Assembly (NCBI RefSeq): GCF_002931555.1
Contig: NZ_PSTZ01000010.1
Span: 124,001 to 188,000, forward strand
Direction of reading: 5' to 3'
DNA: 64,000 nucleotides
Source: Pseudoclavibacter sp. RFBB5
GTDB lineage: Bacteria > Actinomycetota > Actinomycetes > Actinomycetales > Microbacteriaceae
Shown: positions 1 through 64,000 of the stretch, piece after piece
Layout: each line of letters opens with the position of its first letter
Numbering within the stretch: position 1 is the stretch's first letter
The notes under the pieces: model-generated
What the model saw: the letters and a program-made list of their open reading frames with translations, nothing else
Database searches by the model: none
Told to the model about the DNA's origin: nothing
Made by a program: the position numbers and the translations under genes

Positions 1-260
1 CGACTGATCTCAAGGTGCGCGTCTGGTACGAGCGAATGCACGTGCTCGCGAGCGACGGCCTCGTCGTCCCCACGTGCCACGAGCCTGACAGCGTCGGCGA
101 CGGCGTCCTGCAACCGGACTTGCACGACGACGCCCTGCAGTCCCGTGAGGCAGAAGGCGAGCAGGAGGACGACGGCGGGTGCCACGATGGCGAACTCCGC
201 CGTCGCCGAGCCACGCTGGGAGCTCGCGGGCAGGAGCCATCGGGGCACCCGACGCATCAT
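1..260 (-). CDS. TadE-like minor pseudopilin, C-terminus cut by window edge
   Basis: The reading frame starts with ATG at 260 and runs off the left edge of the window. The visible 86 or so residues begin MMRRVPRWLLPASS and contain a pilin-like segment, GSATAEFAIVAPAVVLLLAFC, that is a hydrophobic helix preceded by the E/F pair typical of TadE/TadF-type pseudopilins. The start overlaps the stop of the upstream DUF4244 gene by four bases (ATGA), so it is translationally coupled to the Tad operon. TadE proteins are membrane-inserted minor pilins needed for assembly of Flp pili. The family call rests on the N-terminal helix and the neighbours. Confidence 0.7.
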   Translation of the reverse strand, partial: MMRRVPRWLLPASSQRGSATAEFAIVAPAVVLLLAFCLTGLQGVVVQVRLQDAVADAVRLVARGDDEAVAREHVHSLVPDAHLEIS

Positions 261-475
261 TCGTCCAGCGTGAGGGCGGTGCGGATGATGTTCTCGAGCA
301 AGCCCCTGACCTCGTCGCTCTGCATGATGACGACGAGGAGCCCCGCGAACGCGACGGCTGCCATCGTCGCGATCGCGTACTCGGCCGTCGCGGCCCCCTC
401 GTCATCGCGCATCCACTGCCGGAGTCTGCTCAACAGGCCTCGGGATGCGTCGCCGAAGGTCGTGATCTGGAACAT
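257..475 (-). CDS. DUF4244 Flp-type pilin-like protein
   Basis: This is a 72-residue protein. A short charged leader ends in DDEGAATAEYAIATMAAVAFAGLL. The G-AATAEY block matches the class III (Flp) prepilin processing site, with cleavage expected after Gly, and it is followed by one hydrophobic helix that would form the pilus core. The size and motif fit the actinobacterial DUF4244 family, which replaces classical Flp in many Microbacteriaceae Tad loci. It lies 60 bp after the TadB/C gene and overlaps the next gene by four bases. It is probably the major or a minor subunit of a Tad pilus; which one cannot be decided here. Confidence 0.8.
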   Translation of the reverse strand: MFQITTFGDASRGLLSRLRQWMRDDEGAATAEYAIATMAAVAFAGLLVVIMQSDEVRGLLENIIRTALTLDE

Positions 476-535
476 GGGTGTACCTCTCTTATTACGTATT
501 GACGGTTGGAATGCGGCACGGGCGTATCGGGCGGC

Positions 536-1576
536 TCAGAGCCGCGAGATGGTCTGGGTCACGACGGCGAGGATGAGCGGAGCGACGCCGAGCAGGAGAA
601 AGGCCGGGAGCACGCACAGGCCGAGCGGCAGCATGAGGCGCACGCCGAGTTCGGCCGCTTTCCTGCTCGACGCGGCGCGCGCGTCGCGTCGCTCGAGCGC
701 GGCTTCGCTGCGCAAGAGGGATGCGGCGGGCACCCCAGCGTCGCGGGCGAGCTCCAGCACTCGGTCGACGCACCCGCCGCCCAGGCCGGTTCGAGCCTCC
801 GAACGCCCGTCGGTTCCGAGCGCCGCGTCATCGAGCGCGCGTTGCACAAGCGGGCGGACCGCGGCGACGGATGTGCCTCCAAGCATCCCGAGCGCCGTCA
901 GGTCCAGGGCGAGGCCTGGCAGCTGCTCTCGTCGGGAAGCCGCTGCGATGAGTGCCCTGTTCCAGAGGTGCGCGGCGACCATGAGGGCGACCCCTCCGCC
1001 GAGACAGGCGAGGCCGATCGGCGTGCCGAAGAGCATCCCGAGGCTGTCGAAGCCGAGTGCGAGCCCGAGGAGGACTCCGACGGCGGGCAACGCCATGACC
1101 AGCCGCGCGGCGCTGCTCGGGCCCGCGAGCGCGAGTTGCACCTCCCGCTCGGAGGCGCCGAAGTCGCGGAACGTCTGGGCCAGTTCGCCGAGGCCCCGGG
1201 CAAGCGGGGCCCCCGTGGTCTCGGCGAGGGACCAGGCGCAGCCGAGGGCTCGCCAGCTCGGCTCATCGTGCTCCCGGAGCATCGCACCGACTCGCTTGCC
1301 AGCGCGCACGCCTCTCGCGATGGTGAGCTCGACGGGATCGCTGGTGGCGGCGCGCCACCGCGCGGGGCGAGGAATCCTCAGGCGGAGCCTGCCCTCCACC
1401 CAGGATGCGAGCCGCCTCCAGGCGATTCGTCCGGACCTCGGTGATTCTTCGGAGGCGGCGAAGCTCGCCACGTGCTGCCACGCGGAATCCGCTGTGGTGC
1501 CGCCTGCGAGCAGGGCTGCGAGTCGCTCGACGACCGCCGCGGTGCGCTCGGCAGCGTCGACATCGTGCTGGGTCAT
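536..1576 (-). CDS. Tad pilus inner-membrane platform protein (fused TadB/TadC, T2SS F family)
   Basis: This is a 346-residue membrane protein of the type II secretion F family. The N-terminal half has the cytoplasmic helical motif (CAWSLAETTGAPLARGL around 110-130) followed by a hydrophobic pair near 150-205. A second half has LPGLALDLTALGMLGGTSV, the matching VDRVLELARDAGVPAASLL segment and a terminal hydrophobic helix ending LLLGVAPLILAVV. The two halves resemble the ends of separate TadB and TadC proteins, so it is probably a compact fusion of the two. Its ATG overlaps the TadA stop by four bases. It is predicted to form the membrane platform driven by the TadA ATPase. Confidence 0.8.
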   Translation of the reverse strand: MTQHDVDAAERTAAVVERLAALLAGGTTADSAWQHVASFAASEESPRSGRIAWRRLASWVEGRLRLRIPRPARWRAATSDPVELTIARGVRAGKRVGAMLREHDEPSWRALGCAWSLAETTGAPLARGLGELAQTFRDFGASEREVQLALAGPSSAARLVMALPAVGVLLGLALGFDSLGMLFGTPIGLACLGGGVALMVAAHLWNRALIAAASRREQLPGLALDLTALGMLGGTSVAAVRPLVQRALDDAALGTDGRSEARTGLGGGCVDRVLELARDAGVPAASLLRSEAALERRDARAASSRKAAELGVRLMLPLGLCVLPAFLLLGVAPLILAVVTQTISRL

Positions 1577-2766
1577 CGCCGGCCGAGACCTCGGTGACCC
1601 GGATCGTGTCGGCGTTCATCTCCGCGACGGACATCAGCCTCGCCGGCGGTGGCAGACGCGAGAGCCGTGACGTTCTTCGCCTGGCCAGATTCTCGACGCA
1701 GGACCGACGCGATGGCCAGGCGCCCGGCCTCATCGAGGCAGAACTCCCCGATGTCCGCGAGCCGCCGATGCCCGACGGACGTGCGCTCGACGTGCATGAC
1801 GAGGTCGATGGCGCTCACGGTCTGCCTGGCGACCGCATCCTGCGTCATGCCGGCAAGCGCGCCAAGGGCCTCGAGGCGCGAGGGCACATCGGCGAGGGAG
1901 TTCGCGTGGAGCGTGCCCGCGCCGCCGTCGTGCCCCGTGTTGAGTGCGGCCAGGAGCTCCCGGAGTTCGGCGCCGCGACATTCGCCGAGCACGAGCCTGT
2001 CCGGGCGCATCCGCAGCGACTCGCGGACGAGACGCTCGAGCGGCACGCTCCCGGCCCCCTCGATGTTCGCCTGTCTCGCCTCGAGCGAGACGCTGTGGGG
2101 ATGTGCGATGCGCAGCTCGGCGACGTCCTCGATCACGACGATGCGGTCGCGGGGGTCTGACTCCGAGAGGAGCGCGGACAGGAACGTCGTCTTCCCGCTT
2201 CCGCCGGCACCCGTGATGAGCACATTGGCACGAGCCCGCACCGCTTCCCGGACGAGCTCCTCCGCGCCAGGAGAGAAGAACGCCTGCCGGTCGAGCTGCT
2301 CGATGGTGAGCTGGCGGACCCGCGGTGCCCGAATGGACAGGAGCGTGCCGGAGATCGACACCGGAGGCAGCACAGCGTGCACGCGGATGCCGTCAGCGAT
2401 GCGCACGTCGACGCACGGCGCGGATTCGTCGAGGTGCCTGCCGCCGGCAGCGACGATACGGACGGCCAGTTCGCGCAGCGCCCGCTCGCTCGGCGCCACC
2501 CAGGAGTCTTCCCGCTCCGCGCCGCCGCCTCGATCGACGAAGAGGCCGTCGGTGCCGTTGACGAAGAGGTCCGTGACCTCGCCATCGGCGACGTACATCG
2601 CCAGGGGACCGAACGCGTCCGCCTGACCTCGAGTCAATGTCCGAACGGATCGCGGCGTGCTCTCCGCGGTGCGCGGCGGCAACGGCAGCGAGGCCGCACG
2701 CTGCGAGGCCGGACGAGCGACGAAGCGCTGGCCTGATGTCGATTCGAGAGCTGAGCCGTGTGCCAT
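1573..2766 (-). CDS. tadA: TadA/CpaF family pilus assembly ATPase
   Basis: This hexameric secretion ATPase powers Flp pilus assembly. With the chosen ATG at 2766 it is 397 residues. EVTDLFVNG near 63-71 is the typical N-terminal domain motif. GAGGSGKTT (about 186-194) is the Walker A loop, IVVIEDVAEL (about 210-219) the Asp box, and the segment LRMRPDRLVLGECRGAE the Walker B and arginine region, followed by the His box GTLHANS. The frame is open up to 2847, but the extra residues there are low complexity. No strong ribosome site marks any start, so the N-terminus is uncertain. It is first in the visible operon, which continues into TadB/C, pilin and TadE. Confidence 0.85.
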   Translation of the reverse strand: MAHGSALESTSGQRFVARPASQRAASLPLPPRTAESTPRSVRTLTRGQADAFGPLAMYVADGEVTDLFVNGTDGLFVDRGGGAEREDSWVAPSERALRELAVRIVAAGGRHLDESAPCVDVRIADGIRVHAVLPPVSISGTLLSIRAPRVRQLTIEQLDRQAFFSPGAEELVREAVRARANVLITGAGGSGKTTFLSALLSESDPRDRIVVIEDVAELRIAHPHSVSLEARQANIEGAGSVPLERLVRESLRMRPDRLVLGECRGAELRELLAALNTGHDGGAGTLHANSLADVPSRLEALGALAGMTQDAVARQTVSAIDLVMHVERTSVGHRRLADIGEFCLDEAGRLAIASVLRRESGQAKNVTALASATAGEADVRRGDERRHDPGHRGLGRR

Positions 2767-3336
2767 GCACGAAGCGTACGAACGCCGGAGGCCCACGAGT
2801 CCGATGGCCGTCGCGCCTGTGCATGGGCCACTGTGCACAGGGCACACGACGACGGAGTCGCGCCGGACCGAACCGGGGCCGCGGGAGAATTGGAGAGGCG
2901 CCCGGACAGGGGGATATCCGAGCGCCTCAGCTCATGCAGCGTTCAGGGGGGGTGATTGCTGCAGAGCGACGATAGTTGCGACAGAGAGCGAAACCATCGA
3001 GGTCCATGGTAGTGCATATTTCGTCCAGAAAACTAGCCGGTCGGCTGTCTATCGAAAAATGTTCGGCTACAGCCCGCACTTCCGCGCGAGATCACGGTTT
3101 ACGCCACATTTTTCACCCCCGACACGCCGCGCGCTCACGTCTGCGCGTGGCATGGACTGCGCCACGGCTGGCACAAGTTCGGGTTCACGTGCTCCCCGAA
3201 GCGAGGTGGCCCCGGGAAGCCCGCGGACATTCCCCCCGAAAGGCGGGAGTCGCGGCACATGCTGGCTCCGTAGACTTCTGGCACGCTGCGCCGCATTGAG
3301 GCGGTGCCGGATCGCAATGACGCGAAAGGACCTGTG
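2767..3336. other. intergenic region between divergent tadA and acs
   Basis: About 570 bp with no supported gene. It separates the leftward Tad operon from rightward acs and must carry both promoters. The stretch 2960-3060 is noticeably more AT-rich than its surroundings and is the likeliest promoter area. No riboswitch or convincing operator could be identified by eye. Confidence 0.4.
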
Positions 3337-5304
<1,968 letters not shown>

Positions 5305-5323
5305 TCCGCAGGGCGAGGCGAGC

Positions 5324-5361
5324 GAAGCCCTGCACCTCTCGGGAGAGGGATGCAGGGCTTC
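5324..5361. terminator. hairpin between convergent acs and ridA
   Basis: Inverted repeat with 11-bp perfect arms GAAGCCCTGCA (5324-5334) and TGCAGGGCTTC (5351-5361), with further pairing inside the loop. It lies 20 bp after acs and 31 bp before the end of the convergent RidA gene, so it can end transcription from both sides. Confidence 0.75.
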
Positions 5362-5391
5362 GTGGTGTGCGGATGCTCGCGAACGAGCTCG

Positions 5392-5853
5392 CTACTCGTA
5401 GGCGACGATGAGGTCGACCTCCACGGGCGAGTCGAGCGGCAGCACCGCGACGCCGACCGCGGCGCGGACATGCTTGCCGGCGTCGCCGAACGCGAGGCCG
5501 AGCATCTCGGAGACGCCGTTGGCGACCAGGGGCTGCTCGGTGAAGTCCGGAGCGGAGGCGACGTAGACCGTCACCTTCACGACGCGCGTGACGCGGTCGA
5601 GGTCGCCGATGACGGACTTGATGGCGGCGAGCGCGTTGAGGCCGGCGAAGGCGGCGAACTCGATCGCATCGTCGCGCGGGACCTCGGCGCCGACCTTGCC
5701 CTTCTCGGGGATCGCGCCCTCGATGAACGGCAGCTGGCCGGACGTGTAGACGAGACCGCCGTGCTCGACGGCCGGGACGTAGTCGGCGACGGGAGCTGCG
5801 ACGGGCGGCACCGCCATCCCCATCGCGCCGAGACGCTCTTCGACCTGGCTCAT
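5392..5853 (-). CDS. RidA family reactive-imine deaminase
   Basis: This is a 153-residue RidA (YjgF/YER057c/UK114) protein, cytosolic and probably trimeric, hydrolysing reactive enamine/imine intermediates from PLP enzymes. VYTSGQLPF is the family N-terminal motif. HVRAAVGVAVLPLDSPVEVDLIVAYE is the C-terminal signature, with the Arg that binds the substrate carboxylate retained. It overlaps the stop of an upstream 54-residue DUF4177 gene by four bases, so the two are co-translated. Subfamily (archetypal RidA or Rid4-7) cannot be settled by eye. Confidence 0.9.
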   Translation of the reverse strand: MSQVEERLGAMGMAVPPVAAPVADYVPAVEHGGLVYTSGQLPFIEGAIPEKGKVGAEVPRDDAIEFAAFAGLNALAAIKSVIGDLDRVTRVVKVTVYVASAPDFTEQPLVANGVSEMLGLAFGDAGKHVRAAVGVAVLPLDSPVEVDLIVAYE

Positions 5854-6014
5854 GACTGCTCCCCCGCGATCGGACGCTTCATGTAGGCGACGGAGCCGCC
5901 CTCAGCATTGGTGGAAACCTGGACCAGTTCCCAGCCCTGAGCACCCCAGTTGTTGAGGATGACAGTGGGGGTGTGCAACGGGAGCGGGGTGATGAAATAT
6001 TCCCACTTCTGCAT
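5850..6014 (-). CDS. DUF4177-like small protein
   Basis: This is a 54-residue protein starting MQKWEYFITPLPL and containing NNWGAQGWELVQV, the WELV core of DUF4177. The ATG at 6014 has a good ribosome site (AGGAGG eight bases upstream). Its stop overlaps the RidA start as ATGA. No enzymatic residues are apparent. The function is unknown; it may be a small partner of RidA, since such pairs are common in actinobacteria. Confidence 0.85.
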   Translation of the reverse strand: MQKWEYFITPLPLHTPTVILNNWGAQGWELVQVSTNAEGGSVAYMKRPIAGEQS

Positions 6015-6111
6015 GGACGTCCTCCTGTGCGTGAGCGCTCAGGCGCTTCATGGGGTTCTCATTGAACACTCCTGAAGACGCCGAGAGCGGGTGTGACTTA
6101 CCCTTGATCCT

Positions 6112-8634
6112 ATGTCTGTCACGAATCCAGGGGCGCCCAAACGCAACATTCTGGGCGGCCTCCTAGGGCTGCTCGGTATGAGCGGAGTCGCGGGCGTGCT
6201 CGTCACGGCCATGATCACGCCGCTCATCGCCGTCACCGGTGTGGCCGCGAACAGCACCATCTCGCTGTTCGAGAACCTCCCGACGTACCTCGAGATCGGC
6301 TCGCTGCAGCAGAAGACCGAGCTGTATGCCTCCAACGGACAGAAGTTCGCCGAGTTCTACAACCAGAACCGCGAGGAGGTCTCGCTCGACCAGATCTCCC
6401 CGTACGTCGCAGCAGCGGCCATCTCGGTGGAAGACCCGCGCTTCCGTGAGCACGGCGGCGTCGACGTCATCTCCGCGGCACGAGCTCTCGCGCAGTCCGT
6501 CATCGGCGACGGCGCGGCGGGTGCATCCACGATCACCATGCAGTACGTGCGCAACGTGCGCGTGCAGACGGCCGAGGCGATCCCCAACCAGGAGGAGCGC
6601 GACAAGGCCTACCTCGAGGCGACCGAGACCACCACGGGCCGCAAGCTCCAGGAGATGCGCCTCGCGATCGGCGTCGAGAAGCAGTTCTCGAAGGACGAGA
6701 TCCTGCAGGGCTACCTCAACATCGCCCTCTTCGGCGGAACGACGTACGGCATCGAGTCTGCGGCGCAGCGCTACTTCGGCAAGTCGGCGCTCGACCTGAA
6801 CCTGCAGGAGTCGGCGAGCCTCATCGCCATCGTGCAGGAGCCCAACGCCTACCGGCTCGACGTGCCAGAGAACATCGAGGCGAACAAGATCCGCCGCGAC
6901 TACATCCTCATGCGCATGATGGAGGAAGGCGCGATCGACCAGGCGACCTACGAGGCGACCATCGCGACGCCCGTCGAGCCCCGCCCGACCGAGCCGAGGC
7001 ACGGCTGCGGCGCGGCCGAGGGCAACGCGCAGTACTTCTGCGACTACGTCCGGCTCATCATGGTGCAGGACCCGGCCTTCGGCGAGACCTACGAAGAGCG
7101 GCAGTTCAACTTCCAGACCAAGGGCTACCAGATCAAGACGACCCTCGACCTCGACATGCAGGCGCAGGGTCAGGCCTCGATGGCCTCCGCGGTTCCCGCG
7201 TACGTCGAGGGCATGGACATGGGATCAGCTGCCTCGATGGTCGAGGAGGGCACGGGCCGCGTGCTCATGATGGTGCAGAACACCGCCTTCGGCGACACCG
7301 AGGAGCTTGCTGCCCAACCCGGCTACACCTCGGTGAACTACAACACCGACTACGAGTACGGAGGCTCCACCGGCTTCCAGGTCGGGTCGACGTACAAGAT
7401 GTTCACGCTCGCCGAATGGCTCGCATCGGGCAAGTCGCTCAACTCGTCGGTCAACGGCAAGGACCGCGCTTTCAACCTCATCAACTTCCAGAACTCGTGC
7501 CTCGGCGCCGACGGCGGCTCCTGGTCGCCGACGAACGACGGTGGCGCGAAGGTCGGCAACGTCTCCGTCCGCCAGGCCACCTCGCAGTCCATCAACACGG
7601 CCTACGTGGCGATGGCTGAGCAGCTCGACCAGTGCCGCATCCGCGACACGGCCATGGCCATGGGCGCGCACCGTGCCGACGGCGCGGTCAACGAGTCGAA
7701 CCCGGCAGCCGTGCTCGGCACGAACACCATCGCGCCGCTCTCCATGGCGACCGCGGTAGCCGGCTTCGCGAACGGCGGCGTCACCTGCTCGCCCATCGCC
7801 ATCGACAGCATCACGCTGCGTGACGGCTCCGCCCTCGAGGCACCGAAGTCGACATGCAACCAGGCAGTCACCCCCGAGGTCGCCGCGGGAGTCACCTCGG
7901 CGCTCCAGGGCGTTGCAAACGGCGGTACCGGTAGCGCGTCCAACCCCGGCATCGCACCGCTGATGGGCAAGACCGGCACGACGGACAGCGGCCTGCAGAC
8001 GTGGATGGTCGGCGCGACCTCGAAGGTCGGCCTCGCCGTCTGGGTCGGCAACGCGAGCGGCCAGGTGCCCATGTACGGCGTTGACCTGCCCCGCGCCGTC
8101 GGCAGCCAGACCCGTCACGTCATCTTCAACGACGTCATCGCGCAGGCGATGCGCGTCTACGGGGGCGACTCGTTCCCCGAGCCCACCGGCAGCGCCGTCC
8201 AGAACGAGCAGGTGACGGTCCCAGACCTCGCCGGCAAGTCGACGGCAGAGGCGAAGACGTCGCTCGAGGGGCTCGGCTTCAGCGTCTCGGTCGGCAACCC
8301 CGTCGAGTCCGAGCAGCCCGAGGGGACTGTCGCGAGCACGCTGCCGAGCGCCAACACGCGCGTCACGCAGGGCACGACGATCACGATCAACCCGTCGCGC
8401 GGACCGGACACCGCGCCGACGTCGGACGCCCTCGCCGCCCCCGACCTCGCGGGCCAGACCCAGGAACAGGCGCAGTCGACCCTCTCCCAACTGGGGTTCA
8501 ACGGCACGATGGCGATCCTGACCGAGAAGAGCGCGACCGTCCCGAGCGGGCAGGTCATCCGCACCGACCCGGCCCCCGGCGCGGAGCTCGAGCGCACCGG
8601 GTCCATCCAGGTCTACGTCTCTTCCGGCCCCTAA
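6112..8634 (+). CDS. bifunctional class A penicillin-binding protein with two PASTA domains (copy 1)
   Basis: This is an 840-residue peptidoglycan synthase: a short cytoplasmic tail, a membrane anchor (about 14-45), then a GT51 transglycosylase with EDPRFREHGG (catalytic Glu about 107), GASTITMQ and RKLQEMRLA. The transpeptidase has the SxxK serine in GSTYK (Ser about 426), an SxN motif in QSINTAY and KTGTTD (Lys about 620). Two C-terminal PASTA repeats (about 700-840) would bind muropeptides or lipid II. It is first in a three-gene run: phosphoesterase (33-bp gap), then a second paralogous PBP. Both PBPs end in the same xxVSSGP tail. All catalytic residues appear intact. Confidence 0.95.
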   Translation: MSVTNPGAPKRNILGGLLGLLGMSGVAGVLVTAMITPLIAVTGVAANSTISLFENLPTYLEIGSLQQKTELYASNGQKFAEFYNQNREEVSLDQISPYVAAAAISVEDPRFREHGGVDVISAARALAQSVIGDGAAGASTITMQYVRNVRVQTAEAIPNQEERDKAYLEATETTTGRKLQEMRLAIGVEKQFSKDEILQGYLNIALFGGTTYGIESAAQRYFGKSALDLNLQESASLIAIVQEPNAYRLDVPENIEANKIRRDYILMRMMEEGAIDQATYEATIATPVEPRPTEPRHGCGAAEGNAQYFCDYVRLIMVQDPAFGETYEERQFNFQTKGYQIKTTLDLDMQAQGQASMASAVPAYVEGMDMGSAASMVEEGTGRVLMMVQNTAFGDTEELAAQPGYTSVNYNTDYEYGGSTGFQVGSTYKMFTLAEWLASGKSLNSSVNGKDRAFNLINFQNSCLGADGGSWSPTNDGGAKVGNVSVRQATSQSINTAYVAMAEQLDQCRIRDTAMAMGAHRADGAVNESNPAAVLGTNTIAPLSMATAVAGFANGGVTCSPIAIDSITLRDGSALEAPKSTCNQAVTPEVAAGVTSALQGVANGGTGSASNPGIAPLMGKTGTTDSGLQTWMVGATSKVGLAVWVGNASGQVPMYGVDLPRAVGSQTRHVIFNDVIAQAMRVYGGDSFPEPTGSAVQNEQVTVPDLAGKSTAEAKTSLEGLGFSVSVGNPVESEQPEGTVASTLPSANTRVTQGTTITINPSRGPDTAPTSDALAAPDLAGQTQEQAQSTLSQLGFNGTMAILTEKSATVPSGQVIRTDPAPGAELERTGSIQVYVSSGP

Positions 8635-8667
8635 CGGGTCATCGCACTGACTGAAACGAGTTCCACC

Positions 8668-9651
8668 ATGGCGAATCCTGTCGCCACCTCGAGCTCCGGG
8701 AGACCTTCCCGACTCGGACCAGGCTCTTCATCTCTCGGAGCCGCAAGCGCCGTCGCCCTCACCCTTCTCGGGGTGGGGGCGGCGACCGCCGTATACGGCA
8801 CGATGATCGAGCGCCGGGCCTTCCGCCTGCGCCGCGTCGAGTCGCGCATCCTGCCGCCAGGCTCGGCCCCCCTGCGTGTACTGCACCTCAGCGACTTCCA
8901 CGTCGCGCCGTGGCAGCGCAAGAAGCAGGACTTCGTGCGAGGCCTCGCCGCGCTGAAGCCCGACCTCGTCGTCGGCACCGGCGACAATCTGGGTCACGTC
9001 GACGCCATCCCCACGGTCGCGCACATGCTGGAGCCGTTCGAGGGCATCCCCTCGGTGCATGTCTACGGCTCGAACGACTACCTGGGCCCCGTGCTCAAGA
9101 ACCCGTTCACCTATTTCGGTCGCTCCGCGCACGTCGCGAAGAAGGCCCCGCACCTCGACACGAAGACCCTCACCGGGCACTTCAATCGCCTCGGATGGAC
9201 GCCGCTCAACAACATGGCGGCCGTGCTCGAGGTCGCCGGCAGGCGCATCCGCTTCTTCGGCGTCAACGACCCGCATATCGAGGCCGACGACTTCGCGGCG
9301 GCGGGCAAAGCACTGCGGGAAGCGTCGGAGGGCCAGGACTGGGACCTCACCATCGGGCTCGCGCACGCCCCGTACCAGCGCGTGCTCAGCGGCCTCGTCG
9401 ACCTCGGCGCGGATGCGATCTTCGCCGGTCACACCCACGGCGGCCAGGTCTGCGTGCCCGGCTACGGCGCACTCGTCACCAACTGCGACATCCCACGCGA
9501 GCAGGTCAAGGGCCTGAGCGCCTGGACCTCGCGCGGCCGCACGGCCGCACTCCACGTCTCCGCCGGCCTCGGCACGTCGATCTACGCTCCCGTGCGTTTC
9601 GCGTGCCCGCCGGAAGCGACCCTCCTGACCTTCCTACCCCGGGTATCGTGA
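8668..9651 (+). CDS. membrane-anchored metallophosphoesterase (YkuE-like)
   Basis: This is a 327-residue calcineurin-like phosphoesterase. An N-terminal hydrophobic segment (about 25-50) anchors it. The metal ligands follow the family order: LSDFH, GTGDNLGH, a SNDY motif in place of the usual GNHD, AHAP and GHTHGGQ. Relatives are two-metal enzymes acting at the membrane or wall, some of them linked to cell-wall precursor metabolism; the substrate is unknown here. It sits between two class A PBP genes, with 33 bp to the first and 4 bp to the second, so co-transcription is almost certain. Confidence 0.9.
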   Translation: MANPVATSSSGRPSRLGPGSSSLGAASAVALTLLGVGAATAVYGTMIERRAFRLRRVESRILPPGSAPLRVLHLSDFHVAPWQRKKQDFVRGLAALKPDLVVGTGDNLGHVDAIPTVAHMLEPFEGIPSVHVYGSNDYLGPVLKNPFTYFGRSAHVAKKAPHLDTKTLTGHFNRLGWTPLNNMAAVLEVAGRRIRFFGVNDPHIEADDFAAAGKALREASEGQDWDLTIGLAHAPYQRVLSGLVDLGADAIFAGHTHGGQVCVPGYGALVTNCDIPREQVKGLSAWTSRGRTAALHVSAGLGTSIYAPVRFACPPEATLLTFLPRVS

Positions 9652-9655
9652 CGCC

Positions 9656-12184
9656 ATGGCAACAAAGAAACGTGGAAGCTGGAAGCGCGGTCCGTTGACG
9701 CGCGTCCTCGGCCTGGTCGGGGTGAGCGGCCTCGCCGCCGTCCTGATCACCGCGCTCGTGACTCCGCTCGTCTCCGTCGCCAACATCGCGGAGAACAGCT
9801 CGATCAACCTCTTCGAGAGCCTCCCCGACTACCTGGAGATCAACGAGCTCCAGCAGGTCACCGAGCTCTACGCGAAGCAGGGCGGGCAGGACGTGAAGTT
9901 CGCCCAGTTCTACAACCAGAACCGCGTCGAGGTGCCGCTCGACAAGATCTCGCCATGGGTTCCGCTCGCGGCGATCTCGGTGGAGGACCCGCGCTTCCGT
10001 GAACACGACGGCGTCGACGTCATCTCCGCGGCCCGCGCGCTCGTCACGTCCGTCATCGGCGACGCCTCCGCAGGCGCCTCCACCATCACCATGCAGTGGG
10101 TCCGCAACGTGCGCGTGCAGGAGGCCGAGGCCATCCTCGACCCCGCCGAGAGCGAGAAGGCCTACATCGAGGCGACCGACCCGAACACGGGGCGAAAGCT
10201 GCAGGAGATGCGCCTCGCCATCGGCGTCGAGCAGCAGTACTCGAAGGACGAGATCCTCCAGGGCTACCTCAACATCGCCCTCTTCGGCGGCACCACGTAC
10301 GGCATCGAGTCGGCCGCCCAGCGCTACTTCGGGAAGCCGGCGATCGACCTGAACCTGCAGGAGGCCGCAAGCCTGATCGCCATCGTGCAGGAGCCGAACG
10401 CCTACCGCCTCGACCGCGAAGAGAACATCGAGGGCAACAAGGAGCGCCGCGACTACATCCTCATGCGCATGATGGAGGAAGGCGCCATCGATCAGGCGAC
10501 CTACGAAGCCACCATCGCGTTGCCCGTCGAGCCGAACGTCAAGGACCCGAACCACGGCTGCGAGTTCGCGGAGGGCAACGCCAAGTACTTCTGCAAGTTC
10601 GTGCAGCTGTCCGTGCTCCAAGACGAGGCGTTCGGCGCCACCGAAGCTGAGCGCAACTTCAACCTCGCAGGCAAGGGCTACAAGATCTACACGTCCCTCG
10701 ACCTCGACATGCAGAGCGTGGCCACGCAGTCCATGCAGAACGCCGTGCCGTCGACCTACCCGGGAACCGATCTCGGCGCTGCCGCCTCCATGGTCGAGAA
10801 CGGTACGGGACGCATCCTCGCGATGGTGCAGAACACCCAGTTCAGCGAGGTCGCAGAGAACCAGGAGCAGCCCGGCGTCACCTCCGTGAACTACAACGCG
10901 GACTACGAGTACGGCGGCTCGACCGGCTTCCAGACCGGATCGACGTACAAGATCTTCACGCTCGCCGAGTGGATCGCGTCGGGCAAGTCGCTCTACTCCT
11001 CGGTGCCCGGCCAGAACCGCACCTTCTACCTGGAGAACTTCTCCAACACCTGCGAGGCCGAATCCGACGGCCCGTGGGCACCGACCAACGACAGCGGCCA
11101 GCGCGTCGGCACCGTCTCCGTGAAGTCGGCGACGGCGTCGTCGATCAACACCGCCTACGTGACGATGGCCGAGCGGCTCGACCAGTGCCGCATCCGCGAC
11201 ACCGCGATGGCACTCGGCGGCCACCGCGCTGACGGGGCCATCAACCAGTCCGTTCCCGCCGCCATCCTGGGCGCCGCCAACGAGATGGCGCCGCTGTCCA
11301 TGGCGACCGTCATGTCCGGCCTCGCGAACAACGGCGTCTCCTGCTCCCCCACGGGCATCGACCGCGTGACGCTGCCCGACGGCACCGAGGTCACCGGGCC
11401 CAAGTCACGCTGCATCCAGGCCGTCTCCCCGCAGGTCGCGGCCGGCGTCGACGAAGCCCTTGCTGGCGTCGTCAACGGGGGCACCGGCTCCCGGTCGAAC
11501 CCGGGCATCGTGCCGCTCATCGGCAAGACGGGCACCACCGACAACGGCCTGCAGACGTGGATGGTCGGGGCGACGACGAAGGTCGGCCTCGCTGTCTGGG
11601 TCGGCAACGCCAACGGCCTCCTGCCGATGTACGACGTCGACCTGCCGCTCGCGGCGGGAAGCCAGACACGTCACGTGCTCTTCAACGACATCATCGGGCA
11701 CGCGATGAGCACCTACGGGGGTGGAGACTTCCCCGAGTACGTCGAGGATGAGGACGCCCTGGTTCTCGCCACGATCCCAGACCTGACGGGACGCTCCACG
11801 GAAGAGGCGCGCCAGGTGCTCGAGAGCCTCGGCTTCGGCGTCTCGATCGGCCCTTCGGTCGACTCGGACCAGTCGCCCGGAAGCGTCGCGAACACCCTGC
11901 CGACCGCGAACACGCGTGTCGACAAGGGGACGACCGTCACCATCCACCCCTCCGCGCTCCCCGATGATTCGACGACCGGCCTGCTGGCTCCGGACGTGAC
12001 CGGGAAGACGCAGGACGAGGCGACCTCGCTTCTGGCGGGTGCAGGGTTCACCGGAACAGTGACCGTCATCTCCGAGGCGAGCGCCACCGTTCCGAGCGGC
12101 CAGGTGATTCGCACGGATCCTGCAACGGGTACGCCGATCGAGCCGACCGGGCAGCTTCGCCTGTTCGTCTCGTCTGGCCCCTAG
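9656..12184 (+). CDS. bifunctional class A penicillin-binding protein with two PASTA domains (copy 2)
   Basis: This is an 842-residue paralog of the PBP at 6112-8634, colinear over its whole length. GT51 motifs EDPRFREHDG, GASTITMQW and RKLQEMRLA, the transpeptidase serine in GSTYK, an SxN motif in SSINTAY and KTGTTD are all present, so both activities should be functional. It carries two PASTA repeats and ends LRLFVSSGP. The start is 4 bp after the phosphoesterase stop. The first copy has E/Q-type substitutions scattered through otherwise matching blocks, which indicates an old tandem duplication rather than a recent one. A hairpin follows directly. Confidence 0.95.
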   Translation: MATKKRGSWKRGPLTRVLGLVGVSGLAAVLITALVTPLVSVANIAENSSINLFESLPDYLEINELQQVTELYAKQGGQDVKFAQFYNQNRVEVPLDKISPWVPLAAISVEDPRFREHDGVDVISAARALVTSVIGDASAGASTITMQWVRNVRVQEAEAILDPAESEKAYIEATDPNTGRKLQEMRLAIGVEQQYSKDEILQGYLNIALFGGTTYGIESAAQRYFGKPAIDLNLQEAASLIAIVQEPNAYRLDREENIEGNKERRDYILMRMMEEGAIDQATYEATIALPVEPNVKDPNHGCEFAEGNAKYFCKFVQLSVLQDEAFGATEAERNFNLAGKGYKIYTSLDLDMQSVATQSMQNAVPSTYPGTDLGAAASMVENGTGRILAMVQNTQFSEVAENQEQPGVTSVNYNADYEYGGSTGFQTGSTYKIFTLAEWIASGKSLYSSVPGQNRTFYLENFSNTCEAESDGPWAPTNDSGQRVGTVSVKSATASSINTAYVTMAERLDQCRIRDTAMALGGHRADGAINQSVPAAILGAANEMAPLSMATVMSGLANNGVSCSPTGIDRVTLPDGTEVTGPKSRCIQAVSPQVAAGVDEALAGVVNGGTGSRSNPGIVPLIGKTGTTDNGLQTWMVGATTKVGLAVWVGNANGLLPMYDVDLPLAAGSQTRHVLFNDIIGHAMSTYGGGDFPEYVEDEDALVLATIPDLTGRSTEEARQVLESLGFGVSIGPSVDSDQSPGSVANTLPTANTRVDKGTTVTIHPSALPDDSTTGLLAPDVTGKTQDEATSLLAGAGFTGTVTVISEASATVPSGQVIRTDPATGTPIEPTGQLRLFVSSGP

Positions 12185-12193
12185 AAGTTTCCG

Positions 12194-12225
12194 TGGCTCG
12201 CGCCCTCGGTTGGCGGCGCGAGCCA
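12194..12225 (+). terminator. hairpin after the PBP operon
   Basis: Perfect 11-bp arms TGGCTCGCGCC (12194-12204) and GGCGCGAGCCA (12215-12225), ten bases after the stop of the second PBP. There is no strong T run, which is usual for high-GC actinobacterial terminators. Confidence 0.65.
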
Positions 12226-12269
12226 GCTTCGGGTACTCTTGGGGAGTTCGCCGCTCGGCGGTGAGCGAT

Positions 12270-12343
<74 letters not shown>

Positions 12344-12349
12344 CAGACA

Positions 12350-12383
12350 GGCCCGAGTTCGCAATGCGAGCTCGGGCCTTTTT
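12350..12383 (+). terminator. Rho-independent terminator of tRNA-Pro
   Basis: GGCCCGAG (12350-12357) pairs with CTCGGGCC (12371-12378), followed by TTTTT. It closes the tRNA-Pro transcription unit just before the kinase gene. Confidence 0.9.
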
Positions 12384-12432
12384 GCGCGCGCAGACTGGTG
12401 TACCTTCGGCGCATGTCGAACGCGAGGGCAAA

Positions 12433-13320
12433 GTGCTGATTCCGGACGACCTCGTGCGGCGCCTCTCGGGGCGGCCCGCGGACATCGGAGATGACGGCGA
12501 CGCCTGGCTGCGCCGACTGCCCTCGCTCATCGACGAGCGGCTCGACGCCTGGGATCTCTTGGTGGCTGGTGATGCCCGCCATGGGCACAACGCGATCGTC
12601 ATCCCGGTCACCCGGCGCGGTGAGCCGCAGATGCTGAAGCTCAGCTGGCCGCACCGGGAGGCGGCGTCCGAGCACCTCGGCCTGCGGCATTGGAACGGTG
12701 GAGGAATCGTGCGGCTGGCGGCCGCCCACCCCGCGGACTTCGCGCTGCTTCTCGAGCCCCTCGACTCCGGTCGAGACCTGCACGCGATCGAGACAGACGA
12801 CGCCTGCCTCGTGATCGGCGGCCTGCTGCGTCGGCTGAACGTCGCTCCCCCGCACTCGGTTCCTGACTTCCGCGCAGAGGCGCGCGGGTGGATCGAGCCG
12901 CTGCGTGCGCATCCGCCGTCCGTGCCCCGCCGCTGGGTGGACCGGGCGCTCGACACGTTCGACGCCAGACCCTACGAGCCGAGGCTGCTGCATCTGGATC
13001 TGCACTTCGGCAACGTGCTCGCGGCGGGTCGGGAGCCGTGGCTGGCGATCGACCCGAAGCCCGTGGCGGGTCCGGCCGGCTTCGAGGTGTACCCGGCGCT
13101 GCGCACCCGCGTCGAGGACTACCGCGGCGGGTCGCTCATGCACGCCGAGGTGCGGAGCCGAGTCGAGCTCATCTGCGGCGAGGCCGGCATCGACCTCGAC
13201 GACGCAAGAGAGTGGTGCATCGCGCATGCCGTGCTGAACGCCCACCAGGTCGCCGAGGAGGGATGGCCGACGCTCGTGACCATGCACCTGGCCATCGCGA
13301 AGGCGCTGTCGGACCTCTGA
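12433..13320 (+). CDS. aminoglycoside/streptomycin 6-phosphotransferase-like kinase (APH(6) type)
   Basis: This is a 295-residue protein of the protein-kinase-like fold. LLHLDLHFGNVL is the Brenner (HxDxxxxN) catalytic loop and AIDPKP the metal-binding DxK segment that marks the APH(6)/hydroxyurea-type family, whose founding members phosphorylate streptomycin. The chosen GTG at 12433 follows GAGGG (12424-12428) and lies after the tRNA terminator; the frame is open further upstream through the tRNA itself, which cannot be coding. It stands alone. Whether it acts on an aminoglycoside or on a cellular substrate cannot be told from sequence. Confidence 0.85.
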   Translation: MLIPDDLVRRLSGRPADIGDDGDAWLRRLPSLIDERLDAWDLLVAGDARHGHNAIVIPVTRRGEPQMLKLSWPHREAASEHLGLRHWNGGGIVRLAAAHPADFALLLEPLDSGRDLHAIETDDACLVIGGLLRRLNVAPPHSVPDFRAEARGWIEPLRAHPPSVPRRWVDRALDTFDARPYEPRLLHLDLHFGNVLAAGREPWLAIDPKPVAGPAGFEVYPALRTRVEDYRGGSLMHAEVRSRVELICGEAGIDLDDAREWCIAHAVLNAHQVAEEGWPTLVTMHLAIAKALSDL

Positions 13321-13370
13321 GTGCGCGCACGGGGCCGGATACCCGAGAGGCGGTCAGCTGTTTCTCGTTT

Positions 13371-13398
13371 GTAAACTCTCGACTCCCATCTGGTTTAC
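13371..13398. promoter_or_regulatory. candidate operator upstream of the flavin oxidase operon
   Basis: Inverted repeat GTAAAC (13371-13376) and GTTTAC (13393-13398) in an AT-rich patch 40 bp before the oxidase ATG. The left arm also overlaps a GTTTGTAAAC palindrome. A LysR regulator encoded in the same operon is the obvious candidate ligand. This is inference from position. Confidence 0.4.
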
Positions 13399-13437
13399 GT
13401 CTTGTGTCGCGGGCGAGATCGTCGCAGGATCGTCAGC

Positions 13438-14559
13438 ATGGATGCAGACGTCATTGTCATCGGCCTCGGGGCCGCCGGTTCGTACGCGTCCTGGAACCTC
13501 GCCTGCAACGGCGCGAGCGTGCTCGGCCTCGAGGCGCAGTCGCTCATCCACGACGACGGGGCCTACGCGGGCGAGAGCCGTCTGTTCCGCGCGGCGTACC
13601 ACGAGGGCGCCCACTACGTGCCGCTGCTCCTCGCATCCCGTCGAGCATGGCTGGAACTCGCCGACGAGAGCCTCGCTCCGATCTTCCACCCGACCGGGGT
13701 GCTCTCGATCGGGTCACCGGCAGACCCCCGCATGGAGCAGGTCCGTCGTTCGCTCGCCGCGGCCGACATCCCGCACACCACGTTCACGACCGCAGAACTC
13801 GCGGCACGCTACCCGCAGCACCAGGAGCTGAGCGACGAGATCGCTGTGCTCGACGAGCTGGGCGGCGCGCTTCGACCGGAATCGGCAGTCACCGAGATCC
13901 AACGGCGCGCAACCGCGGCCGGCGCCGAGCTCCGCGGCAACTCGCCGGTGCTCTCGGTCGAGGAGACCGGTGACGCTGTCCGCGTCGTGACCCCCGAGGG
14001 CACGCTCACGGCCAAGCAGGTCATCGTCTCGGCTGGCATCTGGACCCCGAAGCTCCTGCCGACCCTCGACCGGCACCTCACGATCAAGCCCATCGCCCTC
14101 ACCTGGTTCGCCCCGCAGAACCCCGGCGACTTCGCCCCCTCCGTCTTCCCCGCGTTCATCCGCGACCACGGCGCGGTGCACATCTTCGGCGTCCCGACGC
14201 TCGACGGCTCGCTCGTGAAAGCCGGCTACGACGCGAAGTGGGGAGACATCGATGCCCCCGGCCACCTCGAACGCCGGTTGAGCGCCGCGGAACGCGCGAA
14301 GATCTCGCGAGACATCCACACCCTCCTCCCCGGACTTCCGGACGGGATCGCGAAGCACTCCGTGCACGCCGACATCTTCACCGCCGACAAGACCCCAGTC
14401 ATCGGGAGGATCAGCGACCGGGTCACGGTCGGCACTGGATACTCGGGGCACGGGTTCAAGTTCACCCCCGCCTTCGGCGACCTCCTCGCGGACATCGCGC
14501 TGGACCGCACGCCCGAGTTCGACATCTCCCGCCTGTCCCCGCACCGGTTCGCCGCATGA
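13438..14559 (+). CDS. FAD-dependent amine oxidase (sarcosine/N-methyltryptophan oxidase-like)
   Basis: This is a 373-residue flavoprotein of the DAO/MSOX family. VIVIGLGAAGSYASW is the Rossmann dinucleotide-binding motif at the N-terminus, and GYSGHGFKFTPAFGDLLADIAL is the C-terminal flavin/substrate signature of MSOX-type enzymes. In those enzymes a Cys shortly before the TPDE-like segment holds the flavin covalently; the corresponding stretch here reads SVHADIFTADKTPVIG and has no Cys, so the flavin is probably non-covalent. The ATG at 13438 is preferred over an upstream in-frame start. It overlaps the LysR gene by four bases and is in an operon with a GltS-type symporter, suggesting catabolism of an N-methyl or related amino acid. 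Confidence 0.85.
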   Translation: MDADVIVIGLGAAGSYASWNLACNGASVLGLEAQSLIHDDGAYAGESRLFRAAYHEGAHYVPLLLASRRAWLELADESLAPIFHPTGVLSIGSPADPRMEQVRRSLAAADIPHTTFTTAELAARYPQHQELSDEIAVLDELGGALRPESAVTEIQRRATAAGAELRGNSPVLSVEETGDAVRVVTPEGTLTAKQVIVSAGIWTPKLLPTLDRHLTIKPIALTWFAPQNPGDFAPSVFPAFIRDHGAVHIFGVPTLDGSLVKAGYDAKWGDIDAPGHLERRLSAAERAKISRDIHTLLPGLPDGIAKHSVHADIFTADKTPVIGRISDRVTVGTGYSGHGFKFTPAFGDLLADIALDRTPEFDISRLSPHRFAA

Positions 14560-15458
14560 GCGAGATCAGCCTCAAGCAGCTGCGGTGCTTCGTCGCCGTC
14601 TACACGGAGCGGAGCTTCACACGCGCAGCCAAACGACTCGGCCTGGCCCAATCGCCCGTGAGCCAGGCCGTGGCCGCACTCGAGAGCCAGCTCGGCGTGA
14701 CGCTCTTCGAACGTGGCGGCCGCGATGTCACGCCGACGCCAGCCGCCGAGGCCCTGTACCCGGAGGCCGTCGAGATCCGCCGCCGCGCCGAGGGTCTCCA
14801 GCGCCTCGCGTCGGCAGCCAGCGAGCAGCCCGCGACACGGGTGCTGCGTATCGGCTCGGTCAGCTCGCTGTTCGCCAGCGCGCTGCCCGCGCTCATCCGC
14901 TCGGAAGCGCTTGCACCCTTCGCCGTCGACGTGTCAGACGGGAGCAACGCGGACCTGACGGCGTCTGTCGACGACGGCGACCTCGATGTCGCCCTGCTCC
15001 GGGACCTGTCCCCCGACAGCGACCGGCACGTGGTCGCCTTCCGCGAGCGCCTCTGCGTCGCGGTCGCTGAGGGACACGAGCTCGCAGGCCGGGAGGCGAT
15101 CTCCACCGACGAGCTGCGCGACCATCCCCTGGTGCTCTTCGACCGGGGCCGCGCTCCGCTCGCGTTCGATCTGACGGTGGGTGCCTTCCTCCGGTCGGGC
15201 AACCCGTTGCGCATCGCCTCCCGGGTGACCAGCGAGCAGGCGATGCTCGGACTCGTGAGCTGTGGGCTCGGGGTCGCTCTCGTCCCGCAGTCCCTCGCGG
15301 TGCATCCGTGGCCCGGGGTGGCGTTCCGCGAGCTGCAGGATGCGGAGCACAGCTACCCATTGGCCGTTCGGGTCACCGCCGGCGACCCGCTTGGCCTCCT
15401 CGAACCGCTGGCCACGTCCCTCCGTTCCTGGGCGTCCGCGCACGCCCTCATCCGCTGA
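14556..15458 (+). CDS. LysR family transcriptional regulator
   Basis: This is a 300-residue protein with an N-terminal winged helix (SLKQLRCFVAVYTERSFTRAAKRLGLAQSPVSQAVAALESQLG) and a periplasmic-binding-protein-like effector domain. It is translationally coupled to the oxidase (ATGA at 14556-14559) and lies upstream of the symporter, on the same strand. This is unlike the common divergent LysR layout. The likely targets are its own operon and the AT-rich inverted repeat near 13371-13398; the inducer is unknown but could be the oxidase substrate. Confidence 0.92.
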   Translation: MSEISLKQLRCFVAVYTERSFTRAAKRLGLAQSPVSQAVAALESQLGVTLFERGGRDVTPTPAAEALYPEAVEIRRRAEGLQRLASAASEQPATRVLRIGSVSSLFASALPALIRSEALAPFAVDVSDGSNADLTASVDDGDLDVALLRDLSPDSDRHVVAFRERLCVAVAEGHELAGREAISTDELRDHPLVLFDRGRAPLAFDLTVGAFLRSGNPLRIASRVTSEQAMLGLVSCGLGVALVPQSLAVHPWPGVAFRELQDAEHSYPLAVRVTAGDPLGLLEPLATSLRSWASAHALIR

Positions 15459-15522
15459 CCACACCACCCCAGCCGGTCACCGTCGACCGGGCAGAAGATC
15501 CCCACCACAGAAAAGAGTCCCC

Positions 15523-16899
15523 GTGGAGTACACGCCTCAAGCTCTCCTCGTCGACGCAGGCCTCATCGGCATGCTGCTCATCATCGGTACGCTCGCGAGA
15601 GCCACGATCAAGCCCCTGCAGACCATGATGATCCCGGCTTCCGTCATCGCGGGTGCGCTCGGCCTGCTCCTCGGCCCGAACGGGTTCGGGCTGCTGCCCT
15701 TCTCCGACCAGCTCGGCACGTACGGCTCCCTGCTCATCGTCATCGTGTTCGCGTGCCTCGCGCTCACCGATGACTTCAATATCTTCAAGATCGGCCGCAA
15801 CGTGGCCGGCTTCGCCGCCTACGGAGTGCTCATGTACTCGCTGCAGGTGGTCATCGGCCTCGTGCTCGTGCTGCTCCTGCTCGGCCCGCTGCTCGGGGCG
15901 CCAGACAGCATCGGCCTGATGCTCTTCGCCGGCTGGGCTGGCGGCTTCGGCTCTGCGGCTGCGATCGGGGCGGTGTTCGCGGATGCAGGGCAGCCGGAGG
16001 TGCAGTCGATCGCGTTCACGGCGGCGACCGTCGGCATGCTCGTCGGTGTGGTCGGCGGCATCATCCAGGCGAAGATCGGCGCGATGCGCGGCCACGCGAA
16101 GGAGTTCGCGGGCATGAAGGGCATGCCGGATGATCTGCGCACGGGCGTGCTCGACCAGGTCAAGGCGCGCCCCGTGATCGGCACGCACACCTTCTCAGGC
16201 GGCACGATCGAGTCGCTCGCATTCCAGGCGGCGATCGTCGCGGCCGTCGCCGCGGGCGCCTATGGCATCAACCTGGTGCTCGGCGAGCTCATCCCTGCGG
16301 TCGCGTTCCCGCTCTTCTCCATCGCGTTCATCGTCGGCCTCGTGCTCCGGGGCCTCATGGCGGTCACCAAGACCCGCAAGTACATCGACCCCGACTCGCT
16401 CCGTTCGGTCTCGGGCGCGGCGACCGACGTCCTCGTCGTGTGCGGCATGGTGTCGATCGTGCCGAGCATCGTCGCCGACAACTGGCTGGCGCTGCTCATC
16501 CTGTTCCTCGTCGGGCTCGCCTTCTGCCTGTTCCTGGGGTTCTTCGCGGCGCCGCGACTCATGCAGGACGGCTGGTTCGAGCGTCAGCTCTTCACGTGGG
16601 GCTGGGCGACCGGCGCCGTCGCGACGGGCATCGCGCTGCTGCGCATCGTCGACCCCCGCATGAAGTCGCGCACACTCGAGGACTTCTCGATCGCCTACCT
16701 GCCTGTGGTCCCCGTCGAGGTTGCCGCCATCACGTTCGTCCCACTGCTCGTCATCGGCGGCGCCGCGTGGGTCGCGGTCGGCATCTGGGGTGCGATCGCG
16801 CTGGTCGCGGCCATCGGAGGCGCGATCGTGATCTTCACGGGCCGCAAGGGGAGCGGCAGAGCTGGGTCTGATGCGAACGAGGCGGTGACCACGTTCTGA
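15523..16899 (+). CDS. sodium:glutamate symporter (GltS/ESS family)-like
   Basis: This is a 458-residue polytopic membrane protein. Hydrophobic segments run throughout, including two glycine-rich re-entrant-like regions (FAGWAGGFGSAAAIGAVFADAG around 130-155 and a second LFTWGWATGAVATGIALLRIVDP around 350-375) typical of the GltS two-repeat fold. GTG at 15523 is chosen; an AAAAGAG element lies seven bases upstream. It is third gene of the oxidase-LysR operon, 64 bp after LysR. The substrate need not be glutamate; an amino-acid substrate for the oxidase is a reasonable inference. Confidence 0.85.
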   Translation: MEYTPQALLVDAGLIGMLLIIGTLARATIKPLQTMMIPASVIAGALGLLLGPNGFGLLPFSDQLGTYGSLLIVIVFACLALTDDFNIFKIGRNVAGFAAYGVLMYSLQVVIGLVLVLLLLGPLLGAPDSIGLMLFAGWAGGFGSAAAIGAVFADAGQPEVQSIAFTAATVGMLVGVVGGIIQAKIGAMRGHAKEFAGMKGMPDDLRTGVLDQVKARPVIGTHTFSGGTIESLAFQAAIVAAVAAGAYGINLVLGELIPAVAFPLFSIAFIVGLVLRGLMAVTKTRKYIDPDSLRSVSGAATDVLVVCGMVSIVPSIVADNWLALLILFLVGLAFCLFLGFFAAPRLMQDGWFERQLFTWGWATGAVATGIALLRIVDPRMKSRTLEDFSIAYLPVVPVEVAAITFVPLLVIGGAAWVAVGIWGAIALVAAIGGAIVIFTGRKGSGRAGSDANEAVTTF

Positions 16900-16995
16900 G
16901 GGCACTCCGCCCGCAGATGGGTTGTTCTCGCCCCATTTCGGGCGTCGAGACGGGGTGAGAACGACCCATCCGGAGAGGATGCGCCGAGCGAATCC

Positions 16996-17504
16996 TCAGC
17001 CGCGCAGGATCCCTGCCGCGTAGGCGGCCTGACCGATGTGCTGGGCCGCGTCGTCGATGATGCTGACGAGGCGGGCGGCTCGCGTGACGGGCGGGTCCCA
17101 GTCCTCGTCGATGACCTCGCCGAGGGCGTCTGCGCTGAGCGAGCGGATGTGCGCGCGCAGCGCATCCGTCGCGGCACGCAGGTAGTCGAGCAGCAGCGCC
17201 GCGTCGTCGACGACCACGGCCCGCGCCTCGGCGGGCGTGTGCCCGTATCCGACTGAATCGCCCAGCTCGTCGAGCCCGAAGCGGGTGTCGAATCCTTGCG
17301 AGGACCAGACTTCCTCACCCTCGGTGAGCCCGGCGACCTGCGCGTCGATCTCGCGTCCCGTGTGCCAGAGCAGCCAGGCGATCGAGTTGTCGTGCCCGCC
17401 CGGGTGCGCGTTGAGCGCGTCGGGGCTCAGCTCGGTGGCGAGGCGCCCGGCGGCTTCGAGGGGGCGCCCGGCGAAGTCGTCGAGCACGTCGACCGCGGAC
17501 GCGC

Positions 17505-17508
<4 letters not shown>
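16996..17508 (-). CDS. DinB superfamily protein (possible mycothiol-dependent transferase)
   Basis: This is a 170-residue four-helix DinB/DUF664-type protein. The metal-binding histidines expected in the fold are visible in GGHDNSIAWLLWHTGRE (residue 40-60 region) and in DDAAQHIGQAAYAAGIL near the C-terminus. Actinobacterial members often act as mycothiol S-transferases or in maleylpyruvate isomerisation. Its ATG at 17508 overlaps the stop of the adjacent thiol-dependent reductase gene by four bases, which supports a thiol-transfer role. Confidence 0.8.
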
Positions 17509-18608
<1,100 letters not shown>

Positions 18609-18761
18609 GTCGCAATCCTAGGAAGCGGATGTGGATGCTCCCTGGGGGCGGAGGTGCGGGGTGGGAGGGCGTCAGGCTGCGGGAATAATTTCACTGGCCC
18701 AAGACATAACTAAAGTGTCGTCCTGCGACTGCCGGGCGATGCGATTCAACGAAGGAGCAGT

Positions 18762-19544
18762 ATGTCCCGGTTCACCAACAAGGTCGTTCTGATCACTGGC
18801 GGAGGGTCCGGCCTCGGCCGCGCGACCGCCGTCCGCGTCGCGAGCGAGGGTGGGAAGCTCGCGCTCGTCGACATCTCCGAGCAGGGTCTCGAGGCGAGCA
18901 AGGCCGCCGTCCTCGAAGCTGCGCCAGACGCCGAGGTCTTCACGACGACCGCGGACGTCTCGAGCGAAGCCGAGACCGAGGCGTACGTCACGGCCACCGT
19001 GGAGCGCTTCGGCCGTATCGACGGCTTCTTCAACAACGCCGGCATCGAGGGCCGCCAGAACCTCACCGAGGACTTCGGCGCCGAGGAGTTCGAGCGGGTC
19101 GTCTCCATCAACCTCCGCGGCGTCTTCCTCGGTCTCGAGAAGGTGCTCAAGGTCATGCGCGAGCAGGGCTCCGGCTACGTCGTGAACACGGCTTCCGTCG
19201 GCGGCATCCGCGGCGTCGGCAACCAGTCCGGCTACGCCGCCGCGAAGCACGGAGTCGTCGGCCTGACCCGCAACTCGGCCGTCGAGTACGGCCAGTTCGG
19301 CGTGCGCATCAACGCCATCGCGCCCGGCGCGATCTGGACCCCGATGGTCGAGAACTCCATGCGTCAGCTCGACGCCGAGAACCCCAAGAAGGCGGCAGAG
19401 CAGTTCATCCAGATCAACCCGACGAAGCGATACGGACAGCCGGAGGAGATCGCGGCCGTCGTCGCGTTCCTCCTCTCGGACGACGCGAGCTACATCAACG
19501 CGGCAGTTGTGCCGATCGATGGCGGGCAGTCCGCGAAGTACTAG
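18762..19544 (+). CDS. SDR family oxidoreductase (levodione-reductase-like)
   Basis: This is a 260-residue classical short-chain dehydrogenase. TGGGSGLGRA is the NAD(P)-binding glycine motif, NNAG is present, and the catalytic triad is Ser in NTASVGG with YAAAK. The C-terminus PIDGGQSAKY completes the fold. The acidic residue ending the second strand (LALVDIS) favours NAD over NADP. Overall wording resembles actinobacterial levodione reductases, but substrate cannot be assigned. ATG at 18762 has GGAG seven bases upstream. The 70 bp before it contain an AT-rich promoter-like stretch. Confidence 0.9.
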   Translation: MSRFTNKVVLITGGGSGLGRATAVRVASEGGKLALVDISEQGLEASKAAVLEAAPDAEVFTTTADVSSEAETEAYVTATVERFGRIDGFFNNAGIEGRQNLTEDFGAEEFERVVSINLRGVFLGLEKVLKVMREQGSGYVVNTASVGGIRGVGNQSGYAAAKHGVVGLTRNSAVEYGQFGVRINAIAPGAIWTPMVENSMRQLDAENPKKAAEQFIQINPTKRYGQPEEIAAVVAFLLSDDASYINAAVVPIDGGQSAKY

Positions 19545-19612
19545 CCGGGCGCCGATCTCGGAACGGGGCGGCGGGCCCGACCGTCAGCAGGCCACGGGTC
19601 TACGCTGACGGC

Positions 19613-20005
19613 ATGACCGCCGCCCCGTCCCCAGATGTCGACGCCTACTTCGCCGAGCTCGAGCATCCGCTGAAGGGCGTCGCGGTTGGCCTGCGCGAGT
19701 TGCTCCTCGACGCGCACCCCGCCGTCGTCGAGAGCATCAAGTGGAAGGCACCGAACTACGAGGTCGCCGACGACTTCGCCACCCTCAACCTGCGGCGACC
19801 GACAGCCGTGCAGCTCGTGCTCCACACAGGCGCGAAAGTGAAGCCCGAGCATCCGGAGATCGTGGTCTCCGCTCCCCCGAAGCCGCTCACGTGGCCCGGC
19901 CGGAACCGGGCCGTCGCGTCGTTCTCGAGCCTCGCCGAGTTCGGGGACGCCCGCGATTCGCTGGCCGACATCGTGGGGTCCTGGGCCGAGCAGGTCGAGG
20001 CCTGA
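19613..20005 (+). CDS. DUF1801 domain protein
   Basis: This is a 130-residue DUF1801 (YdhG/YdeI-like) protein. WKAPNYEVADDFATLNLR and LHTGAKVKPEHPEI fit the family core, a small alpha/beta fold found as stand-alone cytosolic proteins. No catalytic residues are known for the family. It lies between an SDR gene and the convergent deacetylase, with no clear operon partner. Confidence 0.8.
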   Translation: MTAAPSPDVDAYFAELEHPLKGVAVGLRELLLDAHPAVVESIKWKAPNYEVADDFATLNLRRPTAVQLVLHTGAKVKPEHPEIVVSAPPKPLTWPGRNRAVASFSSLAEFGDARDSLADIVGSWAEQVEA

Positions 20006-20048
20006 CCGACCGCGGACCCTGCAGCGTGCGACCCCAGAGCGGCGCCGA

Positions 20049-21707
20049 TCAGCGCGCCGAGGTGTAGCTGTTCCCCGCGGCCGGGACGCCGCCGAAGATC
20101 TGGTCGATGGTGACGAGCACGAACCCTCGGTCGTGCAGGCCCGTGAGGATCTCGGGCACCGCACCCACCGTCGAGTCGTGGATGTCGTGCATGAGAATGA
20201 TCGAGCCCGCCTCGGCCTCGTTCGCTCCGCGATCGACGATCGTCTCGTGCGGCGGCCCCTCCCAGTCGAGGGTGTCGATGTCCCAGAGGATCGAGGGCAT
20301 GCCGACCTTCGTGAGCACACGCGCGTCGACGTCGCCGTACGGGGGCCGGAAGACGCTCGGCCGCTCGCCGGTCGCGGCGAGGATGGCGTCGTTCGTCTTC
20401 TTGACCTCTTCCTCGATCTTCTTGTCGTCGAGGGTCGTGAACTGCGGATGCGACCACGAGTGGTTGCCGAGCTGGTGCCCGTCGTCGTCGATCTGCCGTG
20501 CGATCTCCGGATAGCGCTGCACGTTCGGGCCGACGAGGAAGAAGGTGGCGGTCGCGTCCTGCTCGCGGAGCTGCCCGAGCAGGGTCTCCGTGATCGGCGC
20601 TGGTCCGTCGTCGAAGGTGAGGGCGACGCACGCGAACAGCTCGCAGTTGACGTCGCGCTCCCCCGCCAGCGGCCGTTCGCCAGCGAGCAGCGGCTGCGGC
20701 GTCGCGGAGGCCGCGACGAGCTCGCGGCCGAGGTCCGTGAGCATGGGGGCCGCCGCATCTGCTGCGATGTGGATGCTCGGGAAGCGGTGCGAGATCGGCT
20801 CGCCGACCACCAGCGTCGTCTCGCCGTCCGGGGAGATCGGCGGGGCCGCGTCCGCGCCGCCGGACACATCCATCTCGGGGGTGAGCAGACCGGCGGGGAT
20901 GCCTATGCGCAGCCCGCCGTCTGGCGTCGGCGTGACGTCGGCGAAGCCCTGCGCGAGCACGGCGGCGTTGGTCTCGCTCGGCGGCGCGACCTGCGTGTCC
21001 CAGAGCGCTCCGAGCTCGCGGCGCGCGGCGAGCACGAGCTCGTTCCAGATCGAGAGCGCCGCGTCTGCCGTGATGACGTCGGCCCCGCCTGCTTGCTGCG
21101 CCGTGGCCGTGTCGGCGAAGAACACGAAGCTCTCGTCGCGGGTCACGGCCGGCGTCGCGCCGACGGTGCCCTCGACGACGCGCACGCGCTCACCGAACTC
21201 GCTGCCACTCGCCACCACGATCTCGCAGGTGATGACCAGCGCCTCCCCTTCGGTGGCGCCTCCCTGCGCGAGCACTTCCGCCGCGGGGGTACTGCTCGAG
21301 CCTGCTTCGCAGCCGCGGTTGCCGAGCCCGGCACCGGCCGCGGCGGCCTCCGGCTCGTAGACCGTGCCGAGACGTGATGCGAACGCGCCGACGGTGTCGA
21401 TGACGAGCAAGCGGATGCGCGTGTTCAGGTCGGTCTGGCCCGGCACCTCCGTCCACCTCGCGTCCACCGCCGGCGCCGAATCGCGGATGCGGTAGTGATC
21501 GAGCGGGGTCGCGCCAGCCTCCGCGCCGGCGACGTCGCCGGTGGTCTCGTCGAAGCTCGTGACGGCGGCGCGCACGGGCGGCTGCCAGGCGAGATCGGGT
21601 GCTGGCGTGCAGGCCGCGAGCGCGAAGGTGGCAACGCCGAGCATCGCGACGCCGAGAAGGCGGCGGACGGGGCGGCGCTTGGAGCCCTGTCGGGTCGCAT
21701 CCGTCAT
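20049..21707 (-). CDS. lipoprotein polysaccharide deacetylase (NodB domain)
   Basis: This is a 552-residue exported protein. A charged N-terminus, hydrophobic stretch and lipobox FALAAC (Cys about 33) mark a lipoprotein. About 300 residues of an extracellular DUF3298-like region follow. The C-terminal NodB domain has TFDDGP, HSWSH (metal histidines), RPPYG and DIDTLDW, the five conserved carbohydrate-esterase-4 blocks. It should de-N-acetylate peptidoglycan or another wall glycan at the cell surface. The ATG at 21707 overlaps the stop of the upstream membrane protein gene by four bases; a longer open frame upstream is a shadow of that gene. Confidence 0.9.
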   Translation of the reverse strand: MTDATRQGSKRRPVRRLLGVAMLGVATFALAACTPAPDLAWQPPVRAAVTSFDETTGDVAGAEAGATPLDHYRIRDSAPAVDARWTEVPGQTDLNTRIRLLVIDTVGAFASRLGTVYEPEAAAAGAGLGNRGCEAGSSSTPAAEVLAQGGATEGEALVITCEIVVASGSEFGERVRVVEGTVGATPAVTRDESFVFFADTATAQQAGGADVITADAALSIWNELVLAARRELGALWDTQVAPPSETNAAVLAQGFADVTPTPDGGLRIGIPAGLLTPEMDVSGGADAAPPISPDGETTLVVGEPISHRFPSIHIAADAAAPMLTDLGRELVAASATPQPLLAGERPLAGERDVNCELFACVALTFDDGPAPITETLLGQLREQDATATFFLVGPNVQRYPEIARQIDDDGHQLGNHSWSHPQFTTLDDKKIEEEVKKTNDAILAATGERPSVFRPPYGDVDARVLTKVGMPSILWDIDTLDWEGPPHETIVDRGANEAEAGSIILMHDIHDSTVGAVPEILTGLHDRGFVLVTIDQIFGGVPAAGNSYTSAR

Positions 21708-22366
21708 GCGACTGGCCCGCCGATGCTCTCGAGGATCTGGGCGATCGCCGGACGGTAGCGGTCGAGGTCGTCGGCGCTGGCGCTGAACTGCACCGACGCG
21801 TTCGGCGAGACGGCGCCCGGGCTCGACACGGCCGCGGCCCCGACCATCACACCGGGTGCGCCCTGCCCCTCGGCGGCGGGCTGCCCGTACTCGTAGCTGC
21901 CATGGCGAACCGAGAGCCCGTCCTTCGGGGCCTCGTCGATCCAGAACAGGCTGCCGAGCCCGGAGGTCAGGGCCCCCTCCGGCACCTGGCCGTCGCGCAC
22001 GAGCGATTCGGCGGCCTCCACGGCTGCGGCGTCGGAGGCATCCACCATGGACAGCGGCTGCGCCGGCACCCGCAGGGTGATCTCGAGGCGCGCATCCGGG
22101 CTGCGAAGCGTGACGACATCTGTTCCGAAGTAGTGGGGCACGATGACCCACCCGGTCGGCGCGACGACCGAGACTCCCGTCCCCTCGCCGCCCACAGCGA
22201 CCGTCTCGTCGGCTTCCGCCGCTCGGCTCGTCATCTGCGTGAGCAGCGAGCCGCCGAAGAAGAACCCGAGCACCGCGAGCGCAGCGACGAGCACGACGCT
22301 GAGCGCGACGTACAGCCAGGGGCTGCTGCGCGTGCGCTCGGGGGCGGCGTGATGCGGGGGCGTCAT
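21704..22366 (-). CDS. single-pass membrane protein of unknown function
   Basis: From ATG 22366 (GGAG seven bases upstream) it is 220 residues; a frame extends to 22444. A short Pro/His-rich cytoplasmic leader precedes one transmembrane helix (PWLYVALSVVLVAALAVLGFFF). The extracellular domain has no cysteines and no known catalytic motif; the repeated hydrophobic strands (VVAPTGWVIVPHYFGTDVVTLRS) suggest a beta-rich fold seen in many actinobacterial surface proteins. It is coupled to the polysaccharide deacetylase, so it may present or regulate that enzyme. Confidence 0.75.
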   Translation of the reverse strand: MTPPHHAAPERTRSSPWLYVALSVVLVAALAVLGFFFGGSLLTQMTSRAAEADETVAVGGEGTGVSVVAPTGWVIVPHYFGTDVVTLRSPDARLEITLRVPAQPLSMVDASDAAAVEAAESLVRDGQVPEGALTSGLGSLFWIDEAPKDGLSVRHGSYEYGQPAAEGQGAPGVMVGAAAVSSPGAVSPNASVQFSASADDLDRYRPAIAQILESIGGPVA

Positions 22367-22517
22367 CGGAGGCTCCGGACTGTCGGGGGCGCGGACGGAT
22401 GCACCCAGGCTACTGACTCGAGGGCCCATCCGATCGGTTCTCACGCGAAAGTTCGTGCCCCTCGCTGCGCCGGGGGCGGACCTGTGGTCGCTTCACCGGC
22501 GCGGGAGCGACCACAAC

Positions 22518-23132
22518 TCACTCCTGGTCTCGCGAGGGGAGGCGGTCTCGGAGGGCGGCGAGGAGGACATCGAGGGCCAGCTCGAACGAGCGCTCGACGC
22601 GTTCTGGCCCCGATCGAGAGCCGGCGAGGAGCTTCCCGAAGAGCTGGGTGGGCGCCTCCGGCTGCCAGACCTGTTCCGGCGATGCAAGCTCGAGGCCGAA
22701 ACCCAGCGCGAACGCGTCGATCATGCCGACGAGGGTGAGGATCTCGTCGTCGGGGAATCCGCCGGACTGCAGCGCCACGGCGAGGTCGTCGTAGGCGTCG
22801 ATCACCGTCGGGCTCGTGATGGTCTTCCCGATGAGGAAGGGGAGGAGCGCCGGATGGTCGGCGTACATGCGCCGCTGTCGGCGCACGACATCCTCCACGA
22901 ACGCGTCCCACGGTTGATCGGCGGGCAGCGTGCGATACCGCTCGACGAGGCGGCCACGCATGAGCTCGACGATGTCGTCGAGCCCGGAGACGTGCTTGTA
23001 CAGCGATGACGGCCGCACGCCCAGCTTGCGGGCGATGGCGTTGACGCCGAACGGCTCGGCTCCCTCGACCAGCTCGAGGCCGGCGTCCGCGATGAGGGTC
23101 GGCGTGAGGCCCACGATCCTACGTCCGTCCAT
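22518..23132 (-). CDS. TetR family transcriptional regulator
   Basis: This is a 204-residue one-component repressor. The HTH is FGVNAIARKLGVRPSSLYKHVSGLDDIVEL, followed by a TetR_C-like ligand domain. It is divergent from an MFS transporter-amidohydrolase operon. The 215-bp intergenic region contains a long perfect palindrome that is the probable operator, so it likely represses that operon and perhaps itself until a ligand binds. Confidence 0.9.
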   Translation of the reverse strand: MDGRRIVGLTPTLIADAGLELVEGAEPFGVNAIARKLGVRPSSLYKHVSGLDDIVELMRGRLVERYRTLPADQPWDAFVEDVVRRQRRMYADHPALLPFLIGKTITSPTVIDAYDDLAVALQSGGFPDDEILTLVGMIDAFALGFGLELASPEQVWQPEAPTQLFGKLLAGSRSGPERVERSFELALDVLLAALRDRLPSRDQE

Positions 23133-23234
23133 CCACTCGCTCCTTCGCGCGCTGCGACGTTGTGCATCCCGATTCGGGCATTCGAGGAAAATGTTCGGGA
23201 TGACTACCGCTCGAGCCCGTCTCCGTGCATACTA

Positions 23235-23266
23235 GCGAACACCATTCACTGGCGAATGGTGTTCGC
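23235..23266. promoter_or_regulatory. palindromic TetR operator candidate
   Basis: Perfect inverted repeat: left arm GCGAACACCATTC (23235-23247), six-base spacer, right arm GAATGGTGTTCGC (23254-23266). It lies 102 bp before the TetR start and 81 bp before the MFS start, in the divergent promoter region. Arm length and placement are typical of TetR operators. Confidence 0.75.
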
Positions 23267-23347
23267 CAAACGTTCGTCTCCACGACGCATCACGACTCTG
23301 CACGCAGCGACCCGGCCCCGGCCGAGCCCAGACCCCACTGGAGCCCC

Positions 23348-24610
23348 ATGACAACTGCAGCCGAACTCAGCACCCGGGTGCCCCTGCGCTTCGCGCCGGC
23401 CTCCGCGACGTTCGCCATCGCGATCGCGGGGTACCTCGCCGTGAACCTGTCGCCCTACATGATCAGCGCGGCGCAGGATGCGGTTGGCCTCGACGTCCTC
23501 GCCGCGAGCTGGCTCGTCACGGGCACGCTCCTCCTGACCGCCCTCGCAGGCCTTGCCGCCGCGGGCCTCTGCGCCGGGGCTCGCCGCCACCAGGTCGCCC
23601 GCATCGGGCTCGGCATCGCGACGCTCGGCTTCCTCGCTGCGGCCCTCGTCCCGGCGCTCACCATTCCCGGGCTGCTGATCGGCGGCATCGGAGCGGGCGG
23701 CGCCGTGGCCTCGGCGGGGGCGGCGATGGCGTCGTTCCGGAACCCAGACCGCGTTGCGGGCTGGAACGGCTTCGCGAACCGAGGCGTCATCACGATCGTC
23801 CTCGCAGTCCTCCCCATCCTCGGACTCGCGCCCCTCAACGTCTTCGGGGCGCTCGCCCTCTTCTCAGCCATCGGACTGGTGATGACGAAGTGGCTCCCCC
23901 GCGCACCCATCCTCGACCCCGGCGCCAGCCTCGGAACAGCAGGGGCCGCCACGGGTGAGGCCATGCCCATCGAGATCCCGCCGACCGGCACGATTCGCAC
24001 GCAGAGCGCGGCGCCCTCGCGGCTCCTCACGATCAGCGGCTTCGGGCTCCTCATCGTCTTCGCGCTCTGGGCGGTCAGCGAGGACTCCCTCTGGGCCATG
24101 ATCGGCATAATCGGCGCTGAGACCAGCGGCCTGACGCCGGAGGGGCTGGGCATCGCCCTCTCCGGCGCTACCGCCGGCGGGCTCCTCGGTTCGCTCGCGC
24201 TCATGGCGGTCGGCAACCGCCTCGGCCGTGCCGTCCCGCTTGTTGTCCTGCTGGTGCTGGGCGGCATCCTCAAGATCGTGCAGGGCACGCTCACCAACGA
24301 GACGGCGCTCATCGTGGCGTTCGTCGCCTGGAACTCGATCTACGCCGTCGCGTTCATGTACTTCCTGTCGACGGCGGCGGCGCTGGATGCTCGCGGCCGC
24401 TGGTCGGGTCCGCTGCTGTCGGTGTACCTCGTCGGCTCGGCCCTCACGCCCCTCATCGGCGCCAGCCTGAGCGAGCTCCTCGGCGCGCAGGGCTTCACGC
24501 TGGCGCTCGGCATCACGAGCTTCGTCCTCGCCGTACCGACCGGCATCATCGCCGCCATCTCCACTCGCACCGAACGATCCATCCCGAACACCGCGGAGGC
24601 ACTCGTATGA
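23348..24610 (+). CDS. MFS transporter
   Basis: This is a 420-residue polytopic protein with about twelve hydrophobic segments in two halves separated by a cytoplasmic loop (WLPRAPILDPG to TIRTQSAAPSR). RNPDRVAGWNGF lies at the loop after helix 4-5. ATG at 23348 is chosen; the frame is open upstream across the operator, which is unlikely to be coding. It overlaps the amidohydrolase gene by four bases. It could import the amidohydrolase substrate or export its product. Confidence 0.88.
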   Translation: MTTAAELSTRVPLRFAPASATFAIAIAGYLAVNLSPYMISAAQDAVGLDVLAASWLVTGTLLLTALAGLAAAGLCAGARRHQVARIGLGIATLGFLAAALVPALTIPGLLIGGIGAGGAVASAGAAMASFRNPDRVAGWNGFANRGVITIVLAVLPILGLAPLNVFGALALFSAIGLVMTKWLPRAPILDPGASLGTAGAATGEAMPIEIPPTGTIRTQSAAPSRLLTISGFGLLIVFALWAVSEDSLWAMIGIIGAETSGLTPEGLGIALSGATAGGLLGSLALMAVGNRLGRAVPLVVLLVLGGILKIVQGTLTNETALIVAFVAWNSIYAVAFMYFLSTAAALDARGRWSGPLLSVYLVGSALTPLIGASLSELLGAQGFTLALGITSFVLAVPTGIIAAISTRTERSIPNTAEALV

Positions 24611-26253
24611 CCACCACCCTCTACCTGAACGGCCGCGTCTTCCAGGGCACCGCATCCGCTGACCCCATGGATGCCGCGGATGCCGCGGACCCGAGCGCGT
24701 TTGTCGTGCGCGATGGCAAGTTCGCGTTCGTCGGCGACGAGGCGGATGCTCGTGCCTTCGCTGCGGAGCCAGACGCGACGGTGGACCTCGGCGGGCAGCT
24801 GGTGCTCCCGGGCATCACGGATGCGCACACGCACCTCGTCATGATGGGCGAGGCGCTTGGCCAGGTCGGGCTCACGGACGCGCGCGACCTCGCCGAGGTC
24901 CAGCGCCTGCTCGCGGAGGCTCGGGCCGCTGACCCGGATGCGAGGGTCCTTCGGGGTCGGGGTTGGCTCTTCGACTCGATCCCCGGCGGCGCCCCGACAG
25001 CGGCGATGATCGACGAGGTCGTGGCCGATGTGCCCGTGTACCTCGACGCCAACGACTACCACTCGTGCTGGGTGAACAGCGCGGCGCTGCGCGAGCTCGG
25101 CATCACTCGTGAGACGCCGGACCCGAGCGGCGGCCGCATCGAGCGCGACGCCGACGGGGAGCCGAACGGCATGCTCTACGAGACCGCCGCGGTCGAGTAC
25201 GCGTGGGTGCAGCGCGACCTCGCGATGACCGACGCCGACCGCGACGCCGCCGTTGAACGCGTGCTCGCCGCCTACAGTGAGGCCGGGGTGACGGGAGTCG
25301 TCGACATGGCGCTCAACGAGGTCGCCCTCGATGCGCTGCAGCGCGCCGCCGACCGCCGTGACGGCCAGCTTCCGCTGCGGGTCGCCGCGCACTGGCTCGT
25401 ATCCAATGCCGACGACGATGTTGCGAACCTCGAGCAGGTCGAGCGCGCCAGAGCGCTCGCGACCAAGTACGCGTCGCCGTGGCTGCGGGTCGTCGGCATC
25501 AAGCTCATCCTCGACGGCACGATCGACGCCTGTACGGCGGCGATGAGCCAGCCGTACTCGGACGGGTCGAACGCCGACGCCATCTGGCCGGTGGAACGTC
25601 TGCTCCCCGTGGTCGCGGCCGCTGATGCGGCTGGCCTGCAGATCGCGATGCACGCCATCGGAGACGCCGCGAGCACGATGGCACTGGATGCGCTCGAGCA
25701 CGCGTTCGTGGCGAACGGCGACATCGTGCGTCGGCACCGCATCGAGCACCTCGAGTACGCCGCACCCGGCACGGCGGAGCGCATGGCGGCGCTCGGCATA
25801 ACCGCATCCATGCAGCCCGTGCACGCCGACCCCGCGATCCTCGGCAATTGGATCGCGCAGCTCGACGACGACCGTGTGGAGCGCGGCTTCGCGTGGCACG
25901 AGTACGAGGATGCGCAGGCGACGCTGGCGTTCTCGACGGATGCGCCCACCGCTCCGTACGGTCCGCTCGCGAACCTCTACGTCGCAGCGACCCGCGAGTC
26001 GGCGCTCGACCCTGCTTTCCCTGCCGCGCAGGTACTTGGGCGCACGGTGCCGATCGAGCGCGCGATCGTGCACGCGACGCGGGATGCGGCAGCCTCGGTT
26101 GGTGACGCGAGCTGGCGGGGCAAGATCCGCGAGGGCTTCGCTGCCGACTTCTTCGTCGTCGACACAGACGTGCTGAGCGAGCCCGCCGCGAGCCTGCTCA
26201 CGGCGCGGACGGTGCTGACGGTTGTCGGCGGGCGGGTGACGTTCGAGGCGTGA
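24607..26253 (+). CDS. amidohydrolase family protein (YtcJ-like)
   Basis: This is a 548-residue metal-dependent hydrolase of amidohydrolase family 3. [11 protein letters not shown] holds the first HxH metal pair, the middle contains [17 protein letters not shown] typical of YtcJ proteins, HAIGDAAS and HRIEHLEYA give the later histidines, and [13 protein letters not shown] the final Asp. Substrates of characterised relatives include N-substituted amides and formamides; none can be assigned here. The start overlaps the transporter stop by four bases. Together with TetR this looks like a ligand-induced uptake-and-hydrolysis or resistance unit. Confidence 0.88.
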
Positions 26254-26362
26254 GGTCGCGCCTAACCGAGGACAGGTGATCGCGCAGAAACGGGGTCAGG
26301 ACCACACGGGAAGCAGCGCTGGCCGCCCCAAGTGTGCGCACAGGAGCGAGTACTCGCCCCGC

Positions 26363-26620
26363 CTACTTGTCGTGGACCTCACGCCGGTGGCCAGCGTGAA
26401 CGATCACCACGGTCAAGACGTCGTCCTGAATGCGATACAGCACGCGGCAATCACCGGTCCGAACGCGCCACTCAGGGCGTCCGGTGAGCTTCTTCGCGGC
26501 AGGTGGTCGCGGGTCCTCCGCGAGCAGCTCGACCGCGGCCTGGATGCGACGCTTCGCTTCCGGCGGGAGCTTCTTGATGGCTCTGGCCGCCGCCGGGAGG
26601 ACCAGGATCTGGTAGCTCAC
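26363..26620 (-). CDS. RelE/ParE-type toxin
   Basis: This is an 85-residue basic protein of the RelE/ParE fold. MSYQILVLPAAARAIKKLP, AKKLTGRPEWRVRTGDCRVLYRI and VVIVHAGHRREVHDK are the usual core, with the Arg-rich centre and the C-terminal HRREVY-like tail of RelE ribonucleases. The start overlaps the antitoxin stop by four bases, the standard antitoxin-first layout. It most likely cleaves mRNA at the ribosome. Confidence 0.92.
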   Translation of the reverse strand: MSYQILVLPAAARAIKKLPPEAKRRIQAAVELLAEDPRPPAAKKLTGRPEWRVRTGDCRVLYRIQDDVLTVVIVHAGHRREVHDK

Positions 26621-26880
26621 AGAGCGAGGCCGAGGTCACGCTTGACGGCATCCCACGGAATCGGCTCCTCCCCCAGCGCCTCGGTCTCTTCCCACGCAGC
26701 GTCCACTGCTCGAATGTCCGCGAGTTCCTCTGCGTCCTCGAGGAGCTGCTGCAACTGGGCGGCGTCGATCACGGCCGCGACGGGCCGGTTCCGCCGAGTC
26801 AGGTACACGGGCTCGAGGCGCGCGTCGTCGATGATCGAGGCCAGGCGAGCACGGGCATCGGTGATAGCGATCTGACTCAT
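26617..26880 (-). CDS. Phd/YefM-type antitoxin
   Basis: This is an 87-residue protein starting MSQIAITDARARLASIIDDARLEPVYLTRRNRPVAAVID, the Phd/YefM DNA-binding fold, with an acidic C-terminal tail that would wrap the toxin. ATG at 26880 is used. Two inverted repeats just upstream (26890-26934) are candidate operators for the auto-regulation expected of such pairs. Confidence 0.9.
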   Translation of the reverse strand: MSQIAITDARARLASIIDDARLEPVYLTRRNRPVAAVIDAAQLQQLLEDAEELADIRAVDAAWEETEALGEEPIPWDAVKRDLGLAL

Positions 26881-26889
26881 GGGGACAGC

Positions 26890-26934
26890 GTACGTCGAAT
26901 CGAAGAAAACGTACAGAGTGCGCGATAATGCACT
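26890..26934. promoter_or_regulatory. candidate operators of the toxin-antitoxin pair
   Basis: Two adjacent inverted repeats upstream of the antitoxin start: GTACGT (26890-26895) with ACGTAC (26909-26914), and AGTGC (26917-26921) with GCACT (26930-26934). Placement fits antitoxin-controlled autorepression. Confidence 0.5.
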
Positions 26935-26969
26935 GAAAGTTCGAGACCAGGGAAGCGATCTGAGGTTGC

Positions 26970-27064
26970 CCCTACCCGAGCAGTTCCACACCCGCCTCCG
27001 CGACAACCGCCCGCACCTCGTCGAAGTACCGCTGCGCCTGCTCGGTGAGGGGGATCGCGGAGTT
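26970..27064 (-). pseudogene. direct repeat copy 1: orphan 3' end of a LysR gene
   Basis: A 95-bp segment matching 28194-28288 at 90 of 95 positions. Read on the minus strand it encodes NSAIPLTEQAQRYFDEVRA and continues to VELLG-stop, the same last residues as the intact LysR at 28197-29138. Of the five differences four are synonymous and one is Leu to Phe, so this copy came from a functional homologous gene rather than decaying in place. With the second copy it brackets the DUF1016 nuclease gene. No other part of a LysR gene is present here. Confidence 0.85.
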
Positions 27065-27077
27065 GAGTGCCTGAATC

Positions 27078-28140
27078 TAGTCGTTCTCGGCTACGTCGAT
27101 CGCAATCCTCGTCAGAGCCTCCTCAGCTGGCAGCGCCGCCTGGTCTGCGGGCGACAGCTCGTATCGACTGACAGCGACCGGTTGCTTCGAACCGGCCAGT
27201 GAGTACTTGACGACCGTTTCGTTCTTGTCCGCCACGAGCAGAATGCCGACAGTGGAGGCATGAACTCGGGGATCCGCATCTGCTCGTCCACGAGCGCAAC
27301 GTAGAAGCCGAGTTGTCCGGCGTCACGCGGGTCGAATTTCGTTGTCTTCAACTCAACGACCACGAATCGCACTTGCTGCCAGTTGAAGAACAGCAGGTCC
27401 ACGTAGAAGTCGTCGCCGTCCACTTCGAAGTGCACTTGCCTGCCGACGAAGGAGAACCCCGAGCCGAGTTCACGGAGCGTCTCTACGACACGAAGCGTGA
27501 GCCGCTCCTCAAGTTCGCGCTCGCTCGCGTCCGAGTCGATCGCAAGGAAATCGAGGGCATACGGATCTTTGGTGAGCTGCTGGGCAAGCTCAGAGTCGGC
27601 GCGTTTCAGCGCTGACCCGAAGTTGGATGGCGCGGCTCCAGCCCGCTCGTGCAGACGGGCCGCGATCTGGTGTTGCAGAACCGCCCGACTCCACCCATGG
27701 TGGGCATCCTGGGCGGCGTACCAGTCGCGAAGGCGTTGGTCGTCGAGCTTGTCCAGGAGCTGGATGGTGTGGCTCCAAGGCAATTGGCCAACAGGCTGTT
27801 GGCGAATTCGATCCTCGCTCGGCCAGGCTTCCGCGAGCCGACGCGCATACTTCAGGTTCGACTTCGAGAAGCCCTTCATCGTGGGGAACTCGGCGCGAAG
27901 ATCCGCCGCGAACCGGGCCAGCACACCGCTGCCCCACGACTCGGTGCGCTGCCGTTCGATGATGGTGTGCCCAATGAACCACCACAATGCGATGACTTCG
28001 GTGTTCGCCTTTCGCTGCACGACGAAGCGTGCTTCGTGCGCGCGCCGGACTACAAGGGCCAGCGTCTGTGCGTACCCGGACGGGAGTATCTCAGTCACTC
28101 CCCCAGCGTCCTCCACACCACCGACAAAACCACGCCTCAT
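27078..28140 (-). pseudogene. DUF1016/YhcG-like PDDEXK nuclease, C-terminally frameshifted
   Basis: The protein reads as a DUF1016 family nuclease: an N-terminal helical domain (ANTEVIALWWFIGHTIIERQ, MKGFSKSNLKYARRLAEAWP, QLPWSHTIQLLDKL) and a C-terminal PDDEXK domain (VDLLFFNWQQVRFVVVELKTTKFDPRDAGQLGFYVALVD) with the D...ExK metal residues. Near 27262 the frame shifts: continuing in frame gives a nonsense tail ending at 27112, while the -1 frame gives HASTVGILLVADKNETVV and the expected family ending to a TAG at 27078. A single-base deletion or sequencing error explains this. The start is uncertain (ATG 28140, GTG 28116 or 28098). The gene lies inside the 95-bp direct repeats and has lower GC than its neighbours. 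Confidence 0.8.
27787..27809. repeat. 23-bp palindromic repeat, copy 1 (within nuclease gene)
   Basis: Palindrome with arms GCCAACAG and CTGTTGGC around one base, followed by GAATTC. It recurs with one central mismatch at 28152-28174 in the same orientation. Here it falls in the conserved RQQPVGQLPW coding segment. Confidence 0.7.
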
Positions 28141-28151
28141 CGGCGCGATCC

Positions 28152-28174
28152 GCCAACAGCCTGTTGGCGAATTC
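28152..28174. repeat. 23-bp palindromic repeat, copy 2 (upstream of nuclease gene)
   Basis: Arms of nine bases (CGCCAACAG at 28151-28159, CTGTTGGCG at 28161-28169) around a single base, then GAATTC. It sits just upstream of or at the start of the nuclease gene and 20 bp inside direct repeat copy 2. One centre mismatch to the copy at 27787-27809. Confidence 0.7.
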
Positions 28175-28193
28175 CGGAGCACCCCTGACACTC

Positions 28194-28288
28194 CCCCTAC
28201 CCGAGCAACTCGACCCCCGCCTCCGCGACAACCGCCCGCACCTCGTCGAGGTACCGCTGCGCCTGCTCGGTGAGGGGGATCGCGGAGT
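28194..28288. repeat. 95-bp direct repeat copy 2 (3' end of intact LysR gene)
   Basis: Contains the last 30 codons and stop of the LysR gene at 28197-29138. It matches 26970-27064 at 90 of 95 positions in the same orientation. The two copies enclose 1,129 bp holding only the DUF1016 gene. The pattern resembles an attachment-site duplication after integration at a gene 3' end; no integrase is visible. Confidence 0.8.
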
Positions 28289-29138
28289 GGCCGATCCAGC
28301 CGATCTCGATGCGTTCATCCACGTCCAGCGGCACCGCGACGATGCCGGGGTCGAGGTCATCACTGATGATGCCGGTCGAGATGGTGTAGCCGTCGAGGCC
28401 GATCATGAGGTTGAAGATCGTCGCCCGGTCGGAGACGCGAATCTCCCGTCTGCTCGACAGGGTCGAGAGGATCTCCTCAGCGAAGTAGAACGAGTTGTTC
28501 GCACCCTGGTCGAACGTGAGCCTGGGCAGGTCAGCCAAGTCGTCGAGCGTCGCACGCTTCCGGGACGCGAGCGGGTTCCGCCGCGAGACGAAGATGTGCG
28601 GCTGCGCGAGGAACAGCGGATGGAACACCAGGCCTGAATCCCGCAGCAGCTTGTCGATGACGTTCCCGTTGAAGTCGTTCCGATAGAGGAGACCGAGCTC
28701 GCTGCGGAGCGTCCGCACGTCCTCGATGATCTCCCACGTGCGGGTCTCGCGCAGCGAGAACTCGTACTCGGCCGCCCCGGTCGCCTTCACCATCCGCACA
28801 AACGCATCCACCGCGAACGAGTAATGCTGCGCCGACACCCCGAGCAGACGCCGCGACGGCGGACGACCCAGATACCGCTGCTCGAGGAGCGCCATCTGCT
28901 CGACCACCTGCTTCGCATACCGGAGGAACTCGGTGCCGTCAGTGGTGAGCGAGACGCCGCGCGCCGACCGAACGAGGAGGGCTCGACCCACGCGCGACTC
29001 GAGGTCCTTCATCGCCGCCGACATCGTCGGCTGGGCGACAAAGAGGACGTCAGCGGCGGCGCTGATCGAGCGCTCCGCGGCGACCTCCACGAAGTAGTGC
29101 AGCTGCTGCAGGGTCACGCCGTTCGATCGCCGACTCAT
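28197..29138 (-). CDS. LysR regulator, probably of mesXD
   Basis: This is a 313-residue LysR protein. The HTH is VTLQQLHYFVEVAAERSISAAADVLFVAQPTMSAAMKDLESRVG, and the effector domain follows. It is divergent from mesX with 121 bp between the starts, the classic LysR layout, and LysR genes neighbour mesXD in other bacteria. It probably activates the methionine synthase operon in response to a sulfur or methionine-pathway signal. Its 3' end forms one copy of a 95-bp direct repeat, so its last codons may have been replaced by recombination. Confidence 0.92.
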   Translation of the reverse strand: MSRRSNGVTLQQLHYFVEVAAERSISAAADVLFVAQPTMSAAMKDLESRVGRALLVRSARGVSLTTDGTEFLRYAKQVVEQMALLEQRYLGRPPSRRLLGVSAQHYSFAVDAFVRMVKATGAAEYEFSLRETRTWEIIEDVRTLRSELGLLYRNDFNGNVIDKLLRDSGLVFHPLFLAQPHIFVSRRNPLASRKRATLDDLADLPRLTFDQGANNSFYFAEEILSTLSSRREIRVSDRATIFNLMIGLDGYTISTGIISDDLDPGIVAVPLDVDERIEIGWIGHSAIPLTEQAQRYLDEVRAVVAEAGVELLG

Positions 29139-29145
29139 AGCCCAA

Positions 29146-29165
29146 AACTATAGTGACGAATAGTT
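29146..29165. promoter_or_regulatory. candidate LysR box between lysR and mesX
   Basis: Inverted repeat AACTAT (29146-29151) and ATAGTT (29160-29165) with an eight-base spacer, seven bases upstream of the LysR ATG. The AT-rich dyad overlaps the regulator's own promoter, as expected for an autoregulatory LysR site. Confidence 0.5.
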
Positions 29166-29259
29166 GCGACGGATTACCCGATAGCCAGCGCCCGCCTGCA
29201 CAATAAATGCATCCACGCCCACAGGCCTGCCGGCCTCACGACTCCCGGATTGGCCTCAC

Positions 29260-30252
29260 ATGGCGAACGACATCACGTTCAACATCACCACCACGCGCTT
29301 CGACGAGCACTACGCGCCGTCGGACAGCTCCCGCATCACCACGAACTTCGCCAACCTGGCACGCGGCGAGCACCGCCAGCAGAACCTCCGCAACGCGCTC
29401 ACGATGATCGACCGGCGCTTCAACGACCTCGCCCGCTGGGACAACCCCACCGGCGACCGCTACACGCTCGAGCTCGACATCATCTCCGCCTCGCTGCAGT
29501 TCGACGACGACGGCGACGACCGGGAGTTCCCACTCCTCGAGGTCCTCGACATCGGCATCGTCGACCAGCAGACCGGCAAGCGCCACCAGGGCATCGTGGG
29601 CAACAACTTCTCCTCCTACCTGCGCGACTACGACTTCAGCGTTCTGCTGCCAGCCGCGAACGCGGGCGGCACCGGGTTCACCCTGCCGGACGGCTTCGGC
29701 GAGCTGCACGGCAAGCTCTTCCAGCATTTCCTCGACTCCCCCGCCTACCAGGAGCGGTTCCACAAGGCCCCCGTCATCTGCATCAGCGTCTCCACGAGCA
29801 AGACCTACACGCGCACCGACAACCACCACCCGGTCCTCGGCGTCGAGTACCGGCAGGACGACTACTCGCTGACCGACCAGTACTTCGGCAAGATGGGCCT
29901 GCAGGTCCGCTACTTCATGCCGCCAGGCAGCGTCGCGCCCCTCGCCTTCTACTTCCGCGGCGACCTGCTGAGCGACTACTCGCTCCTCGAGCTCACCGGC
30001 ACGATCAGCACCATGGAAGCGTTCCAGAAGATCTACCGCCCCGAGATCTACAACGCCAACTCAGCCGCCGCGAACGTCTACAGCCCCACGCTCGACCAGC
30101 ACGACTTCTCCCGCACCGAGATCGGCTACGACCGCGAAGAGCGCAGCCAGCTCGCGAAGACACAGGGCGCGTACACGGCCGAGCACTTCGTGAAGCCGCA
30201 CGGCGACGTGCTGGATGCGTGGGCCGCCAACTACTCCGTCTCCGCCCGATGA
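29260..30252 (+). CDS. mesX: MesX (DUF1852), accessory to folate-independent methionine synthase
   Basis: This is a 330-residue DUF1852 protein, full length for the family (MANDITFNITTTRFDEHYAPSDSSRITTNFANLARGEHRQQNLRNAL at the N-terminus). DUF1852 members have been named MesX and are required with MesD for methionine synthesis in bacteria using this folate-independent, oxygen-dependent route. MesX has been proposed to be an oxygenase-like partner, but its reaction is not established. It overlaps or abuts mesD and is divergent from the LysR regulator. Confidence 0.9.
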   Translation: MANDITFNITTTRFDEHYAPSDSSRITTNFANLARGEHRQQNLRNALTMIDRRFNDLARWDNPTGDRYTLELDIISASLQFDDDGDDREFPLLEVLDIGIVDQQTGKRHQGIVGNNFSSYLRDYDFSVLLPAANAGGTGFTLPDGFGELHGKLFQHFLDSPAYQERFHKAPVICISVSTSKTYTRTDNHHPVLGVEYRQDDYSLTDQYFGKMGLQVRYFMPPGSVAPLAFYFRGDLLSDYSLLELTGTISTMEAFQKIYRPEIYNANSAAANVYSPTLDQHDFSRTEIGYDREERSQLAKTQGAYTAEHFVKPHGDVLDAWAANYSVSAR

Positions 30253-30272
30253 CCGACGAAGGATCGACGATC

Positions 30273-31307
30273 ATGAACACCCTCCTCCCCGTTGCCAGCG
30301 TTGGCAGCCTGCCCAAGCCGTCGTGGCTCGCGAAGCCCGAGGTCCTCTGGTCTCCCTGGGAGCTCGAGGGCGCAACGCTCGTCGAAGGCAAGCAGGATGC
30401 GCTGCGCATCGCCGTGCAGGAACAGCGCCGACGCGGCGTCGACATCATCAGCGACGGCGAGCAGACCCGTCAGCACTTCGTGACGACGTTCATCGAGCAC
30501 CTCGAGGGCGTCGACTTCGAGAACCGCGAGACGGTCCGCATCCGCGACCGCTACGACGCGAGCGTCCCCACGGTCGTCGGCGCCGTCAGCCGCAAGCAGC
30601 CCGTCTTCCTCGACGACGCGAAGTTCCTGCGCGCACAGACCGACCAGCCCATCAAGTGGGCGCTCCCAGGGCCGATGACGATGATCGACACCCTCTCCGA
30701 CCGGCACTACAAGAGCCGCGAGAAGCTGGCGTGGGAGTTCGCGACCATCCTCAACCAGGAAGCCAAGGAGCTCGAAGCGGCCGGCGTCGACATCATCCAG
30801 TTCGACGAGCCCGCCTTCAACGTCTTCTTCGACGACGTGGCGGACTGGGGAGTCGCAGCCCTCGAGCGCGCGGCAGAGGGCCTGCGCGCCGAGACGGTCG
30901 TGCACATCTGCTACGGCTACGGCATCAAGGCCAACAACGACTGGAAGGCGACCCTCGGGGCCGAGTGGCGCCAGTACGAGCGGACGTTCCCGCTCATCCA
31001 GAAGTCCTCCATCGACATCGTGTCGCTCGAGAGCCACCACTCCCATGTGCCGACGGACCTCGTCGAGCTCATCCGCGGCAAGAAGGTCATGCTCGGCGCC
31101 ATCGACGTGGCAAGCGAGCAGATCGAGACGCCGGAAGAGGTCGCCGACACCCTCCGCAAGGCGCTCCAGTTCGTGGATGCAGACAAGCTCATCGCGAGCA
31201 CCAACTGCGGCATGGCTCCCCTGCCGCGCGACGTCGCCTACGGCAAGCTGAGCGCGCTGGCTGCGGGCGCTGCGATCCTGCGGGCAGAGCTGGGCGAGCA
31301 GGCCTAG
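30273..31307 (+). CDS. mesD: MesD core methionine synthase
   Basis: This is a 344-residue protein of the MetE C-terminal-domain type, lacking the N-terminal half of MetE, so it is a core methionine synthase. ASVGSLPKPSWL, SDGEQTRQHFVTTFIEHLEGVDFENRETVRIRDRYDASVPTVVG and the zinc ligands (HICYGYG and the Cys in ASTNCGMAPL) fit MesD. It transfers a methyl group to homocysteine without folate as donor; the donor in vivo is unsettled. ATG 30273 has GAAGGA nine bases upstream and is preferred; ATG 30249 overlaps the mesX stop. It forms an operon with mesX. Confidence 0.92.
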   Translation: MNTLLPVASVGSLPKPSWLAKPEVLWSPWELEGATLVEGKQDALRIAVQEQRRRGVDIISDGEQTRQHFVTTFIEHLEGVDFENRETVRIRDRYDASVPTVVGAVSRKQPVFLDDAKFLRAQTDQPIKWALPGPMTMIDTLSDRHYKSREKLAWEFATILNQEAKELEAAGVDIIQFDEPAFNVFFDDVADWGVAALERAAEGLRAETVVHICYGYGIKANNDWKATLGAEWRQYERTFPLIQKSSIDIVSLESHHSHVPTDLVELIRGKKVMLGAIDVASEQIETPEEVADTLRKALQFVDADKLIASTNCGMAPLPRDVAYGKLSALAAGAAILRAELGEQA

Positions 31308-31359
31308 CCGCTCGCCCGGAATGAACGCGACGGGGTCGGGTGCGCCGGTCAGCTACGAC

Positions 31360-31962
31360 CTAGACGCGCCCGGCCCCGAGCCGTCCGTGCGACGCTTCGA
31401 GGTAGCAGTTTCCGCACATCGACTCGTAGCTGACCTCGCCCTGGTCGATCGCGACCTGGCCGCCGTCGAACACGAACTCGCCAGCGACGCGGCGACCGTT
31501 GAAGATCGCTTTCCGTCCGCAGCGGCAGATCGTCTTGAGCTCCTCCAGCGAGTGCGCGATCTCGAGCAGCCGCTGGCTGCCGGGGAATGCGATCGTCTGG
31601 AAGTCGGTGCGGATGCCGTACGCGAGCACGGGGATGCCGTCGAGCACCGCGATGCGCAGCAGCTCGTCGACCTGCCAGGTCGTCAGGAACTGCGCCTCGT
31701 CGACGAGCAGGCATGAGATGGGCTGCCCGTCGGCGACCAGCGCCGCGAGCTGCTCTCGGGGACTGTCCTCGGCACCCACGAGGATCTCGACGCGCCTCGT
31801 CATGCCGAGGCGAGAGGCGATCTCGCCCTCGGCCTTCGTGTCGACCGCGGGCTTCGCGAGCACAACCCGGTGCCCGCGCTCCTCGTAGTTGAACGCCGCC
31901 TGCAGCAGGGCCGTCGACTTGCCCGAGTTCATCGCCCCGTAGCGGAAGTACAGCTTGGCCAT
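31360..31962 (-). CDS. tdk: thymidine kinase
   Basis: This is a 200-residue type II thymidine kinase for dTMP salvage. GAMNSGKSTALLQ is the P-loop, LLVDEAQFLT carries the Walker B, and the zinc-binding cysteines lie in CRCGRKA and CGNCYLEASH. ATG 31962 with AGGAGG five to eight bases upstream replaces a longer open frame. It faces the end of the mesD operon. Confidence 0.95.
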   Translation of the reverse strand: MAKLYFRYGAMNSGKSTALLQAAFNYEERGHRVVLAKPAVDTKAEGEIASRLGMTRRVEILVGAEDSPREQLAALVADGQPISCLLVDEAQFLTTWQVDELLRIAVLDGIPVLAYGIRTDFQTIAFPGSQRLLEIAHSLEELKTICRCGRKAIFNGRRVAGEFVFDGGQVAIDQGEVSYESMCGNCYLEASHGRLGAGRV

Positions 31963-32053
31963 GGTCCTCCTCGTTTCAGGGCTGAGCCCGGTCGATCGTA
32001 CCCGCACGCAACGGCATGCGCCCACCCCGCGGCGCCGACGCCGACGTGCGACG

Positions 32054-32563
32054 TCAGAGCCGCTTGACCATCTCCAGCTCCCGCTTCCGCCGGTTCAGCG
32101 GGTACGGAATCGTGGAACCCGTCGCGACGAACCCGCGCCGCTCGTACGCAGCCCGAGCCCGGTCGTTGTCCTCGTGCACGTGCAGCATGAGACCGGATGC
32201 GCGCGACGACGCCCACGCCTCGACCTCGCCGAGCAGCGCATCCGTCACCCCCGCCGCCGGGCCCCGGTAGCCCTCCGCCACGTAGACGCTCACGAGCATG
32301 GGCCACGGCTCGTCCCTGAAGGAGACGCAGCCCATCGTGCCGACCCAGCTGCCGTCTTCGAGCTCGGCGACGAGCGAGATGCCGTCGGCGGCCGCGCCCC
32401 GCGCGCCACGCCTGCGCCACTCCCGCTCATCATGGCCGAACGCCTCCGCGAGGGTTTCCGTGTACGCGATCGGGGTGTCCTTGAGCATCTCGATCCTGAT
32501 CGCCCGCACCGCCCGCCAGTCATCTGGCGTCGTCGCACGAATCGTGAACTGAGCTTCGGTCAT
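32054..32563 (-). CDS. GNAT family N-acetyltransferase
   Basis: This is a 169-residue GNAT protein. The acetyl-CoA motif region is VSVYVAEGYRGPAAGVTDALLGEVEAWA, and LMLHVHEDNDRARAAYERRGFVATGSTIPYPLN is the typical C-terminal half. The substrate is unknown. It lies 91 bp upstream of tdk on the same strand and is divergent from the APC permease. Confidence 0.9.
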   Translation of the reverse strand: MTEAQFTIRATTPDDWRAVRAIRIEMLKDTPIAYTETLAEAFGHDEREWRRRGARGAAADGISLVAELEDGSWVGTMGCVSFRDEPWPMLVSVYVAEGYRGPAAGVTDALLGEVEAWASSRASGLMLHVHEDNDRARAAYERRGFVATGSTIPYPLNRRKRELEMVKRL

Positions 32564-32651
32564 CGCACGAGCGTACTCGCCGCGCGGCGTTCACCTGCCG
32601 CCTCTATCGTCACCTCGACAGCACGGTGGCACGGACGAGGTGAGGCAGCGG

Positions 32652-33890
32652 ATGACGACAGGTGCGGGGCCCAGGAAGATCGGCACTCTCGGCGCGACGG
32701 CCATCGGCGTCTCCGCGATGCTCGGCGCCGGAGTCTTCTCCGCCTTCGCCCCGGCGGCACAGGCTGCGGGCGGCTGGCTCCTCCTGAGCCTCGCGGTCGC
32801 GCTCGCCGTGGCCGCGAGCAACGCCGCCTCGACCGCGCAGCTCGCGCGCCAGCATCCGGGAGCAGGCGGCGTGTACCTCTACGGCCGCGAGCAGCTCGGC
32901 GAGTGGCCGGGGTTCCTCGCCGGCTGGGGGTTCGTGATCGGCAAGACGGCGTCGGTCGCCGCCATGGCCATCACCGCCGCCGCCTACCTCGTGCCCGAGC
33001 CCTTCGCCCGGCCGGTCGCGCTCGCCGTGCTGCTCGCCGTCACGGCGGCCGGGATGCTCGGCATCACGCGCACCGCAACCGTCGCGACGGTCATCGGCAG
33101 CGTGGTGATCGCTGGGCTGATCGGCGTCATGATCGTCGCGCAGGTCTCTCCGCCGATGTTCGGGTCAGCGAGCGGCGACGATGCCCTGTTCTCGGCGCAC
33201 GGGGTGCTGCAGGGGGCCGGCATCCTGTTCTTCGCTTTCGCCGGTTACGCCCGCGTCGCGACGCTCTCCGAGGAGGTGCGCCATCCAAGGCGCACCGTCC
33301 CGCGGGCGATGTTCCTGTCGTTCGTGATCGTGAGCGCCCTGCTGGCCGCACTCGGCTGGGTCCTCCTCACCATGCTCGGTCCAGGAAGACTCGCGCTCAC
33401 CCCGGCCCCGATCGCGGCGCTCGTCGAAACCCAGCCCGTCGCAGTCGCCGCGGTCAGCATCCTCGCCGCCTTCTCGTCGATCGGCGCGCTCTCGGCCGTC
33501 CTCGCAGGCAGCTCCCGCACCGCCATGGCGATGGGGCGTCGAGGTGACCTCCCCGGTGCGCTGGCGCAGCAGCATCCGTCGACCGCGGTGCCGAGAGCCG
33601 CGGTGCTGGCCGTCGCGGTCGGCGCCGCCCTGCTCATCTGCGTCGGCGACATCCGCGAGGTCATCGGCTTCTCGAGCGCCGGCGTGCTCGTCTACTACCT
33701 GGTCGCCAACCTCAGCGCCCTCACGCAGGCGCGGGAGCACCGCAGCGCGCCCCGCGCCCTGTCGCTCTTCGGCGCCGCGGGCTGCGTCGCCCTTGTCGTC
33801 ACCCTGCCACCGCTCGCCCTGGTGTCTGCCCTCGCGGTCTTCCTCGTCGGCGTCGTCGCGCGCCTCGTGCTTCGGGCGAGACACGGCTGA
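32652..33890 (+). CDS. APC superfamily amino acid/amine permease
   Basis: This is a 412-residue membrane protein with about twelve helices. IGTLGATAIGVSAMLGAGVFSAFAPAA in helix 1 carries the G-A-G substrate-binding break typical of APC transporters, and the helix 6 region is ILFFAFAGYARVATLSEEVRHPRR. ATG 32652 follows GAGG (32642-32645). The substrate is unknown. It is convergent with mqo across a hairpin-rich gap. Confidence 0.88.
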   Translation: MTTGAGPRKIGTLGATAIGVSAMLGAGVFSAFAPAAQAAGGWLLLSLAVALAVAASNAASTAQLARQHPGAGGVYLYGREQLGEWPGFLAGWGFVIGKTASVAAMAITAAAYLVPEPFARPVALAVLLAVTAAGMLGITRTATVATVIGSVVIAGLIGVMIVAQVSPPMFGSASGDDALFSAHGVLQGAGILFFAFAGYARVATLSEEVRHPRRTVPRAMFLSFVIVSALLAALGWVLLTMLGPGRLALTPAPIAALVETQPVAVAAVSILAAFSSIGALSAVLAGSSRTAMAMGRRGDLPGALAQQHPSTAVPRAAVLAVAVGAALLICVGDIREVIGFSSAGVLVYYLVANLSALTQAREHRSAPRALSLFGAAGCVALVVTLPPLALVSALAVFLVGVVARLVLRARHG

Positions 33891-34239
33891 CCGAGCGCTC
33901 GCAGCCACGTGGCGCGTGGCCGCGGTTGCGCCCGCGTGGCGCGTGTCCGCAGCAACGCGTCCGCGCCACAGCGGCTCGCGGCACGAACGGGCTCGACGCG
34001 GACAGTCACGGTGACGAGGCGACGAACATCGCCCGCTGAAGCAGCATTTTCGACCTGACGTCACCTTGACTGGCACATGAGGTGTCGACAACGACGCAGA
34101 CCCACATCACCATGACCCCCTGGCGCGGTGAGAGCTCGAAGGCCCCAGCGCTCCGCACGCCAGCGAGGCCGCCCCGCGTGTGGGGGACGGCCTCGGTGGC
34201 GTGCGGTGACGGGCCGGGGTGTTGCCCCGGCCGAGGCCC
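33891..34239. other. intergenic region between convergent APC permease and mqo
   Basis: 349 bp without a supported gene. It contains a CGTGGCGCGTG motif twice near 33915-33960, and two GC-rich hairpins: 34164-34195 (CGAGGCCG/CGGCCTCG arms) and 34212-34232 (GGCCGGGG/CCCCGGCC). The latter two end transcription from either side. Confidence 0.6.
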
Positions 34240-35730
34240 CTAGTGCGCGTTCAGCTCGAGCGCCTTGGCGCTGGCTGACTGCGTCGAGTCTGCGAGCTCC
34301 GCCGACGCGTTGACGTCGGTGCCGAGGCTCGGAACGAGTGCCTCCAGCTTCGGCGCCCACTCCGCCTTCTTGTCGGGGTAGCAGCGGCCGAGCAGGTCGA
34401 TCATGACCGGGACGGCGACGGATGCGCCGGGCGAGGCGCCGAGGAGGCCAGCGATCGAACCGTCCTTCTTCGCGACGACCTCGGTGCCCATCTGCAGGAT
34501 TCCACCGCGCTTAGGGTCCTTCTTCATGACCTGCACGCGCTGACCGGCCGTGATGAGGCGCCAGTCGGCGGCGTTCGCCTCGGGGAAGAACTCCTTGAGC
34601 TGCTCGAACTTCTTGTCCTTGCTCGCGAGCACCTGACCGACGAGGTAGGTGACGAGGTCGAAGTTGTCCTTCGCGACGGCGAGCATCGGGATGAGGTTGT
34701 GCGGGCGCAGCGACTTGATGAGGTCGAGGTAGCTGCCCGTCTTGAGGTACTTGGGGCTGAAGCCCGCGTACGGCCCGAACATGAGGGCGGGCTTGCCGTC
34801 GACGACGCGGGTGTCGAGGTGCGGCACCGACATGGGCGGGGCACCGACCGATGCTTTGCCGTAGACCTTCGCGAGGTGCTTCTCGACCACCGCGGGGTTG
34901 TCGGTGCGCAGGAACTGTCCGGAGATCGGGAAGCCGCCGTAGCCCTTGATCTCCTCGATGCCCGACTTCTGGAGGAGCGGGAGCGCCCCGCCGCCAGCTC
35001 CGACGAACACGAAGCGCGCGCGGGTGACGTTCTTGCGGCCCTTCTGCTCGCCAGCGAGCTGCTGCGTCGCGATCTGCCAGATGCCGTCGCGCTGCTGGCG
35101 GAGCGCGATGACCTCCGTGTTGAGGCGCAGCACGGCGCCGCGGTCGACGAGGCCCTGCACGAGCTTGTGGGTGAGCGAGCCGAAGTCGACGTCGGTGCCC
35201 GCGGCAACGCGCGTCGCCGCGATCTTCTCGCCTGCCGGTCGGCCTTCGACGAGCGTCGGAGCCCAGGCCTTGATGACCTCCGGGTCGTCCGAGAACTCCA
35301 TCGTCGAGAAGAGGGGCTCGGTCTTGAGCAGCTCGAAGCGGCGGCGCAGGAAGTCGACGTTCTCGGCCCCACGCACGAACGTCATGTGCGGCACGGAGTT
35401 GATGAAGCCAGACGGCTCGGGCAGCTCGCCGGCCTCGACGAGCGTGGCCCAGAACTGGCGCGACACCTGGAACTGCTCGTTGATCTGGATCGCCTTGGAC
35501 GCGTCGATGACGCCGTCCTTCTCAGGCGTGTAGTTGAGCTCGCAGAGGGCGGCGTGGCCCGTGCCTGCGTTGTTCCACGGGCTCGAGCTCTCCTGAGCGA
35601 GCCCGTCGAGTCGCTCGATGATCTTGATGCTCCACTCGGGCTCGAGCTTCGAGAGCAGCGAGCCGAGGGTGGCACTCATGATGCCCCCGCCGATCAGAAC
35701 GACGTCGTAGATCTTCTGTGAATCAGTCAC
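34240..35730 (-). CDS. mqo: malate:quinone oxidoreductase
   Basis: This is a 496-residue FAD enzyme that oxidises malate to oxaloacetate and reduces membrane quinone, the usual actinobacterial TCA route. [22 protein letters not shown] is the FAD motif; [28 protein letters not shown] and [19 protein letters not shown] are characteristic Mqo blocks. It is a peripheral membrane protein. Strong hairpins follow its stop. Confidence 0.95.
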
Positions 35731-35868
35731 CGAATCAGTCTACGACGGGGGCGGATGCGCATCCGCTTCACGTGGGTGGTGCGGCCTGCACATTCGCCCG
35801 TTTTTGCTGTTTTCGAATGCCCCACGCCCGAAACAGGGGACGGTCCACCCCGACCACGGCCGCGAACG

Positions 35869-35898
35869 CAAAAACGGACGCCCGCGAGGGGCGTCCGT
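35869..35898 (-). terminator. Rho-independent terminator of asd
   Basis: Stem ACGGACGCCC (35874-35883) with GGGCGTCCGT (35889-35898). Read on the minus strand a TTTTT run follows the stem. It is 24 bp beyond the asd stop. Confidence 0.85.
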
Positions 35899-35921
35899 TC
35901 TTGTGCGTGCGAGCTCGGCGG

Positions 35922-38271
<2,350 letters not shown>

Positions 38272-38454
38272 GTGTCTTGTCTCCTCCGGTTCAGGATGCG
38301 CGTCGAGCTGTGCCCGCGCGCCACAAGCTCCCATCCTATCCGGCGGGGGCATGCCGTTCCTAGCGCGGGCCGCGTTCGTTTCCGTTGATTGCAGGCCCGT
38401 GACCGAGTGGCGACATCCCGGTGGTCGGTGAGGGCGGCGGGTGTCGTGAGCCGG

Positions 38455-39051
38455 TCAGTCGATGGCGCGGCGTCCGGAGAAGGCGCGGCCGAGGGTGATC
38501 TCGTCCGCGTACTCGAGGTCGCCCCCGACGGGGAGGCCGGAGGCGAGCCTCGACACGGGGACGCCGATGCTCGTGAGGAGCCTGCTCAGGTAGGAGGCTG
38601 TGGCGTCGCCTTCGAGGTTCGGGTCGGTCGCGACGATGACCTCCTTCACCTCACCGGACTCGAGCCGGGCGAGGAGGGTGCGGATGTTCAGGTCGTCGGG
38701 CCCGATGCCCTCCATGGGGTTGATGGCGCCGCCGAGGACGTGGAAGAGCCCGCTGAACTCGCGGGTGCGCTCGATGGCGGCCACGTCCTTCGGCTCCTCG
38801 ACGACGCAGATGACGGTGCGGTCGCGGCGCGGGTCGCGGCACACGTTGCACTCCGGGCCCTCGCTGACGTTGCCGCAGACGGTGCAGAACTGCACCCGCT
38901 CGCGGACGGTCGCGAGGATCTGCGCGAGCCGCGACACATCGAACGACTGCGTCTGCACGATGTGGAACGCGATGCGCTGCGCGGACTTGGGGCCGACGCC
39001 TGGCAGCCGACCGAGTTCGTCGATGAGGTCCTGGATGATGCCTTCATACAT
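38455..39051 (-). CDS. recR: recombination mediator RecR
   Basis: This is a 198-residue protein with HhH DNA-binding segment [20 protein letters not shown], zinc finger [16 protein letters not shown], and Toprim domain [20 protein letters not shown]. It works with RecF/RecO to load RecA. It lies 42 bp after dnaX, the conserved gene order. Confidence 0.97.
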
Positions 39052-39093
39052 GGGTCAGAGTCCCCGGCCTTCGGATGATGCTGCAGACACGGC

Positions 39094-41943
39094 TCAGTAA
39101 CCGCCGTCTTCAGGTGGTGGTGGTGCGGAGAAGTCGTCTTCGGGTGGCAGCTCGACCGCTTCGGGCTCGGGCACGATGATGTCTTCGCCGATGAAGCGGG
39201 CACCGAGTCGCTCGCGCACGATCGCCTCACCGTAGCGCTCGACGCCGGGAATGACGGGCGCGCTCGCGACGCGCTGGGTGCGCTTCGGGGCGGGCGGCGC
39301 CGCGGGGGCCTGGGCTTCGTCGGCTGCTGCGGTCGGTGTCGCGACGGGTGTCTCGGAGGGTGCCGAGGCCACGGCGGCTGCAGCTGGCGCGGATGCTGCG
39401 GGTGTCCGCGTCGCGGAGGCCACGCCCTGCGCGGTCCCCGACCCCGGGATCGCGGCGGTCGCCCATCCGGAGCCCGGCCCGTCGTCGGGGAGGGATTCCT
39501 GGCCGGGGATCTTCGCGACGGTCCAGTTCAGGCCGCTCGAGGAGCCGGGGGCCGAGGGAGCCGCAGTGGCCTGCCCAGCCTGCGAGGCGGGTGTCTTCGC
39601 GTTCGTCGCCGGGGTCACTGCAGGGCGCTCACGCTGCGCGGACTGCCCGGTCTGCGGCCGAGGCGCCGTCGCGTCCCCAGACGCTCCCTGCGCGCGGGCC
39701 GCGTCGGACTGTTGGCCTCGCGCCGGGTCGGGCTCCGCGGGGGCTGGCGCGGGCTCGTCGGTGCGGTTGGGCGCCTGCGCGCCGCCCGCCCCACTGGTCG
39801 CTGCCCCGCCAGGACGCTGCGGCTGGAACTTCACGGTGATGCCGAACATCTCGTTGATCGCGGTGCGGAGCACGGCGCTCGGGGAGTCGGTTGCGCCTCG
39901 CTCGCCGCGGAACTGGTCGAGCACGGCGCGGGACGGCACCTCGAAGACGAGCAGGTCGCCGACGAGATCCCGCGGGTGCACGGACTGCGCGACGCTCCAC
40001 GCGTGGGTGCCGCCGAGGTCGCGCATGCGCTCGAGCAGGGTGGGCCAGGCGTCGCGCAGCTGCGCGAAGACGGGTGGCTCAGCGGATGCGCGTGCCGCCG
40101 TGGCGTGCGGGACCGGAGCAGAGTCGGCGGCAGGGCCGGGCGCCGCCTCTGGCGCAGGTGCAGGTTCCGGCGCCGATGCGACGTCAGGAGCAGACGCAGG
40201 TTCCGGCACTGACGCGGCTTCAGGATCCGGGGCGGATCCCGCTGCTGACGAGAGGTCTCGCGCTGACTCGAGTTCGGCAGCTTCGACTTCCGGCGCCGAT
40301 GCGGTTCCGGATGGCGCCTCGACGTCCGACGCAGGCGCGCCGTCCGAGGCAGAGTCCGAGACGGGCGGGGCGACGGTCTCGTCCTCGGCCGGAGCGTCGG
40401 CGTCGGTCGGCGCTTCGCTGCTGCCCGGAGCGAGGACAACCGGTTCGGGCGCAGACACGGTCGGGGCCGGTGCAGGCGTTGCCGGTGCAACTCCGGAGCC
40501 GGGAGTCGCCGCGGCCCACGATGCGGCGGCCAGGCGCGCGGCGGAGGCGGTGTCCGGCTCCGCGGCAGAAGGGACCGAAGGAGCCGCCGGAGCGGCGGGA
40601 GGCGCTTGGCGCTCACTCGGTACCGAGTCGGCAGCCTGCCCGACACGCGGCGCGCGCGGGGTCTCGGGCTGTCGCTCCGAGGAGGGCGGCGGAGCCGACG
40701 CGGGCGCGGGCTCCTGGACGGGCGCGGCAACCTCGGACACGGGCGCGGGCGCGGAAGCGGAAGCGCCAGCCGCGAGTCGCATCGGCGACGTGCCTGGCGC
40801 ATCCGCCACCGCGAGCAGCGTGCCGCTGTCGATGAAGTCAGCGCGCGACGCGACGAGGATGCGCGCGACGAGCAGCTCGAGGTGGAGCTTCGGCGAGGTG
40901 ACGCCGCTCATCTCGGTGAGCGTCTCGTTGACGAGGTCGGCGATGCCGGTGAGTGCGGCGGGCGAGAACCGGCCGGCCTGCACGCGCAGGGCCTCGACCT
41001 CGTCCGCCCCGAGGCCGCGCAGGACCGCTCCGGCGCCTGGCCCTGTGGCCTTGGCGACGATGAGGTCGCGCAGACGCTCGAGGAGGTCCTCGACGTAGCG
41101 GCGCGGGTCTTGGCCAGACTGGATGACGCGGTCGACGGCCGTGTAGGCCGCTGCCGGATCTGCGTCGGCGAAGGCGTCGATCGACTCGTCGAGCAGCTCC
41201 TGGCCCGTGAACCCCAGCAGCGCGGCGGCGCGCTGGTAGCCGAGGAGGCCCGTCTCGGAACCGGCGATGATCTGGTCGAGCAGCGAGAGCGTGTCTCGCG
41301 CCGAGCCACCGCCCGCGCGCACGACAAGCGGGAGCACGCCGGGCTCAGCCGTGACGCCCTCGCTCGTGCAGAGCTCTTCCACGTACTCGAGCATGAGGGC
41401 CGGCGGGATGAGCCGGAACGGGTAGTGATGCGTGCGCGAGCGGATCGTGCCGATGACCTTCTCGGGCTCAGTCGTCGCGAACACGAAGCGCACATGCTCC
41501 GGCGGCTCCTCGACGACCTTGAGCAGGGCGTTGAAGCCGGCCGAGGTCACCATGTGGGCCTCGTCGATGATGAAGATCTTGTAGCGATCGCGGCTCGGCG
41601 CGAGGATGGCGCGCTCGCGCAGCTCTCGCGCATCCTCGACGCCACCGTGACTCGCGGCGTCGATCTCGAAGACGTCGAGCGAGCCTCCGCCATCGCGCGC
41701 CAGTTCGACGCAGCTCTGGCAGACGCCGCACGGGGTGTCGGTCGGCCCCTCGGCGCAGTTCAGGCAGCGGGCGAGGATGCGTGCCGAGCTCGTCTTGCCG
41801 CACCCGCGTGGGCCGGAGAAGAGGTAGGCGTGGTTGACGCGACCGGTGCGGAGCGCGGTCATGAGGGGCTCGGTGACCTGCGACTGCCCGATCATCTCGG
41901 CGAAGTTCTCAGGCCGATAGCGGCGGTACAGGGCTGTGGCCAT
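39094..41943 (-). CDS. dnaX: DNA polymerase III subunit gamma/tau
   Basis: This is a 949-residue clamp-loader ATPase. MATALYRRYRPENFAEMIGQSQV starts the AAA+ domain; GPRGCGKTSSA is Walker A, a four-cysteine zinc module CLNCAEG..CGVCQSC follows, and IIDEAHM is Walker B. From about residue 385 to 640 a very Ala/Pro/Ser/Glu-rich linker precedes the C-terminal tau domain, and a second Pro/Ala stretch follows. The protein is much longer than the usual 600-700 residues. ATG 41943 is chosen; an upstream in-frame stretch is not family-like. Confidence 0.95.
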   Translation of the reverse strand: MATALYRRYRPENFAEMIGQSQVTEPLMTALRTGRVNHAYLFSGPRGCGKTSSARILARCLNCAEGPTDTPCGVCQSCVELARDGGGSLDVFEIDAASHGGVEDARELRERAILAPSRDRYKIFIIDEAHMVTSAGFNALLKVVEEPPEHVRFVFATTEPEKVIGTIRSRTHHYPFRLIPPALMLEYVEELCTSEGVTAEPGVLPLVVRAGGGSARDTLSLLDQIIAGSETGLLGYQRAAALLGFTGQELLDESIDAFADADPAAAYTAVDRVIQSGQDPRRYVEDLLERLRDLIVAKATGPGAGAVLRGLGADEVEALRVQAGRFSPAALTGIADLVNETLTEMSGVTSPKLHLELLVARILVASRADFIDSGTLLAVADAPGTSPMRLAAGASASAPAPVSEVAAPVQEPAPASAPPPSSERQPETPRAPRVGQAADSVPSERQAPPAAPAAPSVPSAAEPDTASAARLAAASWAAATPGSGVAPATPAPAPTVSAPEPVVLAPGSSEAPTDADAPAEDETVAPPVSDSASDGAPASDVEAPSGTASAPEVEAAELESARDLSSAAGSAPDPEAASVPEPASAPDVASAPEPAPAPEAAPGPAADSAPVPHATAARASAEPPVFAQLRDAWPTLLERMRDLGGTHAWSVAQSVHPRDLVGDLLVFEVPSRAVLDQFRGERGATDSPSAVLRTAINEMFGITVKFQPQRPGGAATSGAGGAQAPNRTDEPAPAPAEPDPARGQQSDAARAQGASGDATAPRPQTGQSAQRERPAVTPATNAKTPASQAGQATAAPSAPGSSSGLNWTVAKIPGQESLPDDGPGSGWATAAIPGSGTAQGVASATRTPAASAPAAAAVASAPSETPVATPTAAADEAQAPAAPPAPKRTQRVASAPVIPGVERYGEAIVRERLGARFIGEDIIVPEPEAVELPPEDDFSAPPPPEDGGY

Positions 41944-42087
41944 GCGCTCCATCGTAGACGGCACCACCGACATCCCGCGTTGTCCCGCCACCACCTGTTG
42001 GCGTCGCCGAGATCGCACTGCCCGCAGACCCCATCACTGCCAGCGATCGCTCCGGTGGGACGAGCATGGGCGACGCGCCAGCCGGGC

Positions 42088-43275
42088 TCAGGCGATGGCG
42101 GCCAGACTCTGGCGCGCGATCTCGAGTTCCTCGTTGGTGGGGACGACCAGTACCTCGATGCGCGAGTCGTCGGCCGAGATGCGGCGCGCATCCCGTGACG
42201 CCGACTCGTTGCGCTCGGGTGACAGCTTCACGCCCAGCCATTCGAGCCCATCGAGCACCTCGGCGCGCAGCCTGGCGTCGTTCTCGCCGATGCCCGCTGT
42301 GAAGACGATCGCGTCGGCGCCGCCGAGCAGCAGCATGTACGCGCCCAGGTAGTGGCGGATGCGGTGCGCGTAGACCGCGAGGCCGAGCTGCGCGCGCTCG
42401 TCGCCCGCGTTGGCCTTCTGCCGCACGTCGCGCATGTCACCGGAGCCCGTGAGGCCGAGGAGCCCCGACTTGCGGTTGAGGAGGTCGTCGAGCTGATCGA
42501 TCGTGTAGCCGCCTCGACGCGACAGGTGCACGAGGACGGCGGGGTCGAGGTCGCCCGTGCGGGTGCCCATGACGAGCCCCTCGAGCGGCGTCATGCCCAT
42601 GCTCGTCTCGACGGAGCGCCCGCCATCGACCGCGCACATGCTCGCGCCGTTGCCGATGTGGAGCACGATCGTCTTGAGGTCGGCGAGGTCGCGCCCCAGG
42701 AAGCGTGCCGTCTCCTCGGACACGAACTTGTGGCTCGTGCCGTGCGCCCCGTACTTGCGCACGCGGTGCTCCTTCGCGACCTCCGCATCCAGCGCATACG
42801 ACGACGAGGCCTCGCTCATGGTCGTGTGGAACGCGGTGTCGAAGACCGCGACGTGCGGCGTCTGCGCGAACACGTCGCGCGCGCCCATGATGCCCTCGAG
42901 GTTCGCGGGGTTGTGGAGCGGAGCGAGCGGGATGAGGTCCTCGATGTCCTGCAGCACCTTGCCGTCGATGACGGCCGCGTCGAAGAAGCGTCGCCCGCCG
43001 TGCACGACTCGGTGACCCACGACCACCGGCGGGAACGCGGCGAGGCTCGGCCCGTGCTCCTCGAACCCCTCGAGCATCGCCTCGAAGCCACGAGTGTGGT
43101 CGGGGATGTCCGCCTCGCGGGTGAAGGTCGCTCCCCCGGTCTTGTGGGTGACGCTCGCGACGCCCTCGCCGATGCGCTCCACGAGGCCGGACGCGAGCGT
43201 CTCCTCGCGGTCCATGTCGATCAGCTGGTACTTGAAGGACGACGAGCCGGAGTTGATGACCAGGACGATGCTCAT
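42088..43275 (-). CDS. ackA: acetate kinase
   Basis: This is a 395-residue acetate kinase converting acetyl-phosphate and ADP to acetate and ATP. IVLVINSGSSSFKYQLID, VVGHRVVHGG, HIGNGASMCAV and FTAGIGENDARLRAEVL are the expected blocks. ATG 43275 has GAAAGGG six bases upstream. It is 53 bp after pta, in the same operon. Confidence 0.96.
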   Translation of the reverse strand: MSIVLVINSGSSSFKYQLIDMDREETLASGLVERIGEGVASVTHKTGGATFTREADIPDHTRGFEAMLEGFEEHGPSLAAFPPVVVGHRVVHGGRRFFDAAVIDGKVLQDIEDLIPLAPLHNPANLEGIMGARDVFAQTPHVAVFDTAFHTTMSEASSSYALDAEVAKEHRVRKYGAHGTSHKFVSEETARFLGRDLADLKTIVLHIGNGASMCAVDGGRSVETSMGMTPLEGLVMGTRTGDLDPAVLVHLSRRGGYTIDQLDDLLNRKSGLLGLTGSGDMRDVRQKANAGDERAQLGLAVYAHRIRHYLGAYMLLLGGADAIVFTAGIGENDARLRAEVLDGLEWLGVKLSPERNESASRDARRISADDSRIEVLVVPTNEELEIARQSLAAIA

Positions 43276-43328
43276 GGGCACCCTTTCTCGAGACCCGCGG
43301 GAAGCGGGCAGAACGTGCGGCAGAGGCT

Positions 43329-45443
43329 CTACGAGCCCTGCGCCTGGATCGCGGTGATGGCGACGGTGTTGATGATGTCGGAGACGAGCGCACCGCGGGA
43401 GAGGTCGTTGATGGGCTTGTTGAGGCCCTGCAGGATCGGGCCGATCGCCACGGCGCCGGCGGAGCGCTGGACTGCCTTGTACGTGTTGTTGCCCGTGTTG
43501 AGGTCGGGGAAGATGAAGACCGTCGCGCGGCCGGCCACCTGGCTGCCCGGCATCTTCTTGCTCGCGACCGCGGCATCCGTCGCCGCGTCGTATTGGATCG
43601 GACCCTCGACGAGCAGCTCTGGCATGCGCTCGCGCACGATGCCGGTCGCCGTGCGCACCTTGTCGACGTCGGCTCCGGAGCCAGACTCGCCCGTCGAGTA
43701 GGAGAGCATGGCGACGCGAGGCGCGATGTCGAACTGGCTCGCCGTCTCAGCCGAGGAGATCGCGATGTCGGCGAGCTGCTCCGCCGTCGGGTCCGGGTTC
43801 ACGGCGCAGTCGCCGTACACGAGGACGCGGTCGGCGAGGGCCATGAGGAACACGCTCGAGACGACGGAGACGCCAGCCTTGGTCTTGACGATCTCGAAGC
43901 CGGGGCGGATGGTGTGCGCGGTCGTGTGGGCCGCGCCCGAGACCATCCCGTCTGCGAGGCCGAGGTGCACCATGAGGGTGCCGAAGTAGCTGACGTCGCG
44001 CACGCGCTCGGTCGCGGCCTCGATGGTGACGCCCTTGTGCGAGCGCAGTCTCGCGTACTCCTCGGCGAAGCGCGCGACGTAGTCGGGGTTGCTCGTGCTG
44101 AGCACGTGGGCGGCGGAGATGTCGACGCCGAGCGCGGACGCACGGCCACGCACCTCCGACTCCTCACCCAGGATCGTGATCTCGGCGACCTCGCGGGCCA
44201 GCAGAGAGCCGGCGGCGACGAGGATGCGGTCGTCGCTGCCCTCAGGAAGCACGATGTGCTTGCGGTCCGAGCGTGCGCGGTCGAGGAGCGTGTTCTCGAA
44301 CATGAGCGGCGTGACGACCAGCGACTGCTTCACGTTGAGGAGCGCCACGACCTCGATGGCCGGGATGTGCTGCTCGAACTTCGCGAGGGCGAGGTCGATC
44401 TTGCGGCGCGAGATTCCCGCCGCCGCGAGTCGACCGCGCGTCTGCATGATGCGCTGCGCCGTGTCGTAGGTTCCGAAGTTGGTGCGGATGATCGGCACCT
44501 CGACGTTGAGGCCGTTGATGAGCCGCTCGATGGCCAGCGGGAACTCGAACGGGCCGTTCACGACGATGCCCGTGAGGGACGGGAAGGTCTCGGCGCGCTG
44601 CGCGAGGAGCACGGCGAGCAGCACCTCGGTACGGTCGGCCGCGATGACGACCACCGCGCCCTCCTTGAGGCGTTCGAGGACGTTCTGCATCGACATGCCC
44701 GCGAGGACGATGCCGAGCACCTCGCGGCCGAGCAGCTCGCGGTCGCCGTAGACGAGCTCGCCGCCCACCGCGTCCAGCAGCTGCGAGAGCGAGGGGGCCA
44801 TGAGCAGCGGCGTCTCGGGGATCGCCCACACGGGTACCTTGTGGCCGAGCTCGCGCAGAGCCCGCTCGGCGACAGCTCGACGCACCTCTTCCGTGGCGTT
44901 CTCGTCGGCGCGGTTGATGGTGATCGCGAGCAGCGTCGCGTGCGCGGCGTCGAGCTCGGGCAGGGTCACCTCGAGCGCCTGCGCGAGCTGCTCCGGGGTG
45001 CGCGGCTGGCCCTTGTCGGCGTCGAGGCCGGTCAGGACGAGCAGGACCGGCGCGCCGAGGTTCGCGGCAACCCTCGCGTTGAAGCCCAGCTCGGCCGGGT
45101 TGCCGACATCGGTGAAGTCGCTGCCCACGATGACGACCGTGTCGCAGCGGCGCTCGAGCGCACGGTACCGGGTGACGATGCGGGAGAGCGCCTCATCGGG
45201 GTCGGCATGCACGTCGTCGTAGGTGACGCCGAAACCGGACTCGTACTCCGGACCGCGGTTCTGCGGGTCGAGCTGCGAGAGGAGCAGCTCGAGGATGTCG
45301 TCGCGCACCTCGGCGCTCTGCACGATGGGCCGGAACACACCCACCCGCCCGATCGAGCGGCTCAGGGCGTTCACCACCCCGAGCGCGACGGCGGACTTGC
45401 CAGAGTGACCCTCTGATGACGTGATGTAGATGCTTGTCCCCAC
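43329..45443 (-). CDS. pta: phosphate acetyltransferase
   Basis: This is a 704-residue long-form Pta interconverting acetyl-CoA and acetyl-phosphate. The N-terminal region SIYITSSEGHSGKSAVALGVVNAL is a P-loop-like DRTGG/CobQ-type module; the C-terminal part (RKHIVLPEGSDDRILVAAGSLL through GNNTYKAVQRSAGAVAIGPILQGLNKPINDLSRG) is the catalytic PTA domain. GTG 45443 gives a family-like N-terminus; an in-frame TTG at 45452 is possible. Confidence 0.95.
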   Translation of the reverse strand: MGTSIYITSSEGHSGKSAVALGVVNALSRSIGRVGVFRPIVQSAEVRDDILELLLSQLDPQNRGPEYESGFGVTYDDVHADPDEALSRIVTRYRALERRCDTVVIVGSDFTDVGNPAELGFNARVAANLGAPVLLVLTGLDADKGQPRTPEQLAQALEVTLPELDAAHATLLAITINRADENATEEVRRAVAERALRELGHKVPVWAIPETPLLMAPSLSQLLDAVGGELVYGDRELLGREVLGIVLAGMSMQNVLERLKEGAVVVIAADRTEVLLAVLLAQRAETFPSLTGIVVNGPFEFPLAIERLINGLNVEVPIIRTNFGTYDTAQRIMQTRGRLAAAGISRRKIDLALAKFEQHIPAIEVVALLNVKQSLVVTPLMFENTLLDRARSDRKHIVLPEGSDDRILVAAGSLLAREVAEITILGEESEVRGRASALGVDISAAHVLSTSNPDYVARFAEEYARLRSHKGVTIEAATERVRDVSYFGTLMVHLGLADGMVSGAAHTTAHTIRPGFEIVKTKAGVSVVSSVFLMALADRVLVYGDCAVNPDPTAEQLADIAISSAETASQFDIAPRVAMLSYSTGESGSGADVDKVRTATGIVRERMPELLVEGPIQYDAATDAAVASKKMPGSQVAGRATVFIFPDLNTGNNTYKAVQRSAGAVAIGPILQGLNKPINDLSRGALVSDIINTVAITAIQAQGS

Positions 45444-45548
45444 GCCTGGCAATGCTAGTCGGGTGATCAGTCAGCGGGCTGTCGCGATCCTGCCAATTGC
45501 GGATGCACCGGATTCGCGTCTCGCGCCCATCGCGCTATGATGGTCGAC

Positions 45549-45645
45549 GGCTCCTCGCGTGGCGCCATCCAGGCCAACTCCCCCAGGGCGGAAACGCAGC
45601 AAGGGTAACCGGGCTCTGGCGGGTGCGCGGGGGGTCTTTTCTTTT
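45549..45645 (+). ncRNA. ffs: bacterial small SRP RNA
   Basis: The conserved apical domain reads CCCAGGGCGGAAACGCAGCA then AGGGTAACCGGGCTCTGG, matching actinobacterial small SRP RNA with the GGAAA/GCAGCA asymmetric bulge. The outer GGCTCCTCGCGTGGCGCC pairs with GGCGGGTGCGCGGGGGGTC, ending in a T run. A TATGAT -10 box (45536-45541) lies seven bases before the 5' end. It guides Ffh/FtsY membrane targeting. Ends are approximate. Confidence 0.9.
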
Positions 45646-45736
45646 CTCCGGCGAACTCGGCAGCTCGGTGCCCCTGGCAGATCGCCCGCCGCGAACGCTG
45701 GCCTCGAACTCAGACTCACCAGCTTGACTGGCTGCC

Positions 45737-46390
45737 ATGAGAATCGCAGTCATCGGTGGAAACGGTCAGATCGCACGCCTTCTTACGACCCAGCTCCTGC
45801 AGCGCGGGCACCGCGTCACGAGCGTCGTCCGGAATCCGGAGCACGTCGACTCCCTCAAGGAGCTCGGCGCGGATCCCGTGATCGCCGACCTCGAGCAGAG
45901 CACGCCAACGGACCTCGCGAAGCAGCTGGGGCATGTGGACGCGGTCGTCTTCGCGGCAGGTGCGGGCCCCGGCAGCACGGCGGAGCGCAAGCTCACCCTC
46001 GACCGTGACGGGGCGATCCTGTCGGCGGATGCGGCCGAGCTCGCGAACATCCGCAGGTTCGTCGTCGTCTCCGCGATCGGCACGGACACCTTCGACCGGG
46101 ACTCGGACGACGTCTACCAGGTGTACCTCCGCGCGAAGAGCGAAGCCGACGCCAACATCCGCGGCCGCAGCGCGAAGCTCGACTGGACCATTGTCCGCCC
46201 GGGAGGGCTCACCGACGACGACGCCACGGGCAGCGTCAAGGTCGGCGAGCAGGTCGAACGCGGGTCCATTCCCCGCGCCGACGTGGCAGCGGTGATCGCG
46301 GCCCTCCTCGACCGCCACGCCGGCATCCACAAGCAGTTCGAGGTCGTCTCCGGCGAAGAAGAGATCGGCTCAGCAGTCAAGAAGCTCTAG
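45737..46390 (+). CDS. NAD(P)-binding atypical SDR (YhfK/NmrA-like)
   Basis: This is a 217-residue atypical short-chain dehydrogenase. MRIAVIGGNGQIARLLTTQLL is the glycine-rich motif, VVVSAIGTD and VYLRAKSEADANI the middle, LDWTIVRPGGLTDDDATG the C-terminal signature of SDR_a5-type proteins. Such proteins often sense redox or bind NADPH rather than catalyse a known reaction. It follows ffs by about 90 bp. Confidence 0.88.
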   Translation: MRIAVIGGNGQIARLLTTQLLQRGHRVTSVVRNPEHVDSLKELGADPVIADLEQSTPTDLAKQLGHVDAVVFAAGAGPGSTAERKLTLDRDGAILSADAAELANIRRFVVVSAIGTDTFDRDSDDVYQVYLRAKSEADANIRGRSAKLDWTIVRPGGLTDDDATGSVKVGEQVERGSIPRADVAAVIAALLDRHAGIHKQFEVVSGEEEIGSAVKKL

Positions 46391-46495
46391 CGGAGGGCCC
46401 GCCGGGCCTCCCTCTTGGGGCAATTCGGCGCTCGCGTTCACGAACGGTCGCGGGAACCGGTATGCTCTTTCGAGGTGAGCGCCTGGCGCTCCCGT

Positions 46496-46580
46496 GGAGG
46501 ATTCGCCTAGTGGCCTATGGCGCACGCTTGGAAAGCGTGTTGGGTGAAAGCCCTCAGGGGTTCGAATCCCCTATCCTCCG
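46496..46580 (+). tRNA. tRNA-Ser(GGA)
   Basis: An 85-nt type II tRNA. Acceptor GGAGGAT pairs with ATCCTCC, the anticodon stem CACGC/GCGTG has loop TTGGAAA (anticodon GGA), a long variable arm TTGGGTGAAAGCCCTCA follows, and the T arm is GGGG-TTCGAAT-CCCC. The discriminator G is followed by CCA at 46581-46583. A -10 like TATGCT (46461-46466) lies upstream. Confidence 0.95.
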
Positions 46581-46593
46581 CCATGTGCACGTG

Positions 46594-46627
46594 AGCCCCG
46601 ACCAGGGATCCCCGGTCGGGGCTTTCG
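46594..46627 (+). terminator. terminator of tRNA-Ser
   Basis: Arms AGCCCCGACC (46594-46603) and GGTCGGGGCT (46614-46623), followed by TTTC. Confidence 0.8.
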
Positions 46628-46751
46628 TCATGCGCCCGCCGTCCGGCGCATACATCTGGGCAAGACATGCTCACTGCTCGAGGAAGCTGCACTTCCCGCA
46701 TGTCTGTGATGAGCCGGCGAATGCAGGGCGAGCGGATGCGGGGCGAGCGCG

Positions 46752-46784
46752 CAAAAGAGGGCGCCACCCGAAGGTGACGCCCTC
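46752..46784 (-). terminator. terminator of the first LAXTG surface protein gene
   Basis: GAGGGCGCCACC (46757-46768) pairs with GGTGACGCCCTC (46773-46784) around CGAA; on the minus strand TTTT follows. It is 23 bp beyond the stop of the surface protein gene. Confidence 0.85.
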
Positions 46785-46807
46785 TCAGCGAAGTGCTCGG
46801 TGAGCTG

Positions 46808-47947
46808 CTAGGCCTTCTTGGCTGCCATGCGGCGAGCGACGAGCACGCCGGCGCCGGTCGCGAGCGCGAGGAGGCCGATGCCTGCCGCGCCGAAGACGTC
46901 CTCAGCACCCGTGGTGGCGAGCTCAGGCGTCGTGTGGCCGGCGTTGGTGCCGCCGTTGCCCGCAGGAGCTGCGGTCGACGTGGGCGCCGTCGTGGTGCCA
47001 GGCGTCGCCTCGGCGATCAGGAACGTGAACGTTGCAGACAGGCCGCTCGACTGCGAGAGGGTGACGGTGTACTCGCCAAGTGGCAGCGCAGCGCCCGACT
47101 GGTTGATGAGGACGCCCGGGTAGGTGCCGTCCTCTGCGACGACGGAATCGTCGGTCGGGTCGACCGTGACGGAGGAGCCGTCCGGGTAGACGACGGTGAT
47201 GTCGAGCGCGAGGCCGGGCGTGAAGTTCTGCGCCGTGTACGTGATGTTGTCCGTGGGGAGGAAGCTGTCCGCGTTCGCGTAGGCGACAGGGGCTTCGACC
47301 GTCGGGGTCGGCTCAGCGGTCGGCGTGGGCGTTCCCGTGGACACCGCCGCGACGTTGAAGCCGAACGTGACGACGTTCTGTGCGGGAGCGCCAGCAGCGT
47401 CGACGTAGTCCTGGGTGACGGTCACCGAGTAGTCGCCCTCGTCGAAGAGCGCCGTGTTGGTGATCTCGCCGGCGTAGGAGCCGTCTTCTCCGACGTCCCA
47501 GCTGTTGCCGGCGCCCGCAGGCACGGCCTGTGCGGTTCCGTCGGGGAACGTGAGCGTGATGCTCGAAAGCGGAGCCTCGGGCGCCAGGCCCGTGAGGACG
47601 TAGGTGATGCCCTCGTCCGGCGTGAAGCTCGGCTTCGTCGCCGCGCCCGCAGCGGCCGGAGCCTCTGCCGTCTCGGTGGGCTCGGCCGGCGCCGACTCGT
47701 CCGGGGTCGACGTCGGCGTCGACTCCTCGGTCGGGGTCGTCGTGGCCGGGGCCGACTCGGTGGGAGTCGTCGTCTCGGTCGGCGTCGCCGACTCGGTGGC
47801 GGCCGGCGTCTCGGCGGGCGTTGCTGGCGGCGTGGTGGTCGCTGCGAATGCGGGAGCAGCGGTCAGCACGGCGCCGCTGGCGAGCACACCGAAGGCGATC
47901 GTGAGGGCGGAAGCGCGCTTGCGCGACGAAGAGAATGAGGAAGCCAT
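46808..47947 (-). CDS. LAXTG-anchored secreted surface protein (copy A)
   Basis: This is a 379-residue exported protein. A basic N-terminus and signal peptide ending PAFAATT precede a Thr/Pro/Glu-rich stalk (about 35-95). Two beta-type domains follow, each beginning near ITYVLTGLAPEAP and ITYTAQNFTPGLA. The C-terminus is ELATTGAEDVFGAAGIGLLALATGAGVLVARRMAAKKA: an LATTG sortase motif, hydrophobic helix and basic tail, so class E-type sortase anchoring to peptidoglycan is expected. It is paralogous to the protein at 48214-49599. ATG 47947 starts just before the signal peptide. The ligand is unknown. Confidence 0.85.
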   Translation of the reverse strand: MASSFSSSRKRASALTIAFGVLASGAVLTAAPAFAATTTPPATPAETPAATESATPTETTTPTESAPATTTPTEESTPTSTPDESAPAEPTETAEAPAAAGAATKPSFTPDEGITYVLTGLAPEAPLSSITLTFPDGTAQAVPAGAGNSWDVGEDGSYAGEITNTALFDEGDYSVTVTQDYVDAAGAPAQNVVTFGFNVAAVSTGTPTPTAEPTPTVEAPVAYANADSFLPTDNITYTAQNFTPGLALDITVVYPDGSSVTVDPTDDSVVAEDGTYPGVLINQSGAALPLGEYTVTLSQSSGLSATFTFLIAEATPGTTTAPTSTAAPAGNGGTNAGHTTPELATTGAEDVFGAAGIGLLALATGAGVLVARRMAAKKA

Positions 47948-48153
47948 AACCCAAGACTGGCCTGACTCACAGGTGATGTCCAGAAGGCTCCACGCGATTT
48001 CGGTGGGCTTCGTCCGGATCAGGACTGCAGCACGTGGGAGAAAACCCAGATAAGCGCCGCTTTTTGCGGCCAAACATGGACCGGTTTCAGATGTGGGGAC
48101 TTCTTCCCGATTGGTTGAAAAATCATGAAAGATCACCCCGGCCTGAACGCAGC

Positions 48154-48187
48154 AGCGGGGCTGGCACCGTATGGTGCCAGCCCCGCT
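48154..48187. terminator. strong hairpin between the two surface protein genes
   Basis: A perfect 15-bp stem with a four-base loop (left arm 48154-48168, right arm 48173-48187), 27 bp after the stop of the downstream paralog. No T run on the minus side. Confidence 0.7.
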
Positions 48188-48213
48188 CAGCGTCAGTCCA
48201 GGTCGTGCGGTCG

Positions 48214-49599
48214 TCAGCTCTCGCGACGGCGGCTCAGGAAGCGCGCTCCCGTGACGGCCGCCGCGCCGAGCCCAAGGACCAGGAGGCCGATGCCAGCGGC
48301 ACCGAACGCATCCTCAGCGCCCGTCGTGGCGAGGGACTTGCTCTGGGCCTTGCCCTTGGTGTCCGCGGTCCCGCTCGCGTTGCCGGTACCGCCGTTGCCA
48401 GCCGGCGCGGCAGTCGAGCTCGGGGAAGTCTCGGAAGTCGCGGGCGTCTCACCGGTGACGGCGAAGGACGTCGTTGCCGTCTGCTCCTCTGCCGGCTCAT
48501 CGGCCTCGAGCTCGACCGCCGCGGACGACTCCGCCGGGGCAGTCAGGTCGGACTCCTCCTGGACGATCAGCGGCACGCCTCGCGCAGAGTCGGCCGCCGG
48601 AGCGTCGGTCTCCTCGCCAGCGGCAGGGCTGATGCTCGTCAGGGTGATGCCGTAGTCGCCGGCAACCCAGGCACCGTCGTAGGTGATGATTCCTGCGTAG
48701 TTGCCATCCGCATCCGGAACGATCGGCTCGGCCGACTCGAACTCCGCCGTCGTCTTGTCTGGAAGCAGCAACGTGAGGCCGAGCTCGACACCGGGAGTGA
48801 AGCCGGTAGCGACGTAGGTGATGCCCTCGGCCGCCTCTTCCTGCGTGTAGCTGGCCTGCTCGGTGGCGACGGCCGGCGCAGCGATGGGCGCTTCGGTCTC
48901 CGTCGGCTCCGGAGTCATCGTCTCGGTGGCTGTGGGCGGGACGCTCGCCGTCTCGGTCGGCTCGAGCGTCGGCTCTTCGGTGAGCGTAGGCTCTGGCGTC
49001 TCCGTGGAGGTCTCCGTGGGCTCAGGTGTGGCCGTCTCGGTCTCCGTGGGCTCAGGTGTGGCCGTCTCGGTCTCCGTGGGCTCAGGTGTGGCCGTCTCGG
49101 TTTCCGTGGGCTCAGGTGTGGCCGTCTCGGTCTCCGTGGGCTCAGGCGTCGAGGTCTCGGTAGGAGCCGCTGCCGAGAAGGCCGTGGAGGCCTGCACGTC
49201 GTCCGACTCGAAGAGCACAACCGAGTAGTCGCCCTCGCTCCAGTCCTCGTCGCTGGTCAGTTCGGCGCTGACGGCGCCCGACGCGTCGACTTCGTGTGAC
49301 TCGGTGCCCCAGGACCAGTTCGTCTGGCCCTCTGGTCCGACGACTCGCACGTACACGAGGTTGCCCGGCGTGAATCCCGAGCCGGTGACCGTGAGGCCGG
49401 GGGTATCAGCGGAGATCGAGTCCGCAGAGACCGATGCGGATGCAGTGCTGGTCTCACCATCGACGCTCGCGTCTACCTGGTCGCCGTTCGCGGCGAACGA
49501 GGGCGCTGCCGTGACGGCGACTCCACCGGCAACGACGCCGAAGGCGATGACGAGGGCCGTGGTGCGAGCGCGAGCGCTCTTGAAGGTGTCGGAAAGCAT
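48214..49599 (-). CDS. LAXTG-anchored surface protein with Pro/Thr/Glu repeat stalk (copy B)
   Basis: This is a 461-residue exported protein: signal peptide ending ASFAANG, an N-terminal beta domain (about 30-130), a stalk of four near-identical ten-residue ETETATPEPT units plus a diverged one and a longer acidic PT stretch, and a second beta domain beginning ITYVATGFTPGVELGL. It ends SLATTGAEDAFGAAGIGLLVLGLGAAAVTGARFLSRRRES, the same sortase signal as copy A. It precedes copy A on the minus strand. The stalk length could vary through repeat slippage. Ligand unknown; both belong to an adhesin- or wall-stabilising type. Confidence 0.85.
   Translation of the reverse strand: MLSDTFKSARARTTALVIAFGVVAGGVAVTAAPSFAANGDQVDASVDGETSTASASVSADSISADTPGLTVTGSGFTPGNLVYVRVVGPEGQTNWSWGTESHEVDASGAVSAELTSDEDWSEGDYSVVLFESDDVQASTAFSAAAPTETSTPEPTETETATPEPTETETATPEPTETETATPEPTETETATPEPTETSTETPEPTLTEEPTLEPTETASVPPTATETMTPEPTETEAPIAAPAVATEQASYTQEEAAEGITYVATGFTPGVELGLTLLLPDKTTAEFESAEPIVPDADGNYAGIITYDGAWVAGDYGITLTSISPAAGEETDAPAADSARGVPLIVQEESDLTAPAESSAAVELEADEPAEEQTATTSFAVTGETPATSETSPSSTAAPAGNGGTGNASGTADTKGKAQSKSLATTGAEDAFGAAGIGLLVLGLGAAAVTGARFLSRRRES
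49011..49160. repeat. 30-bp tandem repeat array coding a stalk
   Basis: Four units of 30 bp, three identical and one with a single change, then a diverged fifth unit (49131-49160). Each unit encodes ten residues (ETETATPEPT) of surface protein B. The in-frame length keeps the reading frame intact if units are gained or lost. Confidence 0.9.
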
Positions 49600-49755
49600 G
49601 AAGGGACGCTAACACGGCGGATTATTGTCCGTCGAGGCTGAAAACGGGTCAAGCGACACGCGGAAAGTCGCGATTCTCCGTCGACACACCAGTCACATTC
49701 GTCACACTGACCTCAGAAATCGCATCTTCAACAGGGATTTCCCGGGGAAACGGAA

Positions 49756-49792
49756 CGAGGCACCGCATCCGGAAACCGGATGCGATGCCTCG
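49756..49792. terminator. hairpin after rplL
   Basis: About 17-bp arms (49756-49772 and 49776-49792) with one G-T-type mismatch around a three-base loop, 57 bp after the rplL stop. It is the likely terminator of the rplJL unit. Confidence 0.65.
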
Positions 49793-49848
49793 TGAAAAAA
49801 GTTCCTTCGGCGTGTCGGAACACGCCGCGAAGAACAGCTACGGGATGA

Positions 49849-50232
49849 CTACTTGACGGTCACCGAAGCGCCGGCAGCCTCGAGGGCGTCCTTTGCCTTG
49901 TCAGCAGCTTCCTTGTTGACGCCTTCGAGAACGGGCTTCGGAGCGCCGTCAACGAGTGCCTTCGCCTCACCGAGACCGAGGCTCGTGAGGGCGCGCACCT
50001 CCTTGATGACCTGGATCTTCTTGTCGCCAGCACCCTCGAGGATGACGTCGAACTCCGTCTTCTCCTCCTCTTCGGGTGCGTCAGCTGCTGCAGCAGCAAC
50101 GCCTGCAACTGCAACGGGAGCAGCAGCGGTGACCTCGAAGGTCTCCTCGAACGCCTTGACGAACTCGGAGAGCTCGATGAGCGTGAGCTCCTTGAATGCT
50201 GCGATGAGCTCGTCAGTCGTGAGCTTTGCCAT
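49849..50232 (-). CDS. rplL: ribosomal protein L7/L12
   Basis: This is a 127-residue stalk protein. [32 protein letters not shown] is the dimerisation domain, followed by an Ala-rich hinge and the globular [42 protein letters not shown] domain that binds elongation factors. It lies 45 bp after rplJ. Confidence 0.98.
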
Positions 50233-50277
50233 GTGTTTTCTCCTTGTGTGTTGTTCTAGCCGCGAGATCCCGGAGGA

Positions 50278-50793
50278 CTAGTTCGCGGACTCCTGCTTTT
50301 CGCGCAATGCCTCGACCGTGCGAACAGCCTTGGCTGCAGGCGCGGTGAACAGGTATGCGGCACCGAACAGCGAGGCCTTGAAGGCGCCGGCAAGCTTGCC
50401 GAGCAGAACTTCGCGGGACTCGAGGTCGGCGAGCTTGTTGACCTCTTCTGCGCTGAGAGCGTTTCCGTCGAAGAAACCGCCCTTCAGAACCAGCTGAGGG
50501 TTGTCCTTGGCGAAGGTACGAAGACTCTTCGCGACTGCGACGGGGTCGCCGTGCACGAACGCGATTGCGCTCGGTCCGGCCAGCTCGTCGTCGAACGCGG
50601 TGATTCCGGCGTTGTTCGCCGCAATCTTCGTCAGCGTGTTCTTCACCACGGCGTAGCTTGCGTGCTCACCGATCGTGCGACGCAGCGTCTTGAGCTGCGC
50701 AACAGTGAGACCGCGGTACTCAGTCAGCAGGACGGCGGTCGAGTTCTGGAACAAGTCCTGAAGCTCGGCAACAGTTGCTTCCTTGGTCGCCAT
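50278..50793 (-). CDS. rplJ: ribosomal protein L10
   Basis: This is a 171-residue protein that anchors L7/L12 dimers to the ribosome. [36 protein letters not shown] and the C-terminal helical tail match the family. The leader upstream carries a terminator-like hairpin (50871-50902), a likely L10-controlled attenuation site. Confidence 0.97.
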
Positions 50794-51000
50794 GGCACTC
50801 CTCTCTCTCTTGCACGTGAATCACGTTTGTCATTCACGCACCGCAGGCGCATCTTCGATGCACAACACACAAAAAACGCTCCGGCCGCAGATGGCCGGAG
50901 CGGAGAGGATGCGATTGCTCGCACGACAACTTTGCTTCGTACACCTGCGCGGGACGTTCTTGCGAACTCTTCGTTCGTGTACGTTCTCACGCACAACGAA
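50794..51000 (-). promoter_or_regulatory. rplJ leader with attenuator hairpin
   Basis: The 5' region of rplJ. At 50877-50902 the arms CGCTCCGGCC and GGCCGGAGCG form a hairpin; read on the minus strand, TTTTTT follows (50871-50876), a Rho-independent terminator within the leader. L10 leaders are known translational or transcriptional feedback sites in actinobacteria; the exact mechanism here is not shown by sequence. Confidence 0.7.
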
Positions 51001-51071
51001 GACCTGCGGTCTTGGGCTTCGGTAAGAGTACATCCTCGTGGGCATCTCGTCAACGCGGGTCGCGCACTCCG

Positions 51072-51953
51072 TCACCGCGGTCCGCGGAGGCTGTCGACGA
51101 GCAGGTGCGCGCTCGGGTGGGAGCGCTGAGCTTCCACCGCGTGGAGCTCGGTTCGAGGCGACCCCAGCAGGGGGCGCGTGATCACTCCTGGCATGTGGAA
51201 GCGCGCGACCGACGCGGGCAGGATCGATGCGCCGACGCCAGCTGCGACGAGACCGAGCACCGTCTCCTGGTGGATGACGCTCTGCACGATGCGCGGCACG
51301 GCCTGCGCTTCCCCGAGCCAGGACATGACGGCGGACACGAAGCCGGGCATGAGCTCGAAGGGAAAGAGCACAACCTCTTTCTCGTGAAAGCTCGCGGGTG
51401 CCACGGTCGACTCTGCGGCGAGCGGGTCCCCCGCCGGAAGCACCGCGACCAAGTCCTCGCCTTCAAGGAGGGTCGTACGCAGCCCGGGCACCGAAAGGGG
51501 GTCGCGCAGGATCCCCACGTCGAGCTCCCCCTCGAGCAGGAGCGTGATCTGCTCAGCGCTCGTGAGCGACCGAGGCTCGAGGCGGATGCGCGGCCTGAGT
51601 TCCTGGAACGCCTGCAAGCCCCTTGGCAGCACGCTGTAGCTCGCGGAGCTCACGAATCCCACGCGAAGCCTGCCCGCGGTCCCGGCCGCGACGTCGCCGA
51701 GGTCGACCACCGCGACGTCAAGGTCTTCGAGGACCACGCCGACTCGCTGACGGAACGTGCGACCGGCCGCCGTCAGCGAGACGCTGCGAGTCGTGCGCTC
51801 GAAGAGCTGCACGCCGAGCTCGTCTTCCAGCCTGCGCACGGCGACTGTCAGGGGCGGCTGGGTCATGTGCAGGCTCGCGGCGGCGCGACCGAAGTGCAGT
51901 TCGTCGGCGACGGCGACGAAGTACCTGAGCTGACGGAGCTCCATGAGATCCAT
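51072..51953 (-). CDS. LysR regulator of the flavin oxidase/carbamoylase operon
   Basis: This is a 293-residue LysR. HTH MELRQLRYFVAVADELHFGRAAASLHMTQPPLTVAVRRLEDELG with an effector domain. It is divergent from the oxidase-carbamoylase operon at 52058, with a TATCA/TGATA dyad between them. It probably activates that operon when the substrate or an intermediate is present. Confidence 0.9.
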   Translation of the reverse strand: MDLMELRQLRYFVAVADELHFGRAAASLHMTQPPLTVAVRRLEDELGVQLFERTTRSVSLTAAGRTFRQRVGVVLEDLDVAVVDLGDVAAGTAGRLRVGFVSSASYSVLPRGLQAFQELRPRIRLEPRSLTSAEQITLLLEGELDVGILRDPLSVPGLRTTLLEGEDLVAVLPAGDPLAAESTVAPASFHEKEVVLFPFELMPGFVSAVMSWLGEAQAVPRIVQSVIHQETVLGLVAAGVGASILPASVARFHMPGVITRPLLGSPRTELHAVEAQRSHPSAHLLVDSLRGPR

Positions 51954-51963
51954 TCGAGAGAGC

Positions 51964-51986
51964 TATCAAAGTGTCCCTCAATGATA
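51964..51986. promoter_or_regulatory. candidate LysR box before the oxidase operon
   Basis: Dyad TATCA (51964-51968) and TGATA (51982-51986), separated by 13 bases, in the 104-bp divergent region between the LysR gene and the oxidase. Confidence 0.5.
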
Positions 51987-52057
51987 TTGGACGCGGCGCC
52001 CTGTGAGTGGGGTAATCGAAGCACAGCAGCATCCGGACCACCTCCCGAGGAGCGGAC

Positions 52058-53209
52058 ATGACCGAAACCATCGTCATCGGCGCGGGACTCGCGGGCGCAG
52101 CAGCGGCCTGGCAGCTCGCCGAGCGCGGGCACCACGTGACCGTGCTCGAGCGCACGACGCCCGCCAACGAGCACGGCAGCTCTCACGGGTCCGCGCGCAT
52201 CTTCCGCTACGCGTATCCCGAGCAGACGTACACCGACCTCGTCGTGCGCTCGAAGGCAGGGTGGGACCAGCTGCAGCGCACGACCGGAACCCAGCTCATC
52301 CGGCCGACGGGTGCGCTCGACCACGGCGACATCCGCAACCCCACCGGCCTCGCGACCGTGCTGGAGGCAGCTGGCGTCGAGCACGAGCTCCTCAGCGCAG
52401 GTGAGGCGCGTGCGCGCTGGCCGCAGTTCCGCTTCGAGACCGACGTGCTCTGGCACCCTGGGGCCGGCGTGCTCGACGCGGGCGGCACTGTGGACGCGAT
52501 GCTGGCCGCCGCGTCCGCGACCGGGAGGCTCGAGGTGCGGACCTCGTGGCCAGTCGCTCGAGTCGAGCGCCGAGGCGCGGGCTACCGCGTGCACTCGGCG
52601 GCCGGCGAGATCGCCGAGGCGGACGCGATCGTGGTCGCTGCCGGCGGCTGGCTCCCCGCACTCCTCGGGGAGCTCTCACTGCCGAGCGCATTCCTCGACC
52701 AGTTCCCAGCGCTCGAGGTGCGGCAGGAGCAGGCGTACCACTTCCCCTACCGCGAGGCGGGGGACGCCGGGGCTGACGCCGACCCCTGGCCCACCTTCAT
52801 CTTCAAGTCGCGCGAGCTGCAGACCTACGGACTCCCCGGTGGCCGGGACGCGGACTGGCGGGGGCAGAAGGTCGCGCAGTTCAACGGCGGCAAGGTCATC
52901 GACTCTGCGCTCGGGCAGGACGGGGTCGTGGATGCGGCCAATCGGCGCGCGCTCGTCGCCTACGCCGAGGCGTTCCTGCCAGGCGTGGAGCCGGAACCCT
53001 ACGCGGAGACCACCTGCCTCTTCACGACGACGCCGACAGAGGACTTCGTGATCGACCGAGTCGACAACCTCGTGGTCGTCTCCGCCTGCTCCGGGCACGG
53101 CGGGAAGTTCGCCCCGCTGCTCGGGGAGTTAGCAGCCGACGTGCTCACGGGAGCCGGAAGCGTGCCAGCCGAATTCCGCGTCGCGGCCCAGGCCGGTGCA
53201 CGCGCATGA
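52058..53209 (+). CDS. FAD-dependent amine oxidase (MSOX-like) with covalent-flavin cysteine
   Basis: This is a 383-residue sarcosine/N-methyltryptophan-oxidase-like enzyme. TETIVIGAGLAGAAAAWQL is the FAD motif; ETTCLFTTTPTEDFVID includes the Cys that holds the flavin covalently in this family, and SACSGHGGKFAPLLGELAADVL the C-terminal signature. It overlaps the carbamoylase gene by four bases. It is distantly paralogous to the oxidase at 13438, which lacks the Cys. The substrate is probably a secondary amine such as an N-alkyl amino acid. Confidence 0.88.
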   Translation: MTETIVIGAGLAGAAAAWQLAERGHHVTVLERTTPANEHGSSHGSARIFRYAYPEQTYTDLVVRSKAGWDQLQRTTGTQLIRPTGALDHGDIRNPTGLATVLEAAGVEHELLSAGEARARWPQFRFETDVLWHPGAGVLDAGGTVDAMLAAASATGRLEVRTSWPVARVERRGAGYRVHSAAGEIAEADAIVVAAGGWLPALLGELSLPSAFLDQFPALEVRQEQAYHFPYREAGDAGADADPWPTFIFKSRELQTYGLPGGRDADWRGQKVAQFNGGKVIDSALGQDGVVDAANRRALVAYAEAFLPGVEPEPYAETTCLFTTTPTEDFVIDRVDNLVVVSACSGHGGKFAPLLGELAADVLTGAGSVPAEFRVAAQAGARA

Positions 53210-54480
53210 ACGGGGAGAGCATCATGGAGAGCATGGAAGCGACCAGCAGGGCCCAGCAGCCGACGAGCGTCTCATCGCTCATGCGCGAGATCGAGCACCT
53301 GGGCCGCGATCGAACGCGCGGCGGCTACAGCAGGCCCGTCTACTCGCATCCAGAACTCGAGCTGCGCGAATGGTTCCTCGCCGCAGCCCAGGCTCGAGGC
53401 CTCGACATCGAGGTCGACGCCAACGGCATCATCTGGGCCTGGTGGGACCGACCAGACGGCGACCGCTCCGGCGCGCTCATCACGGGGAGCCACCTCGATT
53501 CCGTCCCGGGCGGCGGTGCGTTCGACGGGCCCCTCGGCGTGACGGCGGCCCTCGCCGCGATCGACCTGCTGCGCAGCGAAGGGCGCGCGCCGAGCGTCGC
53601 CGTCGCGATCGCCGTCTTCCCCGAGGAGGAAGGGTCACGCTTCGGCGTCGCCTGCCTCGGGTCAAGGCTCCTCACGGGCGCCATCGACCCGGACCGCGCG
53701 CGCTCGCTTCGGGATGCGGACGGCACGACCTTCGCCGAGGCCTCCGCCGAGGCCGGCTTCGACCCAGCGCACCTCGGCCCCGACCCCGCTCGGGTCGCGC
53801 AGTTCAGCGCGTTCATCGAGCTGCACGTGGAGCAGGGCCGCGGCCTCATCGACCTCGCGGGCCCCGTCGCGATCGGATCCTCCATCCTGGGCCACGGCCG
53901 CTGGCGCGTGAGCTTCACCGGCCAGGGCAACCACGCCGGCACCACGCTCATGGCCGACCGCCGCGACCCCATGGTGGCCGCGGCGCGCCTCATCGTGGGT
54001 ATCGAGGAGATCGCCCGATCTGTGCCAGGAGCCCGAGCGACTGTCGGGCGGCTCGAGCCGGTGCCAGGCGGAACGAACGTCATCGCCTCCCGCGTCGACA
54101 CGTGGCTCGATGTCAGGCACCCCGACGACGAGGTGACCGCCGCCCTCGTGGAGCGCATCCGCGCCCGAGCGACGGAGGTGGCCGCTGAGCAGGGATGCGA
54201 GGCGACACTCGTCGAGGAGTCGCTCTCCCCCACCGTGTCCTTCGACGCCAGCCTCCGAGACACGCTCCAGCGCGCACTCCCGGACGCGCCGGTGCTCGAC
54301 ACCGGCGCCGGCCACGATGCCGGCGTGCTCGCCGCGCACCTGCCGACCGCGATGCTGTTCATCCGCAACCCGAGCGGCATCTCCCACTCGCCGGAGGAGT
54401 ACGTCGAAGACGTGGATGCGGACCACGGTGCGCGCGCGCTCGCCACGGTGATCATGGCGACAGGTGCGGCGGAGGCCTGA
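53206..54480 (+). CDS. M20 family N-carbamoyl-L-amino-acid hydrolase (HyuC/AllC-like)
   Basis: This is a 424-residue Zn amidase. GSHLDSVPGGGAFDGPLGV carries the first metal His and bridging Asp, FPEEEGSRFG the Glu pair, IELHVEQG another His, GNHAGTTLM the dimerisation-domain His, and GAGHDAG plus PSGISHSPEE the C-terminal ligands. Relatives hydrolyse N-carbamoyl amino acids or allantoate. It is translationally coupled (ATGA) to a flavin amine oxidase and so may act on the next step of a hydantoin- or ureido-linked amine pathway. The exact substrate is uncertain. Confidence 0.88.
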   Translation: MNGESIMESMEATSRAQQPTSVSSLMREIEHLGRDRTRGGYSRPVYSHPELELREWFLAAAQARGLDIEVDANGIIWAWWDRPDGDRSGALITGSHLDSVPGGGAFDGPLGVTAALAAIDLLRSEGRAPSVAVAIAVFPEEEGSRFGVACLGSRLLTGAIDPDRARSLRDADGTTFAEASAEAGFDPAHLGPDPARVAQFSAFIELHVEQGRGLIDLAGPVAIGSSILGHGRWRVSFTGQGNHAGTTLMADRRDPMVAAARLIVGIEEIARSVPGARATVGRLEPVPGGTNVIASRVDTWLDVRHPDDEVTAALVERIRARATEVAAEQGCEATLVEESLSPTVSFDASLRDTLQRALPDAPVLDTGAGHDAGVLAAHLPTAMLFIRNPSGISHSPEEYVEDVDADHGARALATVIMATGAAEA

Positions 54481-54550
54481 GCCCGACCAGATTTCGGCGA
54501 GATCGGCGCTTGGTACCGCGACTGTCGGTGGTGTGGGAAACAATAGACAG

Positions 54551-55549
54551 ATGGTCATGTTCCGCCCGAGCCACGACGTCGACGAGACGTCCTGGTTCCG
54601 AGAACCCCAGGAGGCACCGAAGTCGCGCCGCCGTGACCGCGAGCTGTACGGCCCGGCCGCACTGATGGACTACGCATCGGCACCCGCGCCGACATCGGCA
54701 CCCAGAGTGGAGTCCCTGCCGCGCTTCTACACCTCGGAGACCAGGACCGCGCCGGCGACGACGCCGCTTTCGGCGAGCGAGGTCGGCGTATGGCGCGCCC
54801 GTGGCCCGGCCTCGGCCGAGACATCCGCCATCGAGCTTCCCGCGACCCCGGAGGTCGAGGCCATGAGCGCGCACCTCCTGCGTGTCCTCGCCGACTCCAA
54901 CGACCGCGCAGCCTGGCTCAAGGCCCGCGCCGACGGCGTCACGGCCACCGATGCGGCACGCCTCGCAACACCGTCATCGGTCAAGCAGGTCGTCAAAGAC
55001 AAGGTCATGGGCAACTCGTTCAACGGAAACGCCTACACCGACTTCGGACGTCAGCGCGAGCCGGAGATCGCCAGGTGGGTCCTCGAGCGCCACGGCATCC
55101 CGGCAAGCGGCCTCCTGTTCCACGCCGAAGCGTCCAAGAGCCACCTCGCGACCCCGGACGGCCTGCACTGCGACGAAGAGGGCCGCATCCTCCTCGCCGA
55201 GATCAAGACCACGAACAAGGTGTGGAAGCGCATCCCCCGGTCCTACATGCGCCAGATCTGGTGGCAGCAGTACGTGCTCGGCGCCGAGCGCACGCTCATG
55301 GTGTGGGAGCGACACCAGGACTTCATCGTCGTCGACCGTGAACCGAAGTTCGTGTGGATCGACCGCGACGAGGAAGAGATCGCCAAGCTCGTGACCCTCG
55401 CCAACGAGGTGCTCAAGGACGTCGAGAAGTACCGGGGCGAGTTCGCCCAGTACTCGACCGGCAACGCTCAGCCTTTCCAGGGATACGGAAACACGCACAG
55501 CAGCAGCGACTACACGCAGTCGTTCTACGACGCCGAGACCTACGCGTAG
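54551..55549 (+). CDS. YqaJ-family (lambda-exonuclease-like) nuclease
   Basis: This is about 332 residues. The N-terminal 120 residues are Pro/Ser-rich without known fold. From about 110 the YqaJ/lambda exonuclease PDDEXK domain is visible: WLKARADGVTATDAARL, NAYTDFGRQREPEIARWVLERHG, LATPDGLHCDEEGRILLAEIKTTNKVW (metal Asp and E-x-K), and YMRQIWWQQYVLGAERTLMVWERHQDF. Such domains are phage recombinases or repair nucleases; no phage gene is nearby. ATG 54551 has no strong ribosome site; ATG 54557 is possible. It lies in a position unrelated to its neighbours. Confidence 0.8.
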   Translation: MVMFRPSHDVDETSWFREPQEAPKSRRRDRELYGPAALMDYASAPAPTSAPRVESLPRFYTSETRTAPATTPLSASEVGVWRARGPASAETSAIELPATPEVEAMSAHLLRVLADSNDRAAWLKARADGVTATDAARLATPSSVKQVVKDKVMGNSFNGNAYTDFGRQREPEIARWVLERHGIPASGLLFHAEASKSHLATPDGLHCDEEGRILLAEIKTTNKVWKRIPRSYMRQIWWQQYVLGAERTLMVWERHQDFIVVDREPKFVWIDRDEEEIAKLVTLANEVLKDVEKYRGEFAQYSTGNAQPFQGYGNTHSSSDYTQSFYDAETYA

Positions 55550-55571
55550 CGAGCATCCTCCCGGCCACGCC

Positions 55572-55631
55572 CATCTGTTCCACGCGAGTCTCATCTGTTC
55601 CGCGCGAGTCTCATCTCGTCCGCGCGAGAAT
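55572..55631. repeat. three 20-bp direct repeats before the reductase start
   Basis: Three tandem copies (55572-55591, 55592-55611, 55612-55631), the first pair differing by one base and the third by a few. They lie directly upstream of the start codon of the quinone-reductase-like gene, so they fall in its promoter or 5' region. Confidence 0.75.
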
Positions 55632-55638
55632 GGCAGCT

Positions 55639-56640
55639 ATGACTGACGCCGCAGATCTCCAACCGACCTCCGACACCATGCGCGCCGCCCTCCTCACGGG
55701 CATCGGCGGGCCAGAGATGATGCAGCTCGGCGAGACCGCCGTGCCGCTCACCCTCAACTCGGACACGCTCGTGCGCGTCAGGGCGGCGGGGGTGAACCCC
55801 ATCGACGGCAAGACCCGCTCGGGTGCCGGGGCGGCGAAGGCGATCACCAGCTTCCCGTCGACCCTCGGCGGTGAGTTCTCGGGCGTCGTGGTGCGAGCTT
55901 CCTACGAGCTCGCCCCCTTCCAGCCCGGCGACGAGGTGTACGGGATGCTCCTCTTCCCCCGATACTCGGGCGCGTACGCCGAATACGTCTCGGTCCCCTT
56001 CATGAGCCTCGCGAAGAAGCCAAAGAACCTGTCCTTCATCGAGGCCGGCGGCGTTCCGCTCGCCGTGCTCACCGCCTGGGCCGCCGTCGTCGAAGCAGGC
56101 GGCGTCTACACGGGACAGCGCGTCCTCATCCACGCTGGCGCCGGCGGGGTCGGCCATTTCGCAGTGCAGCTCGCGAAGTACTACGGCGCGCACGTCATCA
56201 CCACGGCCTCCGAGCGCAACCACGAGTGGCTGCGCGAGCTCGGAGCCGACCAGGTCATCGACTACCGCAACGAGCGCTTCGAGGAGGTCATCAGCGAGCC
56301 CGTCGACGTCGTCATCGACCTCATCGGCAACGTCAAGGATCAGACCGGCAGTCGGTCCCTTCGCGTCCTCCGCGACGGCGGCACGCTCATCAACGTGCCG
56401 ACCGGCAGCTACCCGGACCTCTTCGACGAGGCCGCCGCCGAGAACCGGGGCATCGTCGCCTCCACGCTCAAGCTCTCGCCCGAGGGGCGCATCCTGCAGA
56501 CCATCACGCAGCTCTTCGAACAAGGGGCCCTGCAGACGCACGTCGACCGTGTCTTCCCCCTCGCCGAGGCCGGCGCCGCGCAGGAGCTCATCGCCGACGG
56601 CCACGTGCGCGGCAAGGTCGTCCTCGACATCGACGCGTAG
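55639..56640 (+). CDS. zinc-independent quinone oxidoreductase-like MDR protein
   Basis: This is a 333-residue medium-chain reductase of the quinone-reductase type. FPSTLGGEFSGVVV and the NADPH motif AGAGGVGHFAVQLAKYYGAHVITTAS are visible; the catalytic zinc ligands of alcohol dehydrogenases are absent, as usual for this branch. ATG 55639 or 55630 could be the start. Likely reduces quinones or alpha,beta-unsaturated carbonyls with NADPH. Confidence 0.88.
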   Translation: MTDAADLQPTSDTMRAALLTGIGGPEMMQLGETAVPLTLNSDTLVRVRAAGVNPIDGKTRSGAGAAKAITSFPSTLGGEFSGVVVRASYELAPFQPGDEVYGMLLFPRYSGAYAEYVSVPFMSLAKKPKNLSFIEAGGVPLAVLTAWAAVVEAGGVYTGQRVLIHAGAGGVGHFAVQLAKYYGAHVITTASERNHEWLRELGADQVIDYRNERFEEVISEPVDVVIDLIGNVKDQTGSRSLRVLRDGGTLINVPTGSYPDLFDEAAAENRGIVASTLKLSPEGRILQTITQLFEQGALQTHVDRVFPLAEAGAAQELIADGHVRGKVVLDIDA

Positions 56641-56661
56641 TCCGCGGCATCCCCGACGCGG

Positions 56662-57330
56662 CTAGCCCGTCCTCGCTTTGAGATCGAGCAGGTGGTCCCG
56701 AGTGAGGGCGGCGGCCGTCGGAGCGTCCTGCGCCTCGATCGCATCCAGGATGCGGAGGTGGACGTCGTGGTCGGCATCGCTGCCGAACTCGCCGCGAAGG
56801 CGCAGCATGCCGATCATCGCCCCCCTGCTGCGGGGCGCGAAGCCGTCGAAGAGCTCCGTGAGGATCTCATTGTGAGCCGCGATGACGATGCTGCGGTGTA
56901 GCGCGATGTCCGCGTCGACATGCGCTTCGATACTCGTGCGCTGCGCGATACGGACCTTGGCGGCGCGGACCATCGCCTGAAGCTCCGCGGTCGTGCGCCG
57001 TTCGGCCGCGAGCCCTGAGGCTTCCACTTCGATTGCGATGCGGGCCTCGATCACCCTCTCGATGTCCGCACGCATCACGATCGAATCCAGGGGCTCAGCC
57101 GCGTCGAGAGCGGTGACGAACACCCCAGCCCCCTGCCTGGTGGCCAGCACGCCGCTCCCCGCAAGCTGGCGGATGGCCTCGCGGATCGTCGACCGACCGA
57201 CCCCGAGTTGGGGCGCGAGGGTCGTCTCGCCCGGCAGCTTCTGCCCCAGTTCCCACTCGCCACCGCGGATTCGCTCGAGGAGCAGCTGGGCAGCCTGCTC
57301 GGCAAGTGGTTCACGGCGAAGTGCGCTCAT
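56662..57330 (-). CDS. GntR family (FCD) transcriptional regulator
   Basis: This is a 222-residue FadR-type regulator. HTH LLLERIRGGEWELGQKLPGETTLAPQLGVGRSTIREAIRQLAGSG and an all-helical FCD domain with Asp/His metal ligands (HVDADIALHRSI). It is divergent from the LeuA paralog with an inverted repeat between them, so it likely controls that gene in response to an organic or amino acid. Confidence 0.9.
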   Translation of the reverse strand: MSALRREPLAEQAAQLLLERIRGGEWELGQKLPGETTLAPQLGVGRSTIREAIRQLAGSGVLATRQGAGVFVTALDAAEPLDSIVMRADIERVIEARIAIEVEASGLAAERRTTAELQAMVRAAKVRIAQRTSIEAHVDADIALHRSIVIAAHNEILTELFDGFAPRSRGAMIGMLRLRGEFGSDADHDVHLRILDAIEAQDAPTAAALTRDHLLDLKARTG

Positions 57331-57355
57331 GCACCCATCATCCCCCACGTCGCAT

Positions 57356-57378
57356 ACTCCTCTACTTGTCTGAGGAGT
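57356..57378. promoter_or_regulatory. candidate GntR operator before the LeuA paralog
   Basis: Inverted repeat ACTCCTC (57356-57362) and GAGGAGT (57372-57378), nine-base spacer, in the 190-bp divergent intergenic region. Confidence 0.55.
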
Positions 57379-57519
57379 TGTGATAGGTTCTGGCACATGC
57401 TCCCCGCATCGCTCCTTCTCCTTCGCCGCCACGACGGGTCCTAGCCTGACCGGCTCCCCGTCGTGGAGCCGAAGCGCGCGCCGGTCGTCACCCCCCACGC
57501 GACCACCAAGGACAAGAAC

Positions 57520-59307
57520 ATGCACAGCACCGAATCCAGAATCTCCACACCCGCCGGCCCCGTTCCAGACCAGGCACCGCACTGGAACCGCCAGCGGCAC
57601 TCGCAGATGCCCTCCCACCGCTACCTCGACGTGCACTCCCGAGTGGACGTGCCGCTCACCGAACGGGACTGGCCCGCGAATCGACTCACGACCGCGCCCC
57701 TCTGGGTTCCCGTCGACCTGCGAGACGGAAACCAAGCGCTCTCGGAGCCCATGGATCCCGACCGAAAGCGCCGGTTCTTCGAGCTCATGATCCGCATGGG
57801 ATACAAGGAGATCGAAGTCGGCTACCCCTCCGCCTCCCAGACCGACTACGACTTCGTGCGCCTCATCGCGACCACCGAACTCGCACCAGAGGACGTCACG
57901 ATCGTCGTGTTCACGCCCGCGCGCCGTGACCTGATCGAACGAACAGTCGCCGCCATCCAGGGGATCAGGAACCCGGTTGTCATCCACCTCTACACGGCGA
58001 CAGCTCCCGCCTGGCGCGACGTGGTCCTCGGGAAGAGCAAGCAGCAGCTCAGGGAGCTGATCCTCGCTGGTGCGAGCGACGTCCTCGAGCTCGCCGGCCA
58101 CCTGCCGAACGTGCGATTCGAGTTCTCACCTGAGGTGTTCAACCTCACTGAGCCCGACTACGCCCTCGACATCTGCAATGCCGTCACGGAACTCTGGATG
58201 GCGACCCCCGAGCGGCCGGTCATCCTGAACCTCCCCGCCACCGTCGAGGTCGCGACCCCGAACATCTACGCGGACCAGATCGAATACATGCACAAGCACC
58301 TGGCGCGACGCGACTCCGTGATCCTCTCCGTGCATCCCCACAACGATCGAGGGACGGGAGTCGCCTGCGCAGAACTGGCGGTGCTCGCGGGCGCGCAGCG
58401 CGTGGAAGGGTGCATCTTCGGCAACGGCGAGCGCACGGGCAACGTCGACATCGCAGTCCTCGCGCTGAACCTGCACGCGCAGGGCATCGACCCCATGATC
58501 GACTTCTCCGACATCGACGAGATACGCCGCACCGTCGAAGACAGCAACCGCCTCGAGGTCCACGCGAGGCACCCCTACGTGGGAGACCTCGTCCACACTG
58601 CCTTCAGCGGCACGCATCAGGACGCCATCAGGAAGGGGTTCGCCGAGCAGCGCTCCCGCGCCGCGCACGAGGGGCGTCCGGAACGTGATGTCGAGTGGCG
58701 GGTCCCCTACCTGCCCATCGACCCGGCGGACATCGGCCGCAGCTACGACGCCGTCATCCGCGTCAACTCGCAGTCGGGCAAGGGCGGTATCGCCTACCTG
58801 CTCGAAACCGACTACGGCATCGAACTCCCCCGGCGCCTCCAGATCGACTTCGCTCGACGCGTTCAGGAGCACACCGACGCGAACGGCGAAGAGGTGGGGG
58901 CCGCGCAGCTGCTCGAGCTCTTCGAGCGCAGCTACCTGCGCGGCTCGTCTCCTGACGTGGAACTGCTCCAGCTCAGCGTCGAGACCCGCGCGGGGACCTC
59001 ACGCACGAGCATCCGCGTTGGCATCGACGGCACCGAGCACAGCGGCACCTTCGACGGCATCGGTCCAGCAGAGGCCGTCACGAAGCTGCTCGCAAGCGCG
59101 GGTGTCACCGTCGACATCCTCTCGCTCCACCAGACAGCACTCGGGTTGGGCAGCAGCAGTGAAGCGCTGACGCTCCTCGAGTACCGGGACCCCTCGGGCA
59201 CGCATTGGGTCGCCGGCCGAGACCGGTCGGTGCTGTCGGCAACCGTCACCGCGATCCTCAGCGCAGCACGCGACAGCGTCTCGACGCGCGTGCACACACC
59301 CGCGTAG
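57520..59307 (+). CDS. 2-isopropylmalate synthase paralog (LeuA-like)
   Basis: This is a 595-residue LeuA-type DRE-TIM protein. [14 protein letters not shown] is the catalytic R/D start of the barrel, [14 protein letters not shown] follows, [10 protein letters not shown] gives the metal histidines, [19 protein letters not shown] and [19 protein letters not shown] complete the family, and a C-terminal regulatory domain ([16 protein letters not shown] onward) is present. Between about 130 and 200 the sequence ([39 protein letters not shown]) differs from the usual LeuA form, suggesting another alpha-keto acid substrate. ATG 57520 has AAGGA nine bases upstream. It is GntR-linked, not in a leucine operon. 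Confidence 0.85.
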
Positions 59308-59348
59308 TCGGGGCGGCGAGGCCCGGCGGATGCGCTCGCCGGGAACGC

Positions 59349-59382
59349 ACGAACGGCCCAGTCCGAGGACTGGGCCGTTCGT
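59349..59382. terminator. hairpin between LeuA paralog and rplA
   Basis: Near-perfect 15-16-bp arms (59349-59364, 59367-59382), long GC-rich stem between convergent leuA-like and rplA genes. It can act in both directions. Confidence 0.7.
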
Positions 59383-59428
59383 GCTGGCGGATGCGCGCAT
59401 CCGCCTGAGCTCTGCAGCTCGCGACAGA

Positions 59429-60115
59429 CTAGATCGCGTTGACGTCCAGCGGGATGCCGGGGCCGAAGGTCGTCGAGACGACAGCCTTCTGGATGTAGCG
59501 ACCCTTCGAGCTCGACGGCTTGAGGCGGACGACCTCGTCGAGGGCTGCGCGGAGGTTCTCTCCGAGCTGCTCCGACGTGAACGCCGACTTGCCGACGATG
59601 AAGTGCACGTTGGAGTGCTTGTCGACGCGGAACTCGATCTTTCCGCCCTTGATCTCGGTGACAGCCTTCGCCGGGTCGGTCGTGACCGTTCCGGTCTTCG
59701 GGTTCGGCATGAGGCCACGGGGTCCGAGGACCTTTCCGAGGCGTCCGACCTTGCCCATGAGGTCAGGGGTGGCGACTGCGGAGTCGAAGTCGGTCCAGCC
59801 GTCTGCAACGCGAGCGATGAGCTCGTCGCCGCCGACCTCGTCGGCGCCAGCAGCGATAGCCGCCTCAGCCTTGTCACCCGTCGCGAAGACGATGACCTTG
59901 GCCGTCTTGCCGGTGCCGTTGGGCAGGCTGACGGTGCCACGAACCATCTGGTCAGCCTTGCGCGGGTCTACACCCAGGCGAAGAGCGACCTCGACGGTGC
60001 TGTTGAACTTGGACGAGCCGGTCTCGCGTGCGAGCTCGACGGCCTCGGCGAGACCGTAGAACTTGTCCTCGCCGATCTTCTCTGCCGCGGCACGGTATGC
60101 CTTGGACTTAGCCAT
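59429..60115 (-). CDS. rplA: ribosomal protein L1
   Basis: This is a 228-residue protein. [32 protein letters not shown] starts the family; [16 protein letters not shown] and [16 protein letters not shown] are conserved. ATG 60115 is used (five residues inside a longer frame). Last gene of the secE-nusG-rplK-rplA cluster; L1 usually also autoregulates this operon. Confidence 0.98.
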
Positions 60116-60218
60116 GTTGTTCTCCTTCAAGAGTTGCGGTTGCGAGCCTGGCCGGCTCTCCCGCGATGTTCAATGCCGCGCCCGAGGCGCGACGTGTGGT
60201 GTTGGGAGCGGGAAGGCC

Positions 60219-60650
60219 TTAGCCCTCGACCGTGATTCCCATGGAGCGAGCCGTGCCGGCGATGATGCGCGACGCCATGTCGAGGTCGTTCGCGTTCAGG
60301 TCGGACTGCTTCGCCTCCGCGATCTCGCGGACCTGGGCGGCGGTGAGCTTGCCGACCTTGGCCGTGTGAGGCGTCGGGGAGCCCTTCTTGACGCCGGCAG
60401 CCTTCTTGATCAGCTCGGCAGCAGGAGGGGTCTTCAGGATGAAGGTGAACGAACGGTCTTCGTACACGGTGATCTCAACGGGGATCACGTTGCCACGCTG
60501 CGACTCGGTAGCCGCGTTGTAGGCCTTGCAGAACTCCATGATGTTGACGCCGTGCTGACCGAGCGCGGGGCCGATAGGAGGAGCCGGGTTAGCGGCGCCA
60601 GCCTGGATCTGAAGCTTGATCAGACCCGAGACCTTCTTCTTGGGTGCCAT
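60219..60650 (-). CDS. rplK: ribosomal protein L11
   Basis: This is a 143-residue protein. [48 protein letters not shown] is the N-terminal domain with the Pro hinge, and [51 protein letters not shown] the rRNA-binding C-terminal domain. 103 bp upstream of rplA. Confidence 0.98.
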
Positions 60651-60760
60651 GTCTTTTCCTTCTTTCGATTCGAACTCCGCGCAGACGCGCGGTGCTCTCC
60701 CGGTGGCCCGGCGGTTCCGGACTCCGGTGGTTTAGGGGCAGTCGCTTGGTGGAGCGAGTG

Positions 60761-61690
60761 CTAGAGCTTGGTGACCTGGTCGAAGCTGAGCTCGACGGGG
60801 GTCTCGCGCTCGAAGAGCGACACGAGCACGGTGAGCTTGCCGCTCTCCGGCTTGATCTCGCTGATCGAGCCGGTGAGCCCCTCGAAGGAGCCCTCCTTGA
60901 TCGTGATGGTCTCGCCGATCTCGAAGTCGATCTCTGCGATCGGCTGGCGCTTCTGCACGCCACCCTGACCTGAAGCGTTCGCCTTCGCGGGTGCTTCTGC
61001 GATCTCGACAAGACTCTTCAGCATCTCAAATGCCTCGTTGAAGCGCAACGGGGTCGGGTTGTGGGCGTTGCCCACGAAGCCGGTGACACCCGGGGTGTGG
61101 CGCACGACGGACCAGCTGTCCTCGTTGAGCATGAGGCGCACGAGCACGTAGCCGGGGATGCGGACGCGCGTGACCATCTTGCGCTGGCCGTTCTTGATCT
61201 CGACCACGTCTTCCATGGGAACTTCCACCTGGTAGATGAAGTCGCTCATGTTCATGGACTCGGTGCGCTGGTGCAGGTTCTGCTTGACGCGACGCTCGAA
61301 GCCGGCGTACGTGTGGATGACGTACCACTTGCCTGGCTTGAGGCGCAGTTCGCGCTTGAAGGTCTCGTACGGGTCGACGTCAGGGTCTTCCTCGCGAGCC
61401 TCGACCTCTTCATCTTCGGTCGCGGCGGCCGCAGCCGCCTCTTCCTCGCTCGTGTCGATCTCGAGGACATCGTTGACGATCGCGTCGACCTCTGGGTCGA
61501 CGACATCGGCGCCTTCTCCGTCGTCGAGGTCTTCCTCGGTCACGACTTCGTCGGACTCTTCGATCTCGTGGGCCTCTTCGAACTCTGCGTCGATGTCGCG
61601 GTCACCCTCCTGGGCCTCTGCGACTTCGGAGTCCTGCTCCAGCGCGGTCTCGTAAAGACCGTTCGGGTCGGCGACGTTCGGGTCTGACAC
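60761..61690 (-). CDS. nusG: transcription termination/antitermination factor NusG
   Basis: This is a 309-residue protein. The first about 120 residues are acidic (EESDEVVTEEDLDDGEGADVVDPE and EEEAAAAAATEDEEVEAREEDPD) and are characteristic of actinobacterial NusG. The NGN domain starts at KRELRLKPGKWYVIHTYAGFERRVKQNL and includes GYVLVRLMLNEDSWSVVRHTPGVTGFVG; the KOW domain is FEIGETITIKEGSFEGLTGSISEI. Confidence 0.97.
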   Translation of the reverse strand: MSDPNVADPNGLYETALEQDSEVAEAQEGDRDIDAEFEEAHEIEESDEVVTEEDLDDGEGADVVDPEVDAIVNDVLEIDTSEEEAAAAAATEDEEVEAREEDPDVDPYETFKRELRLKPGKWYVIHTYAGFERRVKQNLHQRTESMNMSDFIYQVEVPMEDVVEIKNGQRKMVTRVRIPGYVLVRLMLNEDSWSVVRHTPGVTGFVGNAHNPTPLRFNEAFEMLKSLVEIAEAPAKANASGQGGVQKRQPIAEIDFEIGETITIKEGSFEGLTGSISEIKPESGKLTVLVSLFERETPVELSFDQVTKL

Positions 61691-61765
61691 GATTCCTCAT
61701 CTCGATTGTGTGGTGCGGGGCTGCTCGCCCTTTTCGGTGGAGGCTCGGGAGCCGGAGCGGTGCGA

Positions 61766-62077
61766 CTATTCCGTCGGAACGGGCGTCGCCGCCGGCTCAC
61801 TCGGGAAGAGCGAGCTGCCCTGACCGAACACCCACGATGCGCCCCACCCGAAGAGCAGGTCGAGCACCGTGACGAGCAACATCATGAAGATGACGAAGAC
61901 GAGCACGACACCCGTGAACTTGAAGAGCTCGGCGCGGGTCGGTGTGACGACCTTCTTGAGCTCGCCCATGACCTGGCGGAAGAAGAGAGCGATGCGGCCG
62001 ACAAGGCCGCGCTTGGGCTCGGAGCCTCGCTTTGACTCGGCGACGTCGGTCGCTTCGTCGGACTTGCTTGGACTCAC
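61766..62077 (-). CDS. secE: preprotein translocase subunit SecE
   Basis: This is a 103-residue protein with single transmembrane helix. RIALFFRQVMGELKKVVTPTRAELFKFTGVVLVFVIFMMLLVTVLDLLFG is the conserved amphipathic helix and membrane segment. GTG 62077 has GGGAG six bases upstream and is chosen over an open frame reaching into the tRNA. It lies between tRNA-Trp and nusG as is typical. Confidence 0.95.
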   Translation of the reverse strand: MSPSKSDEATDVAESKRGSEPKRGLVGRIALFFRQVMGELKKVVTPTRAELFKFTGVVLVFVIFMMLLVTVLDLLFGWGASWVFGQGSSLFPSEPAATPVPTE

Positions 62078-62147
62078 GCGCTCTCCCTTTCGATGGTTGA
62101 GACCTTCGATGGTGGGCCCCGTAGTGGGTGCGTTCAGCACCGAAATG

Positions 62148-62220
62148 CAGGGCGGACAGGACTCGAACCTGCAACCTGCGGTTTTGGAGACCGCTGCTCT
62201 ACCAATTGAGCCACCGCCCT
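62148..62220 (-). tRNA. tRNA-Trp(CCA)
   Basis: A 73-nt cloverleaf on the minus strand. Acceptor AGGGCGG pairs with CCGCCCT, the anticodon stem is GCGGT/ACCGC with loop CTCCAAA (anticodon CCA), and the T arm carries GGTTCGAATCC. CCA is not encoded. Its place before secE-nusG is the conserved actinobacterial arrangement. Confidence 0.96.
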
Positions 62221-62412
62221 TTGCGTGAACACCGGATGCGTGCATCCGTTCACCCTGATACCGTCTGCAGCCGCTCCATAGGGAACGGTTTCAGGCGCGG
62301 TTCAGTATGTCGCTTTCGGCAACCAGGAAAGCATACGACAGGTGCGCGCCGGAAGTCCAACGCGGGTGCAACTCGCGGACGGCGACGTGCCTCCGGACCT
62401 AGACTCAAGGCC

Positions 62413-63624
62413 ATGGTTTCCGACTCACGTCTCTCTCCTCGCATCGCCGCGATCGCCGAATCCGCCACCCTCAAGGTCGACGCGAAGGCCAAGGGCCTCA
62501 AGGCCGCCGGCCGACCCGTCATCAGCTATGCAGCGGGCGAGCCCGACTTCCCCACGCCGCAGCACGTCGTCGAGGCTGCGCTCGTCGCCGTCAGCGACCC
62601 CAAGAACCACCGCTATACGCCCGCAGCCGGCCTGCCGGAGCTCCGCGAGGCCATCGCCGAGAAGACCAAGCGCGACTCCGGCTGGGATGTCCCCGCCTCG
62701 CAGGTCATCGTCACGAACGGTGGCAAGCAGGCCGTCTACCAGGCCATCAACACGGTCGTCGGCGCCGGCGACGAGGTCCTCCTCCCCGCCCCCTACTGGA
62801 CCACCTACCCCGAGGTCATCCAGCTCGCTGGCGGCACGACCGTTCCCGTCTTCGCCGGAGCCGACCAGGAGTACAAGGTCACCGTCGACCAGCTCGAGGC
62901 CGCGCGCACGCCCGCCACGAAGGCGATGCTGTTCGTCTCGCCGTCCAACCCGACCGGTGCCGTCTACTCCGAAGAGGAGACGCGGGCCATCGGCGAATGG
63001 GCTGCCGAGCACAGCATCTGGGTCATCGCCGACGAGATCTACCAGAACCTCACCTACGACGGCGTCCGAGCCGTCTCCATCGTCGAAGCGGCCCCTGCTG
63101 TCGCCGACCGCACCATCCTCGTCAACGGCGTCGCCAAGTCGTTCGCGATGACCGGCTGGCGCGTCGGTTGGATGGTCGGCCCCGCCGACGCCATCAAGGG
63201 CGCGGGCAACCTGCAGTCGCACCTGTCGAGCAACGTCAACAACATCGCCCAGCGCGCGGCCATCGCAGCCCTGACGGGGCCGACCGAGCCCGTCGAGGAG
63301 ATGCGCCTCGCCTTCGACCGCCGCCGCAAGACGATGGTCGAAGAGCTCAGCAAGGTCAACGGCTTCCGCGTCCCGACGCCCGAGGGCGCCTTCTACGTCT
63401 ACGCCGACGTGCAGCAGCTCATCGGCACGGAGATCGAGGGGCGACAGATCACCTCGTCGCTGGACCTCGCCGACCTCATCCTCGACGTCGCCGAGGTCGC
63501 CGTCGTGCCAGGTGAGGCGTTCGGGCCGTCCGGCTACCTGCGCCTCAGCTACGCGCTCGGCGACGACGCGCTGCTGGAAGGCGTGCGGCGCCTGCAGAAG
63601 CTCTTCGCCGGCGTCGAGCTCTAG
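62413..63624 (+). CDS. aspC: aspartate aminotransferase
   Basis: This is a 403-residue class I PLP aminotransferase interconverting aspartate and oxaloacetate with 2-oxoglutarate/glutamate. [40 protein letters not shown] (Asn) and [13 protein letters not shown] (Asp) lie in order; [19 protein letters not shown] carries the PLP Lys. ATG 62413 is used. It is divergent from tRNA-Trp. Confidence 0.95.
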
Positions 63625-63672
63625 GCACGCGGCGGCTCGGCACGCATCCGCTCGCCGCGCATACGCTTCGCT

Positions 63673-63729
63673 GAAGAGGCCAGTTTCACCTCATCCTGGC
63701 GCTCAGGACGGGGCGGAACTGGCCTCTTC
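63673..63729. terminator. long hairpin after aspC
   Basis: Arms of 13 bases, GAAGAGGCCAGTT (63673-63685) and AACTGGCCTCTTC (63717-63729), with partial pairing of the 31-base loop. It separates aspC from the convergent gene at the right edge. Likely a bidirectional terminator. Confidence 0.6.
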
Positions 63730-63783
63730 TCGCGGTTCTCGGTTCTCGGTCCGCGGGCGCGCAGGGCCCGCGAGCAGGCGTGA

Positions 63784-64000
63784 CTACGGCGTCGTGAAGC
63801 TGATCTCGGCGACCTTCTGCGAGATACGCGAGTTGGGGTCGTCGAGCTCGCCGCCCCACGCATTCGCCAAGATGGTGATCTTCGTACCGGTCGACGGCAT
63901 GTAGCGGGTCGCCATCATCCCCTCGGACCCGTCCGACCAGCGCAGGCGCTGCGCGAGCAGCTCCAGCTCGTACCCGCCCTGCCCCTTGAGCACCAGCGGC
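63784..64000 (-). CDS. incomplete gene of unknown function (C-terminus only)
   Basis: The frame enters from the right edge. The visible last 71 or so residues read LVLKGQGGYELELLAQRLRWSDG to MMATRYMPSTGTKITILANAWGGELDDPNSRISQKVAEISFTTP. The Gly/Trp pattern suggests a beta-rich, perhaps extracellular domain. I do not recognise the family. Only the stop at 63784 is certain. Confidence 0.5.
   Translation of the reverse strand, partial: PLVLKGQGGYELELLAQRLRWSDGSEGMMATRYMPSTGTKITILANAWGGELDDPNSRISQKVAEISFTTP

Follow-up and report, generated by a model that had tools for sequence, protein, structure and literature searches.

The window considered here, the whole stretch of 64,000 nucleotides that was analysed from Pseudoclavibacter sp. 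RFBB5, contains a LysR-type regulator gene whose 3' end is present twice (Table 1). Self-comparison of the window revealed a direct repeat of 95 bp, identical at 90 of 95 positions, with a spacing of 1225 bp. Both copies encode, in frame, the last ~30 LysR codons and the stop (SAIPLTEQAQRY[L/F]DEVRAVVAEAGVELLG-stop). According to the alignment, five differences separate them, of which one exchanges Leu and Phe and four are synonymous (Gly, Val, Glu, and Leu). The original prediction had described the repeats, the LysR gene ends, and the kinds of difference in the same way; only its position for copy 1 (26970-27064) was one base off, the correct one being 26969-27063.

Table 1. Genes, repeats, and palindromes at the LysR locus (window coordinates)
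Feature	Position	Strand	Evidence
LysR-type regulator adjoining mesX-mesD; open frame whole, 3' end formed by repeat copy 2	28197..29138	-	ORF; PF00126 + PF03466; 99% identical ortholog in G008
Repeat copy 2: LysR 3' end now in use; last ~20 nt match a putative foreign lineage (G006-like)	28194..28288	-	Repeat search, alignments
Repeat copy 1: putative displaced native LysR 3' end (G008-like), ~30 codons + stop	26969..27063	-	Repeat search, alignments
DUF1016 (YhcG-type) PD-(D/E)XK nuclease gene; starts with GTG at 28097, frame broken once near 27255, ends with TAG at 27077-27079	27077..28097	-	Family search, translations, L040 homology
Palindrome inside DUF1016 ORF, core GCCAACAGSCTGTTGGC; arms reach a few bases beyond	27787..27803	.	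Palindrome scan
Second palindrome copy, between LysR stop and DUF1016 start	28152..28168	.	Core search of window and genome
ParE/Phd-type toxin-antitoxin pair, native right-hand flank	26363..26880	-	Family search; G008 alignment of 25475-27063 spans it
mesX, divergent neighbour of LysR (context)	29260..30252	+	PF08908 E=2.1e-168
mesD-like gene with cobalamin-independent methionine synthase domain (context)	30369..31307	+	PF01717 E=4.5e-38

The DUF1016 nuclease gene and its protein

Between the repeats lies a DUF1016 (YhcG-type) nuclease gene on the minus strand. As had been predicted, it stands alone: in the 1.2-kb insert the DUF1016 ORF was the one submitted to the family search, and reading of the ORF list gave no second gene and no integrase-like ORF or fragment. 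A methylase gene is likewise absent among the ORFs seen in the insert, and no tRNA gene occurs within 14 kb of it. The nuclease matches PF17761 (DUF1016_N) with E=3.8e-37 and 127.9 bits (cut-off 32.8) and PF06250 (YhcG_C) with E=3.2e-34 and 118.5 bits (cut-off 32.5). Homology to a relative, L040, begins at the GTG codon, compared with position 28191 in the ORF list. After the single frame break, the conserved C-terminal part resumes in another frame and continues to the TAG; the PF06250 match falls in two pieces, and the reading frame is not intact. Barring a sequencing error at the break, the gene is probably inactive; the window copy probably represents a decaying example.

DUF1016 genes have been detected in 53 of 398 genomes of the family to which the window belongs (E<=1e-20) and in 26 of 396 genomes drawn from its phylum (E<=0.001), and among 60 E. 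coli records taken at even intervals, 41 list a yhcG/PDDEXK nuclease gene at one locus. Three relatives match PADLOC PDC-S02 (4.8e-122, 2.8e-144, and 2.2e-131, best model for each), and the anti-phage label attached to it is a candidate one, drawn from these three. Both domains of the DUF1016/YhcG (PDC-S02) type are present in the window copy, but that copy is frame-broken.

Sequence searches gave no credible solved relative. The YhcG nuclease domain has earlier been likened to Holliday-junction-resolvase-like enzymes in the accessible part of one report (PMC1189080). AlphaFold models of the L040 relative reached a pLDDT of 87 for the whole protein and 94.9 for the N-domain. The nuclease domain matches NucS/EndoMS (2vld) with E=3.6e-5. 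With the N-domain model, the first seven PDB matches obtained by Foldseek were all Noc/ParB structures, at weak scores (E 1.0-2.6, TM by target 0.28-0.47). The protein might perhaps combine a ParB/Noc-like helical N-domain with a PD-(D/E)XK nuclease.

Empty site and origin of the two LysR ends

The closest relative compared, G008, carries a LysR gene 99% identical to that of the window, with one 3' end and without the nuclease gene. Its DNA is collinear across both edges of the insert, as window positions 25475-27063 and 28194-30638 align at 96.1% each, and the 95-bp sequence occurs twice in the window and once in G008. The empty site expected from the original prediction is thus present. The LysR gene was detected (E<=1e-40) in six of the nine other genomes of the genus, or seven of ten with the own genome counted; PF06250 was found in none of these nine, leaving the own genome as the sole positive. 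G008 also aligns through the toxin-antitoxin pair next to copy 1, and G006 aligns over most of it; the pair is taken as native because the G008 alignment runs through it.

The two repeat copies resemble different lineages in their tails. Copy 1 carries the native tail, with three differences from G008 over 114 aligned nt, and the last ~20 nt of copy 2 are common to the other lineage, represented by G006. At the first difference (CTC), copy 2 has the base of G008. There follows a stretch of 34 bp identical in both copies, after which copy 2 reads GGGGTCGAGTTG as G006 does and copy 1 reads GGTGTGGAACTG as in G008. The assignment of the crossover rests on few sites, since one base common to the two copies is different in G008. 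From these few sites, copy 1 appears to be the native LysR end and the end of copy 2 a foreign one, as the prediction had anticipated for a comparison of the copies with a local and a donor lineage.

These observations agree with the proposal that the insertion brought its own LysR end, restored the frame, and displaced the old end. The further claim that both copies evolved in functional genes, drawn in the original prediction from the synonymous pattern, fits one exchange within the shared 34 bp; two long independent histories are unneeded. The incoming DNA would have held a lysR end next to the DUF1016 gene, for which a circle would be enough. Homologous recombination between this DNA and the host lysR, with a single exchange within the 34 bp, could have produced both junctions. 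The LysR frame would have stayed whole through the supplied end, and the native end would have been shifted downstream. If the incoming DNA recombined homologously, no dedicated integrase would be needed. The search for a donor with this LysR beside DUF1016, made with the LysR protein against 275 DUF1016 loci, found none and gave two weak matches (39-43% over 70-79 aa).

Palindromes of DUF1016 genes

The core GCCAACAGSCTGTTGGC occurs in the window at the two places of Table 1 alone, and no further site was found in the 3.77-Mb genome at <=2 mismatches. In many relatives a palindrome with arms of other sequence occupies the same position in the ORF, ~300 nt in. The extent of this pattern was surveyed over nt 216-420 in 230 distinct DUF1016 genes, with near-identical, short, and N-terminally incomplete entries dropped. 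Palindrome scores of at least 9, 10, and 12 were reached in 176, 153, and 88 genes, compared with 2.7, 1.0, and 0.1 expected from synonymous shuffles. Three other intervals of the same genes yielded 5, 6, and 1 at a score of at least 9, 1, 5, and 1 at 10, and 1, 3, and 1 at 12, and control stretches gave 40, 20, and 10 of 1960 windows at the three thresholds. A score of 9 was reached at 79 of 99 loci classed as actinobacterial and at 97 of 131 others, and was not reached in 54 of the 230 genes. The protein segment encoded there, which directly precedes PW[GS]H, is less conserved.

Eight of the 176 palindromes have a half-integer centre and were left out, which gives 168 loci. The bases at distances 5 and 8 from the centre are paired in every one of the 168, and all four Watson-Crick types occur; as the palindromes were chosen by score, the pairing is partly built in, but the variety of pairs is not. 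Additional copies lie nearby. In a sequence test at these 168 loci, the 21-bp core of the respective allele matched 49 further sites at most 400 nt from the gene, compared with a mean of 0.50 with foreign-allele cores, and an earlier scan had found 27 second sites in 80 loci compared with 2.0 with arm-permuted cores. Most of the second sites lie within the ORF, shortly before its start, or shortly behind its stop. Perfect sites in six related genomes are confined to DUF1016 elements, one deleted element, and one solo site. A dispersed repeat has been ruled out, as the palindrome occurs in two places in the own genome and one to five times (median 2) per E. coli genome having any.

Another explanation attributes the palindrome to an RNA hairpin or to a mutational by-product of template switching instead of a protein site. 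Template-switch (quasipalindrome) correction could keep palindrome arms symmetric without selection, and the arms here are often perfect over 13-16 bp. However, non-paired positions at a distance of at least 3 comprise 38 GT, 55 AC, and 116 others; there is no G.T excess over A.C, and a sense-RNA hairpin is therefore disfavored. The similar place in the ORF across phyla, the allele-matched second copies up- and downstream, and the rarity of palindromes in the other intervals also speak against this explanation, which is considered unlikely. No description of a palindrome in DUF1016/yhcG genes was found in the accessible portion of the open-access literature.

The palindrome that DUF1016 genes carry within themselves may be the lasting novelty of this locus, and it is predicted from sequence to be a protein site. 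The models and the palindrome fit a dimer binding a palindrome. The DUF1016 protein would bind there as a dimer for autoregulation, and possibly for mobilisation of its own gene. A parS site is present inside spo0J. The two-fold palindromic sites parS and NBS of ParB and Noc, as far as they are described in the available part of PMC7383237, resemble the DUF1016 palindromes, and their helical DNA-binding domain is weakly resembled by the DUF1016 N-domain. In contrast to ParB/Noc, the DUF1016 sites are few and tied to the own gene, a nuclease domain is present, and the structural match is weak.

In E. coli K-12, the yhcG ORF contains three palindromes of score >=10, and one more lies 28 nt after the stop (L336:1328-2455). 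A palindrome is also present after gltD; the interval up to nanQ is thus bounded by palindromes on both sides. yhcG is present together with its 3' palindrome in five other filled strains (L338, L339, and L341-L343), and within the stretches fetched the gltD-side palindrome was found in none of the five. In an O25b:H4 strain the whole interval is absent, and one palindrome is left between gltD and nanQ (L337:3442-3510), which agrees at 27 of 27 positions with an in-gene palindrome from another strain. Of 5426 E. coli genomes, 944 cover at least 80% of a 110-nt query spanning this empty gltD-nanQ junction. Another solo palindrome, from position 1501 of locus L400, agrees at 25 of 25 positions with the palindrome inside a related DUF1016 gene, and the rest of the element is absent beside it.

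In the genus of G305, a DUF1016 unit with the same right end is present in three genomes (L260, L262, with the gene at 2499-3590 when turned to the plus strand, and L263). This end lies 8 nt past a palindrome that contains the stop codon. The left ends fall within about 15 nt of each other, and the immediate flanks do not align; against independent insertions, three less similar stretches (65-76%) that lie farther upstream are common to L262 and L263. A fourth genome contains an internally deleted copy of the unit, 190 bp long (L375:1115-1304).

DUF1016/YhcG genes might be widespread, compact, mobile, and possibly defensive nuclease genes with a ParB/Noc-like domain and an allele-specific palindromic site in the ORF and near the ends of the unit. 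The protein would act at this site to control, and perhaps move, its own gene, and solo palindromes such as that of the gltD-nanQ junction in some E. coli would be empty sites or scars. This broader view is tentative, with the odds somewhat against it. Being placed similarly in the gene and allele-matched, K-12 yhcG included, the palindrome offers a ready candidate binding site to examine and suggests in concrete terms how a nuclease of this kind could be controlled and move.

Gene-end duplications and mode of insertion

Direct repeats on both sides of DUF1016 genes were sought in 272 loci that represent better-scoring matches and not a random draw, 265 of which were scanned. A repeat with E<1e-6 was found at 31 of the 265, and 16 passed an automatic gene-end rule, same-place duplicates included. 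A tight rule demanded such a repeat no more than 300 nt before and no more than 350 nt after the gene; of the 272 loci 249 are distinct, and 232 of these were testable. Repeats were present at 17 of 232 and gene-end duplications at 11 of 232, a count that includes the doubted L107, L160, and L196 and that L179 enters through an ORF other than the one inspected. A wider rule gave gene-end duplications at 14 and any repeat at 27 of 239 DUF1016 loci, compared with 0 and 4 of 130 control ORFs from the same genomes and the window; a flanking gene-end duplication as in the window is thus not a chance finding. The window itself has a direct repeat of 344 bp with 75.9% identity (7228-7568 and 10781-11121) around a control ORF, which probably reflects paralogous genes.

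Inspection revealed clear cases in which the duplicated gene varies, with gene names read from translations at the loci other than the window. Besides LysR with 95 bp in the window, they comprise an ABC-ATPase (L093, 28 bp, 5037-5064), an agmatine-deiminase-like (aguA) gene (L112, 112 bp), an hsdM-like gene (L195 at 2641-3785, L198, and L206), another hsdM-like gene (L228 at 1941-3313 and L239 at 1747-3113), a sulfatase-like gene (L208, 257 bp), the 5' end of an hsdR-like gene (L179, 317 bp), and a Fic-like gene (L070, 143 bp). At L070 a Vsr-like gene accompanies DUF1016, and as it lies between, the locus fails the tight rule. The DUF1016 stop codon at L093 falls inside the duplicated end of the upstream gene, and the insertion may therefore have deprived the nuclease of its own 3' end. 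In L195, L228, and L239, DUF1016 follows directly behind the hsdM-like gene, and the 3' end of the latter recurs beyond DUF1016; the DUF1016 start in L195 overlaps the upstream stop (ATGA). Strong repeats dropped as dispersed or unclear include L016, L049/L024, L064/L135, L100/L145, L107, L127, L152, L160, L167, L188, L190, L196, L243, L246, L252, and L285.

A small control was provided by Fic genes of the same genome family, with 30 loci of the best-scoring matches, 28 testable in the wider and 27 in the tight scan. Repeats were found at 5 of 27 and gene-end duplications at 2 of 27 under the tight rule, and at 6 and 3 of 28 in the wider scan. Flanking repeats as a hallmark specific to DUF1016 are ruled out by this control. 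Since Fic genes share the duplications, these say nothing about DUF1016 causing its own insertion. At L317, L320, and L334 the Fic genes have gene-end duplications of 149-172 bp in the same layout as at DUF1016. Judging from the Fic control, this entry route seems to be general for lone accessory genes, DUF1016 among them.

Several other origins of the LysR arrangement can be considered. DUF1016 could spread by itself as a free-standing homing endonuclease that cuts a target gene, and the ensuing repair would introduce the nuclease gene along with a replacement end that resists it. The lone nuclease gene and the replaced gene end would fit. The same holds for the repeated finding of the layout at the 3' ends of LysR, aguA-like, Fic-like, ABC-ATPase-like, and hsdM-like genes, and for the unit that three related genomes carry with matching ends and a fourth in internally deleted form. 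However, the same duplications surround Fic genes, targets and duplication lengths vary (28-317 bp), the palindrome pattern is missing from the LysR target outside the insert, and the window nuclease is frame-broken, which makes homing rather unlikely. The original prediction had favored an integrase-type element minus its integrase. Islands classically integrate into the 3' end of a gene and restore it, and the direct repeats bounding the insert and the restored LysR end would agree with the remnant of a tyrosine or serine integrase island, with the lysR 3' end as attB and one cargo gene left. Against this stand an insert without integrase fragment or second gene in the ORF list and without a nearby tRNA gene, a repeat of 95 bp with a mosaic tail, which is long for an att core, and the same layout around unrelated lone genes; such a remnant is improbable. 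Tandem duplication at the locus itself, or decay of a second LysR gene, with nothing coming from outside, would explain why the same gene end occurs twice 1.2 kb apart, but it is contradicted by the empty site in G008, which has neither a second gene nor DUF1016, by tails that belong to two lineages, and by the lack of PF06250 in the nine other genomes, and is scarcely credible.

The same layout at DUF1016 genes in distant phyla and at Fic genes fits an insertion with long target duplication better than an integrase-type element, and the integrase reading is replaced here by this known, more general insertion mode. An insertion with its own LysR end and a switch in the shared 34-bp stretch, together with the in-gene palindrome of DUF1016 as a binding site of its own protein, is a fairly probable joint explanation of the sequence data. 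With its empty site and two-lineage tails, the LysR case offers a route by which a lone gene could enter the end of another gene and leave the frame unbroken.

Among free-standing homing endonucleases there are some that come with a duplicate of the host gene's end, as in the Allomyces atp6 type. There, as here, a nuclease gene lies between a working replacement end and a displaced old end; in the present case, in contrast, cleavage of the target is hypothetical, and the same duplications occur around Fic genes. Insertion with long target duplication is known around restriction-modification genes (Nobusato et al. 2000, as cited in PMC1643837, PMC3031569, and PMC2749054). As far as the accessible parts of these papers describe them, such insertions share with the LysR locus a short gene unit, a long and variable target duplication relative to the empty site, and a nuclease-type cargo. 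The LysR locus differs from them in its solitary DUF1016 nuclease, without a methylase seen, and in that the duplicated piece is a gene 3' end kept in use, with copies whose tails are those of different lineages.
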